Shown in pieces: positions 1 to 64,000 of a stretch of DNA of 64,000 nucleotides. The translations under genes were made by a program, and so were the position numbers. The notes under the pieces are model-generated. The model worked only from the letters and a program-made list of their open reading frames with translations. It ran no database searches and was not told the DNA's origin. The stretch lies in contig NZ_WHPN01000426.1 of assembly GCF_009735685.1 (NCBI RefSeq), positions 1 to 64,000 of the forward strand, given 5' to 3'. Position 1 is the stretch's first letter, and every line of letters begins with the position of its first letter. The DNA is from Streptomyces lycii (GTDB taxonomy: Bacteria > Actinomycetota > Actinomycetes > Streptomycetales > Streptomycetaceae).

Positions 1-19
1 AACAATTGTTGTGGGATTG

Positions 20-50
20 CCCTGTCGGGAACTTAGTGTTCCTGGCAGGG
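20..50 (+). terminator. Rho-independent terminator of a gene left of the window
   Basis: The arms at 20-32 and 38-50 can pair over 13 positions, with two G-U wobbles, around the loop TTAGT, and the T-rich run CTTTCTTGCGTT follows. This looks like the end of a rightward transcript that starts outside the window. It argues against any protein start before about position 100. Confidence 0.6.
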
Positions 51-101
51 CTTTCTTGCGTTGCCCTCCGGGTCACTCGAAGTTCACGTTCGGCCCGAAG
101 C

Positions 102-827
102 ATGGGCGTCATGGGAGATCGAGCTGAGAGACTTGGGCGGACCCTGGCGGACTCGGGAGTGCGTAACGGCGACGAAGTCATCGTGCCGTCGTTCGGTACC
201 GCGGATGTGGCCGAGGCGGTTCGTCTGGCCGGCGCGGTCCCCGTGTTCGCCGACATAGAGGCCGACAGCTACTGCCTCGATCCGTCTGCGGTCTCCGCGG
301 CCGTCACACCTCGTACCGCGGCGATCGTCCCCGCCCACCAGTTCGGGCACCGCGCGGACCTGGCCGGCATCGGTGAGACGGCGCGGCGTCACGGGCTGCT
401 GATCGTCGAATTCGAGGAGAGCGAGTCCACGGCGGCCGAGACGTTGGTCCGGCAGGAGAACGCCGCGTATCTGACGGCGCGGCTCAAGGGAGTCGTCACC
501 CCCGAGGTGGCTCCCGGCGCCGGGCACACCTACCAGCAGTACGTCGTGCGCATTCCCGGGAACGGGCGCCCCGACCGCGACGCGTTCGCTCTCGTCCTGC
601 GGAGCAAGGGAATACCGTGCCGGGTCCCCGTGCAGACGCCCGTCCACCGCATGCCCCGTTTCCGCCGGCCGGACAGCCTCACGCAGCCTGCCTGGCTGCC
701 CGAGACCGAGCGGGCCTCCGACGAGTGCCTCGCCCTGCCGGTCGAGGCCGGTCTCCGCAAGCGCGACCTGCACCGGTTGGCCGGCGCCTGCAACGCCCTC
801 GGAGGACTCCTCCAGCCGGCCGCCTGA
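102..827 (+). CDS. Shortened DegT/DnrJ/EryC1/StrS-like protein, probably non-catalytic
   Basis: This 241-residue protein resembles sugar aminotransferases of the DegT/DnrJ/EryC1/StrS family. The N-terminal half carries the family-like GDEVIVPSF and PVFADIEADSY stretches and ITPRT/IVPAHQFGH-type sequence, and the C-terminal half carries YQQYVVRIP. Between GLLIVEF and the next recognisable part (ENAAYLTARL) the family normally has about 100 more residues, including the PLP-binding lysine region and the GDGG segment. These are missing, and family members are usually 370-400 residues. No frameshift is needed to read through, so this looks like a maintained deletion rather than decay. The start is uncertain: ATG 102 and ATG 111 are both possible, and an earlier start would run through the terminator at 20-50. 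A catalytic aminotransferase role is unlikely; the actual function is unknown. Confidence 0.65.
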   Translation: MGVMGDRAERLGRTLADSGVRNGDEVIVPSFGTADVAEAVRLAGAVPVFADIEADSYCLDPSAVSAAVTPRTAAIVPAHQFGHRADLAGIGETARRHGLLIVEFEESESTAAETLVRQENAAYLTARLKGVVTPEVAPGAGHTYQQYVVRIPGNGRPDRDAFALVLRSKGIPCRVPVQTPVHRMPRFRRPDSLTQPAWLPETERASDECLALPVEAGLRKRDLHRLAGACNALGGLLQPAA

Positions 828-866
828 GCATGCGAAGGGGTGTGCGGGAGGCACCCGGTGATCGGG

Positions 867-872
867 TATGAT
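867..872 (+). promoter_or_regulatory. Likely -10 element of the tRNA-Thr gene
   Basis: TATGAT lies 15 nt before the 5' end of the mature tRNA and is a near-consensus -10 box. I see no convincing -35 at the usual distance, so the promoter call rests on the -10 and its position. Confidence 0.4.
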
Positions 873-887
873 CTATCCCGTTGCCGC

Positions 888-960
888 GCCCCAATAGCTC
901 AGTCGGCAGAGCGTCTCCATGGTAAGGAGAAGGTCTACGGTTCGATTCCGTATTGGGGCT
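888..960 (+). tRNA. tRNA-Thr (anticodon GGT)
   Basis: A 73-nt cloverleaf can be folded. The acceptor arms are GCCCCAA and TTGGGGC with discriminator T, the D arm starts GCTC, and the anticodon stem is TCTCC/GGAGA around the loop ATGGTAA, giving anticodon GGT (threonine, ACC/ACU codons). The T arm contains GGTTCGATTCC. The 3' CCA is not encoded, as is common in Streptomyces. Confidence 0.96.
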
Positions 961-971
961 CAGAGAGAAGG

Positions 972-1002
972 ACGTCCCGCCACCGAAGAGGTGGCGGGAC
1001 GT
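972..1002. terminator. Bidirectional terminator between tRNA-Thr and osaC
   Basis: A perfect 13-bp inverted repeat (972-984 with 990-1002) encloses the 5-nt loop GAAGA. It sits 11 nt after the tRNA and 52 nt beyond the stop of the convergent osaC gene, so it can end both transcripts. Confidence 0.85.
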
Positions 1003-1054
1003 TCTGCGTTGCGCCCCCTCCGCCGGTCCGGGTGGTCCGGACCGCGGCGCGGGG

Positions 1055-3844
1055 CTACGCGGGCTCGGCCTGCGGCTCGGGGACGCGCATCGCGAGGATC
1101 GCCATGTCGTCGGACGCCGGCTCCGCGGCGAAGCGCTCGACAGCGCGGAGCACACGGGAGGCCACCGCTCCGGCCGTCAGTCCCGTGCAGGTCGTGAGCA
1201 CGTCCGTGAGACCGTCGTCGCCCAGCATCCGGGGACCTTCGCGGCGCTCCGTCACGCCGTCCGTGACGCACAGCAGCACATCCCCCGGGTCCAGGGTCAC
1301 CGTCTCCTCGTACAGCTCCAGGTCGTCCATCACACCGAGCAGCGGCTGCGGCTCCGCGGCCGGCTCGACGCTGCCGTCCTGACGCAGCCGCAGCGGGAGC
1401 GGATGCCCGGCGCAGACCACCTTCAGCAGTGCGCTGCCGTCATCCTGCGGCCACAGCTCCCCGTAGAGCAGCGTCAGGAAGCGGCTGCGCGCGCCCTCGT
1501 CGAGGATCGCCGCGTTGAGCCGCTCCAGGACGGCCGGGCCGCCGAAGCCCTCGCGGGCCAGCAGGCGCAGCGCGTGCCGGGCGAGGCCGGTGACCGCGGC
1601 CGCCTCCGGACCGGTGCCGCAGACGTCACCGATGGCGAAGCCGTACGCGCCGTCGCGGATCGGGAAGAGGTCGTAGAAGTCGCCGCCGACCTCGTTGCCC
1701 TCGCCGGCCGCGCGGTAGATGACCTCGACCTCGACGCCGGGGACCTCGGGCAGCTCCGGCGGCAGCAGGCTGCGCTGGAGCGACTGGCTGATGGCGGTGC
1801 GCTCGGAGTACAGCCGGGAGTTGTCCAGGGCCAGGGCGGCCCGGCGGGACAGGTCCTCGGCGAGTTCGAGGATCTCCTGCCGGAAGTGCTCGTCGGAGGG
1901 CTTGCCGAGGGTGAGCATGCCGATGACGCGGTTCCGCGCCACCAGGGGCAGCACGACCGTCTCGCCCGCGACGGCGGAAGCCGTGGCCAGCGACGGGCCG
2001 GGCCCCGAGGCCGAGTGGGAGGCGTCACCGAGGCCGAGGCTGCGCAGGGAGGACCGGAGGGCGGCGGAGTGCGCCGCGTCGCTCGGCGCGCTCCACACGC
2101 GCGCCCCGGGCGTGGGCACGGGCTCGGGCGGCGGGACCTTGCCGAGCAGGGTCTTGAGGCCGTCGATGCGGTCCTCGTCCTCGTGCAGTACGTAACTCAG
2201 CTCGGGCTCGGAGGCCTGGTCGGCGACGGTGTAGACCGCGCACCAGGTGGCCAGGGTGGGGACGGTCATCTGGGCCATCAGCGCCAGGGTCTGGTCCCGG
2301 TCGAGGGTTCCGGCGAGCAGGTCGGACGCCTCCACGAGGAAGGACAGCGAGCCACGGCGGAGGCGTTCGAGTTCGGTGAGGCGGGCGCGCTCCACGGCGA
2401 GCGCGATGCGGTCGGCGGCGAACTGGAGCCGCAGCGCCTCCTCGTTCGTGTAGCGGCCCGCGGCTTCGGCGGCGACGCCGAGGGAACCGGTGAGACGGCC
2501 CTCGACCTTGAGCGGAACGTTGACGACGGAACGCATGCCGGTCCCGGCGAGCAGCGGCACGGCGCCGGGGACGACCGTGAGGTCCTCGTGCACGGCCGGC
2601 ATCCGCGCGGACCCGTAGCGGCCCGTGCCCGCCTCCACGGGGACGCGGGCGAAGCGCTGGCGGGCCGAGGGCAGGCCGGTGGAGGCGCGGACCTCCAGCT
2701 CGGTCTCGTCGTCGGTCGCGAGCAGCAGATAGGCGGCGTCCCCGTCGAGCATGTCACGGGCGCGCTCCACGGTGCGCTGCAGCAGTCCGTCGAGGTCGTC
2801 GGGGGCGGGGGAGCCGATGAAGACCTCGAAGGGGTCGGCGGAGGATCCCCTGGCCTCGCCGGAGCCTCCGCCGCCGTCGCCCGCGGACGCCCGGAGGGTG
2901 GTCTGGAGCACGGCGCGCTCGTGGTCGCGGACCAGCAGGCAGACGGTCGACGGGTCGCCGGCCGCGTCCCGGACCCGCAGGTGCGAGGCGTAGACGGGGA
3001 TGACGCGGCCGTCGGTGGCGCGGATGCCGTACGAGCCCTCCCAGCGGGACAGCTGGAGCGCCTCGGCGATGCCGGTGCCCGTGCCCGGGGTGTGCGGCCA
3101 GGCGGCGAGGTCGGTCAGCTGCTTGCCGAGGACCTGATCGGCGGGATGGCCGAAGAGTGCCTCGGCGTCGTCGTTCCAGGAGCTGATGGCCCCGGCGCGG
3201 TCGATCTGGACGACGGCGACGCGGACCCGGGTCTCGGCGACGGGAAGGGCGTCGACCGGCAGCGCGGGGCCCGCCGAGCGGGTGCCCGCGGGACGCTCGG
3301 GGAGGTCGAGCTGGAACCAGACGGTCTTGTGCGTGGAGCTGTACTCCACGCCCCAGCTGGTGGCGAGCGCGCCGCACAGCATCAGCCCGCGGCCGCCCTC
3401 GCGGTCCGGGTTGGCGGCCTGCGCCGCGCTGCTCTGCAGCGGCACGTCCCGTTCCGGGTAGCGGTCGGCGACCTCGATGCGGACTCCGGCCTCGGTGCGC
3501 AGGCAGAGCACGTCCGCGGCGGTGCCCGCGTGCACGACGGCGTTGGTGACCAGCTCACTCGTGAGGACCACGGCATCGTCGACGATGTCGGAGAAGCCCC
3601 AGCCCTGGAGGGTGTCGCGGACGAAGGCTCGGGCGGTCGCGACCGAGCGCCCGACCGCCTCGAAGGTGGCCGTGGCCCGCGCGGTGATCACTGGTCTCCT
3701 CAAGGGTGTCTCGGTGGCCGGCGTACGCATGGTGGGCAGGGTCACTGCCCCCGGAGGCGTGCCGCCGCCGGAACCGTCGGGCAGCCGGCCGGTGTCAGCT
3801 TCCGCCAGGTCCTGCCGGACCAGGCTTTCGCCCCGCTCCTTCAT
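1055..3844 (-). CDS. osaC: OsaC-like multidomain SigB regulator: RsbW-type kinase, PAS, GAF and PP2C phosphatase
   Basis: This 929-residue cytoplasmic protein has an N-terminal RsbW/HATPase_c_2-type domain (about 60-180; N box ELVTNAVVHA, later GRGL), a PAS domain (about 200-310), one clear and one weaker GAF domain (about 360-670) and a C-terminal SpoIIE/PP2C phosphatase domain. The PP2C metal-binding motifs GGDFYD, GDVCGTG and TDGVTER are intact, so phosphatase activity is plausible. The same architecture belongs to S. coelicolor OsaC, which modulates SigB activity after osmotic stress; the neighbouring osaA-osaB pair supports that identity. ATG 3844 is chosen because GGGAG precedes it at short spacing and the conserved domains start well inside. 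It is divergent from osaA. Anti-sigma kinase and phosphatase roles in this strain are inferred from family and context. Confidence 0.88.
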   Translation of the reverse strand: MKERGESLVRQDLAEADTGRLPDGSGGGTPPGAVTLPTMRTPATETPLRRPVITARATATFEAVGRSVATARAFVRDTLQGWGFSDIVDDAVVLTSELVTNAVVHAGTAADVLCLRTEAGVRIEVADRYPERDVPLQSSAAQAANPDREGGRGLMLCGALATSWGVEYSSTHKTVWFQLDLPERPAGTRSAGPALPVDALPVAETRVRVAVVQIDRAGAISSWNDDAEALFGHPADQVLGKQLTDLAAWPHTPGTGTGIAEALQLSRWEGSYGIRATDGRVIPVYASHLRVRDAAGDPSTVCLLVRDHERAVLQTTLRASAGDGGGGSGEARGSSADPFEVFIGSPAPDDLDGLLQRTVERARDMLDGDAAYLLLATDDETELEVRASTGLPSARQRFARVPVEAGTGRYGSARMPAVHEDLTVVPGAVPLLAGTGMRSVVNVPLKVEGRLTGSLGVAAEAAGRYTNEEALRLQFAADRIALAVERARLTELERLRRGSLSFLVEASDLLAGTLDRDQTLALMAQMTVPTLATWCAVYTVADQASEPELSYVLHEDEDRIDGLKTLLGKVPPPEPVPTPGARVWSAPSDAAHSAALRSSLRSLGLGDASHSASGPGPSLATASAVAGETVVLPLVARNRVIGMLTLGKPSDEHFRQEILELAEDLSRRAALALDNSRLYSERTAISQSLQRSLLPPELPEVPGVEVEVIYRAAGEGNEVGGDFYDLFPIRDGAYGFAIGDVCGTGPEAAAVTGLARHALRLLAREGFGGPAVLERLNAAILDEGARSRFLTLLYGELWPQDDGSALLKVVCAGHPLPLRLRQDGSVEPAAEPQPLLGVMDDLELYEETVTLDPGDVLLCVTDGVTERREGPRMLGDDGLTDVLTTCTGLTAGAVASRVLRAVERFAAEPASDDMAILAMRVPEPQAEPA

Positions 3845-4137
3845 GCCACTCCCTACGGCCGGACGGCCCGCCGCCGGCGCCTCACCGACGCCTTGCAGTA
3901 CTCGCTTCCCCACCCGTCGTTTCGGCCGGGTGGTGGACAGCCGGATGCCAGGTTACTTACCTTCGCCGTTCGCGAGGATGCCGGTCGCGCGTGTTTCCGC
4001 CCGAGAGTGGTAGGGAGCGTGTCGGGCGGTGTGCGATGCTGCCGAACTGTTATGGCCTGGTTCTGTCCGGGTGAAACACTGGGCAGGCTTGAGTGAGAAA
4101 GCCCGGGTAGAACGGTCGACCCTGCGGGAGGGACACG

Positions 4138-7100
4138 GTGGAGTCTGGCGCAGCCGCGCGAAGCACCAAGACGCGCGCGAAGGGCGGTCGCTCCCGTAGT
4201 GGTGGGACGACCGAGGTGGACACGGCGGCCCTCAACCGGCTGCTGTCGGCGCTGGCCTCGATGCGGGACGGCAATTTCCGGAAGCGGCTGACCGTGTCCG
4301 GGGACGGTGTGATGGCGGAGATCGCCGCCGTCTTCAACGAGGTGGCGGACCGCAACCAGCAGCTCACGGGCGAGATCGCGAGGGTCCGGCGGGTCGTCGG
4401 CAGGGAGGGAAAACTCACAGAACGCCTGGAGACCGGGCCCTGTGAGGGTTCCTGGGCGGCGGCGATCGACGCCTCGAACGCCCTGGTGGACGATCTGGTA
4501 CGGCCCGTCTCCGAGGTCGGCCGGGTGCTGTCGGCGGTGTCCGAGGGCGATCTCGAGCAGCGGATGGACCTGCGCTCGCAGGGCTCGGACGGCTCGGCGC
4601 ACCCGCTGCGCGGCGAGTTCCTGAAGGTCGGGCGGACGGTGAACGGGCTGGTCGACCAGCTGTCGGCGTTCACCGACGAGGTGACCCGGGTCGCCAGCGA
4701 GGTCGGTACCGAGGGCAAGCTCGGCGGCCAGGCGAAGGTGCGCGGGATGTCGGGTTCCTGGAAGGACCTCACGGACTCCGTCAACACGATGGCGTACCGG
4801 CTCACCGCGCAGGTGCGGGACATCGCGCTGGTGACGACGGCGGTCGCGAAGGGCGATCTGTCCCGGAAGGTCACGGTTCACGTGGCCGGCGAGATGCTCG
4901 AACTGAAGAACACCGTCAACACGATGGTGGACCAGCTGTCCTCTTTCTCCTCCGAGGTGACGCGCGTCGCCCGGGAGGTCGGCACGGAGGGTGAGCTGGG
5001 CGGCCAGGCGAAGGTCCCGGGTGTCGCCGGGGTGTGGAAGGACCTGACCGACTCCGTCAACCTCATGGCGGGCAATCTGACCGCGCAGGTGCGCGGGATC
5101 GCGCAGGTCACGACGGCGGTCGCCAACGGTGACCTGTCACAGAAGGTGACGGTGAGCGCCCGCGGCGAGGTCGCGCAGCTCGCCGAGACGATCAACACGA
5201 TGACGGAGACCCTGCGCACGTTCGCCGGTGAGGTGACCCGGGTCGCGCGGGAGGTCGGAGCCGAGGGTGAGCTGGGCGGCCAGGCGCAGGTGCCGGGGGC
5301 GGCGGGGACCTGGAAGGACCTGACCGACTCGGTGAACACCGCGTTCCGCAACCTCACCGGGCAGGTGCGGGACATCGCGCAGGTGACGACGGCGGTGGCG
5401 AACGGTGATCTGTCGCAGAAGGTCACCGTGGACGTGTCCGGCGAGATGCTGGAGCTGAAGAACACGGTCAACACGATGGTCGACCAGCTGTCGTCCTTCG
5501 GCGCCGAGGTGACGCGCGTCGCCCGGGAGATCGGGGTCGAGGGCGAGCTGGGCGGCCAGGCGCAGGTGCCGGGGGCGGCGGGGACCTGGAAGGACCTGAC
5601 CGACTCGGTGAACACCGCGTTCCGCAACCTCACCGGGCAGGTCCGCAACATCGCGCAGGTGACGACGGCGGTGGCCAACGGTGACCTGTCGCAGAAGGTC
5701 ACCGTCGACGTGTCCGGCGAGATGCTCCAGCTGAAGAACACCGTCAACACGATGGTCGACCAGCTGTCGTCCTTCGCCGACCAGGTCACCCGGATGGCCC
5801 GTGACGTGGGCACCGAGGGCCGGCTCGGCGGCCAGGCCCGGGTGGACGGGGTGTCCGGCACCTGGAAGGACCTGACCGACTCCGTCAACTTCATGGCCGG
5901 GAACCTCACCTCGCAGGTGAGGCAGATCGCCCAGGTGACGACGGCGGTGGCGCGCGGTGATCTGTCGCAGAAGATCGAGGTCGACGCCCGCGGCGAGATC
6001 CTGGAGCTGAAGAACACCATCAACACGATGGTGGACCAGCTCTCCGCCTTCGCCGACCAGGTCACCCGGGTGGCCCGGGAGGTCGGTACGGAAGGCCGGC
6101 TGGGCGGTCAGGCCCAGGTGCCCGGTGTCGCCGGCGTCTGGCGGGACCTGACCGACTCCGTGAACGGCATGGCCGGCAACCTCACCGCGCAGGTCCGCAA
6201 CATCGCGCAGGTCGCGACGGCGGTGGCGCGCGGTGATCTGTCGCAGAAGATCGACGTGGACGCCCGCGGCGAGATCCTGGAGCTGAAGAACACCCTCAAC
6301 ACGATGGTGGACCAGCTCTCGTCGTTCGCCGACCAGGTGACGCGGGTGGCCCGCGAGGTCGGCACGGAGGGCATCCTCGGCGGCCAGGCCGAGGTGCAGG
6401 GCGTGTCCGGGACCTGGAAGGACCTCACCCAGTCCGTCAACTTCATGGCGAACAACCTGACGACCCAGGTCCGCAACATCGCGCAGGTGACGACGGCGGT
6501 CGCGAACGGTGACCTGTCGCAGAAGGTCACGGTCGACGCCAAGGGCGAGATCCTCGCCCTGGTGACCACGGTGAACACCATGGTGGACACCCTGTCGTCG
6601 TTCGCCGAGCAGGTGACGCGGGTGGCCCGTGAGGTGGGCACCGAGGGCCAGCTCGGCGGGCAGGCCCGGGTGCGGGACGTGTCCGGCATCTGGAAGGACC
6701 TGACGGACAACGTCAACCTGATGGCGAACAACCTCACCATCCAGGTGCGGAACATCGCGCAGGTCTCGTCCGCCGTCGCCAACGGCGACCTGACGAAGAA
6801 GGTCACCGTCGAGGCGCGCGGCGAGGTCGCGCAGCTCGCCGACACCGTCAACACGATGGTGACGACCCTGTCGTCGTTCGCCGACGAGGTGACGCGGGTG
6901 GCCCGCGAGGTCGGCACCGACGGCCGGCTCGGCGGGCAGGCCCGGGTGCCGGGCGTCTCCGGCACCTGGAAGGACCTCACCGAGTCCGTGAACTCGATGG
7001 CGTCCAACCTCACCGGCCAGGTCCGCAACATCGCGATGGTCACCACGGCGGTCGCCAAGGGTGACCTGACGAAGAAGATCGACGTCGACGCCCGCGGCGA

Positions 7101-9648
7101 GATCCTGGAGCTGAAGACGACCATCAACACGATGGTCGACCAGCTCTCCTCGTTCGCCGACCAGGTGACCCGGGTGGCCCGCGAGGTGGGCACCGAGGGC
7201 CAGCTCGGCGGCCAGGCGCGGGTGCGAGACGTGGACGGCACCTGGCGCGACCTGACGGAATCGGTGAACGAGATGGCCGGGAACCTCACCCGGCAGGTCC
7301 GCGCCATCGCGGCCGTCGCCGCCGCGGTCACCCGCGGCGACCTGAATCTCAAGATCGACGTGGACGCGGCGGGTGAGATCCTGGAGCTCCAGGACAACAT
7401 CAACACGATGATCGCCACGCTCCGCGAGACCACGCTCGCCAACAAGGAGCAGGACTGGCTGAAGGGCAACCTGGCCCGGATCTCCGGGCTCATGCAGGGC
7501 CGGCGGGACCTGGACGACGTGGCGCGGCTGATCATGAGCGAGCTGACCCCGGTGGTCTCGGCGCAGCACGGCGCGTTCTTCCTGGCCACACCGACCGGTG
7601 ACACGGCGGAGATCGCCGCCGCCGAGGAGGAGGGCTCGTACGAGCTGCGGCTGATCGGCTCGTACGGCTACTCCATGGGCGGGATGCCGACGTCCTTCAG
7701 GCCGGGCGAGTCGCTCATCGGCACGGCGGCCGAGGAGAAGCGCACGATCCTCGTCGAGAACGTGCCGCCGGGCTATCTGAAGATCTCCTCGGGGCTCGGC
7801 GAGGCGCCGCCCGCGCACGTGATCGTGCTGCCGGTGCTCTTCGAGGACCAGGTGCTGGGTGTGATCGAGCTGGCGTCGTTCCAGCCCTTCGCGCAGATCC
7901 AGAAGGACTTCCTCAGCCAGATCGCCGAGATGATCGCCACGAGCGTCAACACGATCAGTGTCAACACCAAGACCGAGGTGCTGCTCCAGCAGTCGCAGGA
8001 GCTGGCCGAGCAGCTCCAGGACCGCTCCGAGGAGCTGGAGAACCGGCAGAAGGCCCTCCAGGCGTCCAACGCCGAGCTGGAGGAGAAGGCCGAGCTGCTG
8101 GCCCAGCAGAACCGCGACATCGAGGTGAAGAACACCGAGATCGAGGAGGCGCGGCAGGTCCTGGAGGAGCGCGCGGAGCAGCTCGCGGTCTCCATGCGCT
8201 ACAAGTCCGAGTTCCTCGCCAACATGTCGCACGAGCTGCGCACCCCGCTCAACTCGCTGCTCATCCTGGCCAAGCTGCTCGCGGACAATGCCGAAGGCAA
8301 TCTGTCACCGAAGCAGGTGGAATTCGCAGAAACGATCCATGGAGCCGGTTCGGACCTGCTCCAGCTCATCAACGACATCCTCGACCTGTCCAAGGTCGAG
8401 GCGGGCAAGATGGACATCAGCCCGGCCCGGATCGCCCTCGTCCAGCTCGTCGACTACGTCGAGGCGACCTTCCGCCCGCTGACCGCCGAGAAGGGCCTGG
8501 ACTTCTCCGTACGGGTCTCACCGGAGCTGCCGGGCACCCTGCACACCGACGAGCAGCGCCTGCTCCAGGTGCTGCGGAACCTGCTGTCGAACGCGGTGAA
8601 GTTCACCGACAGCGGCGCCGTGGAACTGGTGATCCGCCCGGCCGGCTCGGACGTGCCGGACGCCATCCGCGAGCAGCTCCTGGAGCACGGCTCGCTCCAG
8701 GAGGCCGACGCGCCGCTGATCGCCTTCTCGGTCACCGACACCGGCATCGGGATCGCGGCCAGCAAGATGCGGGTCATCTTCGAGGCGTTCAAGCAGGCCG
8801 ACGGCACGACCAGCCGGAAGTACGGCGGTACGGGCCTCGGGCTGTCGATCAGCCGGGAGATCGCCCGGCTGCTGGGCGGCGAGATCCACGCGGCCAGCGA
8901 GCCGGGACGCGGGTCCACGTTCACGCTCTATCTGCCGCTCAGCCCCGGTGAGCTCCCGCCGCAGGGCTATCCGCAGCTGATGCCCGGCGGGGCGGACCTC
9001 GGGCCGCGGTTCAGCGGGCTGCGGGAGGTCGCCGCGGAGGCGGTCGACGGAGACGGGGAGCAGCCCGCGGCGGAGCGTGCGGAGGAGCCGGGCCGCGCCC
9101 CGGCCCGGCCCGCCCGCCGTCGCGGGCGGTCGGTGGCGCCGCCGGAGCCGAGGCGGGAGCTGACCGGTCCGGAGGACGAGGTGTCCGCCGAGCCGCAGCC
9201 GGCCCCCCGGGAGTCGTGGCTGGAGAACGGGCAGGACCTGGTCCGGCCCGGTCCGGAGAGCCACTTCCACGGCGAGAAGGTGCTGATCGTCGACGACGAC
9301 ATCCGGAACGTCTTCGCGCTGACCAGCGTGCTGGAGCAGCACGGACTGTCGGTGCTGTACGCGGAGAACGGCCGTGAGGGCATCGAGGTCCTGGAGCAGC
9401 ACGACGACGTGGTCGTGGTGCTGATGGATATCATGATGCCCGAGATGGACGGTTACGCGACGACGGCGGCGATCCGCCGGATGCCGCAGTTCGCCGGGCT
9501 GCCGATCATCGCGCTGACCGCGAAGGCGATGAAGGGCGACCGCGAGAAGAGCATCCAGGCGGGAGCCTCGGACTACGTGACCAAGCCGGTCGACACCGAC
9601 CACCTGCTGGCCGTGATGAACCAGTGGATGCGGGAAGGTGAGGACTGA
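4138..9648 (+). CDS. osaA: OsaA-like giant hybrid histidine kinase with HAMP-like repeats
   Basis: This 1836-residue protein has no obvious membrane segment. About 12 HAMP-like units of 92 residues fill roughly residues 25-1105, each with a GDLS/GDLT-type motif, followed by a GAF domain (about 1115-1280), a Gln/Glu-rich coiled coil, a HisKA domain with phospho-acceptor His1365 in SHELRTP, a HATPase_c domain with GTGLGLSI, a Pro/Glu-rich linker and a receiver domain with phospho-acceptor Asp1764 in [12 protein letters not shown]. This is the architecture of OsaA, the osmoadaptation hybrid kinase paired with OsaB. The GTG start has the Shine-Dalgarno sequence GGGAGGG just upstream. The tandem repeat is also visible at DNA level with a 276-bp period. 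A hairpin terminator follows at 9672, so osaB is probably transcribed separately or by partial read-through. Confidence 0.92.
4230..7420 (+). repeat. 276-bp tandem repeats encoding HAMP-like units in osaA
   Basis: About twelve units repeat every 276 bp (92 codons). Two neighbouring units share an exact 98-bp block, 5269-5366 and 5545-5642, offset by exactly 276 bp. The units near 5400-6500 are the most alike, which suggests recent duplication or gene conversion inside the array. Confidence 0.88.
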
Positions 9649-9671
9649 CCGTCTCCGAACGGGTGTGGAAG

Positions 9672-9707
9672 CGCGGTGCACGGGGAACCTTCTGGTCCCC
9701 CACCGCG
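9672..9707 (+). terminator. Hairpin terminator after osaA
   Basis: CGCGGTG (9672-9678) pairs with CACCGCG (9701-9707), and an inner GGGGAACC/GGTCCCC stem with a one-base bulge closes the loop; TTT follows. It lies 24 nt after the osaA stop codon. Confidence 0.55.
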
Positions 9708-9885
9708 TTTCCGGTACGTGCACAGTGACATCGCGGTGACAGGGTGTGGCGACAGGCGGGGTGCGGTTACGATGACCGGCACAAGGACGGGCGGCGTAAG
9801 GGAGTCGTCCCCCGGGGCGGCGTCCGGTGCTTCCCCGAGCTCCCCGAGCAGGGGAGGTTCCACGCCGGGGCGAGGAGGACGGGCC

Positions 9886-10560
9886 ATGGTGCAGAAGGCC
9901 AAGATCCTCCTGGTCGATGACCGGCCGGAGAATCTGCTGGCGCTGGAGGCCATTCTCTCCGCGCTCGATCAGACACTGGTACGGGCATCGTCAGGGGAGG
10001 AAGCGCTCAAGGCGCTGCTGACGGACGATTTCGCAGTCATCCTGCTGGACGTCCAGATGCCGGGTATGGACGGGTTCGAGACCGCGGCGCACATCAAGCG
10101 ACGGGAGCGGACGCGGGACATCCCGATCATCTTCCTGACGGCCATCAACCACGGGCCGCACCACACCTTCCGCGGTTACGCCGCCGGTGCGGTGGACTAC
10201 ATCTCCAAGCCGTTCGACCCCTGGGTGCTGCGGGCGAAGGTCTCGGTCTTCGTCGAGCTGTACATGAAGAACTGCCAGCTGCGGGAGCAGGCCTCCCTGC
10301 TGCGCGCCCAGATCGAGGGCAGCCAGCCCGAGCCGGGCGACGCCAAGGAGCCTCCCGGGCTGCTGGCCGAGCTGTCCGCGCGGCTCGCGGCGGTCGAGGA
10401 GCAGGCCGAGGCGCTGTCGAAGCAGCTCGACGAGTCCGCGGACGCGGCCGCCGTCGCCACGGCCGCCCATCTCGAACGGAAGCTCACCGGACTGCGCCGC
10501 GCGCTGGACGCCCTGGAGCCCGGCACGGGTGGCGCCGGGACGGTTCCGCAGCAGAGCTGA
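9886..10560 (+). CDS. osaB: OsaB-like response regulator with coiled-coil output
   Basis: This 224-residue protein has an N-terminal receiver domain (about 4-120) with acidic DD at the start (LLVDDRPEN), phospho-acceptor Asp55 in [11 protein letters not shown] and the conserved lysine in SKPF. The C-terminal part is Ala/Glu/Leu-rich and predicted coiled coil, with no DNA-binding domain, as in OsaB of S. coelicolor, the partner of OsaA needed for growth and differentiation under high osmolarity. ATG 9886 is chosen because it has an AGGAGG-type ribosome site and starts just before the receiver domain; the open frame continues upstream but encodes low-complexity sequence. It lies 237 bp after osaA with a hairpin between them, so it may have its own promoter. 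Confidence 0.9.
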
Positions 10561-10568
10561 GGCCCCGT

Positions 10569-10597
10569 CGGCCGGCCCGCCGTGTGCGGTCCGGCCG
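10569..10597 (+). terminator. Possible terminator between osaB and ftsK
   Basis: A 10-bp inverted repeat with one mismatch (CGGCCGGCCC with GGTCCGGCCG) encloses a 9-nt loop 8 nt after the osaB stop codon. There is no T run, which is common for GC-rich actinobacterial terminators. Confidence 0.4.
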
Positions 10598-10692
10598 GCG
10601 TGACCCGGCGTCAGCACGGCGCCGCGGCGGGGCGGACGACGACACGAACGGGTCAACCGGTGGGCACACGTGTCCCATCCGGCAGACACCGG

Positions 10693-10704
10693 TAACCTCG
10701 CAAC
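10693..10704 (+). promoter_or_regulatory. -10 box giving a leaderless ftsK transcript
   Basis: TAACCT (10693-10698) is followed by 6 nt and then the ATG. There is no ribosome-binding sequence before the start, so transcription probably begins at or next to the A of the start codon. Confidence 0.45.
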
Positions 10705-13461
10705 ATGGCCTCACGTACGTCCGGCAAGGGTTCCCAGGGCACGGCGGGCACCTCCAAGCCGCGCGGCGGCCGATCCGCGGGCCCCGCGAAGAAGGCGCCC
10801 GCGAAGAAGGCGGCGGCCAAGAAGGCCGCTCCGCGGAAGGCGCCCGCGAAGAAGGCCCCGGCCAAACCCGCGCCGTCCCCGACCGGCGGCGTCTACCGCC
10901 TCGTACGGGCCCTGTGGCTCGGCCTCGCCCACACGGTGGGCGCGCTGTTCCGGGGCATAGGCCGCGGTGCCAAGGGCCTGGATCCCGCGCACCGCAAGGA
11001 CGGGCTCGCGCTGCTGCTGCTCGGCATCACCCTGATCGTCGCCGCCGGCACCTGGTCCAGCCTCGACGGCCCGGTCGGTGAACTCGTCGAGATGCTGGTG
11101 ACGGGCGCCTTCGGCCGCCTCGACCTGCTGGTGCCGATCCTCATCGGGACCGTCGCCGTACGGCTGATCCGCCATCCGGAGAAGCCGGAGGCCAACGGGC
11201 GGATCGTGATCGGACTTTCGGCCCTGGTCGTCGGCGTGCTCGGCCAGGTTCACATGGCCTGCGGCTCACCGGGCCGCGGCGAGGGCACCGAGGCGATCCA
11301 GGACGCGGGCGGGCTGATCGGCTGGGGCGTCTCCAAGCCGCTGGTCTTCACCGTCGGCGAGGTGCTGGCGGTGCCGCTGCTGGTCCTCGTCACCGTCTTC
11401 GGGCTGCTCGTCGTCACCGCCACCCCCGTGAACGCGATCCCGCAGCGGCTGCGCGCGCTCGGCGCCCGGCTGGGCCTGGTGGAGCCCGCCCCCGCGGCGG
11501 GCGACGCCCTGTCGGAGGACGACGCGGCGTACGACGAGGACTGGCGCAAGACGCTGGAGCCCGCGCCCCGCCGCCGTTCGTCCCGCTCCGCGGCGGCCGC
11601 GGCCGCCGCGGACGCCGACGAGGACGAGGCCGTGGAGGCCGCACCGGTGCGGCGGAAGCGTTCCCGTCGCACGGCCGGCGCGCAGCCCGCGGTGCGCTCC
11701 GGGGAGCCGGACGCCGTGGACGTCGCGGCGGCCGCCGCGGCCTCCCTGGACGGCGCGGTGCTGCACGGGGTGCAGCCCTCGCCGCTGGTGGCCGGGCTCA
11801 GCCACAGCGTCGGTGAGCGGACGGCCGAGGTGCCCGGGGCCCGGGGTGCGGAGGAGGCGCGTCCGGTCGAGCGGGCTCCCGCGAGGGACGCCGCGGCGGA
11901 GCGTGCCGTACCGGATCTCACCCGCGGGGCCGAGGAGCCGCCCCGGCCGCTGCCGGCCCGGGCGGAGCAGCTCCAGCTCTCCGGGGACATCACCTATGCG
12001 CTGCCGTCGCTGGGCCTGCTGGAGCGCGGCGGTCCGGGGAAGACGCGCAGCGCCGCCAACGACGCGGTGGTGAACTCCCTGCAGAACGTCTTCTCCGAGT
12101 TCAAGGTCGACGCCGAGGTCACCGGTTTCACCCGGGGGCCGACGGTGACCCGTTACGAGGTCGAGCTGGGGCCCGCGGTCAAGGTCGAGAAGATCACCGC
12201 GCTGGCCAAGAACATCGCCTACGCCGTCGCGAGCCCCGACGTGCGCATCATCAGCCCCATCCCGGGGAAGTCGGCGGTGGGCATCGAGATCCCCAACACC
12301 GACCGCGAGATGGTCAACCTCGGCGACGTGCTCCGGCTCGCGGACGCCGCCGGTGACGAGCACCCGATGCTCGTGGCGCTCGGCAAGGACGTCGAGGGCG
12401 GCTACGTGATGGCCAACCTCACCAAGATGCCGCACATCCTGGTGGCGGGCGCGACCGGTTCCGGCAAGTCCTCGTGCATCAACTGCCTGATCACCTCGGT
12501 GATGATGCGGGCCACGCCGGAGGACGTGCGGATGGTCCTGATCGACCCCAAGCGCGTCGAGTTGACGGCGTACGAGGGCATCCCGCACCTGATCACGCCG
12601 ATCATCACCAACCCGAAGCGGGCGGCCGAGGCCCTGCAGTGGGTGGTCCGCGAGATGGACCTGCGCTACGACGACCTGGCGGCGTACGGCTACCGGCACA
12701 TCGACGACTTCAACGCCGCCGTCCGCAGCGGCAAGGCGAAGGCCCCGGAGGGCAGCGAGCGGGATCTCCAGCCGTATCCGTATCTGCTGGTGATCGTGGA
12801 CGAGCTGGCCGATCTGATGATGGTCGCCCCGCGCGACGTCGAGGACGCCATCGTGCGGATCACGCAGCTGGCGCGCGCCGCCGGCATCCATCTGGTGCTG
12901 GCCACCCAGCGGCCGAGCGTCGACGTGGTGACCGGCCTCATCAAGGCGAACGTCCCGTCCCGGCTGGCCTTCGCGACCTCCTCGCTGGCCGACAGCCGGG
13001 TCATCCTCGACCAGCCTGGCGCGGACAAGCTCATCGGCAAGGGTGACGGGCTGTTCCTGCCGATGGGCGCGGGCAAACCGACCCGTATGCAGGGCGCCTT
13101 CGTCACCGAGGAGGAGATCGCGGGGATCGTCGAGCACTGCAAGAAGCAGATGGCTCCGGTGTTCCGCGAGGACGTCACGGTGGGGACGGCGAAGAAGAAG
13201 GAGATCGACGAGGAGATCGGCGACGATCTGGACCTGCTCTGCCAGGCCGCGGAACTGGTCGTCTCCACGCAGTTCGGCTCGACCTCGATGCTCCAGCGGA
13301 AGCTGCGGGTGGGCTTCGCCAAGGCGGGGCGGCTGATGGATCTCATGGAGACACGGGGTGTCGTCGGCCCGAGCGAGGGGTCGAAAGCCCGCGATGTGCT
13401 GATCAAGCCCGATGAATTGGACGGAATGCTTGCCGAGATCCGTGGGGAGACTCAGTCGTAA
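10705..13461 (+). CDS. ftsK: FtsK/SpoIIIE-family DNA translocase
   Basis: This 918-residue septal DNA pump moves chromosomes out of closing sporulation septa. The N-terminus is Lys/Ala-rich, followed by hydrophobic membrane segments between about residues 95 and 250, an Ala/Glu/Arg-rich linker to about 420, and the motor domain with Walker A GATGSGKS (Lys588) and Walker B-like LLVIVDELADLMM. The C-terminal 70 residues match the gamma winged helix that reads KOPS-type sequences. Length and layout fit Streptomyces FtsK. There is no Shine-Dalgarno sequence, and the TAACCT box 6 nt upstream points to a leaderless mRNA. Confidence 0.96.
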   Translation: MASRTSGKGSQGTAGTSKPRGGRSAGPAKKAPAKKAAAKKAAPRKAPAKKAPAKPAPSPTGGVYRLVRALWLGLAHTVGALFRGIGRGAKGLDPAHRKDGLALLLLGITLIVAAGTWSSLDGPVGELVEMLVTGAFGRLDLLVPILIGTVAVRLIRHPEKPEANGRIVIGLSALVVGVLGQVHMACGSPGRGEGTEAIQDAGGLIGWGVSKPLVFTVGEVLAVPLLVLVTVFGLLVVTATPVNAIPQRLRALGARLGLVEPAPAAGDALSEDDAAYDEDWRKTLEPAPRRRSSRSAAAAAAADADEDEAVEAAPVRRKRSRRTAGAQPAVRSGEPDAVDVAAAAAASLDGAVLHGVQPSPLVAGLSHSVGERTAEVPGARGAEEARPVERAPARDAAAERAVPDLTRGAEEPPRPLPARAEQLQLSGDITYALPSLGLLERGGPGKTRSAANDAVVNSLQNVFSEFKVDAEVTGFTRGPTVTRYEVELGPAVKVEKITALAKNIAYAVASPDVRIISPIPGKSAVGIEIPNTDREMVNLGDVLRLADAAGDEHPMLVALGKDVEGGYVMANLTKMPHILVAGATGSGKSSCINCLITSVMMRATPEDVRMVLIDPKRVELTAYEGIPHLITPIITNPKRAAEALQWVVREMDLRYDDLAAYGYRHIDDFNAAVRSGKAKAPEGSERDLQPYPYLLVIVDELADLMMVAPRDVEDAIVRITQLARAAGIHLVLATQRPSVDVVTGLIKANVPSRLAFATSSLADSRVILDQPGADKLIGKGDGLFLPMGAGKPTRMQGAFVTEEEIAGIVEHCKKQMAPVFREDVTVGTAKKKEIDEEIGDDLDLLCQAAELVVSTQFGSTSMLQRKLRVGFAKAGRLMDLMETRGVVGPSEGSKARDVLIKPDELDGMLAEIRGETQS

Positions 13462-13603
13462 GAGTGGCGGAGGCAACCGTTTCGCCTGCTGATACGTCAC
13501 ATCGGACGAAGCGACGGACGGATGTGTGATCATCTGGCGTTCGGACCGCCCGATGGGCTACAAAGTCCGTCCTCCCGGTTGCCCCACCCTTTTGCACCAC
13601 CCC

Positions 13604-13609
13604 TAGACT
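13604..13609 (+). promoter_or_regulatory. Candidate promoter of the RodZ-like gene
   Basis: TAGACT (13604-13609) is a good -10 box. TTGCCC at 13579-13584 is a possible -35, with a rather long 19-nt spacer. Transcription from here would give a leader of about 35 nt including the ribosome site before GTG 13650. Confidence 0.4.
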
Positions 13610-13649
13610 GAACCTCCAGCAGGTGGCTACACGCTCGAAAGGCGCCCTC

Positions 13650-14444
13650 GTGCCCATCGGCAACTCCTCCGAAGACGACCGTCCTTCCGTCGGCCGAGCG
13701 CTCCAGCAGGCCCGTATCGACGCCGGACTGACCGTCGAACAGGTCAGTACGACGACCCGGGTGCGCATCCCCATCGTGCACGCGATCGAACAGGACGATT
13801 TCACCCGCTGTGGTGGCGACGTCTATGCCCGCGGCCACATCCGCACCCTGGCGCGTGCGGTGGGCGTCGACGCCACCCCGCTGATCGAGCAGTACGACGC
13901 CGAGCACGGCGGACGGCCCGCGCCGACCCCGGCCGCGCCGCTCTTCGAGGCCGAGCGGATCCGGCCCGAGCGGGGCCGGCCCAACTGGACGGCGGCCATG
14001 GTCGCCGCGATCGTCGCCGTCGTCGGTTTCGTCGGCTTCACCTTCTGGGGCGGCGGCGACGACGGGGGCACCCCGACCGCCGGGTCCACGCCCACGAAGT
14101 CCCCGCAGAGCGAGCCCGACCGCAAGAAGCCCGCCGACCCGAAGCCGGATCCGTCCGACAGCGCCATCGCGGCCGTGCCCGCGGACAAGGTCACGGTCAA
14201 GCTGACGGCCGAGGACGGAGCCAGCTGGGTCTCCGCCAAGGACCACAACGGCACCGTCCTCCACCAGGGCGTCATCGAGCAGGGCGACTCCAAGACCTTC
14301 ACCGACAAGCAGAAGATCGATCTGATCCTGGGGAACGCCGGCGGCGTACAGCTGTACGTCAACGGCAAGGAGGTCGACAACGAGTTCAAGCCCGGCGAGG
14401 TCCAGCGCCTGACCTACACGAAGGGCGACCCGCAGGCCGGGTGA
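13650..14444 (+). CDS. RodZ-like membrane protein with N-terminal helix-turn-helix
   Basis: This 264-residue protein has an Xre/HTH_25-type helix-turn-helix (about 10-80; GRALQQARIDAGLT, VYARGHIRTLARAVGVD), a Pro-rich stretch, one membrane segment (AAMVAAIVAVVGFVGF) at about 115-135, a Pro/Lys/Asp linker and an extracellular DUF4115-like beta domain. This is the RodZ layout, a bitopic cell-shape protein that links cytoskeleton and wall synthesis. In actinobacteria the gene between ftsK and rimO is commonly of this type, but its role is less defined than E. coli RodZ. GTG 13650 is chosen over GTG 13623 because GAAAGG lies 8 nt upstream and the conserved part starts soon after. Confidence 0.75.
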   Translation: MPIGNSSEDDRPSVGRALQQARIDAGLTVEQVSTTTRVRIPIVHAIEQDDFTRCGGDVYARGHIRTLARAVGVDATPLIEQYDAEHGGRPAPTPAAPLFEAERIRPERGRPNWTAAMVAAIVAVVGFVGFTFWGGGDDGGTPTAGSTPTKSPQSEPDRKKPADPKPDPSDSAIAAVPADKVTVKLTAEDGASWVSAKDHNGTVLHQGVIEQGDSKTFTDKQKIDLILGNAGGVQLYVNGKEVDNEFKPGEVQRLTYTKGDPQAG

Positions 14445-14510
14445 TCCGGACGGCGCGGAGCCGGAGGTTCCGCGACGGAGGGCTGGACTCGGGGTGTCGT
14501 CGGGACAAAG

Positions 14511-14522
14511 TAGTCTGATCCC
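14511..14522 (+). promoter_or_regulatory. -10 box giving a leaderless rimO transcript
   Basis: TAGTCT (14511-14516) is followed by exactly 6 nt and the rimO ATG. No ribosome-binding sequence is present. Confidence 0.5.
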
Positions 14523-16046
14523 ATGCCCGAACGCCGTACCGTCGCACTGGTCACCCTTGGCTGCGCCCGTAACGAGGTGGACTCGGAGGAGCTCGCAGGC
14601 CGTCTGGCGGCGGATGGCTGGGATCTCGTCCCGGAAGCCGCCGACGCGGACGTCGCCGTCGTCAACACCTGCGGATTCGTCGAGGCCGCCAAGAAGGACT
14701 CCGTCGACGCCCTGCTCGAGGCCAACGACCTCAAGACCGCCGCGGCCGAGGGCCGGGGGCGGACGCAGGCCGTCGTCGCCGTCGGCTGCATGGCCGAGCG
14801 CTACGGCAAGGAGCTCGCCCAGGCGCTGCCCGAGGCCGACGGCGTGCTCGGCTTCGACGACTACACCGACATCTCCGACCGTCTGCAGACCATCCTCTCC
14901 GGCGGGGTGCACGCCTCGCACACCCCGCGCGACCGCCGCAAGCTGCTGCCCATCACCCCCGCCGAACGGCAGAGCGCCGACGTGGCCCTGCCCGGCCACG
15001 GCGACGCCCCGGCCGACCTGCCGGAGGGCGTCGCGCCCGCCTCCGGGCCCCGGGCCCCGCTCCGCCGCCGGCTGGACAGCAGCCCCGTCGCCTCGGTGAA
15101 GCTGGCCTCGGGCTGCGACCGGCGCTGCTCGTTCTGCGCGATCCCGGCCTTCCGCGGGTCGTTCATCTCCCGCCGCCCCTCCGACGTGCTGGGCGAGACC
15201 CGCTGGCTCGCCGGGCAGGGCGTGAAGGAGATCATGCTGGTCTCCGAGAACAACACCTCCTACGGCAAGGACCTCGGAGACATCCGGCTGCTGGAGACCC
15301 TGCTGCCCGAGCTCGCCGCCACCGACGGCATCGAGCGGATCCGGGTCAGCTATCTCCAGCCGGCCGAGATGCGGCCCGGGCTGATCGACGTCCTCACCTC
15401 GACGCCGAAGGTCGCCCCGTACTTCGACCTGTCCTTCCAGCACTCCGCGCCCGGTGTGCTCCGCGCCATGCGCCGCTTCGGTGACACCGACCGCTTCCTG
15501 GAGCTGCTCGACACGATCCGCTCGAAGGCCCCGGAGGCCGGGGTCCGGTCGAACTTCATCGTGGGCTTCCCCGGCGAGACCGAGGACGACCTGGCCGAGC
15601 TGGAGCGTTTCCTCACCGGCGCCCGGCTCGACGCCATCGGCGTCTTCGGCTATTCCGACGAGGAGGGCACGGAGGCCCTGACGTACGACGGGAAGCTCGA
15701 CGAGGACACGATCGCCGAGCGGCTCGGGCACATCTCCCGTCTCGCCGAGGAGCTCACCGCGCAGCGCGCCGAGGAGCGGCTCGGCGAGACCCTCCAGGTG
15801 CTCGTCGAGTCCACGGACGGCGAGGACGGCCCCGTCGGGCGCGCCGCGCACCAGGCGCCGGAGACCGACGGCCAGACGCTGCTGACCCTGTCGCACGGGC
15901 TCGTCCCCGGCCGTATGGTCGAAGCGAAGGTGGTGGCGGCCGAGGGCGCCGATCTTGTCGCCGAGCCCCTCGCCGCCGGGAGCGCCGCCGGCGCCGGTGA
16001 CGGCGTGGCGTCCGGCGCGGTGTGTACCGAGGAGGCGGGCGTATGA
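14523..16046 (+). CDS. rimO: Ribosomal protein S12 methylthiotransferase RimO
   Basis: This 507-residue radical-SAM enzyme adds a methylthio group to the conserved aspartate of ribosomal protein S12. The N-terminal UPF0004 domain shows [11 protein letters not shown] and NTCGF, which supply cysteines for the auxiliary 4Fe-4S cluster. The radical-SAM motif CDRRCSFC gives Cys198, Cys202 and Cys205, and a C-terminal TRAM domain follows. LGCARN and the S12-type sequence distinguish it from MiaB, which is also present in the window. The C-terminal tail is Ala/Gly-rich. The stop codon overlaps the pgsA start (ATGA), so the two are translationally coupled. Confidence 0.95.
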
Positions 16047-16750
16047 CAGGAATCCCCGCGTCCGCGGCGGGCGGTGCGGGTCGTGCGCCGGTGCACGGAA
16101 AGCCGGCGGCAGGAGCGTCCGTGGCAGCCGTACGGCCGGCGCGGCTGTGGAACATCGCCAACATCCTGACGATGGCGCGGCTGCTGCTCGTGCCCGGCTT
16201 CGTACTGCTGCTGCTCCACAACGGCGGGTACGACCCGGTCTGGCGCGCGTTCGCCTGGGCGGCGTTCGCCATCGCCATGATCACCGATCTGTTCGACGGC
16301 CATCTGGCCCGGCGCTACAACCTCGTCACCGACTTCGGGAAGATCGCCGACCCGATAGCGGACAAGGCGATCATGGGTGCCGCGCTGGTCTGTCTCTCCG
16401 CTCTCGGCGACCTCCCGTGGTGGGTCACCGGGGTGATCCTGTTCCGGGAGCTAGGCATCACCCTGATGCGGTTCTGGGTCATCCGGCACGGTGTGATCCC
16501 GGCGAGCCGCGGCGGGAAGATGAAGACCCTCGCGCAGGGCACGGCGGTCGGCATGTACGTCCTGGCGCTCACCGGACCGCTCGCCACGCTGCGCTTCTGG
16601 GTGATGGGGGTGGCCGTGGTGCTGACCGTGGTCACCGGCCTCGACTACGTACGGCAGGCCGTGGTCCTGCGCCGCGCCGGGCTGGCCGGGCGGCGGCAGG
16701 GCGGTCCCTCCGGGGGCGCGGCCGGCGCGGCCGGGGGCGCGGAGCGGTGA
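16043..16750 (+). CDS. pgsA: CDP-diacylglycerol--glycerol-3-phosphate 3-phosphatidyltransferase
   Basis: This 235-residue integral membrane enzyme transfers glycerol-3-phosphate to CDP-diacylglycerol, the committed step to phosphatidylglycerol and cardiolipin. It carries the full CDP-alcohol phosphotransferase signature: D-LF-DG-HL-AR, then G and two spaced aspartates ([10 protein letters not shown]), and several membrane segments. ATG 16043 overlaps the rimO stop and has GGAGG upstream. Its own stop overlaps the cinA GTG. In many actinobacteria a pgsA paralogue sits in this ftsK-to-clgR neighbourhood, so it may be one of several PgsA-type enzymes in the genome and its exact head-group specificity is not proven by sequence. 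Confidence 0.9.
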
Positions 16751-17262
16751 ACGGCAGCGCGGCCGCCGACGTACTGCACTCGATGGCAGCGCACGGGAAT
16801 ACGCTCGCGGTCGCGGAATCGCTCACGGGTGGGCTGGTGGCCGCGGAGCTCACGGCCGTCCCCGGCGCCTCGGCGGTCTTCCGCGGCGGGGTGACGGCGT
16901 ACGCCACGGAGCTGAAGCACGCGCTGCTCGGCGTGGACGCCGCTCTGCTGGCCGAGCGGGGCGCGGTGGACGCGGAGGTCGCGGAGCGGATGGCCGGCGG
17001 CGTGCGGCGGCTGCTGGGCGCCGACTGGGGCGCCGCGACGACCGGGGTCGCCGGGCCGGAACCGCAGGACGGCCGTCCGGTCGGCACCGTGTACGTCGCC
17101 GTCGCGGGGCCCGCCGGCCCGGCGCGGGTGCGGCGTCTGGACCTGTCCGGTGACCGGGAGACCATCCGCCGGGGGAGCGTTCGAGCAGTTCTCGAACTGC
17201 TGCGGGAAGAACTCCCTGAAAATGTGCGAACACAGAATACGGAACAGCGTGGGGGGAATTGA
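16747..17262 (+). CDS. cinA: CinA C-terminal-domain protein, nicotinamide-nucleotide amidase (PncC type)
   Basis: This 171-residue protein corresponds to only the C-terminal domain of CinA, which deamidates NMN to nicotinate mononucleotide in NAD recycling. The family motifs AESLTGGLVAAELT, FRGGVTAY and the TTGVAGP-type loop are present. The N-terminal CinA nucleotide-binding domain of full-length (about 410-residue) proteins is absent, as in stand-alone PncC enzymes. GTG 16747 overlaps the pgsA stop (GTGA), so it is translationally coupled as the third gene of rimO-pgsA-cinA. Confidence 0.9.
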   Translation: MNGSAAADVLHSMAAHGNTLAVAESLTGGLVAAELTAVPGASAVFRGGVTAYATELKHALLGVDAALLAERGAVDAEVAERMAGGVRRLLGADWGAATTGVAGPEPQDGRPVGTVYVAVAGPAGPARVRRLDLSGDRETIRRGSVRAVLELLREELPENVRTQNTEQRGGN

Positions 17263-17371
17263 TGTTTGCAGCCCTGAGTGAACACGTCATCGCTCCCCGC
17301 ACGGCCGCCGCCCGAGGCGGTACGGTGGGGCGAGAAGGATCCGGATCCGAGGTCCGAGGAGGGAGCCACCG

Positions 17372-17752
17372 ATGATTCTGCTCCGTCGCCTGCTGGGTGA
17401 CGTGCTGCGTCGGCAGCGCCAGCGCCAGGGCAGAACCCTGCGCGAAGTCTCCTCGTCGGCGCGGGTCTCCCTCGGCTACCTCTCAGAGGTCGAACGGGGG
17501 CAGAAGGAGGCGTCCTCCGAGCTGCTCTCCGCCATCTGCGACGCACTGGAAGTGCGGATGTCGCAGGTCATGCGCGAGGTGAGCGACGAACTGTCGCTGG
17601 CCGAGCTGGCGCAGTCGGCGGCGGACGAGACGGTGCCTGCGCCGATGCGGCCGATGCTCAATTCGGTCTCGGTGACGTCCGTGACGGGCGTTCCCGAGGA
17701 GCGCGTGACGATCAAGGCGCCCACCGAGGCGGTGGACGTCGTCGCGGCCTGA
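17372..17752 (+). CDS. clgR: ClgR, Xre-family activator of protease genes
   Basis: This 126-residue regulator has an N-terminal Xre helix-turn-helix (about 10-65; [27 protein letters not shown] in two parts) and a short tail. In actinobacteria ClgR activates clpP1P2, clpC and lon. The position immediately after pgsA and cinA and near ftsK matches the clgR locus of mycobacteria and corynebacteria. The protein ends in VVAA; a C-terminal Ala-Ala is the known recognition signal for ClpP-dependent turnover of ClgR-type regulators, giving feedback control. The start has a GAGGGAG ribosome site. A strong terminator follows at 17771. Confidence 0.92.
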
Positions 17753-17770
17753 CGACCCAGTTGGTTCATG

Positions 17771-17814
17771 ACAGCGGAGAGCCCCGGACGGTGACGTCCG
17801 GGGCTCTCCGCTGT
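17771..17814. terminator. Strong terminator after clgR
   Basis: A perfect 19-bp inverted repeat (17771-17789 with 17796-17814) encloses the loop GGTGAC, 19 nt after the clgR stop codon. It is one of the longest perfect stems in the window. Confidence 0.9.
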
Positions 17815-17940
17815 CCGGTGCCGGCCTCTCCGCTGCTGTGATCCGCGTCACGAAGCCGGCGGCGTCCCGCGCACATGCCCGGCGGCGAGCGGGTATGCGA
17901 TGGTGGAGAAGGGTTGATCGGACAAACAGGAGGATTTCGG

Positions 17941-18429
17941 ATGTCTGTCGTCAAGAGCCCGCTGTCCGACGAGGGCGACCGCCGCGTCGTCGCGGAGGCT
18001 CTCCAGGGCGCCCTGGTGGATCTGGTCGATCTCTCGCTGGTGGCCAAGCAGGTGCACTGGAACGTGGTCGGCCCCCGCTTCCGCTCCGTACACCTCCAGC
18101 TCGACGAGGTGGTCGACACCGCCCGGCAGCACGCCGACACCGTGGCCGAACGGGCCGCGGCGCTCGGGATCTCCCCCGACGGCCGGGCCGAGACGGTCGC
18201 GAAGACCAGCGGCGCGGGGCCGGTGAAGGAGACCTGGATCAAGGACACCGACGCCGTGCAGACCCTGGCGGAAGCCCTCGGGGCCGTCATCACGCGGATG
18301 CGCGAACGGATCGAGGCCACGGACAAGCCGGACCCGGTGACCCAGGACATCATCATCACGCTGACCGGTGACCTGGAGAAGCACCGCTGGATGTTCGCCG
18401 CGGAGGACGCGGAGGGCTTCGGCGCCTGA
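17941..18429 (+). CDS. dpsB: DpsB-like DNA-protecting ferritin-family protein
   Basis: This 162-residue Dps family member is expected to assemble a dodecamer that oxidises and stores iron and can protect DNA under stress and in spores. The ferroxidase-site pattern is visible in KQVHWNVVGPRF and in the later LDEVVDTARQHADTVAERA with the acidic and histidine ligands. Streptomyces has three Dps proteins, and the one following clgR is DpsB. The ATG has a clear AGGAGG site. Dps genes of Streptomyces are commonly SigB-type osmotic-stress genes; GGGTAT at 17891 resembles a SigB -10, but I could not find a matching -35. Confidence 0.88.
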   Translation: MSVVKSPLSDEGDRRVVAEALQGALVDLVDLSLVAKQVHWNVVGPRFRSVHLQLDEVVDTARQHADTVAERAAALGISPDGRAETVAKTSGAGPVKETWIKDTDAVQTLAEALGAVITRMRERIEATDKPDPVTQDIIITLTGDLEKHRWMFAAEDAEGFGA

Positions 18430-18464
18430 TGCGGCGCCTGGGGTCCCTGCCGTGGCGGCTCGCG

Positions 18465-18493
18465 CCCGCGGGGCGCCCGGAGCGCCCCGCGGG
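18465..18493 (+). terminator. Terminator after dpsB
   Basis: A perfect 12-bp inverted repeat (18465-18476 with 18482-18493) encloses the loop CCGGA, 35 nt after the dpsB stop. Confidence 0.75.
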
Positions 18494-18501
18494 ACTCTCG
18501 C

Positions 18502-18762
18502 GGCGCCCCGGAGGGGCCTGAGGCTGGCGCCCCGGAGGAGCCTGAGGCTGCGGAGCCGGCGGGACCGAGCCTGAAGGCTTCGGTTCCCGGTGTCACGGGA
18601 GCCTGATGCCGGGTGCCCGGCGGCACCGGGCCCGCCCGGCGCGTCGCCCTGGGTCCTCGGGGCGCCCGAAGCCTGACGCTCGGGAGATCCCGGGCGGCAC
18701 CGTGCCCCGTGTTGCGGAGCCCCGCCACGAATGCCTGAAGCCGGGTGTCCGGCGGCACCGGG
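18502..18762. repeat. Short GC-rich repeats between dpsB and nei
   Basis: A 24-bp unit occurs twice in tandem (18502-18525 and 18526-18549) with one mismatch. A different 29-bp unit occurs at 18602-18630 and again at 18734-18762 with two mismatches. The whole gap 18430-18783 holds no plausible gene. Confidence 0.75.
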
Positions 18763-18783
18763 GCACGATCCGTCCGTCCCCGG

Positions 18784-19599
18784 TCACCCGCCCGTGGCGG
18801 CGTCCCCGGGGACGGGACCGGGCTGGCAGCGCGGGCACCAGTACGTGTCCCGCGCCTGGCTCGCCTCGCCCTGCAGACGGTGCCGTACCGGCGTTCCGCA
18901 GCGCAGACAGGGCTTGCCCGCCCTCCCGTACACCCACAGCGGCCGGTCCCCCCGGGGATCGGCCGTCGTCACGCGTGACACCCGGTCCTTGTTGACCTCC
19001 AGGAGCCGCTTGGCGAGCGTGGTCACCCGTTCGGGTGAAGGGGTGTCGCCCGTGGGAAGCCAGGGCGAGACCCGGAGCATGAAGCACAGCTCGGACTTGT
19101 AGACATTGCCGATGCCGGCCAGGTTCCGCTGGTCCAGCAGGGCCTCGCCGAGCGGTCGCGCCGGGTCGGACAGCAGCCGCCGCCGGGCCTCCGCGGCGTC
19201 CCAGTCCGGCCCCAGCAGATCCGGGCCGAGATGCCCGACCACCTCGTCCTCGTCGGCCGTGCGCAGCAGCGCCAGCACCGGCAGCCGGTATCCGACGGCC
19301 TGTTTCGCGGGCGTGGCCAGGATCGCCCGGATCTGGTGGGCGGGGCCGCCGCGCGGCCGCTCCTCCGCGCCGTAGACCCGCCAGGCTCCGTCCATCCGCA
19401 GATGGGAGTGGAGCGTCAGGCCGCCCTCGAACCGGGTCAGCAGGTGCTTGCCGCGCGGCAGCACCCCGAGGACCCGGCGGCCGGTGAGGTCGGTCGTGGC
19501 GAGCTTCGGGACCCGCAGGTCGGAGCGCACGAGGCGCTCTCCGGCGAGCGCTTCGCGCAGCCGGCGGGCCGTTCGCCAGACGGTGTCTCCTTCGGGCAT
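18784..19599 (-). CDS. nei: Fpg/Nei-family DNA glycosylase (Nei2-type endonuclease VIII)
   Basis: This 271-residue base-excision repair enzyme removes oxidised bases and nicks the abasic site. It begins MPEGDTVW, with catalytic Pro2 and Glu3; MPEGDTV rather than MPELPEV marks the Nei branch. The central helix-two-turn-helix region is GIGNVYKSELCF, and a C-terminal zinc finger with two CxxC pairs (CLRC and CPRC) is intact. GGAGG precedes the ATG. It lies 45 bp downstream of lhr on the same strand, the same pairing as lhr-nei of mycobacteria, which suggests a shared transcript and a joint role in repair. Confidence 0.92.
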   Translation of the reverse strand: MPEGDTVWRTARRLREALAGERLVRSDLRVPKLATTDLTGRRVLGVLPRGKHLLTRFEGGLTLHSHLRMDGAWRVYGAEERPRGGPAHQIRAILATPAKQAVGYRLPVLALLRTADEDEVVGHLGPDLLGPDWDAAEARRRLLSDPARPLGEALLDQRNLAGIGNVYKSELCFMLRVSPWLPTGDTPSPERVTTLAKRLLEVNKDRVSRVTTADPRGDRPLWVYGRAGKPCLRCGTPVRHRLQGEASQARDTYWCPRCQPGPVPGDAATGG

Positions 19600-19644
19600 G
19601 GCCCCATCATCCTCCGGTGCGTTCCGGCGTGTCCGGTGCGGGCA

Positions 19645-22600
19645 TCACTGCGGGCGGAGCCGGAGTCCGCGCGGGGTGGCGTGGAAGCCGGCGGCCTCCA
19701 GGGCCCGGCCCACCGGGGACGACAGGGCCGAGGCGCCGTTCGCCCGCTCCACGGTGAGGGTGCCCAGCGCCCCCTGGCGGGCGGCGCCGGCCAGGGTCTC
19801 CGCCGCGAGCCGCAGCCGGGGATCCTCGCCGGGGCTTTCCGCGTTCTCGCCGGGCCAGGCCAGCAGGCTCTTCCCGCCGCGCTCGACATACAGCACCAGC
19901 TCCCCGTCGACCAGGACCACCAGGGCGCCCGCCTTGCGGCCGGGCTTGTGACCGCCGCCGGACGCGGGGGAGTCGGGCCAGGGCAGGGCGGCGCCGTAGG
20001 CGTTGGCGGGGTCGGCCGCGGCCAGCAGGACCGCGTTGCCCCGGTCGGCGCGGTCACCGGGCCGGGGCGCCGGGGCGCCGTACCCCGGGTCCGGGCCCGC
20101 CGCCGCGGCCCGCTCCCGGGCCGTGCCCGCCGCGCGGAGCCGGTCCACCGCGCCGTCCATCGCGAACTGCGCGGCCCCCAGTCCCTCCACCACATAGCCG
20201 CGCCGGGCCTGACCGGTCTCCTCGAAGGCGGAGAGCACCCGGTAGGCCGCCGAGAAACCACCGGTGACGCCCTCGGCCGAGACCGCACCGCGGGTCACCA
20301 CCCCGTGCCGGTCCAGCAGCGTGTGGGCGAGGGCGTGCGCCCGGTGGGTCGGTTCCGGCTCGCGCGGGGGCAGCAGCGACCAGCGGCCCGCGACCGTCGG
20401 CGGACCGCCCGGCGAGGCCGTCGGCCGGGCGCCGCGCCCGGTGAGCGAGCCGTAGCGCCCGCGCGGCACGGAGCGCCTCGCCCGGTGGGCGGTGGACCCG
20501 GCGGTACGGCCCGAGCCGAGCAGGGAGCGCAGCGGTGACAGCGTGTCGTTGGTGAGCCGGCCGGACCAGACCAGGTCCCAGAGGACGCCGGCCAGCACGG
20601 TGTCGGTCACGTCGGGGTGTCCGGCGGCCCGGACCTGCTCGGCGATCTGCCGGAAGAACAATCCGTACCCGCCGGAGAGGGCGTCCAGGACCGTCCGGTG
20701 CAGCGGGCCCTCCTCGAGCGGCAGCGGCTCCGGGAGCAGCAGCGGCACGGCGTCCGCGAGATACAGCGACAGCCAGCCGTCCTTGCCCGGCAGCGCGCCG
20801 GCGCCCGCCCACACCACCTCGCCGGCGGCCGTCAGCTCGTCGAGCAGGGCGGGGGAGTAGCCGCCGACCCGGGACGGCAGCACCAGCTTCTCCAGCGCCG
20901 ACGCGGGAACCGGCGCGCCCTGCAACTGCTCCACGGTGCGCACCAGGCCGTCGATGCCGCGCAGGCTGTGCGTCCCCACGTGCTGCCACTGGGGGAGGAA
21001 GGACGCGAGCGCGGCCGGGGCGACCGGCTCCAGCTCCTGGCGCAGGGCGGCCAGCGAACGGCGGCGCAGCCGGCGCAGCACGCCCGCGTCGCACCACTCC
21101 TGGCCCGCCCCGGCCGGGTGGAACTCGCCCTGGACGACGCGCCCCGCGGCGGCGAGCCGGTGCAGCGCGCCGTCGGTGACGGCGGTGCCCAGGCCGAAGC
21201 GCTCGGCGGCCGCGGCGGAGGTGAACGGTCCGTGGGTGCGGGCGTACCGGGCGAGGAGATCGCCGAGGGGGTCCTTGACGGGCTCGGTGAAGGCCTCCGG
21301 CACGCCGACGGGCAGGGCCGTGCCGAGGGCGTCGCGCAGCCGCCCGGCGTCCTCCACGGCGGCCCAGTGCCCGGCCCCGGCGATCCGGACCCGGATGGCG
21401 CGCCGGGCCTCGGCCAGCTCCGCCGCCCAGCCGGGCTCGGCCCCGCGGTCGGCCAGCTCGGCGTCGGTGAGCGGCCCGAGGAGGCGGAGCAGGTCGGCGA
21501 CGCTCTCGGGATCCTTGGCCCGGCGCTCCTCGGTCAGCCACTGGAGCTCCCGTTCCAGGTCCGCCAGCGCCTCCACGTCCAGCAGCTCGCGCAGCTCGGC
21601 CTGGCCCAGCAGCTCCGCCAGCAGCCGGGAGTCCAGGGACAGGGCGGCGGCGCGGCGCTCGGCGAGCGGGGAGTCGCCCTCGTAGAGGTACTGCGCGACA
21701 TAGCCGAAGAGCAGCGAGCGGGCGAACGGGGACGGCTCGGGCGTGGTGACCTCGACGAGACGCACCCGGCGCGCCTCGACGTCCCCCATCAGCTCCGTCA
21801 GGCCGGGCACGTCGAAGACGTCCTGGAGGCATTCGCGCACGGCCTCCAGGACGATCGGGAACGAGCCGAACTCCGACGCCACCTGGAGCAGTTGCGAAGC
21901 GCGCTGCCGCTGCTGCCAGAGCGGCGTCCGCTTGCCCGGGTCCCGGCGCGGCAGCAGCAGGGCGCGGGCGGCGCACTCCCGGAAGCGGGCGGCGAACAGC
22001 GCGGAGCTGCCGACCTGGTCGGTGACCAGCTGCCCGATCTCACCGGCGTCGAAGACGGTGTCGGCGGCCCCGACGGGCGGCTGCTCCGGATCGGCGGGAA
22101 ACCCGGCGGGCGCCCCGCCGGGAACGGAACCGTCCGGGGCGGCGGGCAGGTCCAGCAGGTCGAGGCCCATCATGTCGGCGTCCGGCAGCCGCAGCACGAT
22201 GCCGTCGTCGGCGTGCATCACCTGCGCGTCCATGCCGAACCGCTCGGAGAGCCGGGCCCCCAGCGCGAGCGCCCACGGCGCGTGCACCTGGGCGCCGAAG
22301 GGCGAGTGCACCACGACCCGCCAGTCGCCCAGCTCGTCGCGGAAGCGCTCGACGACGATCGTCCGGTCGTCGGGGACATGGCCGCAGGCGCGGCGCTGCT
22401 CGTCGAGATACGCCAGGACGTTGTCCGCGGCCCAGGTGTCGAGCCCGGCGGCGGACAGCCGTCGCCGCGCGTCCTCGGGCGCCAGTCCGCCGATCTCGCG
22501 CAGGAACGAGCCCAGCGCCCGCCCCAGCTCCAGCGGCCGGCCGAGCTGGTCGCCCTTCCAGAACGGCAGCCGGCCGGGCACGCCGGGGGCGGGGGTGACC

Positions 22601-24396
22601 AGGACCCGGTCGCGGGTGATGTCCTCGATGCGCCAGGTCGTGGTGCCGAGCGTGAAGACGTCGCCGACCCGGGACTCGTAGACCATCTCCTCGTCCAGCT
22701 CGCCGACCCGGCCGCCGCCTTTCTTCGGGTCGGCACCCGCCAGGAACACCCCGAACAGGCCGCGGTCCGGGATGGTGCCCCCGGAGGTCACGGCCAGCCG
22801 CTGCGCCCCCGGCCGGCCCGTGACCGTACCGGCCACCCGGTCCCACACGACGCGCGGCCGGAGCTCGGCGAAGGCGTCCGACGGATAGCGCCCGGCGAGC
22901 ATGTCCAGCACCGAGGTGTACGCCGACTCGGGCAGCGAGGCGAAGGGCGCGGCCCGCCGCACGACGGCCAGCAGCTCGTCGACGTCCCAGGTGTCCAGCG
23001 CGGTCATCGCGACGAGCTGCTGGGCCAGCACGTCCAGCGGATTGGCGGGGACCCGGAGCGCCTCGATGGACCCGGTCCGCATCCGCTCCGTGACGACCGC
23101 GGCCTGCACCAGATCGCCGCGGTACTTCGGGAAGACCACACCGGTGGAGACCGCGCCGACCTGGTGCCCGGCACGCCCGACCCGCTGGAGGCCGGAGGCG
23201 ACCGACGGCGGTGACTCGACCTGGACGACGAGGTCGACGGCGCCCATGTCGATGCCCAGCTCCAGGCTGGAGGTGGCGACGACGGCGGGCAGCCGGCCCG
23301 CCTTGAGGTCCTCCTCGACCTGGGCGCGCTGCTCCTTGGAGACCGATCCGTGGTGGGCCCGGGCCAGCACCGGGGGCGCTCCCTGGGCCGCGCCCGATCC
23401 GCCCATCAGCTCGGCGGGGGAGTGGTCCTCGGGGACGGGCTCGCCGGTGGCACGCTCGTACGCGATCTCGTTGAGCCGGTTGCACAGCCGCTCCGCCAGC
23501 CGGCGGGAGTTCGCGAAGACGATCGTGGAGCGGTGGGCCTGGACCAGGTCGGTGATCCGCTCCTCCACATGCGGCCAGACCGACGGCTTCTCGGCCGCGC
23601 CTCCGGTGTCGGGGGCGGCGTCCCGGGCCGGGGCGCCGCCCAGCTCGCCCAGGTCCTCGACCGGCACGACCACGGAGAGGTCGAACTCCTTGGCCGACGG
23701 CGGCTGGACGATCCTCGCCTGCCGCCGCGGCGACAGATACCGCGCGACCTCCTCGACGGGCCGGACGGTCGCGGACAGGCCGATGCGGGTGGCGGGCCGG
23801 GGCAGCAGCTCGTCCAGCCGCTCCAGGGAGAGGGCGAGATGGGCGCCGCGCTTGGTGCCGGCGACGGCGTGGACCTCGTCGAGGATGACGGTCTCCACCC
23901 CGGCCAGGGCGTCCCGCGCGGCGGAGGTCAGCATCAGGAACAGCGACTCGGGCGTGGTGATCAGGATGTCCGGCGGCCGGCCGGCGATGGACCGCCGCTC
24001 GGCGGCGGGGGTGTCGCCGGAGCGGATGCCGACCCGCACCTCCGGCTCGGGCAGGCCGAGCCGTGCGGCCTCGTGCCGGATGCCGGTCAGCGGGCTGCGG
24101 AGATTGCGCTCGACGTCGACCGCGAGGGCCTTGAGCGGCGAGACGTAGAGCACCCGGCAGCGCTTCTTGGCCTCGGCGGGCGGCGGGGTGCTCGCGAGCC
24201 GGTCCAGCGCGGCCAGGAACGCGGCGAGCGTCTTGCCGGACCCCGTCGGGGCGACCACCAGCACGTCCGAGCCCTCGCCGATGGCCTGCCAGGCGCCCGT
24301 CTGCGCCTCGGTGGGCGCGTGGAAGGCCCCGGTGAACCAGGCGCGGGTCGCGGGGGAGAAATTGTCCAGGGCCGGGGCGGCCGGGTGGTCCGACAT
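19645..24396 (-). CDS. lhr: Lhr-family large ATP-dependent DNA/RNA helicase
   Basis: This 1583-residue superfamily 2 helicase has Walker A APTGSGKT near residue 55, DEVH box ILDEVHAVAG, motif III SATV-type, and a second RecA domain ending in the QRVGRAGH motif VI, followed by a winged helix and the long Lhr core and C-terminal domain. Full-length bacterial Lhr is about 1500-1600 residues, so the gene looks complete. In mycobacteria Lhr is a 3'-to-5' translocase linked to the DNA-damage response. ATG 24396 is chosen; ATG 24405 is an equal alternative and neither has a clear ribosome site. The divergent araC gene starts about 110 bp away. Confidence 0.93.
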   Translation of the reverse strand: MSDHPAAPALDNFSPATRAWFTGAFHAPTEAQTGAWQAIGEGSDVLVVAPTGSGKTLAAFLAALDRLASTPPPAEAKKRCRVLYVSPLKALAVDVERNLRSPLTGIRHEAARLGLPEPEVRVGIRSGDTPAAERRSIAGRPPDILITTPESLFLMLTSAARDALAGVETVILDEVHAVAGTKRGAHLALSLERLDELLPRPATRIGLSATVRPVEEVARYLSPRRQARIVQPPSAKEFDLSVVVPVEDLGELGGAPARDAAPDTGGAAEKPSVWPHVEERITDLVQAHRSTIVFANSRRLAERLCNRLNEIAYERATGEPVPEDHSPAELMGGSGAAQGAPPVLARAHHGSVSKEQRAQVEEDLKAGRLPAVVATSSLELGIDMGAVDLVVQVESPPSVASGLQRVGRAGHQVGAVSTGVVFPKYRGDLVQAAVVTERMRTGSIEALRVPANPLDVLAQQLVAMTALDTWDVDELLAVVRRAAPFASLPESAYTSVLDMLAGRYPSDAFAELRPRVVWDRVAGTVTGRPGAQRLAVTSGGTIPDRGLFGVFLAGADPKKGGGRVGELDEEMVYESRVGDVFTLGTTTWRIEDITRDRVLVTPAPGVPGRLPFWKGDQLGRPLELGRALGSFLREIGGLAPEDARRRLSAAGLDTWAADNVLAYLDEQRRACGHVPDDRTIVVERFRDELGDWRVVVHSPFGAQVHAPWALALGARLSERFGMDAQVMHADDGIVLRLPDADMMGLDLLDLPAAPDGSVPGGAPAGFPADPEQPPVGAADTVFDAGEIGQLVTDQVGSSALFAARFRECAARALLLPRRDPGKRTPLWQQRQRASQLLQVASEFGSFPIVLEAVRECLQDVFDVPGLTELMGDVEARRVRLVEVTTPEPSPFARSLLFGYVAQYLYEGDSPLAERRAAALSLDSRLLAELLGQAELRELLDVEALADLERELQWLTEERRAKDPESVADLLRLLGPLTDAELADRGAEPGWAAELAEARRAIRVRIAGAGHWAAVEDAGRLRDALGTALPVGVPEAFTEPVKDPLGDLLARYARTHGPFTSAAAAERFGLGTAVTDGALHRLAAAGRVVQGEFHPAGAGQEWCDAGVLRRLRRRSLAALRQELEPVAPAALASFLPQWQHVGTHSLRGIDGLVRTVEQLQGAPVPASALEKLVLPSRVGGYSPALLDELTAAGEVVWAGAGALPGKDGWLSLYLADAVPLLLPEPLPLEEGPLHRTVLDALSGGYGLFFRQIAEQVRAAGHPDVTDTVLAGVLWDLVWSGRLTNDTLSPLRSLLGSGRTAGSTAHRARRSVPRGRYGSLTGRGARPTASPGGPPTVAGRWSLLPPREPEPTHRAHALAHTLLDRHGVVTRGAVSAEGVTGGFSAAYRVLSAFEETGQARRGYVVEGLGAAQFAMDGAVDRLRAAGTARERAAAAGPDPGYGAPAPRPGDRADRGNAVLLAAADPANAYGAALPWPDSPASGGGHKPGRKAGALVVLVDGELVLYVERGGKSLLAWPGENAESPGEDPRLRLAAETLAGAARQGALGTLTVERANGASALSSPVGRALEAAGFHATPRGLRLRPQ

Positions 24397-24508
24397 GCCA
24401 ACCATCGTGCACCCGGGCACCGACATTGGTACGTACCCGCAGGTCAGAGCCGGTGAACGGGTGAGGCCCCCGGGGTGGGGGAGCGGTCCGGCGGGCACAA
24501 TGGGCCGC

Positions 24509-25552
24509 ATGGGCGCGACGGAACACGCACGGTACTGGCAGCATCCGCGGCTGCCCGGCGTCGATCTGCTGCGTGCCCGCTACGTCAGCCACACCTTCTC
24601 CCGGCACGCGCACGACGGCTTCGTGATCGCCGCCGTGACCTCCGGGGTCGAGGGCGTGGGGCTGCCGCGCGGCGCCGAGAACGTCGGCGCCGGGGGCGTG
24701 GTGCTCATCAACCCGGAGACACCCCACACCGCGTACGCCGGCGCCCGGGAGGGCTGGAGCTACCGGGTGCTCTACCCGCCGGTCGGGCTGGTCGCGGAGG
24801 TCGCCGCCGAGGTGACCCCGCTGCGCGGCACCCCGTCCTTCACCGAGAACGTGCTCGACGACCCCGGCGGCGGCCGGCTGATCGCGGACGTGCACCGGGC
24901 GGCCGAGGCGGACAACGCCCTCGCCGCCGACACCCTGCTGCGCCGGACCGTCGCCCGGCTGCTGCGCCGCTGCGGCAGCACGGCCGCGGACCCCTCCGGA
25001 GCGGCCGGTTCCGGCGCGGCGGCCGCCGCCCGGGCCCGCGAACTGCTCGTCGAGCACATGGCGGACCCGCCCACGCTGGAACGGCTCGCCGCGGCGACCG
25101 GCACCGGGCCGTTCGCCCTGCTGCGCGCCTTCCGGGCCGCGTACGGGCTGCCGCCGCACAGCTGGCTCACGGGCGCCCGGGTCCGGCGCGCACGGCAGCT
25201 GCTGGACGCGGGCTGCACGCCCGCCGGGGCCGCGGCGGCGGTCGGCTTCACCGACCAGCCGCACCTGAACCGGCATTTCACCCGCATCGTCGGTGTGCCG
25301 CCGGGCGCCTACCAGCGCGAACGCCGGCGTACGGGCTCGGCGGGCCGCGGGGACGGCGGCACGGGGAGCCGTGGGCCGTCGGCACGGGAGCCGTGGGCCG
25401 GAACAGCCGGAGCCGTGAGCCGGAACACCGCGGGTGAAGGCTTCGCGGCGGGCGGGCCCCCGGGCGGGCGGGCCGCGGGGCAGGGCACCCGCCGCCCCGC
25501 CGTCCCGGCGGCCGCAAAAACGTACAAGACGGAGCCGGGCTCCGGACCGTAG
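24509..25552 (+). CDS. AraC-family transcriptional regulator
   Basis: This 347-residue protein has an N-terminal cupin-like sensing domain (about 15-160; HTFSRHAHDGFVIAAVT, INPETPHTAYAG) and a C-terminal pair of helix-turn-helices (about 190-275; LLRAFRAAYGLPPHSW, AAVGFTDQPHLNRHFTRIVGVPPGAY). About 70 Gly/Arg/Ala-rich residues of no recognised fold are added at the end. It directly precedes azlC (9 bp between stop and start), a common arrangement in which such a regulator controls AzlCD amino-acid export; the effector is unknown. CACAAT lies 7 nt before ATG 24509, and no ribosome site is seen. Confidence 0.85.
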   Translation: MGATEHARYWQHPRLPGVDLLRARYVSHTFSRHAHDGFVIAAVTSGVEGVGLPRGAENVGAGGVVLINPETPHTAYAGAREGWSYRVLYPPVGLVAEVAAEVTPLRGTPSFTENVLDDPGGGRLIADVHRAAEADNALAADTLLRRTVARLLRRCGSTAADPSGAAGSGAAAAARARELLVEHMADPPTLERLAAATGTGPFALLRAFRAAYGLPPHSWLTGARVRRARQLLDAGCTPAGAAAAVGFTDQPHLNRHFTRIVGVPPGAYQRERRRTGSAGRGDGGTGSRGPSAREPWAGTAGAVSRNTAGEGFAAGGPPGGRAAGQGTRRPAVPAAAKTYKTEPGSGP

Positions 25553-25561
25553 CGTGCGGGT
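25550..25561 (+). promoter_or_regulatory. -10 box giving a leaderless azlC transcript
   Basis: TAGCGT (25550-25555), which includes the stop codon of the araC gene, is followed by exactly 6 nt and the azlC GTG. No ribosome-binding sequence is present. Confidence 0.4.
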
Positions 25562-26521
25562 GTGACACAACAGACCGGGATACGGACGGAGGCCCCGCCG
25601 CGCTCCGACGCCGCGGTGGTCCGGGACGCGCTGGGCGTGGGCGTCGCCGTGGGGCTGTCCGGCTTCGCCTTCGGAGTGACCGCGGCGGGTGCCGGGCTCA
25701 CCGTCCTCCAGACCTGCGCCCTGAGCCTGCTCGTCTTCACCGGGGCCTCGCAGTTCGCGCTGGTGGGCGCGCTCGCGGCGGGCGGCAACCCGTTCACGGC
25801 CGCCGCCGGGGCGTTCTTCCTCGGCGTCCGCAACGCCTTCTACGGGCTGCGGCTGGCCCAGCTGCTGCGGCTGCCGCGCGCGCTGCGGCCGTTCGCCGCC
25901 CAGTGGGTGATCGACGAGACGACCGTCGTCACCCTCGCCCAGTCCGGCCGGCGCGCGGCCCGCATCGGGTTCGCGGTGACCGGGGCCACGGTCTACCTGC
26001 TGTGGAACCTCACCACGCTGCTCGGCGCCCTCGGCGCGTCGGCGCTCGGCGACCCGGACGCCTGGGGGCTGGACGCCGCGGGGCCCGCCGTCTTCCTGGC
26101 GCTGCTCGCCCCGATGCTGCGCACGGCCGTCGAGCGCGCCGTCGCGGGGCTCGCGGTCGTCCTCGTGCTCGTCGGCGTGCCGCTGCTGCCCGCGGGCGTA
26201 CCGGTGCTGGTGTCCGCGCTGGCGGCGCCCGCCGTGCTCGCCCTGCGCGGCCGGGTCCCGGGCCTGCCGAAGACGGAACCGGACACCGCGGACCTGCCGG
26301 ACCCGCCGGACCCGGAGGACCCGCCGCACCCGCTGGACCCGGCGGACCCGGGGCGCGGAGGTGCGGACGGGACGGGGGCCGTCGGGGGCGACGGAGCACG
26401 GACCGCGACAGGGGGCCGGGCCGGGACCGGGCGCGCGGCAGCCGGCCCGGAGACCGGTGCGGAGACCGGTGCGGAATCCGGTGCGGAGACCGGCGCGGAC
26501 GAGAAGGAGCAGGTCGGATGA
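25562..26521 (+). CDS. azlC: AzlC-family branched-chain amino-acid exporter, large subunit
   Basis: This 319-residue protein has the AzlC family core in about residues 1-235: DALGVGVAVGLSGFAFG, TGASQFALVGA, GVRNAFYG and QWVIDETT lie between predicted membrane segments. Together with AzlD it forms an exporter of branched-chain amino acids or analogues. The last 85 residues are a Pro/Asp then Gly/Ala/Glu/Thr-rich tail not usual for the family; part of it is encoded by four 12-bp repeats at 26449-26496. The stop overlaps the azlD ATG, so the two are co-translated. Confidence 0.85.
   Translation: MTQQTGIRTEAPPRSDAAVVRDALGVGVAVGLSGFAFGVTAAGAGLTVLQTCALSLLVFTGASQFALVGALAAGGNPFTAAAGAFFLGVRNAFYGLRLAQLLRLPRALRPFAAQWVIDETTVVTLAQSGRRAARIGFAVTGATVYLLWNLTTLLGALGASALGDPDAWGLDAAGPAVFLALLAPMLRTAVERAVAGLAVVLVLVGVPLLPAGVPVLVSALAAPAVLALRGRVPGLPKTEPDTADLPDPPDPEDPPHPLDPADPGRGGADGTGAVGGDGARTATGGRAGTGRAAAGPETGAETGAESGAETGADEKEQVG
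26449..26496 (+). repeat. 12-bp x4 repeat inside the azlC tail
   Basis: Four 12-bp units of the type GGAGACCGGTGC lie head to tail at 26449, 26461, 26473 and 26485. They encode repeated E-T/S-G-A. Confidence 0.8.
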
Positions 26522-26826
26522 GCGTCTGGATCGCCATCGGGGTCACCACCGTCGGCTGCTATCTGGTGAAACTGCTCGGTCTGTCCGTCCCCGCGGGCGT
26601 CCTGGAACGCCCCGCGGTGAAGCGGCTGGCCGCGCTGGTCCCCATCGCCCTGCTGGCCGCGCTCACGGCCCAGCAGACGCTGAGCGAGGGCACGGCCCTG
26701 GTCCCGGACGCGCGCGTGGCGGGTGTCGGCGCGGCGGCGGTCGCCCTGCTGCTGCGGGCCCCGTTCCTGGTCGTCGTCGGCGTCGCCGTACTGGTCACCG
26801 CCGGGGCCCGGGCGCTGGGTGCCTGA
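26518..26826 (+). CDS. azlD: AzlD-family small subunit of branched-chain amino-acid exporter
   Basis: This 102-residue protein is almost entirely hydrophobic with about three to four membrane segments and the family features VTTVGCYLVKLLG, LVPIALLAALTAQQT and DARVAGVGAAAVAL. It partners AzlC in export. The ATG overlaps the azlC stop by four bases (ATGA), showing translational coupling. Confidence 0.88.
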   Translation: MSVWIAIGVTTVGCYLVKLLGLSVPAGVLERPAVKRLAALVPIALLAALTAQQTLSEGTALVPDARVAGVGAAAVALLLRAPFLVVVGVAVLVTAGARALGA

Positions 26827-26844
26827 GGGCAGGCGGCCGGGCGC

Positions 26845-26856
26845 GATACTGGAGAC
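26845..26856 (+). promoter_or_regulatory. -10 box before the DUF3046 gene
   Basis: GATACT (26845-26850) is followed by exactly 6 nt and ATG. A GGAG lies between them but is too close to the start to act as a normal ribosome site. Confidence 0.35.
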
Positions 26857-27051
26857 ATGCGGTTGACGGTTTTCTGGCAGCGGATGGCGGATCACTTCGG
26901 CGAGGCGTACGCCGACTCCTTCGCGCGCGATCATGTGATGTCCCAGCTCGGCGGGCGGACGGTGTACGAGGCGCTGGACGCGGGGTGGAACGCCAAGGAG
27001 GTGTGGCGGGCGGTCTGCGCGGCCGTGGAGGTGCCCGCCGACAAGCGCTGA
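26857..27051 (+). CDS. DUF3046 family small protein
   Basis: This 64-residue protein belongs to the actinobacterial DUF3046 family, recognised by FWQRMADHFGEAYADSFARDHV, here split as FWQRMADHFG and the following A-rich part, plus LGGRTVYEALDAG and KEVWRAVC. No function is established. It is typically found upstream of recA in Streptomyces and relatives, and keeps that position here, with the AI-2E transporter gene between. Confidence 0.88.
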   Translation: MRLTVFWQRMADHFGEAYADSFARDHVMSQLGGRTVYEALDAGWNAKEVWRAVCAAVEVPADKR

Positions 27052-27100
27052 CGGGGTCCGGTTTTCCCGGGCTGCCGCCCGTCCCGGCCGCCCGATGGGC

Positions 27101-27112
27101 GAGACTTGCCGG
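27101..27112 (+). promoter_or_regulatory. -10 box deciding the AI-2E transporter start
   Basis: GAGACT (27101-27106) is followed by exactly 6 nt and GTG 27113, the same spacing as in several other genes of the window. This favours the GTG over ATG 27095, which would lie upstream of the predicted transcript start. Confidence 0.35.
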
Positions 27113-28471
27113 GTGGCAGCGACAGACGACGACCTTCCGCACGGCCCGGCGGCCGGGTCCGGGCCCGGCCGGGCCCCCGGCGACACCGGCCCCGGTCCTG
27201 GCCCCGGCCCCGGTCCGGCTCCCGGCCCGGATCCCGTTCCCGGTGACGGGACCGGCGGCGGAGACGGCGACGGAGCCGGCGCCGGTGGCGGTGGCGGGAT
27301 CCCCGCGCCGTCCGCCGATCCCGGCCGCATGCCGCGCTGGTTCCCCCGCGCGGTGCTCCTGGTGTTCGCCGCGTACGCCGTCTTCCAGCTGGCGACGTGG
27401 GCCTTCCACGCCCTGACGGGGCTGCTGCTCAACGTACTGATCGCGTTCTTCCTGGGGCTGGCGATCGAGCCCGCCGTGGACCGGATGGCGGCGCGCGGTG
27501 TGCGCCGCGGGTTCGCCACGGCCTCCGTCTTCCTCGGGATCCTGGTCGCCGTCGCGGGCTTCGTGACCCTGCTCGGCTCGATGCTCGCGGGCCAGATCAT
27601 CACCATGGTCGAGAACTTCCCGCAGTATCTCGACTCCGTGATCCGCTGGAGCAACGAGAGCTTCAACACCAGCCTGTCGCGGCTGGAGATACAGGACAGC
27701 CTGCTCAAGTCCGACTGGCTGCAGCGGTACGTGCAGAACAGCGCGGGCGGGGTGCTGGACATCTCGGCCCAGGTGCTCGGCGGGCTCTTCACCACGCTGA
27801 CCGTGGTGCTCTTCTCCTTCTACTTCGCCGCCGACGGCCCGCGGCTGCGCCGCGCCCTGTGCTCCGTACTGCCGCCGACCCGGCAGACGGAGGTCCTGCG
27901 GGCCTGGGACATCGCGGTCGCGAAGACGGGCGGCTACCTCTACTCCCGCGGGCTGATGGCGCTGATCTCGGGCTTCGCGCACTACGTGCTGCTGGAGATC
28001 CTCGGTGTGCCGTACGCCCCGGCGCTCGCGGTCTGGGTCGGTCTGGTGTCGCAGTTCATCCCGACCATCGGCACCTATCTGGCGGGCGCGCTGCCGATGC
28101 TGCTCGCGTTCACCGTCAACCCCTGGTACGCCCTGTGGGTGCTCGGTTTCGTCGTGGTCTACCAGCAGTTCGAGAACTACATCCTGCAGCCGCGGATCAC
28201 GGCCCGGACCGTGGACATCCACCCGGCGGTCGCCTTCGGCTCGGTGGTGGCGGGCACCGCGCTGCTGGGCGCGGTCGGCGCGCTGATCGCGATTCCCGCG
28301 ACGGCCACGCTCCAGGCGTTCCTCGGCGCGTACGTGAAGCGGTACGACGTGGCCGACCACCCGGGGGTCAGCGGCCGCCCGCGGCGGAATCCGGGGGCCT
28401 CGGCGCTGGCCCGGGCGCGGCGGGTGCTGCGCAGCGGACGGCGGCTGCCGGGCGCCGACCGGGACGCTTGA
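27113..28471 (+). CDS. AI-2E family transporter (PerM/TqsA-like membrane protein)
   Basis: This 452-residue protein begins with about 75 residues rich in Gly and Pro (repeated GPGPGP), followed by the AI-2E/UPF0118 domain with about seven to eight membrane segments: [63 protein letters not shown] and the C-terminal [13 protein letters not shown]. The family includes autoinducer-2 exporters and Na+/H+ antiporters; the substrate cannot be read from sequence. The gene ends just before the recA promoter. Confidence 0.85.
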
Positions 28472-28497
28472 CACCGAAATCGAACATCCATTCTTAT
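28468..28497 (+). promoter_or_regulatory. recA promoter
   Basis: TTGACA (28468-28473) is a consensus -35, and TCTTAT (28492-28497) a plausible -10 at 18-bp spacing. A LexA box lies inside the spacer. The transcript would carry a leader of about 100 nt before ATG 28608. Confidence 0.65.
28482..28493. promoter_or_regulatory. LexA (SOS) box of recA
   Basis: GAACATCCATTC fits the actinobacterial LexA operator pattern GAAC-N4-GTTC with one deviation (ATTC in the right half). It lies between the -35 and -10 of the recA promoter, where bound LexA would block RNA polymerase. Confidence 0.75.
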
Positions 28498-28607
28498 GGA
28501 CGTCCCGGAGTTTTCCACAGGCCGGACGGAGCCGGGGCGGATTGTCAGTGGCAGGCGTTAGCGTCGTGGACGTGAAGCGATCGACTCAAGCAAATCGGGT
28601 GGAACCC

Positions 28608-29729
<1,122 letters not shown>

Positions 29730-29732
29730 CCC

Positions 29733-30368
29733 GTGACGCGGCGAACGGAATGGCCCGGCGCGACGGAGAGCGGCGAGGCCGGTGTGGACGGCGGTGGCCC
29801 CTCTTCGTCGAGGGCCGATCAGGGGGCACCGCTCCGGGGACGCGGGGCCGCGACGGGAGGCGCGGACCCCGCCGAGCAGGCGCGGGCGATCTGCCTGCGC
29901 CTGCTCACCGGAACCCCCCGCACCCGCAAGCAGTTGGAGGACGCGCTGCGGAAGCGGGACATCCCCGATGACGTCGCGGACGAGGTGCTCTGCCGCTTCG
30001 AGGACGTCGGTCTGATCGACGACGCGGCGTTCGCCGACGCCTGGGTGGAGTCCCGCCACCAGGGCCGGGGACTCGCGCGGCGGGCCCTGGCGCGCGAACT
30101 GCGCCATCGGGGAGTGGACACGGCCGTGATCGACCAGGCCGTGTCCCGGCTCGACCACGACCAGGAGGAGGAGACCGCCCGGCAGCTGGTCGAGCGCAAG
30201 CTCCGGGCCACCCGTGGTCTCGAGCGCGACAAGCGGATACGCCGCCTGGCCGGAATGCTGGCCCGCAAGGGCTACTCCGAGGGCTTGGCCCTGCGGGTGG
30301 TCCGGCGTGCGCTGGAGGAGGAGGGCGAGGACCCGGAGTCCCTGGAGTGGCATCTGCCCGGGTCCTGA
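29733..30368 (+). CDS. recX: RecX regulatory protein
   Basis: This 211-residue protein has a poorly conserved N-terminal 45 residues followed by three-helix RecX repeats (CLRLLTGTPRTRKQLEDALRKR in part, DVGLIDDAAFADAWVESR, GRGLARRALARELRHRGV). RecX binds RecA filaments and limits their activity. The GTG start lies 3 bp after the recA stop, so it is cotranscribed and SOS-controlled with recA. Confidence 0.95.
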   Translation: MTRRTEWPGATESGEAGVDGGGPSSSRADQGAPLRGRGAATGGADPAEQARAICLRLLTGTPRTRKQLEDALRKRDIPDDVADEVLCRFEDVGLIDDAAFADAWVESRHQGRGLARRALARELRHRGVDTAVIDQAVSRLDHDQEEETARQLVERKLRATRGLERDKRIRRLAGMLARKGYSEGLALRVVRRALEEEGEDPESLEWHLPGS

Positions 30369-30419
30369 GGACTGTCCCGCAAACCCCGGCCCCGGTGGAC
30401 CGGTGCGCGGCGTCGCGTG

Positions 30420-30542
30420 CGGCGCGTCTGCGAGGTGACGGGCCGCGAGGCGGCGCGTCCGGGAGACGGTGCGTCCGCGAGGTGACGGGTCGCGAGATGG
30501 CGCCTCCGCGAGGCGGAGGGCTGCAAGGCAGTGCGTCCGTGA
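30420..30542. repeat. Degenerate GC-rich repeats after recX
   Basis: Variations of GCG(A)GGTGACGGG and GCGAGATGGCG recur every 20-30 bp between 30420 and 30542 and lead into the 74-bp duplication. There is no plausible gene in 30369-30828. Confidence 0.5.
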
Positions 30543-30690
30543 GATGGCGCGGCCGTGAGGCGGAGGGCCGCCCTCATACCGGGTGCGTTCGGGGCGGCCC
30601 GGCAACGCTTGGGGGTGATGGCGCGGCCGTGAGGCGGAGGGCCGCCCTCATACCGGGTGCGTTCGGGGCGGCCCGGCAACGCTTGGGGGT
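30543..30690. repeat. Perfect 74-bp tandem duplication
   Basis: Positions 30543-30616 and 30617-30690 are identical over all 74 bases and directly adjacent. The lack of any mismatch suggests a recent event or continuing homogenisation. Confidence 0.95.
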
Positions 30691-30729
30691 GCCGTGGCTG
30701 TCGTCGGGCACCCGCCGGGCATTACGGGA

Positions 30730-30823
30730 CAGCCCTCGCAGGGCTCAGGGGAGAAGACCGCCGGGGGTGCGGCCCCACAGCCCTCGCAGGGCTCGGGGAG
30801 AAGACCGCCGGGGGCGCGGCCCG
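30730..30823. repeat. 48-bp tandem repeat with an internal palindrome
   Basis: Two near-identical 48-bp-period units begin at 30730 and 30778. Each contains the palindrome AGCCCTCGCAGGGCT followed by GGGGAGAAGACCGCCGGGGG-type sequence; one unit has an extra A. Confidence 0.85.
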
Positions 30824-30828
30824 GTTCG

Positions 30829-32460
30829 TCAGGGCGAGGTGCGGGCCCCGTTCGCCGAAGCGGCCCCGGTCCCGGATGTCCCCGTGGTCCGGCTGCCGCC
30901 GGACGCCGCGTTCCGCGTGCTGCCGGCGCCCCGGACGATGTCGGCGCAGGCGTGGAGCTGGTCCGGCCGGACCCCCGGCACCGCCGCGGCGAGATGCCCG
31001 TCCGGCCTGATCAGCAGCACCGTGTGCGCGGGGGCGCCCGGATAGGCCTCCGCCACCAGCAGTTCGGCACGCACCGGGAGCGCCGTGACGGCGGCCGCCA
31101 GACGCGGCATCAGGCCCGCGCCCATCCAGTGCTTGCGGTCCCAGACACCGGTGCCCGGAGCGATCAGGAGCACCAGCAGATCGCCGCCCAGCCGCTCCCG
31201 GAGCCCGGTGACCGTCCCGTCCGGGGCGGTCACCGGTATGTCCTCCACCGGAGCGCCGGGCGGTGTGACCGGCAGGGCGGCCTCGGCGGCGGGCGGGGTG
31301 AGCGGGGAGCGCGCGTACACCGGCGGTGCGCCCAGCGGGCCCCGGCCCAGGTGGCCGTCCGTGAGCAGCGTGTCCTCCCCCCGGGTGCCCGGGAGCAGGG
31401 AGCGGCGGACGGTGGGCCAGGCGCCGCCGGACCGCAGCAGCGGCAGCGTCTGGTCGGCCGCGCGCAGCCGTGCGCCGACGGCTCCGCGCCGCTCGGCCTG
31501 ATAGCTGTCGAGGAGGGCGTCGGGGGCGCTGCCGTGCCGGACCAGCGCGAGTTTCCAGGCGAGGTTCTCCGCGTCCCGCAGTCCCTCGTCGAGCTGCTGG
31601 GTGCCGAGCGAGCCCAGCAGATGGGCGGCGTCGCCGGCGAGGAAGGCCCGGCCGGTGCGCCAGCGCCGGGCGAGCCGGTGGTGCACGGTGTGCACACCGG
31701 TGTCGAGGAGTTCGTACGGGGGGAGCCGGCCGCACCAGGTGGTGAGGGAGTCGTGGATCCGGGTGAGCAGCGCCTCGGGGGTGACGAGTTCGCCGCCGCG
31801 CGGGAACAGCCAGTCGATGCGCCAGACGCCGTCGGCCAGCGGCCGTGCCAGCGCCTCGCGTCCGCCCGGCGGTGACCGGTGCAGCACCGCCTCGCCGGGC
31901 CAGGGCAGTTCGGCACGGAGCGCGGCCACCGCGTGCCGTTCGACCGCCGTACGGCCGGGGAAGCGGACGTCGAGAAGTTTCCGCACGGTGGACCGGGCCC
32001 CGTCACAGCCGACGAGATGGCTGCCCCGGTGCCGGGTCTCGCCCGGCCCCCGGGTGTGGACGGTCACGCCCGTCGAGTCCTGGTCGAGCCCCGTGAGGCG
32101 GGTGCCGGTGAGGACGCGGGCGAGACCGTCCCCGTCCACGGCGGACCGCAGGGCCCGGGCCAGGAGGTGCTGCGGGAGGTGTACCGGCGCGTCCTCGCCC
32201 AGCTCCTGACGGTGTGCCGGACGGCGGCGGCGCAGCGTCCGCCAGGCGGACCAGCGGGCACCGGCGGCGGAGACCGGTGTACCGCAGAGCCGGTCGGCGA
32301 AGGCGGCGGTCTCCGGCCGGAGCACGGCGGTGCGGGCCGGCCGGGCGTCCTCGCCGTCCGCTGCCTCGTCGAGCAGCAGGACCGGGACACCGTGACGGGT
32401 GAGGGCCCGGGTGAGCGCGAGGCCGACGGGGCCCGCTCCGACGACGATCACCGGGTCCAC
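30829..32460 (-). CDS. FAD-dependent aromatic-ring monooxygenase (PheA/TfdB type)
   Basis: This 543-residue protein has the N-terminal dinucleotide-binding motif GAGPVG (residues 8-13), the DG motif LVGCDGARSTVRKLL and the second FAD motif FLAGDAAHLLGSLG, as in class A flavoprotein monooxygenases that hydroxylate phenolic substrates. A C-terminal thioredoxin-like region of the phenol-hydroxylase type follows and ends in a Gly/Ser/Thr/Ala-rich tail. The substrate is unknown and no pathway neighbours are present. GTG 32460 is chosen because GGAG lies 8 nt upstream and the FAD fold starts immediately; ATG 32565 is an alternative without such support. Confidence 0.82.
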   Translation of the reverse strand: MDPVIVVGAGPVGLALTRALTRHGVPVLLLDEAADGEDARPARTAVLRPETAAFADRLCGTPVSAAGARWSAWRTLRRRRPAHRQELGEDAPVHLPQHLLARALRSAVDGDGLARVLTGTRLTGLDQDSTGVTVHTRGPGETRHRGSHLVGCDGARSTVRKLLDVRFPGRTAVERHAVAALRAELPWPGEAVLHRSPPGGREALARPLADGVWRIDWLFPRGGELVTPEALLTRIHDSLTTWCGRLPPYELLDTGVHTVHHRLARRWRTGRAFLAGDAAHLLGSLGTQQLDEGLRDAENLAWKLALVRHGSAPDALLDSYQAERRGAVGARLRAADQTLPLLRSGGAWPTVRRSLLPGTRGEDTLLTDGHLGRGPLGAPPVYARSPLTPPAAEAALPVTPPGAPVEDIPVTAPDGTVTGLRERLGGDLLVLLIAPGTGVWDRKHWMGAGLMPRLAAAVTALPVRAELLVAEAYPGAPAHTVLLIRPDGHLAAAVPGVRPDQLHACADIVRGAGSTRNAASGGSRTTGTSGTGAASANGARTSP

Positions 32461-32569
32461 GGCGCGGCTCCAGCGGTTCGGCGGGTGGTCGGGGAGGAGC
32501 CGGAGGGTGGAGCCGAGTGCGCGATCACAGACCGTATGCAACCCATCGGGGGATACCCACGTCAAGCGA

Positions 32570-32599
32570 GGGGGGCAGCAGCTCGCGCTGCTGCCCCCC
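32570..32599 (-). terminator. Terminator of the gluABCD operon
   Basis: A perfect 13-bp inverted repeat (32570-32582 with 32587-32599) encloses the tetraloop TCGC, 47 nt beyond the gluD stop on the minus strand. Confidence 0.85.
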
Positions 32600-32646
32600 G
32601 GGCAGTTCTCCGCCCGGCCCCCGGCGGGCCGGCGGCCGGGCGGACG

Positions 32647-33576
32647 TCAGCCGGCGTTCGCGTCTCCGTCCCCGCCCGTGGGGCCTCCCGTACCGGCCAG
32701 TCCTCCGGTCACGGTGTCGCCCGGCGTGCCCGCGACGACGGCCCCGGTGCTCTTCTTGCCGCGCCGGATGCGGCCCTCCAGCCAGCTCGCGAAGCTGGTG
32801 AGGAGGAAGTTGAGCAGGATGAAGATCAGGGCGACCACGGTGAAGGCGGCGATCGTGTTCGCCCCGTAGTTCGCGGTGATCTCCCGGATCTGGCCGAGCA
32901 GTTCGCCGAAGCCGAGCAGCGCGCCACCGAGGGCGGTGTCCTTGACGATCACGACCAGCTGGCTGACCAGCGCAGGCAGCATCGCGGTGACCGCCTGCGG
33001 CAGCAGCACGTAGGACATGGTCTGTCCCTTGCGCATGCCGATGGCCTTGGCCGCGTCGGTCTGCCCGTGCGGCAGGGAGAGGATGCCGGCCCGGACGATC
33101 TCGGCGATGACCGAGGCGTTGTACAGCACCAGGCCGGTGACCACGGCGTACAGCGGACGGATCTCCGGCTCGATGGTGGTGAGCTGTGCGTACGCCTCGT
33201 GCGAGAACAGCATCAGCAGCAGCACCGGGATGGCGCGGAAGAACTCGACGACCGCGCCCGCGGGCATGCTGATCCAGCGGTGGTCGGAGAGCCGGGCGAT
33301 CCCGAAGAGCGCGCCGACGGGCAGCGCGATGACGATGGACAGCGCGGCGGCCTTGAGGGTGTTCAGCAGCCCGGGCAGCAGATAGGTCGTCCACACCCGG
33401 CCGTCGGTGACGAAGGGGCTCCACTTGTTGCCGGCCAGCTGGTCCTTGTCGGCCATGATGCCCAGGACCCACCAGGCGGCCAGGACGACGACGGCGACGA
33501 ACAGCACGGTGTAGAGCCAGTTCCGCCGCTTGGCGCGGGGCCCCGGGGCGTCGTACAGAACGGAGAGGTCACTCAT
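32647..33576 (-). CDS. gluD: Glutamate ABC transporter permease GluD
   Basis: This 309-residue inner-membrane permease of the polar amino-acid (HisMQ/GlnP) family has about five to six membrane segments and the EAA loop DAAKAIGMRKGQ...LPQA that docks onto the ATPase. The C-terminal 35 residues are Gly/Thr-rich and lie outside the family core. The ATG overlaps the gluC stop by four bases. It is the last gene of gluABCD, ended by the stem-loop at 32570. Confidence 0.92.
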   Translation of the reverse strand: MSDLSVLYDAPGPRAKRRNWLYTVLFVAVVVLAAWWVLGIMADKDQLAGNKWSPFVTDGRVWTTYLLPGLLNTLKAAALSIVIALPVGALFGIARLSDHRWISMPAGAVVEFFRAIPVLLLMLFSHEAYAQLTTIEPEIRPLYAVVTGLVLYNASVIAEIVRAGILSLPHGQTDAAKAIGMRKGQTMSYVLLPQAVTAMLPALVSQLVVIVKDTALGGALLGFGELLGQIREITANYGANTIAAFTVVALIFILLNFLLTSFASWLEGRIRRGKKSTGAVVAGTPGDTVTGGLAGTGGPTGGDGDANAG

Positions 33577-34247
33577 CGCTTCACCGCCACGCGCTTGCTG
33601 ACCCAGCCGAGCAGGAGGCCCGTCGGGAGGGTGAGGACAATGAACCCGAACGCGAACACGGCGAACACCAGGAAGATCGCGTCGCTTTCGTTCTCGATCA
33701 TTTCCTTCATCAGCAGGGCGGCTTCGGGAACGCCGATGGCCGCCGCCACCGTGGTGTTCTTGGTCAGCGCGATCAGCACGTTCGCCAGTGGCGCGACGAC
33801 CGAACGGAAGGCCTGGGGAAGGACGATGAGGGTCAGGACCTGGGTGAAGCCCAGGCCCAGGGCGCGCGCCGCCTCGGCCTGGCCGACCGGCACCGTGTTG
33901 ATTCCGGAGCGCAGTGACTCGCAGACGAACGTCGCGGTGTAGGCGACGAATCCGAGCACGGCCAGCCGGAAGCCCGCCTCCTTGGAGTCCCCGCCGCCGA
34001 GTGTCATGCCGAGGGTCTGGTAGAGCCCGAGCGAGGTGGCGACGATGATCACCGTCAGCGGTGTGTTCCGCATGACGTTGATGTACGTGGTGGCGAAGCC
34101 CCGCATCAGCGGAACGGGGCTGACCCGCATACCGGCCAGGATCGTTCCCCAGACCAGGGAGCCGACCGCCGAGTACAGGGTGAGCTGCACCGTCACCCAG
34201 AACGCTCCGAACAGGTCGTACTGTTCGAGATCTAGAAAGTCGAACAC
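33573..34247 (-). CDS. gluC: Glutamate ABC transporter permease GluC
   Basis: This 224-residue permease has the same family fold as GluD, with the EAA loop EAARALGLGFTQ...LPQAF and about five membrane segments; the two form the transmembrane channel of the importer. It is separated from gluB by 77 bp containing a strong hairpin and overlaps gluD by ATGA. Confidence 0.92.
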   Translation of the reverse strand: MFDFLDLEQYDLFGAFWVTVQLTLYSAVGSLVWGTILAGMRVSPVPLMRGFATTYINVMRNTPLTVIIVATSLGLYQTLGMTLGGGDSKEAGFRLAVLGFVAYTATFVCESLRSGINTVPVGQAEAARALGLGFTQVLTLIVLPQAFRSVVAPLANVLIALTKNTTVAAAIGVPEAALLMKEMIENESDAIFLVFAVFAFGFIVLTLPTGLLLGWVSKRVAVKR

Positions 34248-34280
34248 GTGTTCCCGCGCTCTCCCCTGGTTGGATGATGC

Positions 34281-34309
34281 GGCGCGCCGCCCGGGCCGGG
34301 CGGCGCGCC
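34281..34309 (-). terminator. Intercistronic hairpin between gluB and gluC
   Basis: A perfect 13-bp inverted repeat (34281-34293 with 34297-34309) encloses a 3-nt loop within the 77-bp gap between the binding-protein gene and the permease genes. In binding-protein transporter operons such hairpins often attenuate transcription or protect the upstream mRNA, giving more binding protein than permease. Confidence 0.7.
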
Positions 34310-34324
34310 GTCAGCCGGTCGTCG

Positions 34325-35152
34325 TCAGCTGGTTTCGGTGATCTTCGGCGCGGGCTCGTTCTTGTAGTCGGAGGGGCCGAAGTTGGCCTTCACGGCCTTC
34401 TCCCAGGAGCCGTCCTCGACCATCTTCTCGAGCGCGTCGTTGATCTTCTTCTGCAGCTCGGTGTCGCCCTTCTTGAGGCCGATGCCGTAGTTCTCGTCGC
34501 TGAGGTTCAGACCCGCGAGCTTGAACTTGCCCTGGTGCTCCTTCTGCGAGGCGTAGCCGGCCAGAATGGAGTCGTCGGTGGTCAGCGCGTCGACAGCCTT
34601 GTTCTCCAGGCCCGTCAGGCACTCCGAGTAGCCGCCGTACTCCTGGAGGTCGGCCTTGGGCGCGAAGTCGTTCTTGACGTTCTGCGCCGAGGTCGACCCC
34701 GTCACCGAGCAGAGCTTCTTGGAGTTGAGGTCCTTGGCGTCCGTGATCGACGAGTCGTCGGCGCGGACCAGCAGGTCCTGGTGCGCCAGGAGGTACGGGC
34801 CGGCGAAGCTGACCTTCTCCTTGCGCTCGTCGGTGATGGAGTAGGTCGCCGCGATGAAGTCGACGTCACCGCGGGAGATCAGGTTCTCGCGCTCCGCGCT
34901 GGGCGCTTCCTTCCACTCGATGTCCTTCTCGTCGTAGCCCAGCTCCTTGGCCACGTACGTCGCGACATCGACGTCAAAACCGGTGAACTCGCCGTCCGGC
35001 GTCTTCAGCCCCAGGCCCGGCTGGTCGAACTTGATGCCGATGGTGATCTTTTCCTCGTCACCGCTGCCACCGCTGCCGCCCCCGCAGGCCGTCGCGGTGA
35101 GGGTCAGAACGAGTGCAGCAGCGGCGGCAGCGCCGGCCTTGCGGAGTTTCAT
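34325..35152 (-). CDS. gluB: Glutamate-binding lipoprotein GluB
   Basis: This 275-residue extracytoplasmic solute-binding protein (SBP family 3) has a lipoprotein signal ending TATAC, with Cys23 as the lipidated residue, a Gly/Ser linker, and the family signatures FTGFDVDVATYVAKELG, RENLISRGDVDFIAATYSIT split across the sequence, and YGIGLKKGDTEL. It delivers glutamate to GluCD. GAGGAAG precedes the ATG. Confidence 0.93.
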   Translation of the reverse strand: MKLRKAGAAAAAALVLTLTATACGGGSGGSGDEEKITIGIKFDQPGLGLKTPDGEFTGFDVDVATYVAKELGYDEKDIEWKEAPSAERENLISRGDVDFIAATYSITDERKEKVSFAGPYLLAHQDLLVRADDSSITDAKDLNSKKLCSVTGSTSAQNVKNDFAPKADLQEYGGYSECLTGLENKAVDALTTDDSILAGYASQKEHQGKFKLAGLNLSDENYGIGLKKGDTELQKKINDALEKMVEDGSWEKAVKANFGPSDYKNEPAPKITETS

Positions 35153-35193
35153 GAGCGGACTTCCTCACGGTTGAAAGCGGTAAAGGTGGATCG

Positions 35194-35221
35194 CCGGCCC
35201 GGGCGCCGGAGGGCGGGCCGG
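35194..35221 (-). other. Small hairpin between gluA and gluB
   Basis: CCGGCCCG (35194-35201) can pair with CGGGCCGG (35214-35221) around a 12-nt loop in the 71-bp gap after the gluA stop. It is weaker than the gluB-gluC hairpin but occupies an equivalent position. Confidence 0.4.
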
Positions 35222-35223
35222 AC

Positions 35224-36000
<777 letters not shown>

Positions 36001-36039
36001 CGAGCTCTTGCTCCGTCCTCCTCGGTTGAGGAGTGACCT

Positions 36040-36067
36040 TAATGACCGTGGCCGACCAGCGTCATTA
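36040..36067. promoter_or_regulatory. Candidate operator between gluA and gluR
   Basis: TAATGAC (36040-36046) and GTCATTA (36061-36067) form a 7-bp inverted repeat whose arm centres are 21 bp apart, two turns of the helix. It lies 40-67 bp before the gluA start, in AT-richer DNA than its surroundings. GluR is an obvious candidate ligand, but this is inference. Confidence 0.35.
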
Positions 36068-36289
36068 CATCTGAGCCTAAATTGAGCATAACGATACGGC
36101 CACCACGCACCACGTACGGTGACCGCGCGACTGCGCAGACGGCGGCTTGGCTACCGGCTCCGTAACGGATGGCCGCGCGAGCCTCTTTCCGCTTGACGCC
36201 GGCTGCCCGAATCCGGCTGTATGCCCGAAGAGGACGCGCCGCGCCACCGGCCGCGCGGGCATCGCACGCCACGCACCGGAAGGGGGCCC

Positions 36290-36997
36290 ATGAGACTGCT
36301 GCTCGTCGAGGACGACGATCACGTGGCGGCGGCCCTGTCCGCGGTGCTCGCCCGGCACGGCTTCGACGTGACCCACGCGCGCAGCGGCGCCGAGGCACTC
36401 CAGTCGCTGCTGCCCGGCGGGGACGCGGCGCCCTTCGGTGTCGTCCTGCTCGACCTCGGCCTGCCCGACCAGGACGGCTTCGAGGTGTGCGGGAAGATCC
36501 GCAAGCTCACCACGACCCCGGTGATCATGGTGACGGCCCGCTCCGACGTGCGCTCCCGGATCCACGGCCTGAACCTCGGCGCGGACGACTACGTGGTCAA
36601 GCCGTACGACACCGGCGAGCTGCTGGCCCGTATCCACGCGGTGTTCCGGCGCACCGTCCCCGGTGATCCCGCCGACGGCGACAACCCCGCAGGGGAGGCC
36701 GAGCCGCTGCGCCTGGGCCCCGTCCACATCGAGCTGCCGACCCGCCGGGTACTGGTCGAGGGCATGCACGTGCCGCTGACCCGCAAGGAGTTCGACCTGC
36801 TGGCGCTGCTGGCGCAGCGGCCCGGGGTGGTCTTCCGGCGCGAGCAGATCATCAGCGAGGTGTGGCGGACCAGCTGGGAGGGGACCGGCCGCACCCTGGA
36901 GGTGCACATCGCCTCGCTCCGCTCGAAGCTGCGGATGCCCGCCCTGATCGAGACCGTGCGCGGCGTCGGCTACCGGCTCGTCGCGCCGGCCGGCTGA
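36290..36997 (+). CDS. gluR: OmpR-family response regulator, GluR-like
   Basis: This 235-residue regulator has an N-terminal receiver domain with phospho-acceptor Asp55 in LLDLGLPDQDG and the conserved KPYDTGELLARI, then a winged-helix DNA-binding domain with LTRKEFDLLALLAQRPGVVFRR (seen in parts) and VRGVGYRL. Its position next to gluABCD and gluK matches the GluR-GluK system that senses glutamate and activates gluABCD in S. coelicolor. GGGGG precedes ATG 36290; the open frame continues upstream without homology. gluK follows after 19 bp. Confidence 0.88.
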   Translation: MRLLLVEDDDHVAAALSAVLARHGFDVTHARSGAEALQSLLPGGDAAPFGVVLLDLGLPDQDGFEVCGKIRKLTTTPVIMVTARSDVRSRIHGLNLGADDYVVKPYDTGELLARIHAVFRRTVPGDPADGDNPAGEAEPLRLGPVHIELPTRRVLVEGMHVPLTRKEFDLLALLAQRPGVVFRREQIISEVWRTSWEGTGRTLEVHIASLRSKLRMPALIETVRGVGYRLVAPAG

Positions 36998-37016
36998 ACC
37001 GTACGGACCGTCCCCC

Positions 37017-38435
37017 TTGCGCACCCGACTTCTCCCGCTGCTCATCGTCCTCATGGCGGCCGTGCTGCTCGCGCTCGGCTTCCCGCTCGCGGGCAGCCTC
37101 GCCGCCGCCGAGCAGCAGCGGACGGTGGTCGACCGGATCGACGACACCGCCCGGTTCGCGGCCCTGGCCCAGTTCGTCACCGCGCGCCCGGTCGGCACCG
37201 TGCCCGCCGAGGACGAGGGCGGCCGGCTCGCCACGCTCCGCGCCGAGCTGGACCGCTATCACGACGTGTACGGCATCCGGGCCGGGGTCTTCTACCGCGA
37301 CCGCGCCGCGATGGCCGTGGCGCCCGTGGGCTGGACGGTCGCCTCCGAGGGGGAGATCGACCAGGCGTTCCGCGAGGCGCTGGCCGGCCGCCGCAGCCAC
37401 GACCCGGCGCAGGTCTGGCCCTGGGAGAACGGCCGGCTCGCCGTGGCGTCCCCGGTGATCCGGGACGGCGACGTCGTCGCCGTCGTCGTCACAGACTCGC
37501 CGACCGGGCAGATGCGTTCCCGGACGCTGCGCGGCTGGCTGCTGATCGGCGCCGGGGAGTCCGCGGCCATGCTGGTCGCCGTCGGCGCCGCGATCCGGCT
37601 CGCCGGCTGGGTGCTGCGGCCGGTGCGGGTGCTGGACGCGGCGACCCACGACATCGCGACCGGGCGGATGAACTCCCGGGTCGCCGCCGGGGGCGGGCCG
37701 CCCGAGCTGCGCCGGCTCGCCAAGTCCTTCAACGAGATGGCCGACAACGTCGAGGACGTGCTCGAACAGCAGCGGGCCTTCGTCGCCGACGCCTCGCACC
37801 AGTTGCGCAATCCGCTGTCCGCCCTGCTGCTGCGGATCGAACTGCTGGCTCTGGAGCTTCCCGAGGGCAACGAGGAGGTCGCGTCGGTCCGCGCGGAGGG
37901 CAAGCGGCTGGCCCGGGTCCTGGACGACCTGCTCGACCTGGCGCTGGCCGAGCACGCCGCGGCCGACCTCCAGCTCACGGACATCGCCGAACTCGCGGCC
38001 GAACGCGTCGGCGCCTGGCGGCCGGTGGCCGACCGGGAGGGGGTGTCCCTGCGCTACGAGGGCCCGGCGGGGGCCAGCGGCTGGGCGGACCCGATCGCGC
38101 TCTCCAGCGCCTTGGACGCGGTGGTCGACAACGCGCTCAAGTTCACTCCGGAGGGCGGTGGCGTCACGGTGTCCGCGGAGACCGGCGGCGAGGCCGACAC
38201 CGTGCGGATCGTGGTCGCCGACGGGGGGCCGGGCCTCACCGAGGAGGAACTCGAGCGGATCGGCGACCGGTTCTGGCGCAGCAGCCGGCACCAGAACGTC
38301 TCCGGTTCCGGACTCGGCCTGTCGGTGTCCCGGGCGCTGCTCGCCGCGGGCGGCGCGACCATCGGCTACGCGCCGAACGAACCGAACGGGCTGCGTGTCA
38401 CGATCACCCTGCCGAGGTCGGCGCCGCACGGGTGA
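37017..38435 (+). CDS. gluK: Sensor histidine kinase, GluK-like
   Basis: This 472-residue kinase has a first membrane segment (about 4-30), an extracytoplasmic domain of about 130 residues, a second membrane segment (about 165-195), HAMP, HisKA with phospho-acceptor His261 in DASHQLRNPLSALL, and HATPase_c with VVDNALKFTPEGG and SGSGLGLSVSRALL. It is the partner of GluR. The start is probably TTG 37017, because it gives the positively charged MRTRLL N-terminus before the first membrane segment; no good ribosome site is visible, so translation may be coupled to gluR. Confidence 0.86.
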   Translation: MRTRLLPLLIVLMAAVLLALGFPLAGSLAAAEQQRTVVDRIDDTARFAALAQFVTARPVGTVPAEDEGGRLATLRAELDRYHDVYGIRAGVFYRDRAAMAVAPVGWTVASEGEIDQAFREALAGRRSHDPAQVWPWENGRLAVASPVIRDGDVVAVVVTDSPTGQMRSRTLRGWLLIGAGESAAMLVAVGAAIRLAGWVLRPVRVLDAATHDIATGRMNSRVAAGGGPPELRRLAKSFNEMADNVEDVLEQQRAFVADASHQLRNPLSALLLRIELLALELPEGNEEVASVRAEGKRLARVLDDLLDLALAEHAAADLQLTDIAELAAERVGAWRPVADREGVSLRYEGPAGASGWADPIALSSALDAVVDNALKFTPEGGGVTVSAETGGEADTVRIVVADGGPGLTEEELERIGDRFWRSSRHQNVSGSGLGLSVSRALLAAGGATIGYAPNEPNGLRVTITLPRSAPHG

Positions 38436-38639
38436 GGGCGGGCGGCGCCGTGCGGGTGACGCCCGGGGCGGCCCCGTGCGGGTGGGGCGGGCGCCGGACG
38501 GGTGACGCCGCCCGGGGCGCGGTTCCGGATTGGGCCGGTACCGCGCCCCGGGCGGCGCCACCTGGAGGGGCCGACCGCCGGAATCGCGGGTTCGGCCCCG
38601 GCCGGGACCTGCCGCGTGGGCCTGCCGCCGGGCCTTCGG

Positions 38640-38900
38640 CAGCGGCCCCGACCGCCGGTCCCGCGGCCCGGAGCCGCCGTACCCGTGTCGGCAGCCGTCG
38701 TACGCGCGGTCCGGAGTCTCCGTACCCGCGGCCCGGGGCCTGCGTCCCCGCGGCCCGGGGCCTGCGTCCCCGCGGTCCGGTGCCGCAGCACCTTTCCGCC
38801 CGCGTGCGGCGGCACCTTCGGCCCGGTGCCGCCGCACGCGGACCGGAGGCGCCGCACGCCCACGCGGCCCGGAGGCGCCGCACCGCGCGTCTCCGGACCG
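38640..38900. repeat. Degenerate 22-24-bp minisatellite after gluK
   Basis: Two exact 22-bp units lie at 38725-38746 and 38747-38768, and related GCGGCCCGGAG/CCGTACC units flank them on both sides. The gap 38436-38917 between gluK and the mannosidase gene holds no credible gene. Confidence 0.7.
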
Positions 38901-38917
38901 CTCCCCGGGTCCGCCGC

Positions 38918-41900
38918 TCAGTCGCCGCGGGCCAGGCGCAGCGTCACGATCTGGAACGGCCGCAGGGACAGCCGCACCGTGCCGCTGTCCGTGCCACCGT
39001 CCGTGCCGCCGCCCGCGCCGTCCGTGCCGTCGCCCGCGCCGTCAGGGCCATCGCCCGTGCCGCCGGGGCCGCCGTCCGCGCCGCCCGCCGTGACAGCGGC
39101 CCCGGGGCCGCCCGGCCCCTCCGGCAGCGGGCGCTCCAGCAGGTCGGTCACCGTGACCCCGGCCACCGGGAAGCCGGTGGACAGCACCGCCTGCGCGCGC
39201 CCGCCGTGCGACTCGTACAGCCGGACCACCACGTCACCGCTGCGGTCCTCGGCCAGCTTCACCGCCTCCAGGACGACCTGGTCGTTGTCGGCCGACACCA
39301 GCGGCTCGACGGCGCGGTCACCCGGCACCGACCGCTCCGGCAGGTTGATCCGGTGTCCCTCGCGCACCGCGTCCCCGATCCCGGCGCCCGGTGCGAGCGC
39401 GTACCGCAGCCGGTGCGTGCCCTGGTCGGTCTCCGGGTCGGGATAGCGCGGGGCACGCAGCAGCGACAGCCGTACGGTGGTGGTCTGCCCGCCGTCCGGG
39501 CGCACGGCGCGGGTGACGTCGTGCCCGTACGTCGAGTCGTTGACCAGGGCCGCTCCCCAGCCCGGCTCCTCGACCTGGATCCAGCGGTGGGCGCAGATCT
39601 CGAACTTCGCCGCCTCCCACGAGGTGTTGGTGTGGGTGGCGCGGAAGACATGCCCGAACTGGGTCTCGGCGGCCGACCGGTCGGCCTTCACGTCCAGCGG
39701 GAAGGCCGCCTTGAGGAACATCTCGGCCTCGTGCCAGTCGACCTCGGTGTCGATGTCCAGCACCTTGGCGCCGGAGCCCAGCGTGAGCCGCTGGAGCACC
39801 GAGGAGTTGCCGAAGACGCGGCGCACGGTGACCACCGCGCGGTCCTCCGCCGACTCGGTGAGCGTCACCTCCTCGGCCCCGGTCAGGTCGGTGACGTTGT
39901 TCCGGTAGAAGGCGTCGACGTCCCAGGCGTCCCAGTGGTTGGGCAGATCGGGGTGGATCTGCAGCAGGTTGGCTGCCGCGCCCGGCGCCACGGCCTCGCG
40001 GCGGGCCGCCAGGTCGTACGCGGAGACGACCAGGCCCCGGTCGTCGATCTCGACCCGCAGGAGCCCGTTGTCCAGCACGAAGCCGCCGGCCGCGCGGGGC
40101 CCGGCGGTCACCGCCCCGCCCGGCCGCTCCGGGGCCGGCTCGGCACCGCCCGCCGGCACGCCGCCCCGGGTGTGCGGGGCGCCGTTGAAGACCACCGTGC
40201 CGGTGCCGCCGCCCGCCAGCGCGCGCTGCGCCTCGGTGATCATTCCGTCCAGCTCGGCGTGCACGCGCGCGTACGTCTCCCGGGCCTCGCGGTGCACCCA
40301 GGCGATCGACGAGCCCGGCAGGATGTCGTGGAACTGGTGCAGCAGCACCGTCTTCCACAGCTCCTCCAGCCGCTCGTACGGGTACGCGAAGCCGGGCACC
40401 CGCAGCGCGGCCGTCGCCGACCACAGTTCGGCCTCCCGCAGCAGCGACTCGCTGCGCCGGTTGCCCTGCTTGGTCTTGGCCTGCGAGGTGTACGTGCCGC
40501 GGTGCAGCTCCAGATACAGCTCGCCCGCCCACACCGGCGCGTCCTCGTACTCCGCGTGCGCCGCCTCGAAGAACGCCGACGGCTTCTCCACCGTGACCCG
40601 CGGCGAGCCCTCCAGGTCCCGCAGCCGCTCGGCGCGGGCCAGCATCTCCCGGGTCGGGCCGCCGCCCCCGTCGCCGTATCCGAAGGGCGCCAGGGAACGG
40701 GTCCCGCGGCCCTTCTCCTGGTAGTTGCGCGCCGCGTGCGCCATCTCGGCGCCGCCCAGGTTGGAGTTGTACGTGTCGACCGGCGGGAAGTGCGTGAAGA
40801 CCCGGGTGCCGTCGATGCCCTCCCACCAGAAGGTGTGGTGCGGGAACTTGTTCGTCTGGCTCCAGGAGATCTTCTGCGTCAGGAACCAGTCCGAACCGGA
40901 CAACTTCACCAGCTGCGGCATCGCCGCCGTGTAGCCGAAGGAGTCCGGCAGCCACACCTCCTTGGTCTCGATCCCGAACTCGTCGAGGAAGAACTTCTTG
41001 CCGTAGAGGAACTGCCGGGCCATGGCCTCGCCGCCGACCATGTTGGTGTCGGACTCCACCCACATGCCGCCGACCGGCACGAACTGCCCGTCCGCCACCT
41101 TCTTCTTGACCCGTGCGTAGACCTCCGGCCGGTGCTCCTTGATCCAGGCCAGCTGCTGGGCCTGGGACATCGCGAAGACGAACTCCGGGTGGTCGTCCAT
41201 CAGCGCCACCATGTTGGAGGCCGTGCGCGCCACCTTCCGCACGGTCTCGCGCAGCGGCCACAGCCAGGCCGAGTCGATGTGCGCGTGCCCGACGGCGCTG
41301 ATCCGGTGCGCCGACGCGTGGGCGGGCGAGGAGAGCGCCCCGGCGAGCCGCTCCCGGGCGCGTCCGGCGGTGCCCGGCAGATCGGTCAGGTCCAGGGCGT
41401 CGAGGCAGCGCTCCGTCGCGCGCAGCAGCCCGAAGCGGCGGGCGTCGCCGGGCGACAGCTCCAGCATCAGCTCGCCCGCCACCTCCAGGTCCTGGACGAG
41501 GTTCCACACCTCCGGCTCGAAGACGGTGAGGTCCATCCGCGCGATCCGGTACAGCGGCTCGCCGCTCGCGGTCAGCCGGTCGCCCTGGTACGTCGGGGTC
41601 TGGCCGGCCAGGATCGGGTTGGCCGCCGCCTCGACGTACAGCAGCACGTCCTCGCCGCCGTCGGCCGGAGCGGCGATCCGTACCCAGTCGTTGTGCGGGT
41701 TGAGAGCCTTCACGGCCTCGCCGTCGGCCCGGTGGACCAGGCCCTCGCACTGGAAGCCGGGCATCGACCGCTCGAACCCCAGGTCGAGCACGGCCTCGAC
41801 GGTGCGCCCCGCCCAGTCCTCCGGCACCCGGCCGGTGACCTTGAACCAGCTGGTGCCCCAGGCGGGCCCCCAGGCGTCCCCGGCGGCGGCCGGGGCGTAC

Positions 41901-42055
41901 GGCGCGGACAGCCCCTCGGCGACCGGCACCGGCTCGCCCGGCGCGTCCCAGCGTTCGACGGTCAGGGGCACGGGATCGCGGTGGACGGCGGGGCGCAGGC
42001 GTTCCTCCAGCACGCGGTGCAGTCGTTGTTCGACGATGCTCCGGTCGTCATGCAT
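38918..42055 (-). CDS. GH38 alpha-mannosidase
   Basis: This 1045-residue glycoside hydrolase family 38 enzyme shows the catalytic domain motifs VGHAHIDSAWLWPLRETVRK (in parts), WVESDTN and WLPDSFGYTAAMPQL, where the Asp of LPDSFGY is the expected nucleophile and the His/Asp pair of HAHID binds zinc. The middle helical and C-terminal beta domains follow (HQFHDILPGSSI, GHD-like HDVTRAV). It is predicted to be cytosolic, since no signal peptide is seen, and probably degrades alpha-mannosides. A low-complexity insert rich in Gly, Thr and Asp lies near the C-terminus (about 39000-39110). ATG 42055 has GGAG upstream. Confidence 0.9.
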   Translation of the reverse strand: MHDDRSIVEQRLHRVLEERLRPAVHRDPVPLTVERWDAPGEPVPVAEGLSAPYAPAAAGDAWGPAWGTSWFKVTGRVPEDWAGRTVEAVLDLGFERSMPGFQCEGLVHRADGEAVKALNPHNDWVRIAAPADGGEDVLLYVEAAANPILAGQTPTYQGDRLTASGEPLYRIARMDLTVFEPEVWNLVQDLEVAGELMLELSPGDARRFGLLRATERCLDALDLTDLPGTAGRARERLAGALSSPAHASAHRISAVGHAHIDSAWLWPLRETVRKVARTASNMVALMDDHPEFVFAMSQAQQLAWIKEHRPEVYARVKKKVADGQFVPVGGMWVESDTNMVGGEAMARQFLYGKKFFLDEFGIETKEVWLPDSFGYTAAMPQLVKLSGSDWFLTQKISWSQTNKFPHHTFWWEGIDGTRVFTHFPPVDTYNSNLGGAEMAHAARNYQEKGRGTRSLAPFGYGDGGGGPTREMLARAERLRDLEGSPRVTVEKPSAFFEAAHAEYEDAPVWAGELYLELHRGTYTSQAKTKQGNRRSESLLREAELWSATAALRVPGFAYPYERLEELWKTVLLHQFHDILPGSSIAWVHREARETYARVHAELDGMITEAQRALAGGGTGTVVFNGAPHTRGGVPAGGAEPAPERPGGAVTAGPRAAGGFVLDNGLLRVEIDDRGLVVSAYDLAARREAVAPGAAANLLQIHPDLPNHWDAWDVDAFYRNNVTDLTGAEEVTLTESAEDRAVVTVRRVFGNSSVLQRLTLGSGAKVLDIDTEVDWHEAEMFLKAAFPLDVKADRSAAETQFGHVFRATHTNTSWEAAKFEICAHRWIQVEEPGWGAALVNDSTYGHDVTRAVRPDGGQTTTVRLSLLRAPRYPDPETDQGTHRLRYALAPGAGIGDAVREGHRINLPERSVPGDRAVEPLVSADNDQVVLEAVKLAEDRSGDVVVRLYESHGGRAQAVLSTGFPVAGVTVTDLLERPLPEGPGGPGAAVTAGGADGGPGGTGDGPDGAGDGTDGAGGGTDGGTDSGTVRLSLRPFQIVTLRLARGD

Positions 42056-42306
42056 GACGGCGGCTCCGTTGGTTCGCGGGGCTGAATGCACGGGGGGTCT
42101 TACCCGGTGGCAGGCGCGCAACCGCATCCGGAGCGGAATCTTCCGACGGCGGCCGCCGGTTCGGACGGGGTCCGCCGATTCCGGCGGGTCCTCTGCCGGT
42201 CCCGTCGCTTCTCGGCGGTCCTGCCGCTTTTTGGCGGCTCTCGGAACTCTCGGCGGTTTTTGGTGCTTGTGGCAGGTTGTGCCGGGTTCTTGGCGGCGTT
42301 GCGTTG

Positions 42307-43305
42307 TCAGGGTTTGACGGATCCGTAGTAGCGGCTCGCCCCGTCGTGCAGCGGCAGCGGATCCGTGAAGATCGCCGTGCGGAGATCCACCAGCTGGGCC
42401 GCGTGCACCTCGCGCCCGATCCGGTCCCGGCTGTCGATGACCGTGCGGGTGATGCCCTCGGTGAGCCGCGGGTCCGTGCGGTCCGTCGTCACCAGGAGGT
42501 TGGCGACGGCGACCGTCTTCACCGACTTGCCGCGCTGCACCCGCGGATAGGCGTCGGCGGGCATGACGGCGGCCCGGTAGTGCCGCGCGGTGCCGCCCAG
42601 CGCGTGCAGCTCGTCGACGAGATCCCCCAGCGGCACCAGCCGGACGTCCGTCCGCGCGGCCAGCTCCTGCACCGCCCCGGTGGGCAGCCCGCCGGACCAG
42701 AAGAACGCGTCGATCTCCCCGGACCGCAGCATTCCGGGCATCCGGTCGATCCCCACCGGGACGGGCGTGATGTCCTTCGCGGCGTCGATCCCGGCCGCCT
42801 CCAGCAGCCGCCCGGTGATCAGGCTGACGCCCGAGCCCGGCTGCCCCACGGCCACGCGCCGCCCTCGCAGGTCCGCGGCGCTGCCGATGTCCGAGCCCGC
42901 CGGGACGACCAGCTGCATGTAGTCGTCGTAGAGCCGGGCGCAGGCCCGCAGCGTCCCGGCGCCGGGGCGCTTCTCGTCGCGGTAGGCGGCGACCGAGTCG
43001 GCGGTCGCGATGGTGAAGTTGGCCTCGCCGGAGACCAGCCGCCTGATGTTCTGCACGGAGCCCTCGCTGGCGTGCAGCCGTACGTCGACCTCCGGCAGAT
43101 CGTGCGCCAGCTGCTCCTCGAGCAGCTTTCCGTACCGCGAGTAGACGCCCGTCGGCACCCCGGTCGTGAACTCCATCGTGCCCCGCGGCTCCGGCCGTCC
43201 GCCCAGCGGCAGCAGCCACCACAGCAGCAGCGCCAGCACGGCCGACGCCGCGAGGACGGCCTGCGCGGCGCGGCGTCGGCCGATGCGGTGGACTACCGGT
43301 GTCAT
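42307..43305 (-). CDS. TAXI-family TRAP transporter solute receptor, membrane-anchored
   Basis: This 332-residue protein has one N-terminal membrane anchor ([18 protein letters not shown], about 15-33) and a TAXI substrate-binding domain: [41 protein letters not shown] (in parts), [24 protein letters not shown] and [18 protein letters not shown] receptors normally feed a TRAP membrane component, but no TRAP permease gene is beside it, so its partner must be elsewhere or it acts as a sensor. The start ATG 43305 is preceded by a purine-poor leader. It is divergent from miaB. Confidence 0.85.
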
Positions 43306-43400
43306 GCGCGGAATCCTGCCAGCCGCCGGGGGCGGTGGCCAGAAACGGGCCGGGAGGTCGGACCGGGGGAAGCCGGGGGCGGGATGTCCGGGGGAGCACG

Positions 43401-43406
43401 TAGTCT
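43401..43406 (+). promoter_or_regulatory. Probable -10 of miaB
   Basis: TAGTCT lies 10 nt before the miaB ATG and is identical to the rimO -10 hexamer. Transcription from it would leave a leader of only a few nucleotides. Confidence 0.4.
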
Positions 43407-43416
43407 GGTGGGCGAG

Positions 43417-44904
43417 ATGAGCGCGAAGACTTACGAGGTGCGCACCTACGGGTGCCAGATGAACGTCCACGACTCCGAGCGGCTCTCCGGCCTGCTGGAG
43501 GACGCCGGATACGTCCGCGCGCCCGAAGGCCGTGCCGAGGGCGACGCCGACGTCGTCGTCTTCAACACCTGCGCGGTGCGGGAGAACGCCGACAACCGGC
43601 TCTACGGCAACCTCGGACGGCTCGCCCCGATGAAGGCGAAGCGGCCCGGCATGCAGATCGCCGTGGGCGGTTGCCTCGCCCAGAAGGACCGCGACACCAT
43701 CGTCAGCAAGGCGCCCTGGGTCGACGTGGTCTTCGGCACGCACAACATCGGCAGCCTGCCGGTGCTCCTGGAGCGGGCCCGGGTCCAGGAGGAGGCGCAG
43801 GTCGAGATCGCGGAGTCGCTGGAGGCGTTCCCGTCGACGCTCCCGACCCGCCGCGAGTCCGCGTACGCCGCGTGGGTCTCCATCTCCGTCGGCTGCAACA
43901 ACACCTGCGCCTTCTGCATCGTGCCCGCGCTCCGCGGCAAGGAGAAGGACCGCCGGCCCGGCGACATCCTCGCCGAGGTCGAGGCGCTGGTCGCGGAGGG
44001 CGTCACCGAGATCACCCTGCTCGGCCAGAACGTCAACGCCTACGGCTCGGACATCGGCGACCGGGAGGCGTTCTCCAAGCTGCTGCGTGCCTGCGGGAGG
44101 ATCGAGGGCCTGGAGCGGGTCCGCTTCACCTCGCCGCATCCGCGCGACTTCACGGACGACGTCATCGCCGCCATGGCCGAGACGCCGAACGTCATGCCGC
44201 AGCTGCACATGCCGCTCCAGTCCGGGTCCAGCAGGGTGCTCAAGGCCATGCGCCGCAGCTACCGCCAGGAGCGCTATCTCGGCATCATCGAGAAGGTCCG
44301 CGCCGCCATGCCGGACGCCGCGATCTCCACCGACATCATCGTCGGCTTCCCCGGCGAGACCGAGGAGGACTTCGAGGAGACGCTGCACGTCGTCCGGGAG
44401 TCCCGGTTCGCGCAGGCCTTCACCTTCCAGTACTCCAAGCGCCCCGGCACCCCCGCGGCCGACATGGCGGACCAGATCCCCAAGGAGGTCGTCCAGGCGC
44501 GCTACGAGCGGCTGGTCGCCCTCCAGGAGGAGATCAGCTGGCAGGAGAACAAGCAGCAGGTCGGCCGGGTGCTGGAACTCATGGTCGCCGAGGGCGAGGG
44601 GCGCAAGGACGGAGCCACCCACCGGCTCTCCGGCCGCGCCCCCGACAACCGCCTGGTGCACTTCACCAAGCCCGCCGAGCCGGTGCGCCCCGGGGACATG
44701 GTGACCGTCGGGATCAGCTACGCCGCGCCGCACCACCTGCTCGCGGAGGGCCCCGTCAAGGCCGTCCGGCGCACTCGCGCGGGTGACGCCTGGGAGAAGC
44801 GCAACGCCGCGCCCCAGCAGCCGGCCGGTGTGATGCTGGGCCTGCCGACGATCGGTGCCCCGGCCGCGTCACCGGCGCCCGCCACGGGTTGCGGCTGCGA
44901 CTAG
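43417..44904 (+). CDS. miaB: tRNA-2-methylthio-N6-dimethylallyladenosine synthase MiaB
   Basis: This 495-residue radical-SAM methylthiotransferase converts i6A37 to ms2i6A37 in tRNAs, acting after MiaA (also in the window). The N-terminal UPF0004 domain has [11 protein letters not shown] and NTCAVRENA, the radical-SAM motif is CNNTCAFC (Cys160, Cys164, Cys167), and a TRAM domain follows. YGCQMN identifies MiaB rather than RimO. About 35 Ala/Pro-rich residues ending TGCGCD extend beyond the family core. Confidence 0.95.
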
Positions 44905-45082
44905 CACCGGCCCGCCGGGCCGCCGCCGAGGGCCGTGGCCGGCACGGGCCGGCCCGTGCCGGACTGCGACCGGCCGGGCCGCCCGCCGAGGGCCGCGGCC
45001 ACGACCAGGGCCGTCGTCGGTGCCGCGCCTCACCGCCCGGCTCCGCGCCTCACCGCCCCGCCCGCCTCCGCGCCTCACCTCA
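44905..45082. repeat. GC-rich short repeats after miaB
   Basis: Two related copies of a CCGGCCGGGCCGCC...GAGGGCCG block lie at about 44906-44940 and 44968-45000, followed by three copies of CGCCTCACCGCCC-type sequence near 45027-45088. No gene is visible. Confidence 0.5.
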
Positions 45083-45117
45083 CCGCCCGGCTCCCGGCAC
45101 GCACGGGAGCCGGGCGG
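45083..45117 (+). terminator. Terminator between miaB and the next gene
   Basis: A perfect 14-bp inverted repeat (45083-45096 with 45104-45117) encloses the loop GCACGCA, immediately upstream of the next promoter. Confidence 0.85.
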
Positions 45118-45127
45118 CCGGTCTTGT

Positions 45128-45139
45128 TACGCTCCGATC
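45128..45139 (+). promoter_or_regulatory. -10 box giving a leaderless transcript
   Basis: TACGCT (45128-45133) is followed by exactly 6 nt and ATG 45140. No ribosome-binding sequence lies between. Confidence 0.45.
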
Positions 45140-45862
45140 ATGCTCGCCGCCGCCGCTGTCTGCCCCTGCCCGCCGCTGCTCGTGCCGGAGGTCGCGGCGG
45201 GGGCCGCCGCCGAACTCGGCGATCTCCGGACGGCCTGCGCCGACGCCCTCTCCGTCCTGGCCGCCGCCCGCCCCGACCGGCTGGTCGTCGTCGGCCCCGC
45301 CGAGGGCTCGGGGATCGCGGCCCACCCGCAGGGCTCCACCGGTTCGTTCCGGCCGGTCGGCGTCGACCGGGAGGTCCGGCTGGGCCCGGGGGAGCCGCCC
45401 GCCGCGGACCGCGCCGGGGCCGGGCTGCCACCGGCCCTCGCCGTCGGCGGCTGGCTGCTGGAACGCGCTGCGTGGGGTTCGGCCCCCGTCGAAGGGCTGG
45501 GCGTCGGGGAGTCGCTGGACCCGGAGCGCTGCGCCGCCGCGGGCCGGGAACTCGCCGCGACGGCCGAACGCGTCGCCCTGCTGGTGCTCGGTGACGGCAG
45601 CGCCTGCCGCACGGTGAAGGCCCCCGGTTATCTGGACGAGCGGGCCACGGGATTCGACGCCGGGGTCGCGCGCGCTCTCGCCGCGGCGGACACCGCGGCC
45701 CTGGCGGCGCTGGACCCCGGGACGGCGGCCTCGCTGCTGGCCGCGGGCCGTGCGCCGTGGCAGGTGCTCGCGGGCGCCGCCGCGACGGCCGGGCTGGAGG
45801 GCCGGCTGCTGTACGAGGACGCGCCGTACGGCGTGGGGTATTTCGTCGCCGTCTGGTCGTGA
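45140..45862 (+). CDS. Class III extradiol-dioxygenase-like (LigB-fold) protein
   Basis: This 240-residue protein resembles the actinobacterial family annotated as class III extradiol dioxygenase subunit B-like, which sits between miaB and miaA in many genomes. Recognisable parts are CPPLLVPEV at the N-terminus, RPDRLVVVGPA and GDGSACRTVKAPGYLDERA. The N-terminal HPPL-type histidine expected of an iron-binding dioxygenase is replaced by Cys-Pro-Pro, and few histidines remain, so dioxygenase activity is doubtful. Function is unknown. The start is supported by the -10 box 6 nt upstream. Confidence 0.75.
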   Translation: MLAAAAVCPCPPLLVPEVAAGAAAELGDLRTACADALSVLAAARPDRLVVVGPAEGSGIAAHPQGSTGSFRPVGVDREVRLGPGEPPAADRAGAGLPPALAVGGWLLERAAWGSAPVEGLGVGESLDPERCAAAGRELAATAERVALLVLGDGSACRTVKAPGYLDERATGFDAGVARALAAADTAALAALDPGTAASLLAAGRAPWQVLAGAAATAGLEGRLLYEDAPYGVGYFVAVWS

Positions 45863-46024
45863 GCCCGGCCGCGGAACGCTCCGACACCGGCCCCGCCGCC
45901 GGTCTCACGTTCCGTGGCGCCCGGGCCCGCGGAGGCTCCGCGCCGGCGCCCCACGGCCCCGCAGCGGCGGCCCGCCCGCTGTCCGGTCCGGCCCCGCCGG
46001 TCCGGCCCCGCAGCCCCGCACGGC

Positions 46025-46058
46025 GAAGGCCGCACGGCCCGGGGAGGGTGCGGCCTTC
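46025..46058. terminator. Bidirectional terminator
   Basis: An 11-bp perfect inverted repeat (46025-46035 with 46048-46058) with a 12-nt loop lies between the convergent dioxygenase-like gene and the antitoxin-like gene. Confidence 0.75.
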
Positions 46059-46072
46059 CGGTGTCCGGGGGC

Positions 46073-46294
46073 TCAGGTGCCGGTGCCTTCGTCCCGGCCG
46101 GAGTAGCGGCCGAGGGCGTCCTTCCCCTTCTCCGTACCGGTGTCGATGTGCTTGCTGTACTTGCCCTGGGTGCGTTCGTCGGCCGTATCACCGGCCCGGT
46201 CCACACCCTTGTCCATCTTCTCCCCGTGCCGGCGCGCGAGGTCGCGGCCTTCCTGGCCCTTCATCTTGGCCTTGAGCTTGTCCATCATGCCCAT
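46073..46294 (-). CDS. MT0933/Rv0909-like antitoxin-family small protein
   Basis: This 73-residue, highly charged protein (MDKLKAKMKGQEGRDLARR in part, GEKMDKGVDRAGDTADERTQGKYS) matches the MT0933_antitox family. In M. tuberculosis the family member Rv0909 is the antitoxin of Rv0910. Here no Rv0910-like toxin gene is adjacent, so it is an orphan and the antitoxin role is only a family label. ATG 46294 is chosen because GAGGGAG lies 9 nt upstream. Confidence 0.75.
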   Translation of the reverse strand: MGMMDKLKAKMKGQEGRDLARRHGEKMDKGVDRAGDTADERTQGKYSKHIDTGTEKGKDALGRYSGRDEGTGT

Positions 46295-46338
46295 GAGCCA
46301 CATCTCCCTCGTCACAGATCGGGCGGCGGCGTGCACGG

Positions 46339-46355
46339 TGCATGAGCTTGCATGA
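46339..46355. promoter_or_regulatory. Direct repeats upstream of the antitoxin-like gene
   Basis: TGCATGA occurs at 46339-46345 and again at 46349-46355, exactly one helical turn apart, about 45 bp before the antitoxin-like start. It could be an autoregulatory operator; no binding data support this. Confidence 0.25.
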
Positions 46356-46461
46356 ATCACCGCAATACGCCCATATACCCTCAATAGTTTACGCGCGTTG
46401 GGCCGATCCCGCCCGGTGGCTCCGGACCCGGAACCGGGTCCGGAGCGGCCCCGGTCTTTGG

Positions 46462-46473
46462 GAGACTGGACGG
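46462..46473 (+). promoter_or_regulatory. Possible -10 box before miaA
   Basis: GAGACT (46462-46467) is followed by exactly 6 nt and the miaA GTG, the same arrangement as before the AI-2E gene. Confidence 0.3.
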
Positions 46474-47412
46474 GTGAAGAGCACCAGGCACGCCCCCCGG
46501 GTCATCGCCGTCGTCGGTCCCACCGCGGCCGGAAAGTCCGATCTGGGCGTCGCCCTCGCCCACCGGCTCGGTGGCGAGGTCGTGAACGCCGACTCCATGC
46601 AGCTGTACCGGGGCATGGACATCGGCACCGCCAAGCTGACCCCCGCCGAACGGGAGGGAGTGCCGCACCGGCTGCTCGACATCTGGGACGTGACCGAGGC
46701 CGCCAGCGTCGCGGAGTACCAGCGGCTGGCCCGCGCCGAGATCGACCGGCTGCTCGCGGAGGGCCGCACCCCCGTCCTGGTGGGCGGCTCCGGGCTGTAC
46801 GTCCGGGGCGCCATCGACGCCCTGGAGTTCCCCGGCACCGACCCGGCCGTACGCGCCCGGCTGGAGGCGGAGCTAGCGGCGGACGGCCCCGGCGCGCTGC
46901 ACGCCCGGCTGGCCGCGGCCGACCCCGCGGCCGCCGGGGCGATCCTGCCGGGCAACGGACGGCGCATCGTGCGCGCCCTGGAGGTCATCGAGATCACGGG
47001 CCGCCCCTTCACCGCCAACCTCCCCGGCCACGAGTCCGTCTACGACACCGTTCAGATCGGCGTCGACGTCGCACGGCCCGAGCTCGACGCGCGGATCGCC
47101 TCCCGCGTCGACCGCATGTGGGACCAGGGGCTGGTCGCGGAGGTACGGGCGCTGGAGGCCGCCGGGCTCCGCGAGGGCCGTACGGCCTCCCGGGCCCTCG
47201 GCTACCAGCAGGTGCTCGCCTTCCTCGCCGGGGAGTGCACGGAGGACGAGGCGCGGGCCGAGACCGTACGGGCCACGAAGCGGTTCGCGCGCCGCCAGGA
47301 CTCCTGGTTCCGGCGCGACCCCCGGGTGCACTGGCTGAGCGGGGCGGCGGACGGCCGGCGGGAACTCCCCGGGCAGGCGCTGACGTTGGTCGAACGAGCG
47401 GTCACAGCCTGA
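46474..47412 (+). CDS. miaA: tRNA dimethylallyltransferase MiaA
   Basis: This 312-residue enzyme adds a dimethylallyl group to A37 of tRNAs reading UNN codons, making the substrate of MiaB. The P-loop GPTAAGKSD, the NADSMQLYRGMDIGTAK region (in parts), LLDIWDV, GGSGLYVRGAID and the C-terminal RATKRFARRQ.SWFRRD signature are intact. GTG 46474 is chosen from the start of conserved sequence and the -10-like box 6 nt upstream; upstream in-frame codons encode no homology. Confidence 0.94.
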   Translation: MKSTRHAPRVIAVVGPTAAGKSDLGVALAHRLGGEVVNADSMQLYRGMDIGTAKLTPAEREGVPHRLLDIWDVTEAASVAEYQRLARAEIDRLLAEGRTPVLVGGSGLYVRGAIDALEFPGTDPAVRARLEAELAADGPGALHARLAAADPAAAGAILPGNGRRIVRALEVIEITGRPFTANLPGHESVYDTVQIGVDVARPELDARIASRVDRMWDQGLVAEVRALEAAGLREGRTASRALGYQQVLAFLAGECTEDEARAETVRATKRFARRQDSWFRRDPRVHWLSGAADGRRELPGQALTLVERAVTA

Positions 47413-47513
47413 TCACGTGATGGCATCGGGACGCTCCAGGCGCGCTCCGGGCCCTCTGGAGCGTGTCATCATCGACCTCGATCGAGCCCTGATGTCTCAG
47501 GTAGGGAGGGCGC

Positions 47514-47960
47514 GTGGCGATGGAGGCCGGCCCTCGCGACAGACAGCAGTCCCCGGACGCGCCCGCCGCGTCCCTGGCCCCCGACGGTCCCGCTGCCGAC
47601 GGCACGGATCTGCCGCACGGCGGTGAGTCGTTCAGCGAGATCCGCCCGCCCCGGCGGCTGCGGATCTGGCAGCTCGCGCCGATCGTGGCGCTCGCCGCCC
47701 TCGGCTCCCTGATGTTCGCCTTCCCGCTGGCCTTCGCCTTCGGCGACGGGGGAGCGGTCGTCGCCATGCTCGGGCTCCTCCTCAGCGGCTGCGCGGCCGG
47801 CTGGAGCGTGATGGCCACCCGCCGGGTCGGCCTCAGCTGGCCGGGGCTCCCGGCGCCCGGCTCCGGCACCCGCCCCGACTGGCGCGTCGCCGCCTGCTAC
47901 GCCCTGGTCGTCGCCACCGTGGTCGTGCTCTGCCTGTGGCGCGTCGGCCGGCTGCGCTGA
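47514..47960 (+). CDS. Small membrane protein of unknown function
   Basis: This 148-residue protein has a 45-residue Pro/Asp/Ala-rich cytoplasmic-type N-terminus, two close membrane segments (about 52-75 and 80-100) and a third near the C-terminus (about 122-140). I do not recognise a family. The GTG start has GGGAGGG upstream. It sits between miaA and dapF on the same strand, separated by 101 and 63 bp. Confidence 0.7.
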   Translation: MAMEAGPRDRQQSPDAPAASLAPDGPAADGTDLPHGGESFSEIRPPRRLRIWQLAPIVALAALGSLMFAFPLAFAFGDGGAVVAMLGLLLSGCAAGWSVMATRRVGLSWPGLPAPGSGTRPDWRVAACYALVVATVVVLCLWRVGRLR

Positions 47961-48010
47961 CCGCGGCGGGGGCCGTACCGGCGCGCACACGCGGGCGCGG
48001 CGGGGCCGCG

Positions 48011-48023
48011 TAGGATCGGAAGG
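48011..48023 (+). promoter_or_regulatory. -10 box giving a leaderless dapF transcript
   Basis: TAGGAT (48011-48016) is followed by 7 nt and the dapF GTG. The GGAAGG in between abuts the start codon and is too close to serve as a normal ribosome site. Confidence 0.45.
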
Positions 48024-48914
48024 GTGAGCACCGCACCCCTCGCCTTCCTCAAGGGACACGGCACGGAGAACGACTTCGTCATCCTGCCCGACCCCGGCAA
48101 CGCCCTGGAGCTGTCCCCGTCCGCCGTCGCCCGGCTGTGCGACCGGCGGGCCGGCATCGGCGGCGACGGGCTGCTGCACGTCGTGCGCTCCGCCGCACAC
48201 CCGGAGGCGGCCGCGATGGCCGGCGAGGCCGAGTGGTTCATGGACTACCGCAACGGCGACGGCAGCGTCGCCGAGATGTGCGGCAACGGCGTCCGGGTCT
48301 TCGCCCGGTACCTCCAGCGGGCCGGGCTCGCGGCCGAGGGCGACCTCGCCGTCGCCACCCGCGCGGGAGTGCGCCGGGTGCACATCGCGAAGGCGGGACC
48401 CGACGGGACGCCCGGCGAGATCACCGTCGGCATGGGGCGGGCACTGCTCCCCGGCGGAGAGGTGACGGTGTCCGTCGGGGACGGGACCCGGCCCGCGCGC
48501 AACGTCAACATGGGCAACCCGCACGCCGTGGTCTTCGTGTCCGACCTCGCCGAGGCCGGTGATCTGCACACCGCGCCCGAGGTCCGCCCGGCGAGCGCCT
48601 ACCCCGACGGCACGAACGTCGAGTTCGTCGCCGACCGCGGCCGCCGGCACGTGGCGATGCGCGTGCACGAGCGGGGCTCCGGGGAGACCCGCTCCTGCGG
48701 CACCGGCGCCTGCGCCGTCATGGTCGCCGCCGCCCGCCGGGACGGCGCGGACCCCGCGGTCAGCGGCCGCCCCGAGACGTACGCCGTGGACCTGCCCGGC
48801 GGACGGCTGACGGTCACCGAGCGGCCGGACGGCGAGATCGAGATGACCGGGCCCGCCGAAATCGTCGCCGAGGGCACCTTGGACCCGGACTGGCTCGCAA
48901 TCGCATTCGCCTGA
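48024..48914 (+). CDS. dapF: Diaminopimelate epimerase DapF
   Basis: This 296-residue PLP-independent epimerase converts LL- to meso-diaminopimelate for lysine and peptidoglycan synthesis. Both catalytic cysteines are present: EMCGNGVR in the N-terminal half and SCGTGACA in the C-terminal half. FLKGHGTENDFV at the start and NMGNPHAV are also typical. Length fits the family. Confidence 0.96.
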   Translation: MSTAPLAFLKGHGTENDFVILPDPGNALELSPSAVARLCDRRAGIGGDGLLHVVRSAAHPEAAAMAGEAEWFMDYRNGDGSVAEMCGNGVRVFARYLQRAGLAAEGDLAVATRAGVRRVHIAKAGPDGTPGEITVGMGRALLPGGEVTVSVGDGTRPARNVNMGNPHAVVFVSDLAEAGDLHTAPEVRPASAYPDGTNVEFVADRGRRHVAMRVHERGSGETRSCGTGACAVMVAAARRDGADPAVSGRPETYAVDLPGGRLTVTERPDGEIEMTGPAEIVAEGTLDPDWLAIAFA

Positions 48915-49098
48915 GCTTTCGCTCGAACGGGTGATGTCATTCACTCCGGGCGGGCGCGGTTCGGCGGTGCCTGACGGGGCCGGTAGCATCAAGCACCGGC
49001 CTGGACGACCGTTCGGACGTCCGGGGGAGCGCGGCACTGCCGCGGCGGGCCCTCGCCCGGAAGAACCCCAGCACGCCGGTCTGCAGCCGGAGGTGCCC

Positions 49099-51102
49099 AT
49101 GTGCGAAGAGGCCGTGAAACCAGCTTCTCCCCGCAGGCGCGGCCGCCCGCGCGTCGAGCTGCGCAGACTCGGCCGCGCCGCCCTCCTCGGCCCCGCCGCC
49201 CGGCACCGGGTGCCGGACGCCATCGAGCACGTCGCGAAGGCGCACCGCGCCCACCACCCGGGCGCCGATCTGGAACCGCTGCGCCGCGCGTACCTCCTCG
49301 CCGAGTCCTCGCACCGCGGCCAGACCCGCAAGAGCGGCGAGCCGTACATCACCCACCCGCTGGCCGTGACCCTGATCCTCGCCGAGCTGGGCGCCGAGAC
49401 GACCACCCTGACCGCCTCCCTGCTGCACGACACGGTCGAGGACACGGCGGTGACGCTCGCCCAGGTCGGCGGGGAGTTCGGCGAGGAGGTGCGCTTCCTC
49501 GTCGACGGGGTCACCAAGCTGGAGAAGGTCGAGTACGGTTCCGCCGCCGAACCGGAGACGTTCCGCAAGATGCTGGTCGCCACGGGCAACGACGTCCGGG
49601 TCATGTCGATCAAGCTCGCGGACCGGCTGCACAACATGCGGACCCTGGGCGTCATGCGCCGCGAGAAGCAGGTACGGATCGCCGAGGTCACCCGGGACGT
49701 GCTCATCCCGCTGGCCGACCGGCTCGGTGTCCAGGCGCTCAAGACCGAGCTGGAGGACCTGGTCTTCGCGGTCCTGCAGCCCGAGGACTGCGCCCGCGCC
49801 CGCGCCGTCGCGCGGGAGCACGCCGTCGGCGCGGGCCCGCTGTCCGCCGCCGCCGAGCAGATCCGCGCCGTGCTGCGCGAGGCGGGCATCACCGCCGAGG
49901 TCCTGATCCGCCCCCGGCACCTCGTCTCCGTCCACCGCGTCGGGCTCAAACGCGGCGGGCTGACCGCCACCGACCTGGGCCGGCTGCTGGTGCTCGTCAC
50001 CGAGGACGCCGACTGCTACGCGGTCCTCGGCGAGCTGCACACCTGCTTCACCCCGGTGATCTCGGAGTTCAAGGACTTCATCGCGACACCCAAGTTCAAC
50101 CTCTACCAGTCCCTGCACACGGCCGTCGTCGCCCGGTCCGGCGGTGAGGTCGCCGAGGTGCTCATCCGGACCCGCCGGATGCACCGGGTGGCAGAGGCGG
50201 GCGTCGTCGCGCTCGGCAACCCCTACGCCCCGGGCACCGACGGCGCGCCGTCCGCGGACACCGCGGACGGCGAGCGGGCCGATCCCACCCGGCCCGGCTG
50301 GCTCTCCCGGCTGCTCGACTGGCAGCAGGCCACCCCCGACCCGGACGCCTTCTGGGCCTCGCTGCGCGCCGACCTCGCCGAGGACCGCGAGATCACCGTC
50401 TTCCACGGCGCGGGCCGAACGCTCGCACTCCCGGCGGGCTCCAGCTGTGTGGACGCCGCCTACGCCCTGCACGGCGACGCGGCGCACACCTGCATCGGCG
50501 CCCGGGTCAACGGCCGGCTCGCGGCGCTGGGCACCGTGCTCGCCGACGGGGACGCGCTGGACCTGCTGATGGCCCAGGACCCGGCCGCCGGGCCGTCCCC
50601 GGAGTGGCTGGAGCACGCCCGTACGCCCGCCGCGCGGATCGCCATCAGCGGCTGGCTCCGGGCCCATCCCGCCGTGCCCGCGGGGCCGGACGCGGCCGGG
50701 CCCGCGGCTCCGGGCGCGGTCACCCGCGGCCAGGCCCCGCCGGTGGCCGGTTCGGCGCGCTCCGGTGCGGCGCGGGACGCGGCTCCGCCCGGTGCCGCCG
50801 GCCCCGGCGGCCGGATCACCCTCCTCGCCGAGGCCTTCGGCGGCCCGCACCTGCTCGCGGACCTCACGGAGGCCATCGCCCGGGAAGGCGCGGCCGTCGT
50901 CTCCGCGGAGGTCGAGCCCCCGCACGAACAGCGCGTACGGCATACGTACACGGTCGAGCTGACGGACCCCGCCGGGCTCCCGTCGCTGATCCGCGCCATG
51001 CGCGACGTCCCCGGCGTGTACGACGTCAGCCGCGTCCGGTGGCCGGCCGGCGGTGCCGCACCGGTCCGGGTGACGGAGCCGCCGGCCGGCGCGGTCACCT
51101 GA
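49099..51102 (+). CDS. rshA: RshA-like RelA/SpoT homologue
   Basis: This 667-residue protein has an HD hydrolase domain (HRGQTRKSGEPYITHPLAV in part, SLLHDTVEDT with the HD-ED residues, KLADRLHNMRTL), a (p)ppGpp synthetase-like domain, a TGS domain (about 430-490) and a C-terminal ACT domain. KDFIATPKFNLYQSLHT of the synthetase is well kept, but the preceding loop, usually DLVGIRVLV, reads DLGRLLVLV, and the AAHW-type end of the domain is lost. It is the second, divergent RSH of Streptomyces (RshA) rather than the main RelA. ATG 49099 has GGAGGTG at good spacing; the frame is open further upstream without homology. hflX follows after 132 bp. Confidence 0.9.
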   Translation: MCEEAVKPASPRRRGRPRVELRRLGRAALLGPAARHRVPDAIEHVAKAHRAHHPGADLEPLRRAYLLAESSHRGQTRKSGEPYITHPLAVTLILAELGAETTTLTASLLHDTVEDTAVTLAQVGGEFGEEVRFLVDGVTKLEKVEYGSAAEPETFRKMLVATGNDVRVMSIKLADRLHNMRTLGVMRREKQVRIAEVTRDVLIPLADRLGVQALKTELEDLVFAVLQPEDCARARAVAREHAVGAGPLSAAAEQIRAVLREAGITAEVLIRPRHLVSVHRVGLKRGGLTATDLGRLLVLVTEDADCYAVLGELHTCFTPVISEFKDFIATPKFNLYQSLHTAVVARSGGEVAEVLIRTRRMHRVAEAGVVALGNPYAPGTDGAPSADTADGERADPTRPGWLSRLLDWQQATPDPDAFWASLRADLAEDREITVFHGAGRTLALPAGSSCVDAAYALHGDAAHTCIGARVNGRLAALGTVLADGDALDLLMAQDPAAGPSPEWLEHARTPAARIAISGWLRAHPAVPAGPDAAGPAAPGAVTRGQAPPVAGSARSGAARDAAPPGAAGPGGRITLLAEAFGGPHLLADLTEAIAREGAAVVSAEVEPPHEQRVRHTYTVELTDPAGLPSLIRAMRDVPGVYDVSRVRWPAGGAAPVRVTEPPAGAVT

Positions 51103-51234
51103 GCGGGCGGGAAACCGCGTGACGGCCGGGGTGGGCCGTGGGACCATCGTCGGGTCGGCGCGGCCGGTGCCGGGGAATCTCCCGGGCCCTCCGGGCGTTC
51201 TCCCGACAGGACATCCCATCGACGTAAGGATCCA

Positions 51235-52734
51235 ATGACCGCCTCTTCCCCTTCCCAGGACGCCCAGAATTTCCCGCAGAATCTCTCGGCGAGTCTCAGG
51301 GCCGACGCTCTGATGGAAGAGGATGTCGCCCGGGATTACGGGACCGAGGGCCACGACGGCGAGCAGTACGACCGCTCCGACCGTGCGGCGCTGCGACGCG
51401 TCGTGGGCCTGTCCACCGAGCTGGAGGACGTCACCGAGGTCGAGTACCGGCAGCTCCGCCTGGAGCGCGTCGTGCTCGTCGGCGTCTGGACCTCGGGCAC
51501 CGTGGACGACGCCGAGAACAGCCTCGCGGAGCTGGCCGCGCTCGCCGAGACCGCCGGAGCCGTGGTCCTCGACGGTGTCATCCAGCGCCGTGACAAGCCC
51601 GACCCCGCCACGTACATCGGATCCGGCAAGGCGCTGGAGCTGCGCGACGTGGTGCTGGAGACCGGGGCCGACACCGTGGTCTGCGACGGTGAGCTGTCCC
51701 CGGGCCAGCTGATCCACCTGGAGGACGTCGTCAAGGTCAAGGTGGTCGACCGCACCGCCCTGATCCTCGACATCTTCGCCCAGCACGCCAAGTCCCGCGA
51801 GGGCAAGGCACAGGTCTCGCTGGCACAGATGCAGTACATGCTGCCGAGGCTGCGCGGCTGGGGCCAGTCGCTGTCCCGGCAGATGGGTGGCGGTGGCTCC
51901 GGTTCCTCCGGTGGCGGCATGGCCACCCGCGGCCCCGGTGAGACCAAGATCGAGACCGACCGGCGGCGGATCCGCGAGAAGATGGCGAAGATGCGCCGGG
52001 AGATCGCGGAGATGAAGACCGGCCGCGACATCAAGCGGCAGGAACGCCGCCGCAACAAGGTGCCCTCGGTCGCCATCGCCGGATACACCAACGCCGGCAA
52101 GTCGTCGCTGCTGAACCGGCTCACCGGCGCGGGTGTGCTGGTGGAGAACGCCCTGTTCGCCACCCTGGACCCGACCGTGCGCCGCGCCGAGACCCCCAGC
52201 GGGCGGCTCTACACCCTGGCCGACACCGTCGGCTTCGTCCGGCACCTGCCGCACCACCTGGTCGAGGCGTTCCGGTCCACGATGGAGGAGGTCGGCGACT
52301 CCGATCTCATCCTGCACGTCGTGGACGGCTCGCACCCGGTCCCGGAGGAGCAGCTGGCCGCCGTGCGCGAGGTCATCCGTGACGTCGGCGCGGTGGACGT
52401 GCCGGAGATCGTGGTGATCAACAAGGCGGACGCGGCGGACCCGCTGGTCCTCCAGCGGCTGCTGCGCACCGAGAAGCACGCCATCGCGGTGTCGGCCCGC
52501 ACCGGCCGGGGCATCGACGAGCTGCTCGCGCTGATCGACGAGGAACTGCCGCGGCCGCAGGTCGAGATCGAGGCGCTCGTGCCGTACACCCGGGGCGGTC
52601 TGGTCTCGCGGGTGCACGCCGACGGAGAGGTGATCTCCGAGGAGCACACGGGCGACGGCACCCTGCTCAAGGCGCGGGTGCACGCGGAGCTGGCGGCCGA
52701 GCTGGAGCCGTACGTCCTCGCCGGGCAGCGCTGA
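51235..52734 (+). CDS. hflX: HflX-family ribosome-associated GTPase
   Basis: This 499-residue GTPase has the N-terminal HflX domain (YIGSGKALELRDVV, VKVVDRTALILDIFAQHAKSREG in parts), a Gly/Ser-rich linker, and a G domain with Walker A GYTNAGKSS, DTVGFVRHLP and NKAD. HflX binds the 50S subunit and rescues or splits stalled ribosomes, for example after heat or antibiotic stress. AAGGA precedes the ATG. Confidence 0.94.
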   Translation: MTASSPSQDAQNFPQNLSASLRADALMEEDVARDYGTEGHDGEQYDRSDRAALRRVVGLSTELEDVTEVEYRQLRLERVVLVGVWTSGTVDDAENSLAELAALAETAGAVVLDGVIQRRDKPDPATYIGSGKALELRDVVLETGADTVVCDGELSPGQLIHLEDVVKVKVVDRTALILDIFAQHAKSREGKAQVSLAQMQYMLPRLRGWGQSLSRQMGGGGSGSSGGGMATRGPGETKIETDRRRIREKMAKMRREIAEMKTGRDIKRQERRRNKVPSVAIAGYTNAGKSSLLNRLTGAGVLVENALFATLDPTVRRAETPSGRLYTLADTVGFVRHLPHHLVEAFRSTMEEVGDSDLILHVVDGSHPVPEEQLAAVREVIRDVGAVDVPEIVVINKADAADPLVLQRLLRTEKHAIAVSARTGRGIDELLALIDEELPRPQVEIEALVPYTRGGLVSRVHADGEVISEEHTGDGTLLKARVHAELAAELEPYVLAGQR

Positions 52735-52765
52735 CGCCCTCCGCCCGCGGAGGACACGGCGGGGC

Positions 52766-52817
52766 GCAGCGCATGAAGGTGCCGCGCACGAGCAGCGCAT
52801 GAAGGTGCCGCGCACGA
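52766..52817. repeat. Perfect 26-bp tandem repeat after hflX
   Basis: Positions 52766-52791 and 52792-52817 are identical, and the second copy runs into the hflX terminator stem. Confidence 0.9.
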
Positions 52818-52853
52818 AGGCGCCTCCCGGTTTCGGGAGGCCGCCTTCGTGCG
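52811..52853 (+). terminator. Terminator of hflX
   Basis: A 19-bp stem with one bulged base (52811-52829 with 52834-52853) encloses the loop GTTT, 76 nt after the hflX stop codon. Its left arm overlaps the end of the 26-bp tandem repeat. Confidence 0.8.
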
Positions 52854-52880
52854 CGTGAGGTGACGTGCCCCGCGCAGCCG

Positions 52881-52921
52881 AGAGGCCCGCCCCTCACCGT
52901 TCACGGTGGGGGCGGGCCTCT
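52881..52921 (-). terminator. Terminator of the convergent peptidase gene
   Basis: A 19-bp stem with one bulge (52881-52900 with 52903-52921) lies 56 nt beyond the peptidase stop on the minus strand. It may act in both directions. Confidence 0.75.
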
Positions 52922-52976
52922 TCCGCGCGCTTGGCGCCCGGTGGCCGGCGGCGCGGGCAGCGCCGGGTTCCGCCGG

Positions 52977-54140
52977 TTACGGCGCGAACTTCTCGCTGAC
53001 GCCGTCGAAGACCGACTTGGCCCCGTCACCGAGATGCGGGCCCGCCAGCCAGCCGGCGTTCACCGGTCCGATCGAGGTGTTCGACAGCAGCGCCGTCTCG
53101 CCGCCGACCTTCGCGAACCAGCCGCCGCCGGACGAACCACCGGTCATGGTGCAGCCGATCCGGTACATCGTGGGCTGCGCCGCGGACAGCGAGAGACGGC
53201 CCGGGGTGTCGACGCAGCTGTGCATCTTCACGCCGTCGAACGGCGGCGCCGCCGGGTAGCCCCAGGCGCCCATCGAGTCGATGTCCTTCACCGCGGGGGC
53301 GTCGAACGCGACGGGCAGCGCGGTCCCGACCGTCTCCTCCAGGGACTTGCCGCCGCTGTTCTCCGGCTTCACGTGCAGCACGGCGTAGTCGTGCGGCGCT
53401 CCCGCGCCGCCCTCGGCGGCTCCCTCGGAGATCCACTCCTGGGACGTCGACGCCCAGTCGGACCACCAGATGCCGTACGGGGCGACCTCCTCGCGCGGCG
53501 TGTTCGCGATCTGCGACGCCTCGGCGCCGTTGTCGTTGTACGACGGCACGAAGACGATGTTGCGGTACCAGCCGCCCTGCTTGCCGGCGTGCACGCAGTG
53601 GCCGGCCGTCCACACCATGTTGGACTTGCCCGGGTTGGCCGGGTCCTTCACCAGGGTGCCGGAGCAGACCATCGAGCCCTTGGGGCCGTCGAAGAACACC
53701 TTGCCCACCGGGGCGGCGTTCTCGTGGTACGGCGTCGCCACCGGCTCCGCCTCGACGGGCTCGGGCACCGGGTCCGTGACGCCCTGGTCGTCGGAGATGT
53801 CCGGCGGCACCGTCTTGTCCGGCTCCTCGGCGTCGCGCATGCGGCCCGGGTCCCAGAGGTCCTCGATGATCGGGTTGATGAAGTCGTTGGCCTCGCGCAG
53901 CCAGTCGTCCTTCTTCCAGTTGCGCCACTCGCCGTCCCGCCACTGGTCGAGGTCGACGCCCAGTTCCTTGAGCCGCTCGCCGAAGTCGTCGGGGAGCGCG
54001 AGGTCTTCCTGCCCGGTTCCGGCTGAGGAGCCGGAGGAGCCGCCCGCGTCGTCCTCGCCCGGGCCGCACGCGCCGACGGTCAGCGAGAGGACTGCGGTGA
54101 GCGCGGCCGCGGCAAGAGCGGGCCTGCGTATCGATCCCAT
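52977..54140 (-). CDS. Secreted trypsin-like serine peptidase, probable lipoprotein
   Basis: This 387-residue protein has a signal peptide ending in lipobox LTVGAC (Cys25), a Gly/Ser then acidic pro-like region to about residue 150, and an S1-type peptidase domain. The catalytic triad is visible as His in TAGHC, Asp in PHDYAVLHV and Ser in GGSSGGGW. It is predicted to act outside the membrane; the substrate is unknown. GGGAG precedes the ATG. It is divergent from the siderophore operon across 220 bp. Confidence 0.88.
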   Translation of the reverse strand: MGSIRRPALAAAALTAVLSLTVGACGPGEDDAGGSSGSSAGTGQEDLALPDDFGERLKELGVDLDQWRDGEWRNWKKDDWLREANDFINPIIEDLWDPGRMRDAEEPDKTVPPDISDDQGVTDPVPEPVEAEPVATPYHENAAPVGKVFFDGPKGSMVCSGTLVKDPANPGKSNMVWTAGHCVHAGKQGGWYRNIVFVPSYNDNGAEASQIANTPREEVAPYGIWWSDWASTSQEWISEGAAEGGAGAPHDYAVLHVKPENSGGKSLEETVGTALPVAFDAPAVKDIDSMGAWGYPAAPPFDGVKMHSCVDTPGRLSLSAAQPTMYRIGCTMTGGSSGGGWFAKVGGETALLSNTSIGPVNAGWLAGPHLGDGAKSVFDGVSEKFAP

Positions 54141-54360
54141 CGGTGGAACTCCCCGTTGCTCGTCTTCGGTTCTCCGGAACGGTCACGGTGGACCGCTCGG
54201 GCACCCCACTATGCCGGTGCGGGCTAGGACTATCACGAGCGGGTCTCCGGTTCCCGTCCCGCGGCGGGAAATGATCTCGTCGTCGGCCGAATCCTCGCGG
54301 CTCTCCTCCTCGTTGCTACGTAGAGGACCAGAGCGGTGTTCACAGGAGGGCCGATCAGAG

Positions 54361-55434
54361 GTGGCCGTGACCGAGTCTCCCGTGGCGGAGCTGTCCGCCG
54401 GGCAGAGCGGCGTGACGGCGCGCGATCCCGGCGCGCGCTCCCTCCCCGTCGTGCCGGTGCGCGCCCGCGGACTGACGATCGAGGGCGCGGACGGGCGGCG
54501 CTATCTGGACTGCGCGTCCGGCTCGGGCGCGCTGGCCCTCGGGCACAATCACCCGGTGGTGCTCCGGGCGATTCGCTCCGTGCTCGACTCGGGGGCTCCG
54601 CTGCACACCCCGGGGCTGGTGACCGGGGCCGAGGAGGACTTCACCGCCGAACTCCTGCGCACCCTCCCGGCGGGACTCGCCGAACGGGCCCGGGTGCGGT
54701 TCTGCTCCCCGGCGGCGGGCGACCCGGTCCCGGAGGCGCTGCGGCTGGTGGCGGCCGGGGGCCGCCCCGGTACGCTGCTGCGGCCCGTGCGCGGCGACGG
54801 CGGCGTCACGCCCGCCCCGGACGCCCGGGTGCGCGAGCTGCGGGAGCGGACCGCCGCCGCGGGCATCCCGCTGATCGCCGACGAGACGCGGACCGGTGTC
54901 GGCCGGACCGGCGCGTTCTGGGCGGTGGGACACAGCGGCGTCGTGCCCGACGTGATGGTCGTGGCCCGGGCGATCGGCGGCAGCCTGCCGCTGGCCGCCG
55001 TCGTGCACCGCGACGACCTCGTTCCCGGCGCGCCGCAGGACCGCGCGGACAGCTTCCGGGGCAACCAGCTGGCGATGGCCGCGGGCGCCGCGACGCTGGC
55101 GTACGTCCGGGAGAACGGCCTCGCCGCCCGCGCCGCGGACCTCGGCGGGCGGATGCTGCGCCAGCTGCGGGACTTCGCCGCGGGACTGCCCTGCGCCGCC
55201 GACGTGCGGGGCCGCGGGCTGCTGATCGGCATCGCGTTCGCCGCGCCCGGACGCGCCGCCCGGGTGCGGAACGCCTGTCTGCGCCGCGGCCTCATCGTCG
55301 AACTCGCCGGGCGGAAGTCCGGCGTCGTCCTGCTCCTGCCCCCGCTGACCGTCACCGACGAACAGGCCGCCGCGGTCCTGGACCGGCTGACCGATGCCGT
55401 CCAGGCCGAGGCCGCCCTCCGGCACGGCCCCTGA
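54361..55434 (+). CDS. Degenerate class III aminotransferase in siderophore operon
   Basis: This 357-residue protein matches the class III (ornithine/diaminobutyrate-type) aminotransferase fold: DGRRYLDCASGSGALALGHNHP at the start (in parts), PLIADETRTGVGRTGAFWA with the PLP-binding Asp, and FRGNQLAMAAGAATL. Two things are abnormal. The residue that should be the Schiff-base lysine (usually SKAIGG) is Arg203, in VARAIGG, codon CGG at 54967. About 100 residues normally lying between FCSPAAG and the following part (the HGxTxG region) are gone. It therefore should not transaminate. GTG 54361 has AGGAGGG 10 nt upstream. It leads the IucA/IucC operon, so a structural or regulatory role there is possible but unproven. 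Confidence 0.8.
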   Translation: MAVTESPVAELSAGQSGVTARDPGARSLPVVPVRARGLTIEGADGRRYLDCASGSGALALGHNHPVVLRAIRSVLDSGAPLHTPGLVTGAEEDFTAELLRTLPAGLAERARVRFCSPAAGDPVPEALRLVAAGGRPGTLLRPVRGDGGVTPAPDARVRELRERTAAAGIPLIADETRTGVGRTGAFWAVGHSGVVPDVMVVARAIGGSLPLAAVVHRDDLVPGAPQDRADSFRGNQLAMAAGAATLAYVRENGLAARAADLGGRMLRQLRDFAAGLPCAADVRGRGLLIGIAFAAPGRAARVRNACLRRGLIVELAGRKSGVVLLLPPLTVTDEQAAAVLDRLTDAVQAEAALRHGP

Positions 55435-55571
55435 CCCCCGCCGTGCCACCGCCCGCCGGGGAGCGCGCCGGTCACCACCGGACACCCGCCCGGCGCACGG
55501 TGCGGAACCGCTCCGCACCGGGGCCGTCCGGCCCGCCCGACCCCCGACCGCCGCAAAGGAGACCGGCGCCC

Positions 55572-57527
55572 GTGCCGCCCGCCCGCGGGCCCCGCGGCCG
55601 CCGACCGCACATGAACGCACACCCCGCCCCCCGGTCCGACACCGCCGCCACCGAAGCCCTCCTGCCGCGCCAGCACGGCCCCGCGGACGCCGGCCCCGGC
55701 TCCGCCCGCGACCCGCTGGAGCACCCCGACCCCCGGGCGGCCGCCGACGCGGCGGCCGCAGAGAACCTGCTGCGCTGCTGGGTGCGGGAGTGCGGTACGC
55801 CCGCCCCTGCCGACGGCCTGCTCCGGCTGCCGCTCCGCTCCGGCGGCTGTGTGCTGCTGGTCCCGGTCCGCCACTGGTCGGCCACCGGCTGGCACCGCTT
55901 CGGGCAGCCCTCGCTGGAGGGCGCCCCCGCCGGCGTACTCGCCGTCGACGCTGTGACGCTCGCCGCCCTCCTGGGACGCGAGGCCGCACACGGAGCGGAT
56001 CCGGCCACCGCGGCCGACGGCGCCGATCTCGTCGGCCGGGTCGCCGACTCCGTGCGCCGCACCGCCGTGTTCCTCGCCGGCCGCCGCGCCGCCGGCGCGG
56101 CACCGGACCACGGCCGCTTCCTGGACGCCGAGCAGTCGCTCGTGCTCGGCCATCCGCTGCACCCGACCCCCAAGAGCCGCGAAGGGCTCTCCGACGCCGA
56201 GTCCCGCGCGTACTCGCCCGAGCTGCGCGGCTCCTTCCCGCTGCACTGGATCGCGGTCGACCGGAGCGTTCTGGCCACCGACTCGGCATGGACCGAACGC
56301 GGCCGGACGGTATCCGCCGAACAGCTCGCGACCCGGCTGGCGGGCGGTCCCGGCACCGGCCCCGCCATCCCGGAGGGCACCGTTCCGCTGCCGCTGCACC
56401 CCTGGCAGGCGCGGGAGATCCGGCACCGGCCCGCCGTCGCCGCACTCCTCGGCGACGGGCTGCTGCACGACCTCGGCCCGTCCGGACCCGACTGGCATCC
56501 GACGTCCTCGGTGCGCACCGTGTTCCGGCCCGGCGCCCCCGCGATGCTCAAGCTGTCCCTGGCCCTGCGCATCACCAACTCCCGCCGGGAGAACCTCGCC
56601 AAGGAGCTGCTGCGCGGCGTCGAGGTGCACCGGCTGCTGCGCAGCGGGCTGGGCGAGGAGTGGCAGCGGGCGCATCCCGGCTTCGACATCGTCCGCGACC
56701 CGGCCTGGCTGGCCGTGCGCGGCACGGACGGCGCTCCGCTGCCCGGCCTGGACGTGATGATCCGGCACAACCCGTTCGGCCCGGAGGACGATGCGGTGTG
56801 CGTCGCCGGGCTGGTCTCGCCGCGGCCGGTGCCGCTCCCCGGGACGACGCAGCCGGGGACGACGCAGCCGGGGACGACGCAGCCCGGCGTGCCCGCGATG
56901 CGGTCCCGGCTGGCGGAGGTCGTCGCCGCGCTCGCGGGCCGTACGGGCAGGACGGCCGCCGCCGTGGCCGCCGAGTGGTTCCTGCGCTATCTGGAGGCCG
57001 TCGTCCGGCCCGTGCTGTGGCTGGACGGGACGGCCGGGGTCGCCCTGGAGGCGCACCAGCAGAACACGCTCGTCCTGCTCGACGCCGAGGGCTGGCCCGC
57101 CGGCGGCCGGTACCGCGACAACCAGGGCTATTACTTCCGCAAGTCCCGGCGGGAGGAACTCGACCGCAGGCTGCCCGGCCTCGGCGTGGAGAGCGACACC
57201 TTCGTCGCCGACGAGATCGCCGACGAGCGCTTCGCCTACTACCTCGGGATCAACAACGTCCTCGGGCTGATCGGCGCGTTCGGCTCCCAGCGCCTCGTCG
57301 ACGAGCGGGTGCTGCTGGCCGCGTTCCGGCGCTTCCTCGGCGACGCCGCGTCCGGGCCCCGGGCGTGCGGCTCGCCGCTGCCCGCCCTCCTGCTGGAGTC
57401 GCCCACGCTGCGCTGCAAGGCGAACCTGCTGACCCGGTTGCACGGACTGGACGAACTGGTCGGCCCGGTCGACACCCAGTCGGTGTACGTCACCCTGGCG
57501 AACCCGCTCGCCGCGCCCGCCGGCTGA
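55572..57527 (+). CDS. IucA/IucC-family siderophore (NIS) synthetase 1
   Basis: This 651-residue ATP-dependent NIS synthetase couples a carboxylate such as citrate to an amine or alcohol. Family motifs are GHPLHPTPKSREG, LPLHPWQ, TSSVRTVF (ATP-binding Ser and Arg), LALRITNSRRE and HQQN. Its place as first synthetase after an aminotransferase-like gene and before the acetyltransferase resembles RhbC/IucA. GTG 55572 is chosen because AAAGGAGA lies 9-10 nt upstream; ATG 55611, in frame, has no ribosome site. A 15-bp x3 repeat at 56841 inserts repeated PGTTQ in a loop. Confidence 0.88.
   Translation: MPPARGPRGRRPHMNAHPAPRSDTAATEALLPRQHGPADAGPGSARDPLEHPDPRAAADAAAAENLLRCWVRECGTPAPADGLLRLPLRSGGCVLLVPVRHWSATGWHRFGQPSLEGAPAGVLAVDAVTLAALLGREAAHGADPATAADGADLVGRVADSVRRTAVFLAGRRAAGAAPDHGRFLDAEQSLVLGHPLHPTPKSREGLSDAESRAYSPELRGSFPLHWIAVDRSVLATDSAWTERGRTVSAEQLATRLAGGPGTGPAIPEGTVPLPLHPWQAREIRHRPAVAALLGDGLLHDLGPSGPDWHPTSSVRTVFRPGAPAMLKLSLALRITNSRRENLAKELLRGVEVHRLLRSGLGEEWQRAHPGFDIVRDPAWLAVRGTDGAPLPGLDVMIRHNPFGPEDDAVCVAGLVSPRPVPLPGTTQPGTTQPGTTQPGVPAMRSRLAEVVAALAGRTGRTAAAVAAEWFLRYLEAVVRPVLWLDGTAGVALEAHQQNTLVLLDAEGWPAGGRYRDNQGYYFRKSRREELDRRLPGLGVESDTFVADEIADERFAYYLGINNVLGLIGAFGSQRLVDERVLLAAFRRFLGDAASGPRACGSPLPALLLESPTLRCKANLLTRLHGLDELVGPVDTQSVYVTLANPLAAPAG
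56841..56885 (+). repeat. 15-bp x3 repeat inside NIS synthetase 1
   Basis: Three units GGGACGACGCAGCCG (last base C in the third) lie at 56841, 56856 and 56871 and encode repeated PGTTQ. Confidence 0.9.
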
Positions 57528-57542
57528 GGCGGGAACGACACC

Positions 57543-58364
57543 GTGCCCGCCCCGGAAAGCACCTCCGGTGAGGACGACACCCTGGAACTGCGGGTGCCGC
57601 TCCCGCCGTTCCGCGCGGAGGACTATCCGGCGCCGGGCACGGAGGACCCGCCGGGCTCCGGGCAACCGGGAGGTGCCGGACACCCGCCGGGCTCCGGGCT
57701 ACCGCCTGGCTCCGGACATCCGCGGAGTGCCGGACACCCGCCGGGTGCCGGGCGTCCGCCGGGCACGGGAGACATCCCGCGCCCGGCGGGCCACGAACTC
57801 CTCGGCGCCGTCGCCGGATGGGGGGAGACCGTCACCCCGGCCGGACGGCTGCGGCTGCTCCCCGTACGCGCCGAACGAGACCTCGCCCTCGTCACCGCCT
57901 GGATGAACGACCCGGCCGTGGCCGCGCTGTGGGGGCTCGGCGGTCCCGAGGAGACGACCGCCGCCCATCTGCGGGCGCAGCTCGACGGGGACGGGCGCAG
58001 CGTGCCCTGTCTCGGCCTGCTGGACGGCGTCCCGATGAGCTACTGGGAGATCTACCGCGCCGATCTCGCCCCTCTCGCGCGCCACTATCCGGCCCGGCCG
58101 CACGACACCGGGCTGCGCCTGCTGATCGGGGCCGTCGCCGACCGGGGCCGCGGAATCGGCAGCTGTCTGCTCCGCGCCGTTTCCGGGCTGGTTCTCGACA
58201 ATCGGCCATCCTGCACCCGTGTCGTGGCCGAACCCGACCTTAGGAACGCCCCTTCCGTGGCAGCCTTTCTCCGTGCGGGTTTCCGTTTCTCCGCCGAGGT
58301 GGGCATCCCCGACAGACGAGCCGCCCTGATGATGCGCGAACGCTCCCTGCGCGACCTCCTCTGA
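57543..58364 (+). CDS. GNAT acetyltransferase of siderophore type (IucB/RhbD-like)
   Basis: This 273-residue protein ends in a GNAT domain of the siderophore-acetylase type (about 100-265): WMNDPAVAALWGLGGP, LGLLDGVPMSYWEIYRADL, GRGIGSCLLRA and VVAEPDLRNAPSVAAFLRAGF. It likely acylates the hydroxylamine or amine building block. The IucB-type DRGxHxLVG stretch reads DTGLRLLIG, lacking that histidine. Residues about 38-80 are seven Gly/Pro hexapeptide repeats (PPGSGx type) from an 18-bp DNA repeat. The GTG start lies 15 bp after the preceding stop, so it is in the same operon. Confidence 0.85.
   Translation: MPAPESTSGEDDTLELRVPLPPFRAEDYPAPGTEDPPGSGQPGGAGHPPGSGLPPGSGHPRSAGHPPGAGRPPGTGDIPRPAGHELLGAVAGWGETVTPAGRLRLLPVRAERDLALVTAWMNDPAVAALWGLGGPEETTAAHLRAQLDGDGRSVPCLGLLDGVPMSYWEIYRADLAPLARHYPARPHDTGLRLLIGAVADRGRGIGSCLLRAVSGLVLDNRPSCTRVVAEPDLRNAPSVAAFLRAGFRFSAEVGIPDRRAALMMRERSLRDLL
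57650..57775 (+). repeat. 18-bp repeats encoding Gly/Pro hexapeptides
   Basis: Seven imperfect 18-bp units encode PPGSGQ, PGGAGH, PPGSGL, PPGSGH, PRSAGH, PPGAGR and PPGTGD before the GNAT domain. Confidence 0.8.
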
Positions 58365-58480
58365 GGCCGCGGCCCGTCCGTCCCGCCCCGGTGACGAAAC
58401 CGCTCGCGCGACGAGCACGCCGTGCCGCTCCCCTGTCCCAGCCCGGCCCGTCCCCGTTTCGTCCCCGAGGAGCAAAGACC

Positions 58481-60238
58481 TTGCATGTGACACCTCAGCA
58501 GCGCCATGAAGCCTGGCAGCGGGCAACTCGCCGCATGTTCGCCAAGATGCTCGGCGAGTTCGCGTACGAGGAAGTCATCACCCCCGAGCCCGACGGCGAC
58601 GACCCCCTCGCCCACCGGCTCACCGTGTCCCCGGAGATCACCTACCGGTTCCGCGCCGGCCGCGGGGCCTACGGACACTGGCGGGTCGACCCGGACTCGA
58701 TCGAACCCTCCGCCGATCCGCTGGAGTTCCTCGCCCGCGCGCACGAGTCCGTGCTCGGTCTCACCGGAGACACCACCGGCCATCTGATCCGCGAGCTGAC
58801 CACCACCCTCGCCGCCGACACCCGCATCGACGAGACCGCGCGCACCGTCGCGGAACTCGCCGACCTCGGCTACGCGGAGCTGGAGGGCCACCAGACCGGC
58901 CACCCCTGGATCGTCGCCAACAAGGGTCGGGTCGGCTTCTCCGCGGCCGACACCGAGCGCTGGGCCCCCGAGTCGCGCGTCCCGCAGCGGCTGCCGTGGC
59001 TCGCCGTGCACCGCGACATCGCCGACTACCGCGGCGTGACCGCGCTGGCGGCACCGGAACGGCTGTACGACGAGGAGCTGTCCCCGAGCACCCGCGCGGC
59101 CTTCGACCGCACGGTCACCGAGCACGGCCGGGACCCCGCCGACTATCTCTGGCTCCCCGTGCACCCCTGGCAGTGGGACGAGAGCATCAGTCACCTGTTC
59201 GCCCCGTACATCGCCGACGCGCGCATCATTCCGCTGCCCGAGGACGAGGACCTGCGGCTGCCGCAGCAGTCGATCCGGACGTTCCTCAATGTCAGCCGCC
59301 CGCAGGGCCGCACCGTCAAGCTCCCGCTCTCGGTGCTGAACACCCTGGTGTGGCGCGGACTGCCGACGGAGCGCACGCTGGCGGCGCCCGCCGTCACCGC
59401 GTGGGTGCACGGCCTGCGCGACGCGGACCCGTTCCTGCGGGACGAGACCCGGGTGATCCTGCTCGGCGAGACCGCGTCCGTCACCGTGGAGCACCCGCTC
59501 TACGACCGGCTGCCGCAGGTTCCGTACCAGTACCGCGAACTGCTCGGCTGCATCTGGCGCGAACCGCTGGCGCCGCGGCTCGACCCGGGCGAGCGGGCCC
59601 GGACGCTGGCGGCCCTGCTGCACACCGATCCGGCCGGTGAGTCCTTCACCGCCGAGCTGGTCCGGCGCTCCGGACTGACTCCCGAGGCCTGGCTCCAGCG
59701 GCTGTTCGCGGCGCTGCTGCCGCCGCTGCTGCACTTCCTCTACCGGTACGGCACCGTCTTCTCCCCGCACGGCGAGAACGCCATCGTGGTCTTCGACGAG
59801 CGGGACGTGCCGGTGCGGCTGGCCGTGAAGGACTTCGTCGACGACGTGAACGTCAGCTCCAGCCCGCTGCCCGAGCACGCCGGCATGCCCGACGACGTGC
59901 GCGAGGTGCTGCTGACCGAGGAGCCCGCGTTTCTGACCCAGTTCATCCACTCCGGTCTGTTCGTCGGCGTCTTCCGCTACCTCGCGCCGCTGTGCGCGGA
60001 CCAGCTGGACGTGCCGGAGGACACCTTCTGGTCCCTCGTACGGGCGGAGATCGTCCGGCACCACGCCCGGTTCCCCGAGCTGAAGGAGCGGTTCGAGATC
60101 TTCGACCTGCTCACGCCCCGGATCGACCGGCTGTGCCTGAACCGCAACCGGCTCCACCTCGACGGCTACCGCGACCGGTCGGACCGGCCGCACGCCGCCG
60201 TCCACGGCACCGTGGCCAATCCGCTCGCCCGGGAATGA
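58481..60238 (+). CDS. IucA/IucC-family siderophore (NIS) synthetase 2, AlcC/DesD-like
   Basis: This 585-residue NIS synthetase has EGHQTGHPWIVANKGRVGF (in parts), LPVHPWQ, QSIRTFLN and SPHGENAIVV, the last typical of the AlcC/DesD/IucC branch that performs the final condensation. It is the last gene of the four-gene siderophore operon. TTG 58481 is chosen because GAGGAG lies 8 nt upstream; GTG 58487 is close behind, and GTG 58391 would precede that ribosome site. Confidence 0.88.
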   Translation: MHVTPQQRHEAWQRATRRMFAKMLGEFAYEEVITPEPDGDDPLAHRLTVSPEITYRFRAGRGAYGHWRVDPDSIEPSADPLEFLARAHESVLGLTGDTTGHLIRELTTTLAADTRIDETARTVAELADLGYAELEGHQTGHPWIVANKGRVGFSAADTERWAPESRVPQRLPWLAVHRDIADYRGVTALAAPERLYDEELSPSTRAAFDRTVTEHGRDPADYLWLPVHPWQWDESISHLFAPYIADARIIPLPEDEDLRLPQQSIRTFLNVSRPQGRTVKLPLSVLNTLVWRGLPTERTLAAPAVTAWVHGLRDADPFLRDETRVILLGETASVTVEHPLYDRLPQVPYQYRELLGCIWREPLAPRLDPGERARTLAALLHTDPAGESFTAELVRRSGLTPEAWLQRLFAALLPPLLHFLYRYGTVFSPHGENAIVVFDERDVPVRLAVKDFVDDVNVSSSPLPEHAGMPDDVREVLLTEEPAFLTQFIHSGLFVGVFRYLAPLCADQLDVPEDTFWSLVRAEIVRHHARFPELKERFEIFDLLTPRIDRLCLNRNRLHLDGYRDRSDRPHAAVHGTVANPLARE

Positions 60239-60257
60239 CGGCGGCGCGGGGGCGGGG

Positions 60258-60377
60258 GAGCGGTACGGAGCGATGACCGGTGAGCGGTACGGAGTGAGGA
60301 CGGGGGAGCGGTACGGAGTGAGGACGGGGGAGCGGTACGGAGTGAGGACGGGGGAGCGGTACGGAGTGAGGGCGGGG
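60258..60377. repeat. 24-bp x5 tandem repeat upstream of dinG
   Basis: Five head-to-tail 24-bp units begin at 60258, 60282, 60306, 60330 and 60354. The middle three are identical, the last has one change, and the first has several. Confidence 0.93.
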
Positions 60378-60395
60378 GATGTCGGTGGGGCACCG

Positions 60396-60401
60396 TAGGC
60401 T
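60396..60401 (+). promoter_or_regulatory. Probable -10 of dinG
   Basis: TAGGCT lies 9 nt before the dinG ATG and follows directly on the 24-bp repeat array, which therefore occupies the -35 region and everything upstream. Confidence 0.4.
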
Positions 60402-60410
60402 GGTCGCGCT

Positions 60411-62486
60411 ATGACGAAGCCCTCCCTTCCCGACCTGCTGCACGCCGCCGTCACCGCCGTGGGCGGTACGGAGCGGCCCGGCCAGGTGACCATGGCCGAA
60501 TCCGTCGCCGAGGCCGTCGACGACGGCTCCCATCTGCTCGTCCAGGCCGGTACGGGCACGGGCAAGTCCCTCGGCTATCTCGTGCCCGCGCTCGCGCACG
60601 GCGAGAAGGTCGTGGTCGCGACGGCGACCCTGGCGCTCCAGCGGCAGCTGGTGGAGCGGGACCTCCCGCGCACGGTGGAGGCGCTCCATCCGCTGCTCCG
60701 CCGGCGCCCCGAGTTCGCCATGCTCAAGGGCCGCTCCAACTACCTCTGCCTGCACCGGCTGCACGAAGGCGTGCCGCAGGAGGAAGAGGACGGCCTGTTC
60801 GACGTCTTCGAGTCGGCGACCCCCACCAGCAAGCTGGGCAAGGACCTGCTGCGGATGCGGGACTGGGCCGACGAGACGGAGACGGGCGACCGGGACGCCC
60901 TCACCCCGGGCGTGTCCGACCGGGCCTGGTCCCAGGTCTCCGTCACGTCCCGGGAATGTCTCGGCGCCACCCGGTGCGCGTACGGCGCCGAGTGCTTCGC
61001 CGAAGCGGCCCGCGAGCGCGCCAAGCTGGCGGACGTCGTCGTCACGAACCACGCGCTGCTCGCGATCGACGCCATCGAGGGCGCGCCGGTGCTGCCCGGC
61101 CACGAGGTGCTGATCGTCGACGAGGCGCACGAACTGGTCTCCCGGGTCACCGGCGCCGCGACCGGCGAGCTGTCCCCCGGCGGGGTCAACCGCGCGGTCC
61201 GCCGGGCGTCCAAGCTGGTCAACGAGAAGGCGGCCGACGCCCTGCAGACCGCGGCCGAGGGCTTCGAGCGGCTGATGGAGCTGGCTCTCCCGGGCCGGAT
61301 CGAGGAGGTGCCGGAGGATCTCGGGTATGCCGTGATGGCTCTCCGGGACGCCGCCCGGACGGTCATCTCGGCCATCGCGGGCACCCGCGACAAGTCCGTC
61401 CAGGACGAGGACGCCGTGCGCAAGCAGGCGCTGGCCTCGGTGGAGAACGTCCACGCGGTGGCGGAGCGCATCGCCAACGGCTCCGAGTACGACGTCATCT
61501 GGTGCGAGCGGCACGACCGGTTCGGCGCGTCGCTGCGGGTCGCGCCGCTGTCGGTCTCCGGACTGCTGCGGGAGAAGCTGTTCGCCGACCGGTCCGTGGT
61601 CCTCACCTCCGCGACCCTGAAGCTGGGCGGTGACTTCAACGGCGTGGGCGCGTCGCTGGGCCTGTCGCCGGAGGGAGCCGCCGGGCCGCCGGGAGCCGTG
61701 GGGTCCTCACGGCCGGCGGGGGCCCCGGCGGGCTCCACGCCGGGGAGCGGCCCGGCGGAGGACGGCCCCGCCGCGGAGATTCCCCGCTGGAGGGGTATCG
61801 ACGTCGGCTCGCCGTTCGACTATCCCAAGCAGGGCATCCTCTACGTCGCCCAGCATCTGGCGCAGCCGGGCCGGGAGGGCAGCCGGGGGGACATGCTGGA
61901 CGAGCTGACGGAGCTGGTGGAGGCCGCGGGCGGGCGGACGCTCGGTCTCTTCTCTTCCATGCGGGGAGCCCAGTCCGCGGCCGAGGCGCTGCGCGGCCGG
62001 CTCGACGTGCCGATCCTGCTGCAGGGCGAGGAGACGCTCGGTGAGCTGATCCGTACGTTCGCCGCCGACGACCGGACCTGTCTCTTCGGGACGCTGTCGC
62101 TGTGGCAGGGGGTGGACGTGCCCGGGCCGAGCTGCCAGCTGGTGGTGATGGACCGGATTCCGTTCCCGCGGCCGGACGACCCGCTGATGAGCGCGCGGCA
62201 GAAGGCGGTGGAGGAGAGCGGGGGGAACGGCTTCATGGCCGTCGCGGCGACGCATGCCGCCCTGCTGATGGCCCAGGGCTCGGGCCGGCTGGTCAGGGCG
62301 TCCGGGGACCGGGGAGTGGTCGCCGTACTCGATCCGAGGCTCGCCAAGGCGCGGTACGGCAGTTTTCTGCGGGCCTCGATGCCGGACTTCTGGTACACCA
62401 CGGACCGGAACCAGGTCCGCAGGTCCCTGGCCGCCATCGACCGGGCGGCCAGGGAGGCAGGAGAGTCCGGGCAGGCCCGGGACTGA
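60411..62486 (+). CDS. dinG: DinG/XPD-family ATP-dependent DNA helicase
   Basis: This 691-residue superfamily 2 helicase has Walker A GTGTGKSLGY, four spaced cysteines (SNYLCLHR, then ECLGATRCAYGAECF) that suit an XPD-type 4Fe-4S cluster, DEAH box IVDEAHEL and C-terminal motifs LFGTLSLWQGVD and GRLVRASGDRG. DinG-type enzymes unwind forked DNA and R-loops from 5' to 3' and are often SOS genes. I found no clear LexA box in front. A Gly/Pro-rich insert lies at about residues 420-455. Confidence 0.92.
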   Translation: MTKPSLPDLLHAAVTAVGGTERPGQVTMAESVAEAVDDGSHLLVQAGTGTGKSLGYLVPALAHGEKVVVATATLALQRQLVERDLPRTVEALHPLLRRRPEFAMLKGRSNYLCLHRLHEGVPQEEEDGLFDVFESATPTSKLGKDLLRMRDWADETETGDRDALTPGVSDRAWSQVSVTSRECLGATRCAYGAECFAEAARERAKLADVVVTNHALLAIDAIEGAPVLPGHEVLIVDEAHELVSRVTGAATGELSPGGVNRAVRRASKLVNEKAADALQTAAEGFERLMELALPGRIEEVPEDLGYAVMALRDAARTVISAIAGTRDKSVQDEDAVRKQALASVENVHAVAERIANGSEYDVIWCERHDRFGASLRVAPLSVSGLLREKLFADRSVVLTSATLKLGGDFNGVGASLGLSPEGAAGPPGAVGSSRPAGAPAGSTPGSGPAEDGPAAEIPRWRGIDVGSPFDYPKQGILYVAQHLAQPGREGSRGDMLDELTELVEAAGGRTLGLFSSMRGAQSAAEALRGRLDVPILLQGEETLGELIRTFAADDRTCLFGTLSLWQGVDVPGPSCQLVVMDRIPFPRPDDPLMSARQKAVEESGGNGFMAVAATHAALLMAQGSGRLVRASGDRGVVAVLDPRLAKARYGSFLRASMPDFWYTTDRNQVRRSLAAIDRAAREAGESGQARD

Positions 62487-62685
62487 GCGGTCCCGGGCGG
62501 GCGGCGGCGGTCCCGGGCGGGCGATCCGGCCGGGCGACAGCGTCCCGGCCGGGCGGCAGCGATCCGGTTGGGCCACAGCGTCCCGGCCGGGACGCTGGAG
62601 CCGGGCGCGCGACCGGGGAGCCGACAGCTCCGAGCCGGGCGTCCCCGGGCACACAGCGCCCCCGGGTACGGCGCTTCCCGGGCGT

Positions 62686-62820
62686 GGAGGCGCCAAGCAC
62701 GGAGGCGCCAAGCACGGAGGCGCTGGGAGTGGCGGTCCCGGGCACGGCGGTCCCGGGCACAGTGGTGCCGAGAGGAGCGGTGCCGGGCGCGGCGGTGCCG
62801 GGCGCGGTGGTCCCGGGGCC
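62686..62820. repeat. 15-bp tandem array between dinG and lexA
   Basis: Nine consecutive 15-bp units run from 62686 to 62820. The first two are identical (GGAGGCGCCAAGCAC), the fourth and fifth are identical (GGCGGTCCCGGGCAC), and the rest vary around GGCGGTGCCGGGCGC. Looser GC-rich repeats fill 62487-62685. No gene is visible in the whole gap 62487-62834. Confidence 0.88.
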
Positions 62821-62834
62821 CGGCCGTTCCGCCC

Positions 62835-63620
62835 TCAGACGCGCCGCAGGACGGCGACGACCTTGCCCAGGATGGTGGCCTCGTCGCCGGGGATCGGCTG
62901 GTACGCGGCGTTGTGCGGGAGCAGCCACACATGGCCGTCCTCCCGCTTGAAGCGCTTGACCGTGGCCTCGCCGTCGAGCATGGCGGCGACGATGTCGCCG
63001 TTCTCCGCGACGGGCTGGCGGCGGACGGTCACCCAGTCGCCGTCACAGATCGCGGCATCGACCATGGAGTCTCCGACGACCTTGAGCACGAACAGCTCGC
63101 CGTCGCCGACCAGCTGCCGGGGCAGCGGAAAGACGTCCTCGACGGACTCCTCGGCCAGGATCGGACCACCGGCCGCGATCCGGCCGACCAGCGGCACATA
63201 GGAGGCGGCGGGCTTCCCCGTGGTGTCCGCGGGCGGGGTGGCGGGCCCGTCGGAGCCCCGGACCTCGTAGGCGCGCGGGCGGTGCGGGTCGCGGCGGAGG
63301 AAGCCCTTGCGCTCGAGGGCCATCAGCTGGTGGGCTACCGAGGAGGTGCTGGAGAGGCCGACCGCCTGGCCGATCTCGCGCATGGACGGCGGATAGCCCC
63401 GGCGCTGCACGGAGTCGCGGATCACCTCGATGACCCGGCGCTGCCGCTCGGTGAGTCCGGAGCTGTCCGCCCGGATTCCGGGTGGGCGGCCGGGCAGCGA
63501 GCGCACGGGCTTCTGCTCCTCGGGTCCCGGCACCGCTTCGCCGTCCGGCTGGGCCGGCTCCGGGCGGTGCTGGGAGCGGTCCTGCGCGCTGATGGTCGCG
63601 CTGCCTGCGGTGGTCGTCAC
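62835..63620 (-). CDS. lexA: LexA, SOS repressor
   Basis: This 261-residue repressor has a winged helix-turn-helix DNA-binding domain (about 54-120; [21 protein letters not shown] in parts, [17 protein letters not shown]) and a C-terminal S24 peptidase domain. The self-cleavage site Ala150-Gly151, the nucleophile Ser185 (GDSMVD) and Lys222 (ATVKRF) are intact. GTG 63620 is chosen because GAGGGG lies just upstream and [10 protein letters not shown] matches the usual Streptomyces start; the frame stays open across the promoter. A LexA box 66 bp upstream indicates autoregulation. Confidence 0.96.
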
Positions 63621-63685
63621 ATCGGGCCCCTCTCGAGATGTTCTCCCTAGTTGGACAACGGTAGTTGCTTTCGAAAGGTTGCGCC

Positions 63686-63697
63686 AAACACACGTTC
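63686..63697. promoter_or_regulatory. LexA (SOS) box of lexA
   Basis: On the minus strand this reads GAACGTGTGTTT, close to the actinobacterial LexA operator GAAC-N4-GTTC/T. It lies 66 bp before the lexA start codon. Confidence 0.75.
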
Positions 63698-63940
63698 GAG
63701 TGAAAATTCGACGTTCGGCTGCCCGAATCGCGGAAATGAGTGTATGTGCACTGCCGAGGTGCCCTCGGGGTGCCTCTCGCGAGGTCGCCGCCCCGGCGCT
63801 CCGGAGGCTTCTCCGTGCCGCTGCGTCGCCGTGCGCCACCCAGTGTGACAGCCCTCCCCGCAGGACGGCCCGCGGGTCCCCTGCCGTAGTCTTCCCATGC
63901 GCCGGAGCCCCGCGACACGCGGAGAGTCTTCTTGGTCGCC

Positions 63941-63960
63941 AACCCCCAGATCTAGTGGTT
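63941..63960. promoter_or_regulatory. NrdR-type box 1 (gene to the right, outside window)
   Basis: A 20-bp imperfect palindrome (8 of 10 positions paired) centred on AGATCT, with CTAGTGG in the right half, fits the NrdR-box style CACTATATAGTG. The nrdR-nrdJ operon is expected to the right in Streptomyces. Confidence 0.6.
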
Positions 63961-63971
63961 TCATAGCTGTC

Positions 63972-63991
63972 GGCGCCCAGAAGTTGTGTTT
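63972..63991. promoter_or_regulatory. NrdR-type box 2
   Basis: This 20-bp stretch matches box 1 at 13 of 20 positions (CCCAGA...TTGTGTT) with an offset of exactly 31 bp, the spacing typical of paired NrdR boxes. Its left half is weaker as a palindrome. Confidence 0.5.
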
Positions 63992-64000
63992 CCCGGTGCA

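Follow-up and report, generated by a model that had tools for sequence, protein, structure and literature searches.

Recurrent loss of the catalytic lysine in CsbA, an aminotransferase homologue encoded beside an NIS synthetase gene in Streptomyces

Introduction

Why should a gene whose product has lost the catalytic lysine of its enzyme family persist as an intact reading frame? The question is raised by a class III aminotransferase homologue in Streptomyces lycii, encoded at 54361–55434 of the window, a 64,000 nt stretch comprising positions 1 to 64,000 of contig NZ_WHPN01000426.1. A sequence-only reading of this DNA had described the product as a shortened aminotransferase with arginine in place of lysine, and had proposed that it is a maintained pseudoenzyme. 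Here the locus is described, the homologue is compared with its orthologues across the genus, and the explanations for its persistence are weighed.

The csb locus

The gene order in the window is hflX – trypsin-like gene – csbA – csbB – csbC – csbD – dinG, the arrangement by which loci of CsbA orthologues were recognized (csbD being optional). The features of the locus are:

51235–52734, hflX, upstream landmark (gene calls)
52977–54140, − strand, trypsin-like secreted protein, upstream landmark (gene calls and orthologous loci)
54361–55434, + strand, csbA-type pseudo-aminotransferase of class III fold, 357 aa, GTG start (sequence, profile matches and model)
55611–57527, + strand, csbB, IucA/IucC-type NIS synthetase with intact GHPLHPTPKSR, HPWQ, TSSVRTV, MLKLSLALRITNSRR, HQQN and DNQGYY
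57543–58364, + strand, csbC, GNAT acyltransferase (Acetyltransf_8) extended at its N-terminus by a Gly/Pro-rich stretch
58391–60238, + strand, csbD, another NIS synthetase of IucA/IucC type, which most other csb loci with degenerate csbA lack
60411–62486, + strand, dinG, landmark 3′ of the csb genes

PMC9600172 describes csb as a cryptic cluster of Streptomyces sp. YIM 121038 with the order csbA-csbB-csbC-csbD-dinG, in which CsbA is annotated as a diaminobutyrate-2-oxoglutarate transaminase. No product of the cluster was detected; CsbC was demonstrated to act as an N-succinyltransferase. A poly-proline extension of CsbC is also described there; in the window the N-terminal extension is made up of Gly/Pro-rich repeats, PPGSGxP (57543–57800).

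The absence of iucD from csb, also remarked upon in PMC9600172, extends to the window, where no N-hydroxylase or monooxygenase gene was recognized among the csb genes. Likewise, there is no recognizable IdeR/DmdR-type iron box 5′ of csbA, the best matches being 9/19 in the window and 8–12/19 in 17 other loci. Lacking both the hydroxylase gene and the iron box, the locus does not conform to a hydroxamate NIS siderophore operon of the aerobactin or rhizobactin type, and an iron-scavenging label for csb is therefore not secure. SCO5799–SCO5801 of S. coelicolor is known as a ‘putative siderophore’ locus (PMC7324645, PMC3224560). CsbB-type matches occur in 283 of the 296 Streptomyces genomes sampled. 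Judging by gene order, we take the window csb and this S. coelicolor locus to be of one kind, and SCO5799 to be the CsbA orthologue.

Sequence and predicted structure of CsbA

The features within and immediately upstream of csbA, all on the + strand, are:

54344–54349, Shine–Dalgarno AGGAGG, 11 bases 5′ of the GTG start (sequence)
54706–54732, former PLP-phosphate loop, SPAAGDPVP against GPAGTDAVE (alignment with canonical CsbA)
54760–54775, junction of the in-frame loss of ~72 residues, by which AYHGMTAG and the next block are gone (alignment)
54880–54891, DETR (D174-E175-T-R; canonical DEVQ), with Asp and Glu retained and Gln gone
54967–54969, CGG, encoding Arg203 where the Schiff-base lysine would be (sequence and alignment)

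The intact frame and good ribosome site claimed for this gene are borne out, and its codon-position GC (0.83/0.58/0.94) is typical of Streptomyces coding DNA. The product matches PF00202 with 198 bits (cut-off 30.5) and thus belongs to the class III aminotransferase fold. Its best NCBIfam family by score is PRK06938/dat at 320.8 bits, well below the cut-off of 671, and TIGR00709 scores 231.6 bits, under its cut-off of 401.6. Falling below both curated cut-offs, CsbA of the window does not qualify as a member of the diaminobutyrate transaminase family.

The residues expected of an enzyme are missing. CsbA of the window reads VARAIGG where the 165 unique canonical orthologues read (L/M)SKAIGG, so that the Schiff-base lysine is replaced by Arg203, as had been noticed from the letters. 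The observations on DETR and on the missing HGxTxG region also hold when the protein is aligned with canonical orthologues; the latter was removed by the in-frame loss. The size of that loss had been overestimated at about 100 residues, since alignment with a full-length orthologue places it at canonical residues ~112–183, or about 72. Further pocket motifs are altered, from GPAGTDAVE to SPAAGDPVP, from EPVQGEGG to RPVRGDGG and from GTFRGNQ to DSFRGNQ. HGxTxG, the Gly-Thr loop, the Gln of DEVQ and the Thr of GTFRGNQ, which make up the PLP ring and phosphate sites, are thus all deleted or changed. Without these residues, the protein would be expected neither to bind PLP nor to transaminate.

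The AlphaFold2 (AF2) model of CsbA from the window (pLDDT 80.7, pTM 0.81) superimposes on the DABA transaminase EctB (6rl5) with a TM score of 0.82, and on most class III enzymes among the matches listed with 0.79–0.85. The aminotransferase fold is therefore predicted to be retained. A comparison model of canonical CsbA reached pLDDT 70.5 but was built from a shallower alignment, so that the two models do not form a fair contrast. With the catalytic residues gone by alignment and the fold retained by predicted structure, CsbA of the window can be classed as a putative pseudoenzyme.

Distribution of degenerate csbA in Streptomyces

CsbA sequences were drawn from 100 CsbB-anchored genomes, from the loci of the first genus searches and from 80 loci of another collection. 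The unique sequences at the csb locus comprise 165 canonical and 36 degenerate ones. Eighteen of the latter have lost the lysine, which is replaced by Gly (5), Gln (4), Arg (4), Glu (2), Thr (1), His (1) or Pro (1). Species with degenerate csbA include S. parvulus (L056) and S. coelicoflavus (L055); the copy in S. coelicoflavus, a relative of S. coelicolor, has kept the lysine. The CsbB-anchored genomes are those with the CsbB most like that of the window, and their percentages are therefore not genus-wide frequencies; 69 of the 100 are canonical, about 15 are degenerate and 15 have no csbA beside CsbB. In this raw tally, as in the raw states on the tree, L241 and L042 are still included as degenerate because of an alignment gap (they are canonical in the retention analysis and clade counts), G012 counts as lacking csbA only since its best CsbB match sits away from its canonical csbA, and two of the loci in question for absence, L187 and L231, sit at contig ends.

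On the CsbB tree, lysine loss occupies about 11 clades, degeneracy 16 and absence of csbA 6 (15 leaves), all approximate counts, being those of maximal clades with losses treated as irreversible on the protein tree of a possibly mobile gene. The scatter of lysine loss and degeneracy over this tree shows that the change was repeated, with some ten or more independent losses of the lysine in the genus. In most of the csbA-less loci checked, csbB comes straight after the trypsin-like gene at the usual locus. A panD-like gene (aspartate decarboxylase, recognized by eye) lies 5′ of csbB in two csbA-less loci, L152 (G214) and L195 (G120).

The nearest csb relative found, the window's sister locus L176 in genome G198, carries Thr at the lysine site and retains the block deleted in the window. 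This bears in two ways on the sequence-only reading, in which full-length, lysine-bearing orthologues in close relatives would have pointed to recent decay. Most congeners do have such orthologues, but the nearest relative lacks the lysine and there are many independent losses in other lineages. Arg replaces the lysine in 4 of the 18 cases, and neither Arg203 nor the deletion is shared by L176.

Selection on degenerate csbA

No frameshift or internal stop was found in any degenerate copy of csbA, though many have indels. Pairs of degenerate copies give GY94 omega values of 0.07–0.18 (LRT against 1 = 67–214) over a synonymous divergence of 0.5–2; canonical pairs give about 0.04–0.05. The roughly twofold higher omega of the degenerate pairs, a rough factor because only six canonical pairs were available at matched divergence, indicates some relaxation of selection. 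Pairwise tests were used because three-taxon branch omegas suffered from saturated outgroup branches and weak single-branch tests; the pair L063/L103 was left out as saturated (dS ~39).

The most telling pairs are L060/L103, which share a Lys-to-Gly replacement and the same deletion (omega 0.07–0.09), and L105/L204, both with Gln (omega 0.09), because both members share the replacement. In these pairs purifying selection has continued after the loss. The window and L176 give an omega of 0.10, although a single common loss is not certain for these two; the model-free differences by codon position (46/56/107, p 2e-7) agree with it. Relaxation is greatest in the active-site segment (omega 0.24–0.41 in L055/L219/L222), and the N-terminal block stands at 0.03–0.1 in several pairs. 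Selection on degenerate csbA is thus somewhat relaxed yet clearly present.

The pattern of residues retained points the same way. In the alignment, 212 columns are invariant in canonical CsbA, and the median column is retained in 92 % of degenerate copies. The least-retained columns are mainly those of the cofactor site and the HGxTxG block (T124 8 %, G122 25 %, Q223 28 %, H121 31 %, T94 39 %, T277 47 %, K249 50 %), with few others, such as K65, F73 and H274. Near-fixed in degenerate copies are most of the N-terminal 42 residues, GVGRTG, IGGSLP, RGNQLA, RRGLIV and LLPPL. Also mostly retained are two cofactor-site residues, Asp220 and Glu221, and the arginine in VRGRGL. The maintained pseudoenzyme first proposed, for which a dN/dS comparison had been suggested as a check, finds support in the open frame of every degenerate copy, in a dN/dS far under 1 between copies with a shared loss, and in the concentration of the losses at the cofactor site.

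Possible role of CsbA and alternative explanations

The reading to which we incline, and which we hold to be moderately probable, is that CsbA is a recurrent, selectively maintained pseudoenzyme that has lost catalysis and serves a non-catalytic role, most likely as a partner of CsbB. Catalysis by CsbA would have become dispensable, most likely through diaminobutyrate made by EctB, which is encoded in the window genome (TIGR02407, 644 bits) and could supply it. Selection would then retain the non-catalytic role of CsbA. Most likely it would serve the neighbouring CsbB, which has an intact active site, as folded partner, scaffold or allosteric subunit. CsbA of the window probably has a non-enzymatic job.

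The shared operon, the co-retention of the two genes and the conserved core residues of CsbA suggest a partnership with CsbB. In almost all loci with degenerate csbA, the window included, each NIS-synthetase motif checked is present in CsbB. Against a partner role, 15 of the leaves sampled, in 6 clades, have CsbB but no csbA, mostly at the same locus. CsbB can therefore persist without CsbA, and the role would not be essential genus-wide. The exceptions to intact CsbB motifs are S. caatingaensis (L060), Streptomyces sp. AV19 (L103) and S. orinoci (L063), in which CsbB has also lost motifs with its frame open: the Lys of MLKLS is Arg, DNQGYY is gone and, in L063, so is GHPLHP. Partnership with an active CsbB is thus no universal reason for the retention of CsbA. 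The csbB genes of L060 and L103 are themselves under an omega of ~0.1. Both of these loci lack csbC.

A bolder form of the preferred reading, which we put forward only tentatively and with more doubt than belief, is that csbA was turned some ten times into a cofactor-free structural or allosteric subunit of csb, in which the fold outweighs the chemistry, the group of S. caatingaensis and S. orinoci having gone further in that CsbB too has lost motifs while both genes stay under purifying selection. If true, csb would run on a protein complex in which the fold of the transaminase subunit counts above its chemistry.

The strongest rival, a serious one that we nevertheless think somewhat improbable, is slow decay. 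The transaminase would have become redundant, through supply by EctB or a changed product, and the gene would be on its way out; frames would stay open since csbA is the first gene of the operon and a frameshift in it would have a polar effect on csbB, and the residual constraint would be that of folding, through avoidance of misfolding. The intact, degenerate and absent states of one locus do resemble a decay series, and the raised omega of degenerate pairs, highest over the active site, fits it as well. Besides EctB in the window genome, a full-length homologue of 37–43 % identity is present in nearly all sampled genomes. Degenerate csbA also accompanies loss of csbD, which is kept in 2 of 19 such loci against 23 of 55 others (Fisher p 0.013, uncorrected for phylogeny), but the window locus retains csbD despite its degenerate csbA. 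Against this rival, the omega of degenerate pairs is too low for plain decay over such synonymous divergence, part of which followed a shared loss, and several pairs have a still lower value in the N-terminal block. If polarity were all that was selected against, the amino acids would be left unconserved.

CsbA might instead be a dead regulatory or hetero-oligomer subunit whose live partner, a class III transaminase, is the product of a distant gene, either EctB or a second CsbA, as in serine palmitoyltransferase. Class III active sites form at the dimer interface, and two genomes that are degenerate at the csb locus, G198 (C151) and G219 (C160), carry a full-length copy of 72 % identity elsewhere, although the G198 assembly has a completeness of 81 % and a contamination of 5 %. 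No close second CsbA copy is present in the window genome, the nearest live homologue there being EctB at 41 %, and Thr277, which reaches into the active site of the partner, is among the poorly kept residues noted above. We regard such a pairing as improbable. The window genome also encodes two other class III aminotransferases, L134 and L135 (contigs C136 and C48), which have no NCBIfam match at E 1e-100.

It is less probable again, and in our view very unlikely, that CsbA is still an enzyme, one of different chemistry in which some residue has taken over the catalytic part of lysine. Such an enzyme could account for the retention of Asp220, Glu221 and the VRGRGL Arg, but seven different residues replace the lysine, the phosphate loop is unconserved and HGxTxG is gone; no new conserved active-site constellation was seen among the degenerate copies. 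Finally, although the window belongs to a 430-contig draft assembly, an artefact of sequencing or assembly can practically be dismissed given the normal codon-position GC, the in-frame loss and the independent degenerate copies in many genomes, sequencing error being very unlikely because CGG differs from AAG at two bases and the same site carries other substitutions in other genomes.

Comparison with known systems

In gene order and product families the window locus matches csb of YIM 121038 as set out in the available part of PMC9600172; unlike the CsbA annotated there, CsbA of the window is without the lysine, the phosphate loop and HGxTxG, and that part of the paper contains no discussion of an inactive CsbA. 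For many csbA genes the annotation as diaminobutyrate transaminase is probably misleading, since their products are unlikely to be enzymes, and this bears on predicting the csb product. With EctB and Dat (TIGR00709, PDB 6rl5), CsbA of the window shares a common fold but not the PLP-binding residues, and it stays below the family cut-offs.

The TSB-like pseudoenzyme of eudicots (PMC12727527) is likewise a homologue of a PLP enzyme that has lost its own catalysis, and it allosterically activates a partner enzyme; it differs in its tryptophan-synthase fold, in being a paralogue beside a live TSB and in having an experimentally established mechanism. CsbA of the window has no live copy at its locus and is known from sequence and predicted structure. 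Dead partners or regulators of PLP fold also include LCB1/SPTLC1, the non-catalytic subunit of serine palmitoyltransferase, the ODC antizyme inhibitor and the prozymes of trypanosomes. To our knowledge, each of these arose once, long ago, and has a known live partner, and dead enzymes retained as partners are usually single old events beside a live paralogue. In csbA, by contrast, a single locus has undergone the loss many times within one genus. Since live, dead and absent states occur many times at this one Streptomyces locus with no adjacent live copy, the conversion of an enzyme to a pseudoenzyme is open here to comparative and genetic tests.
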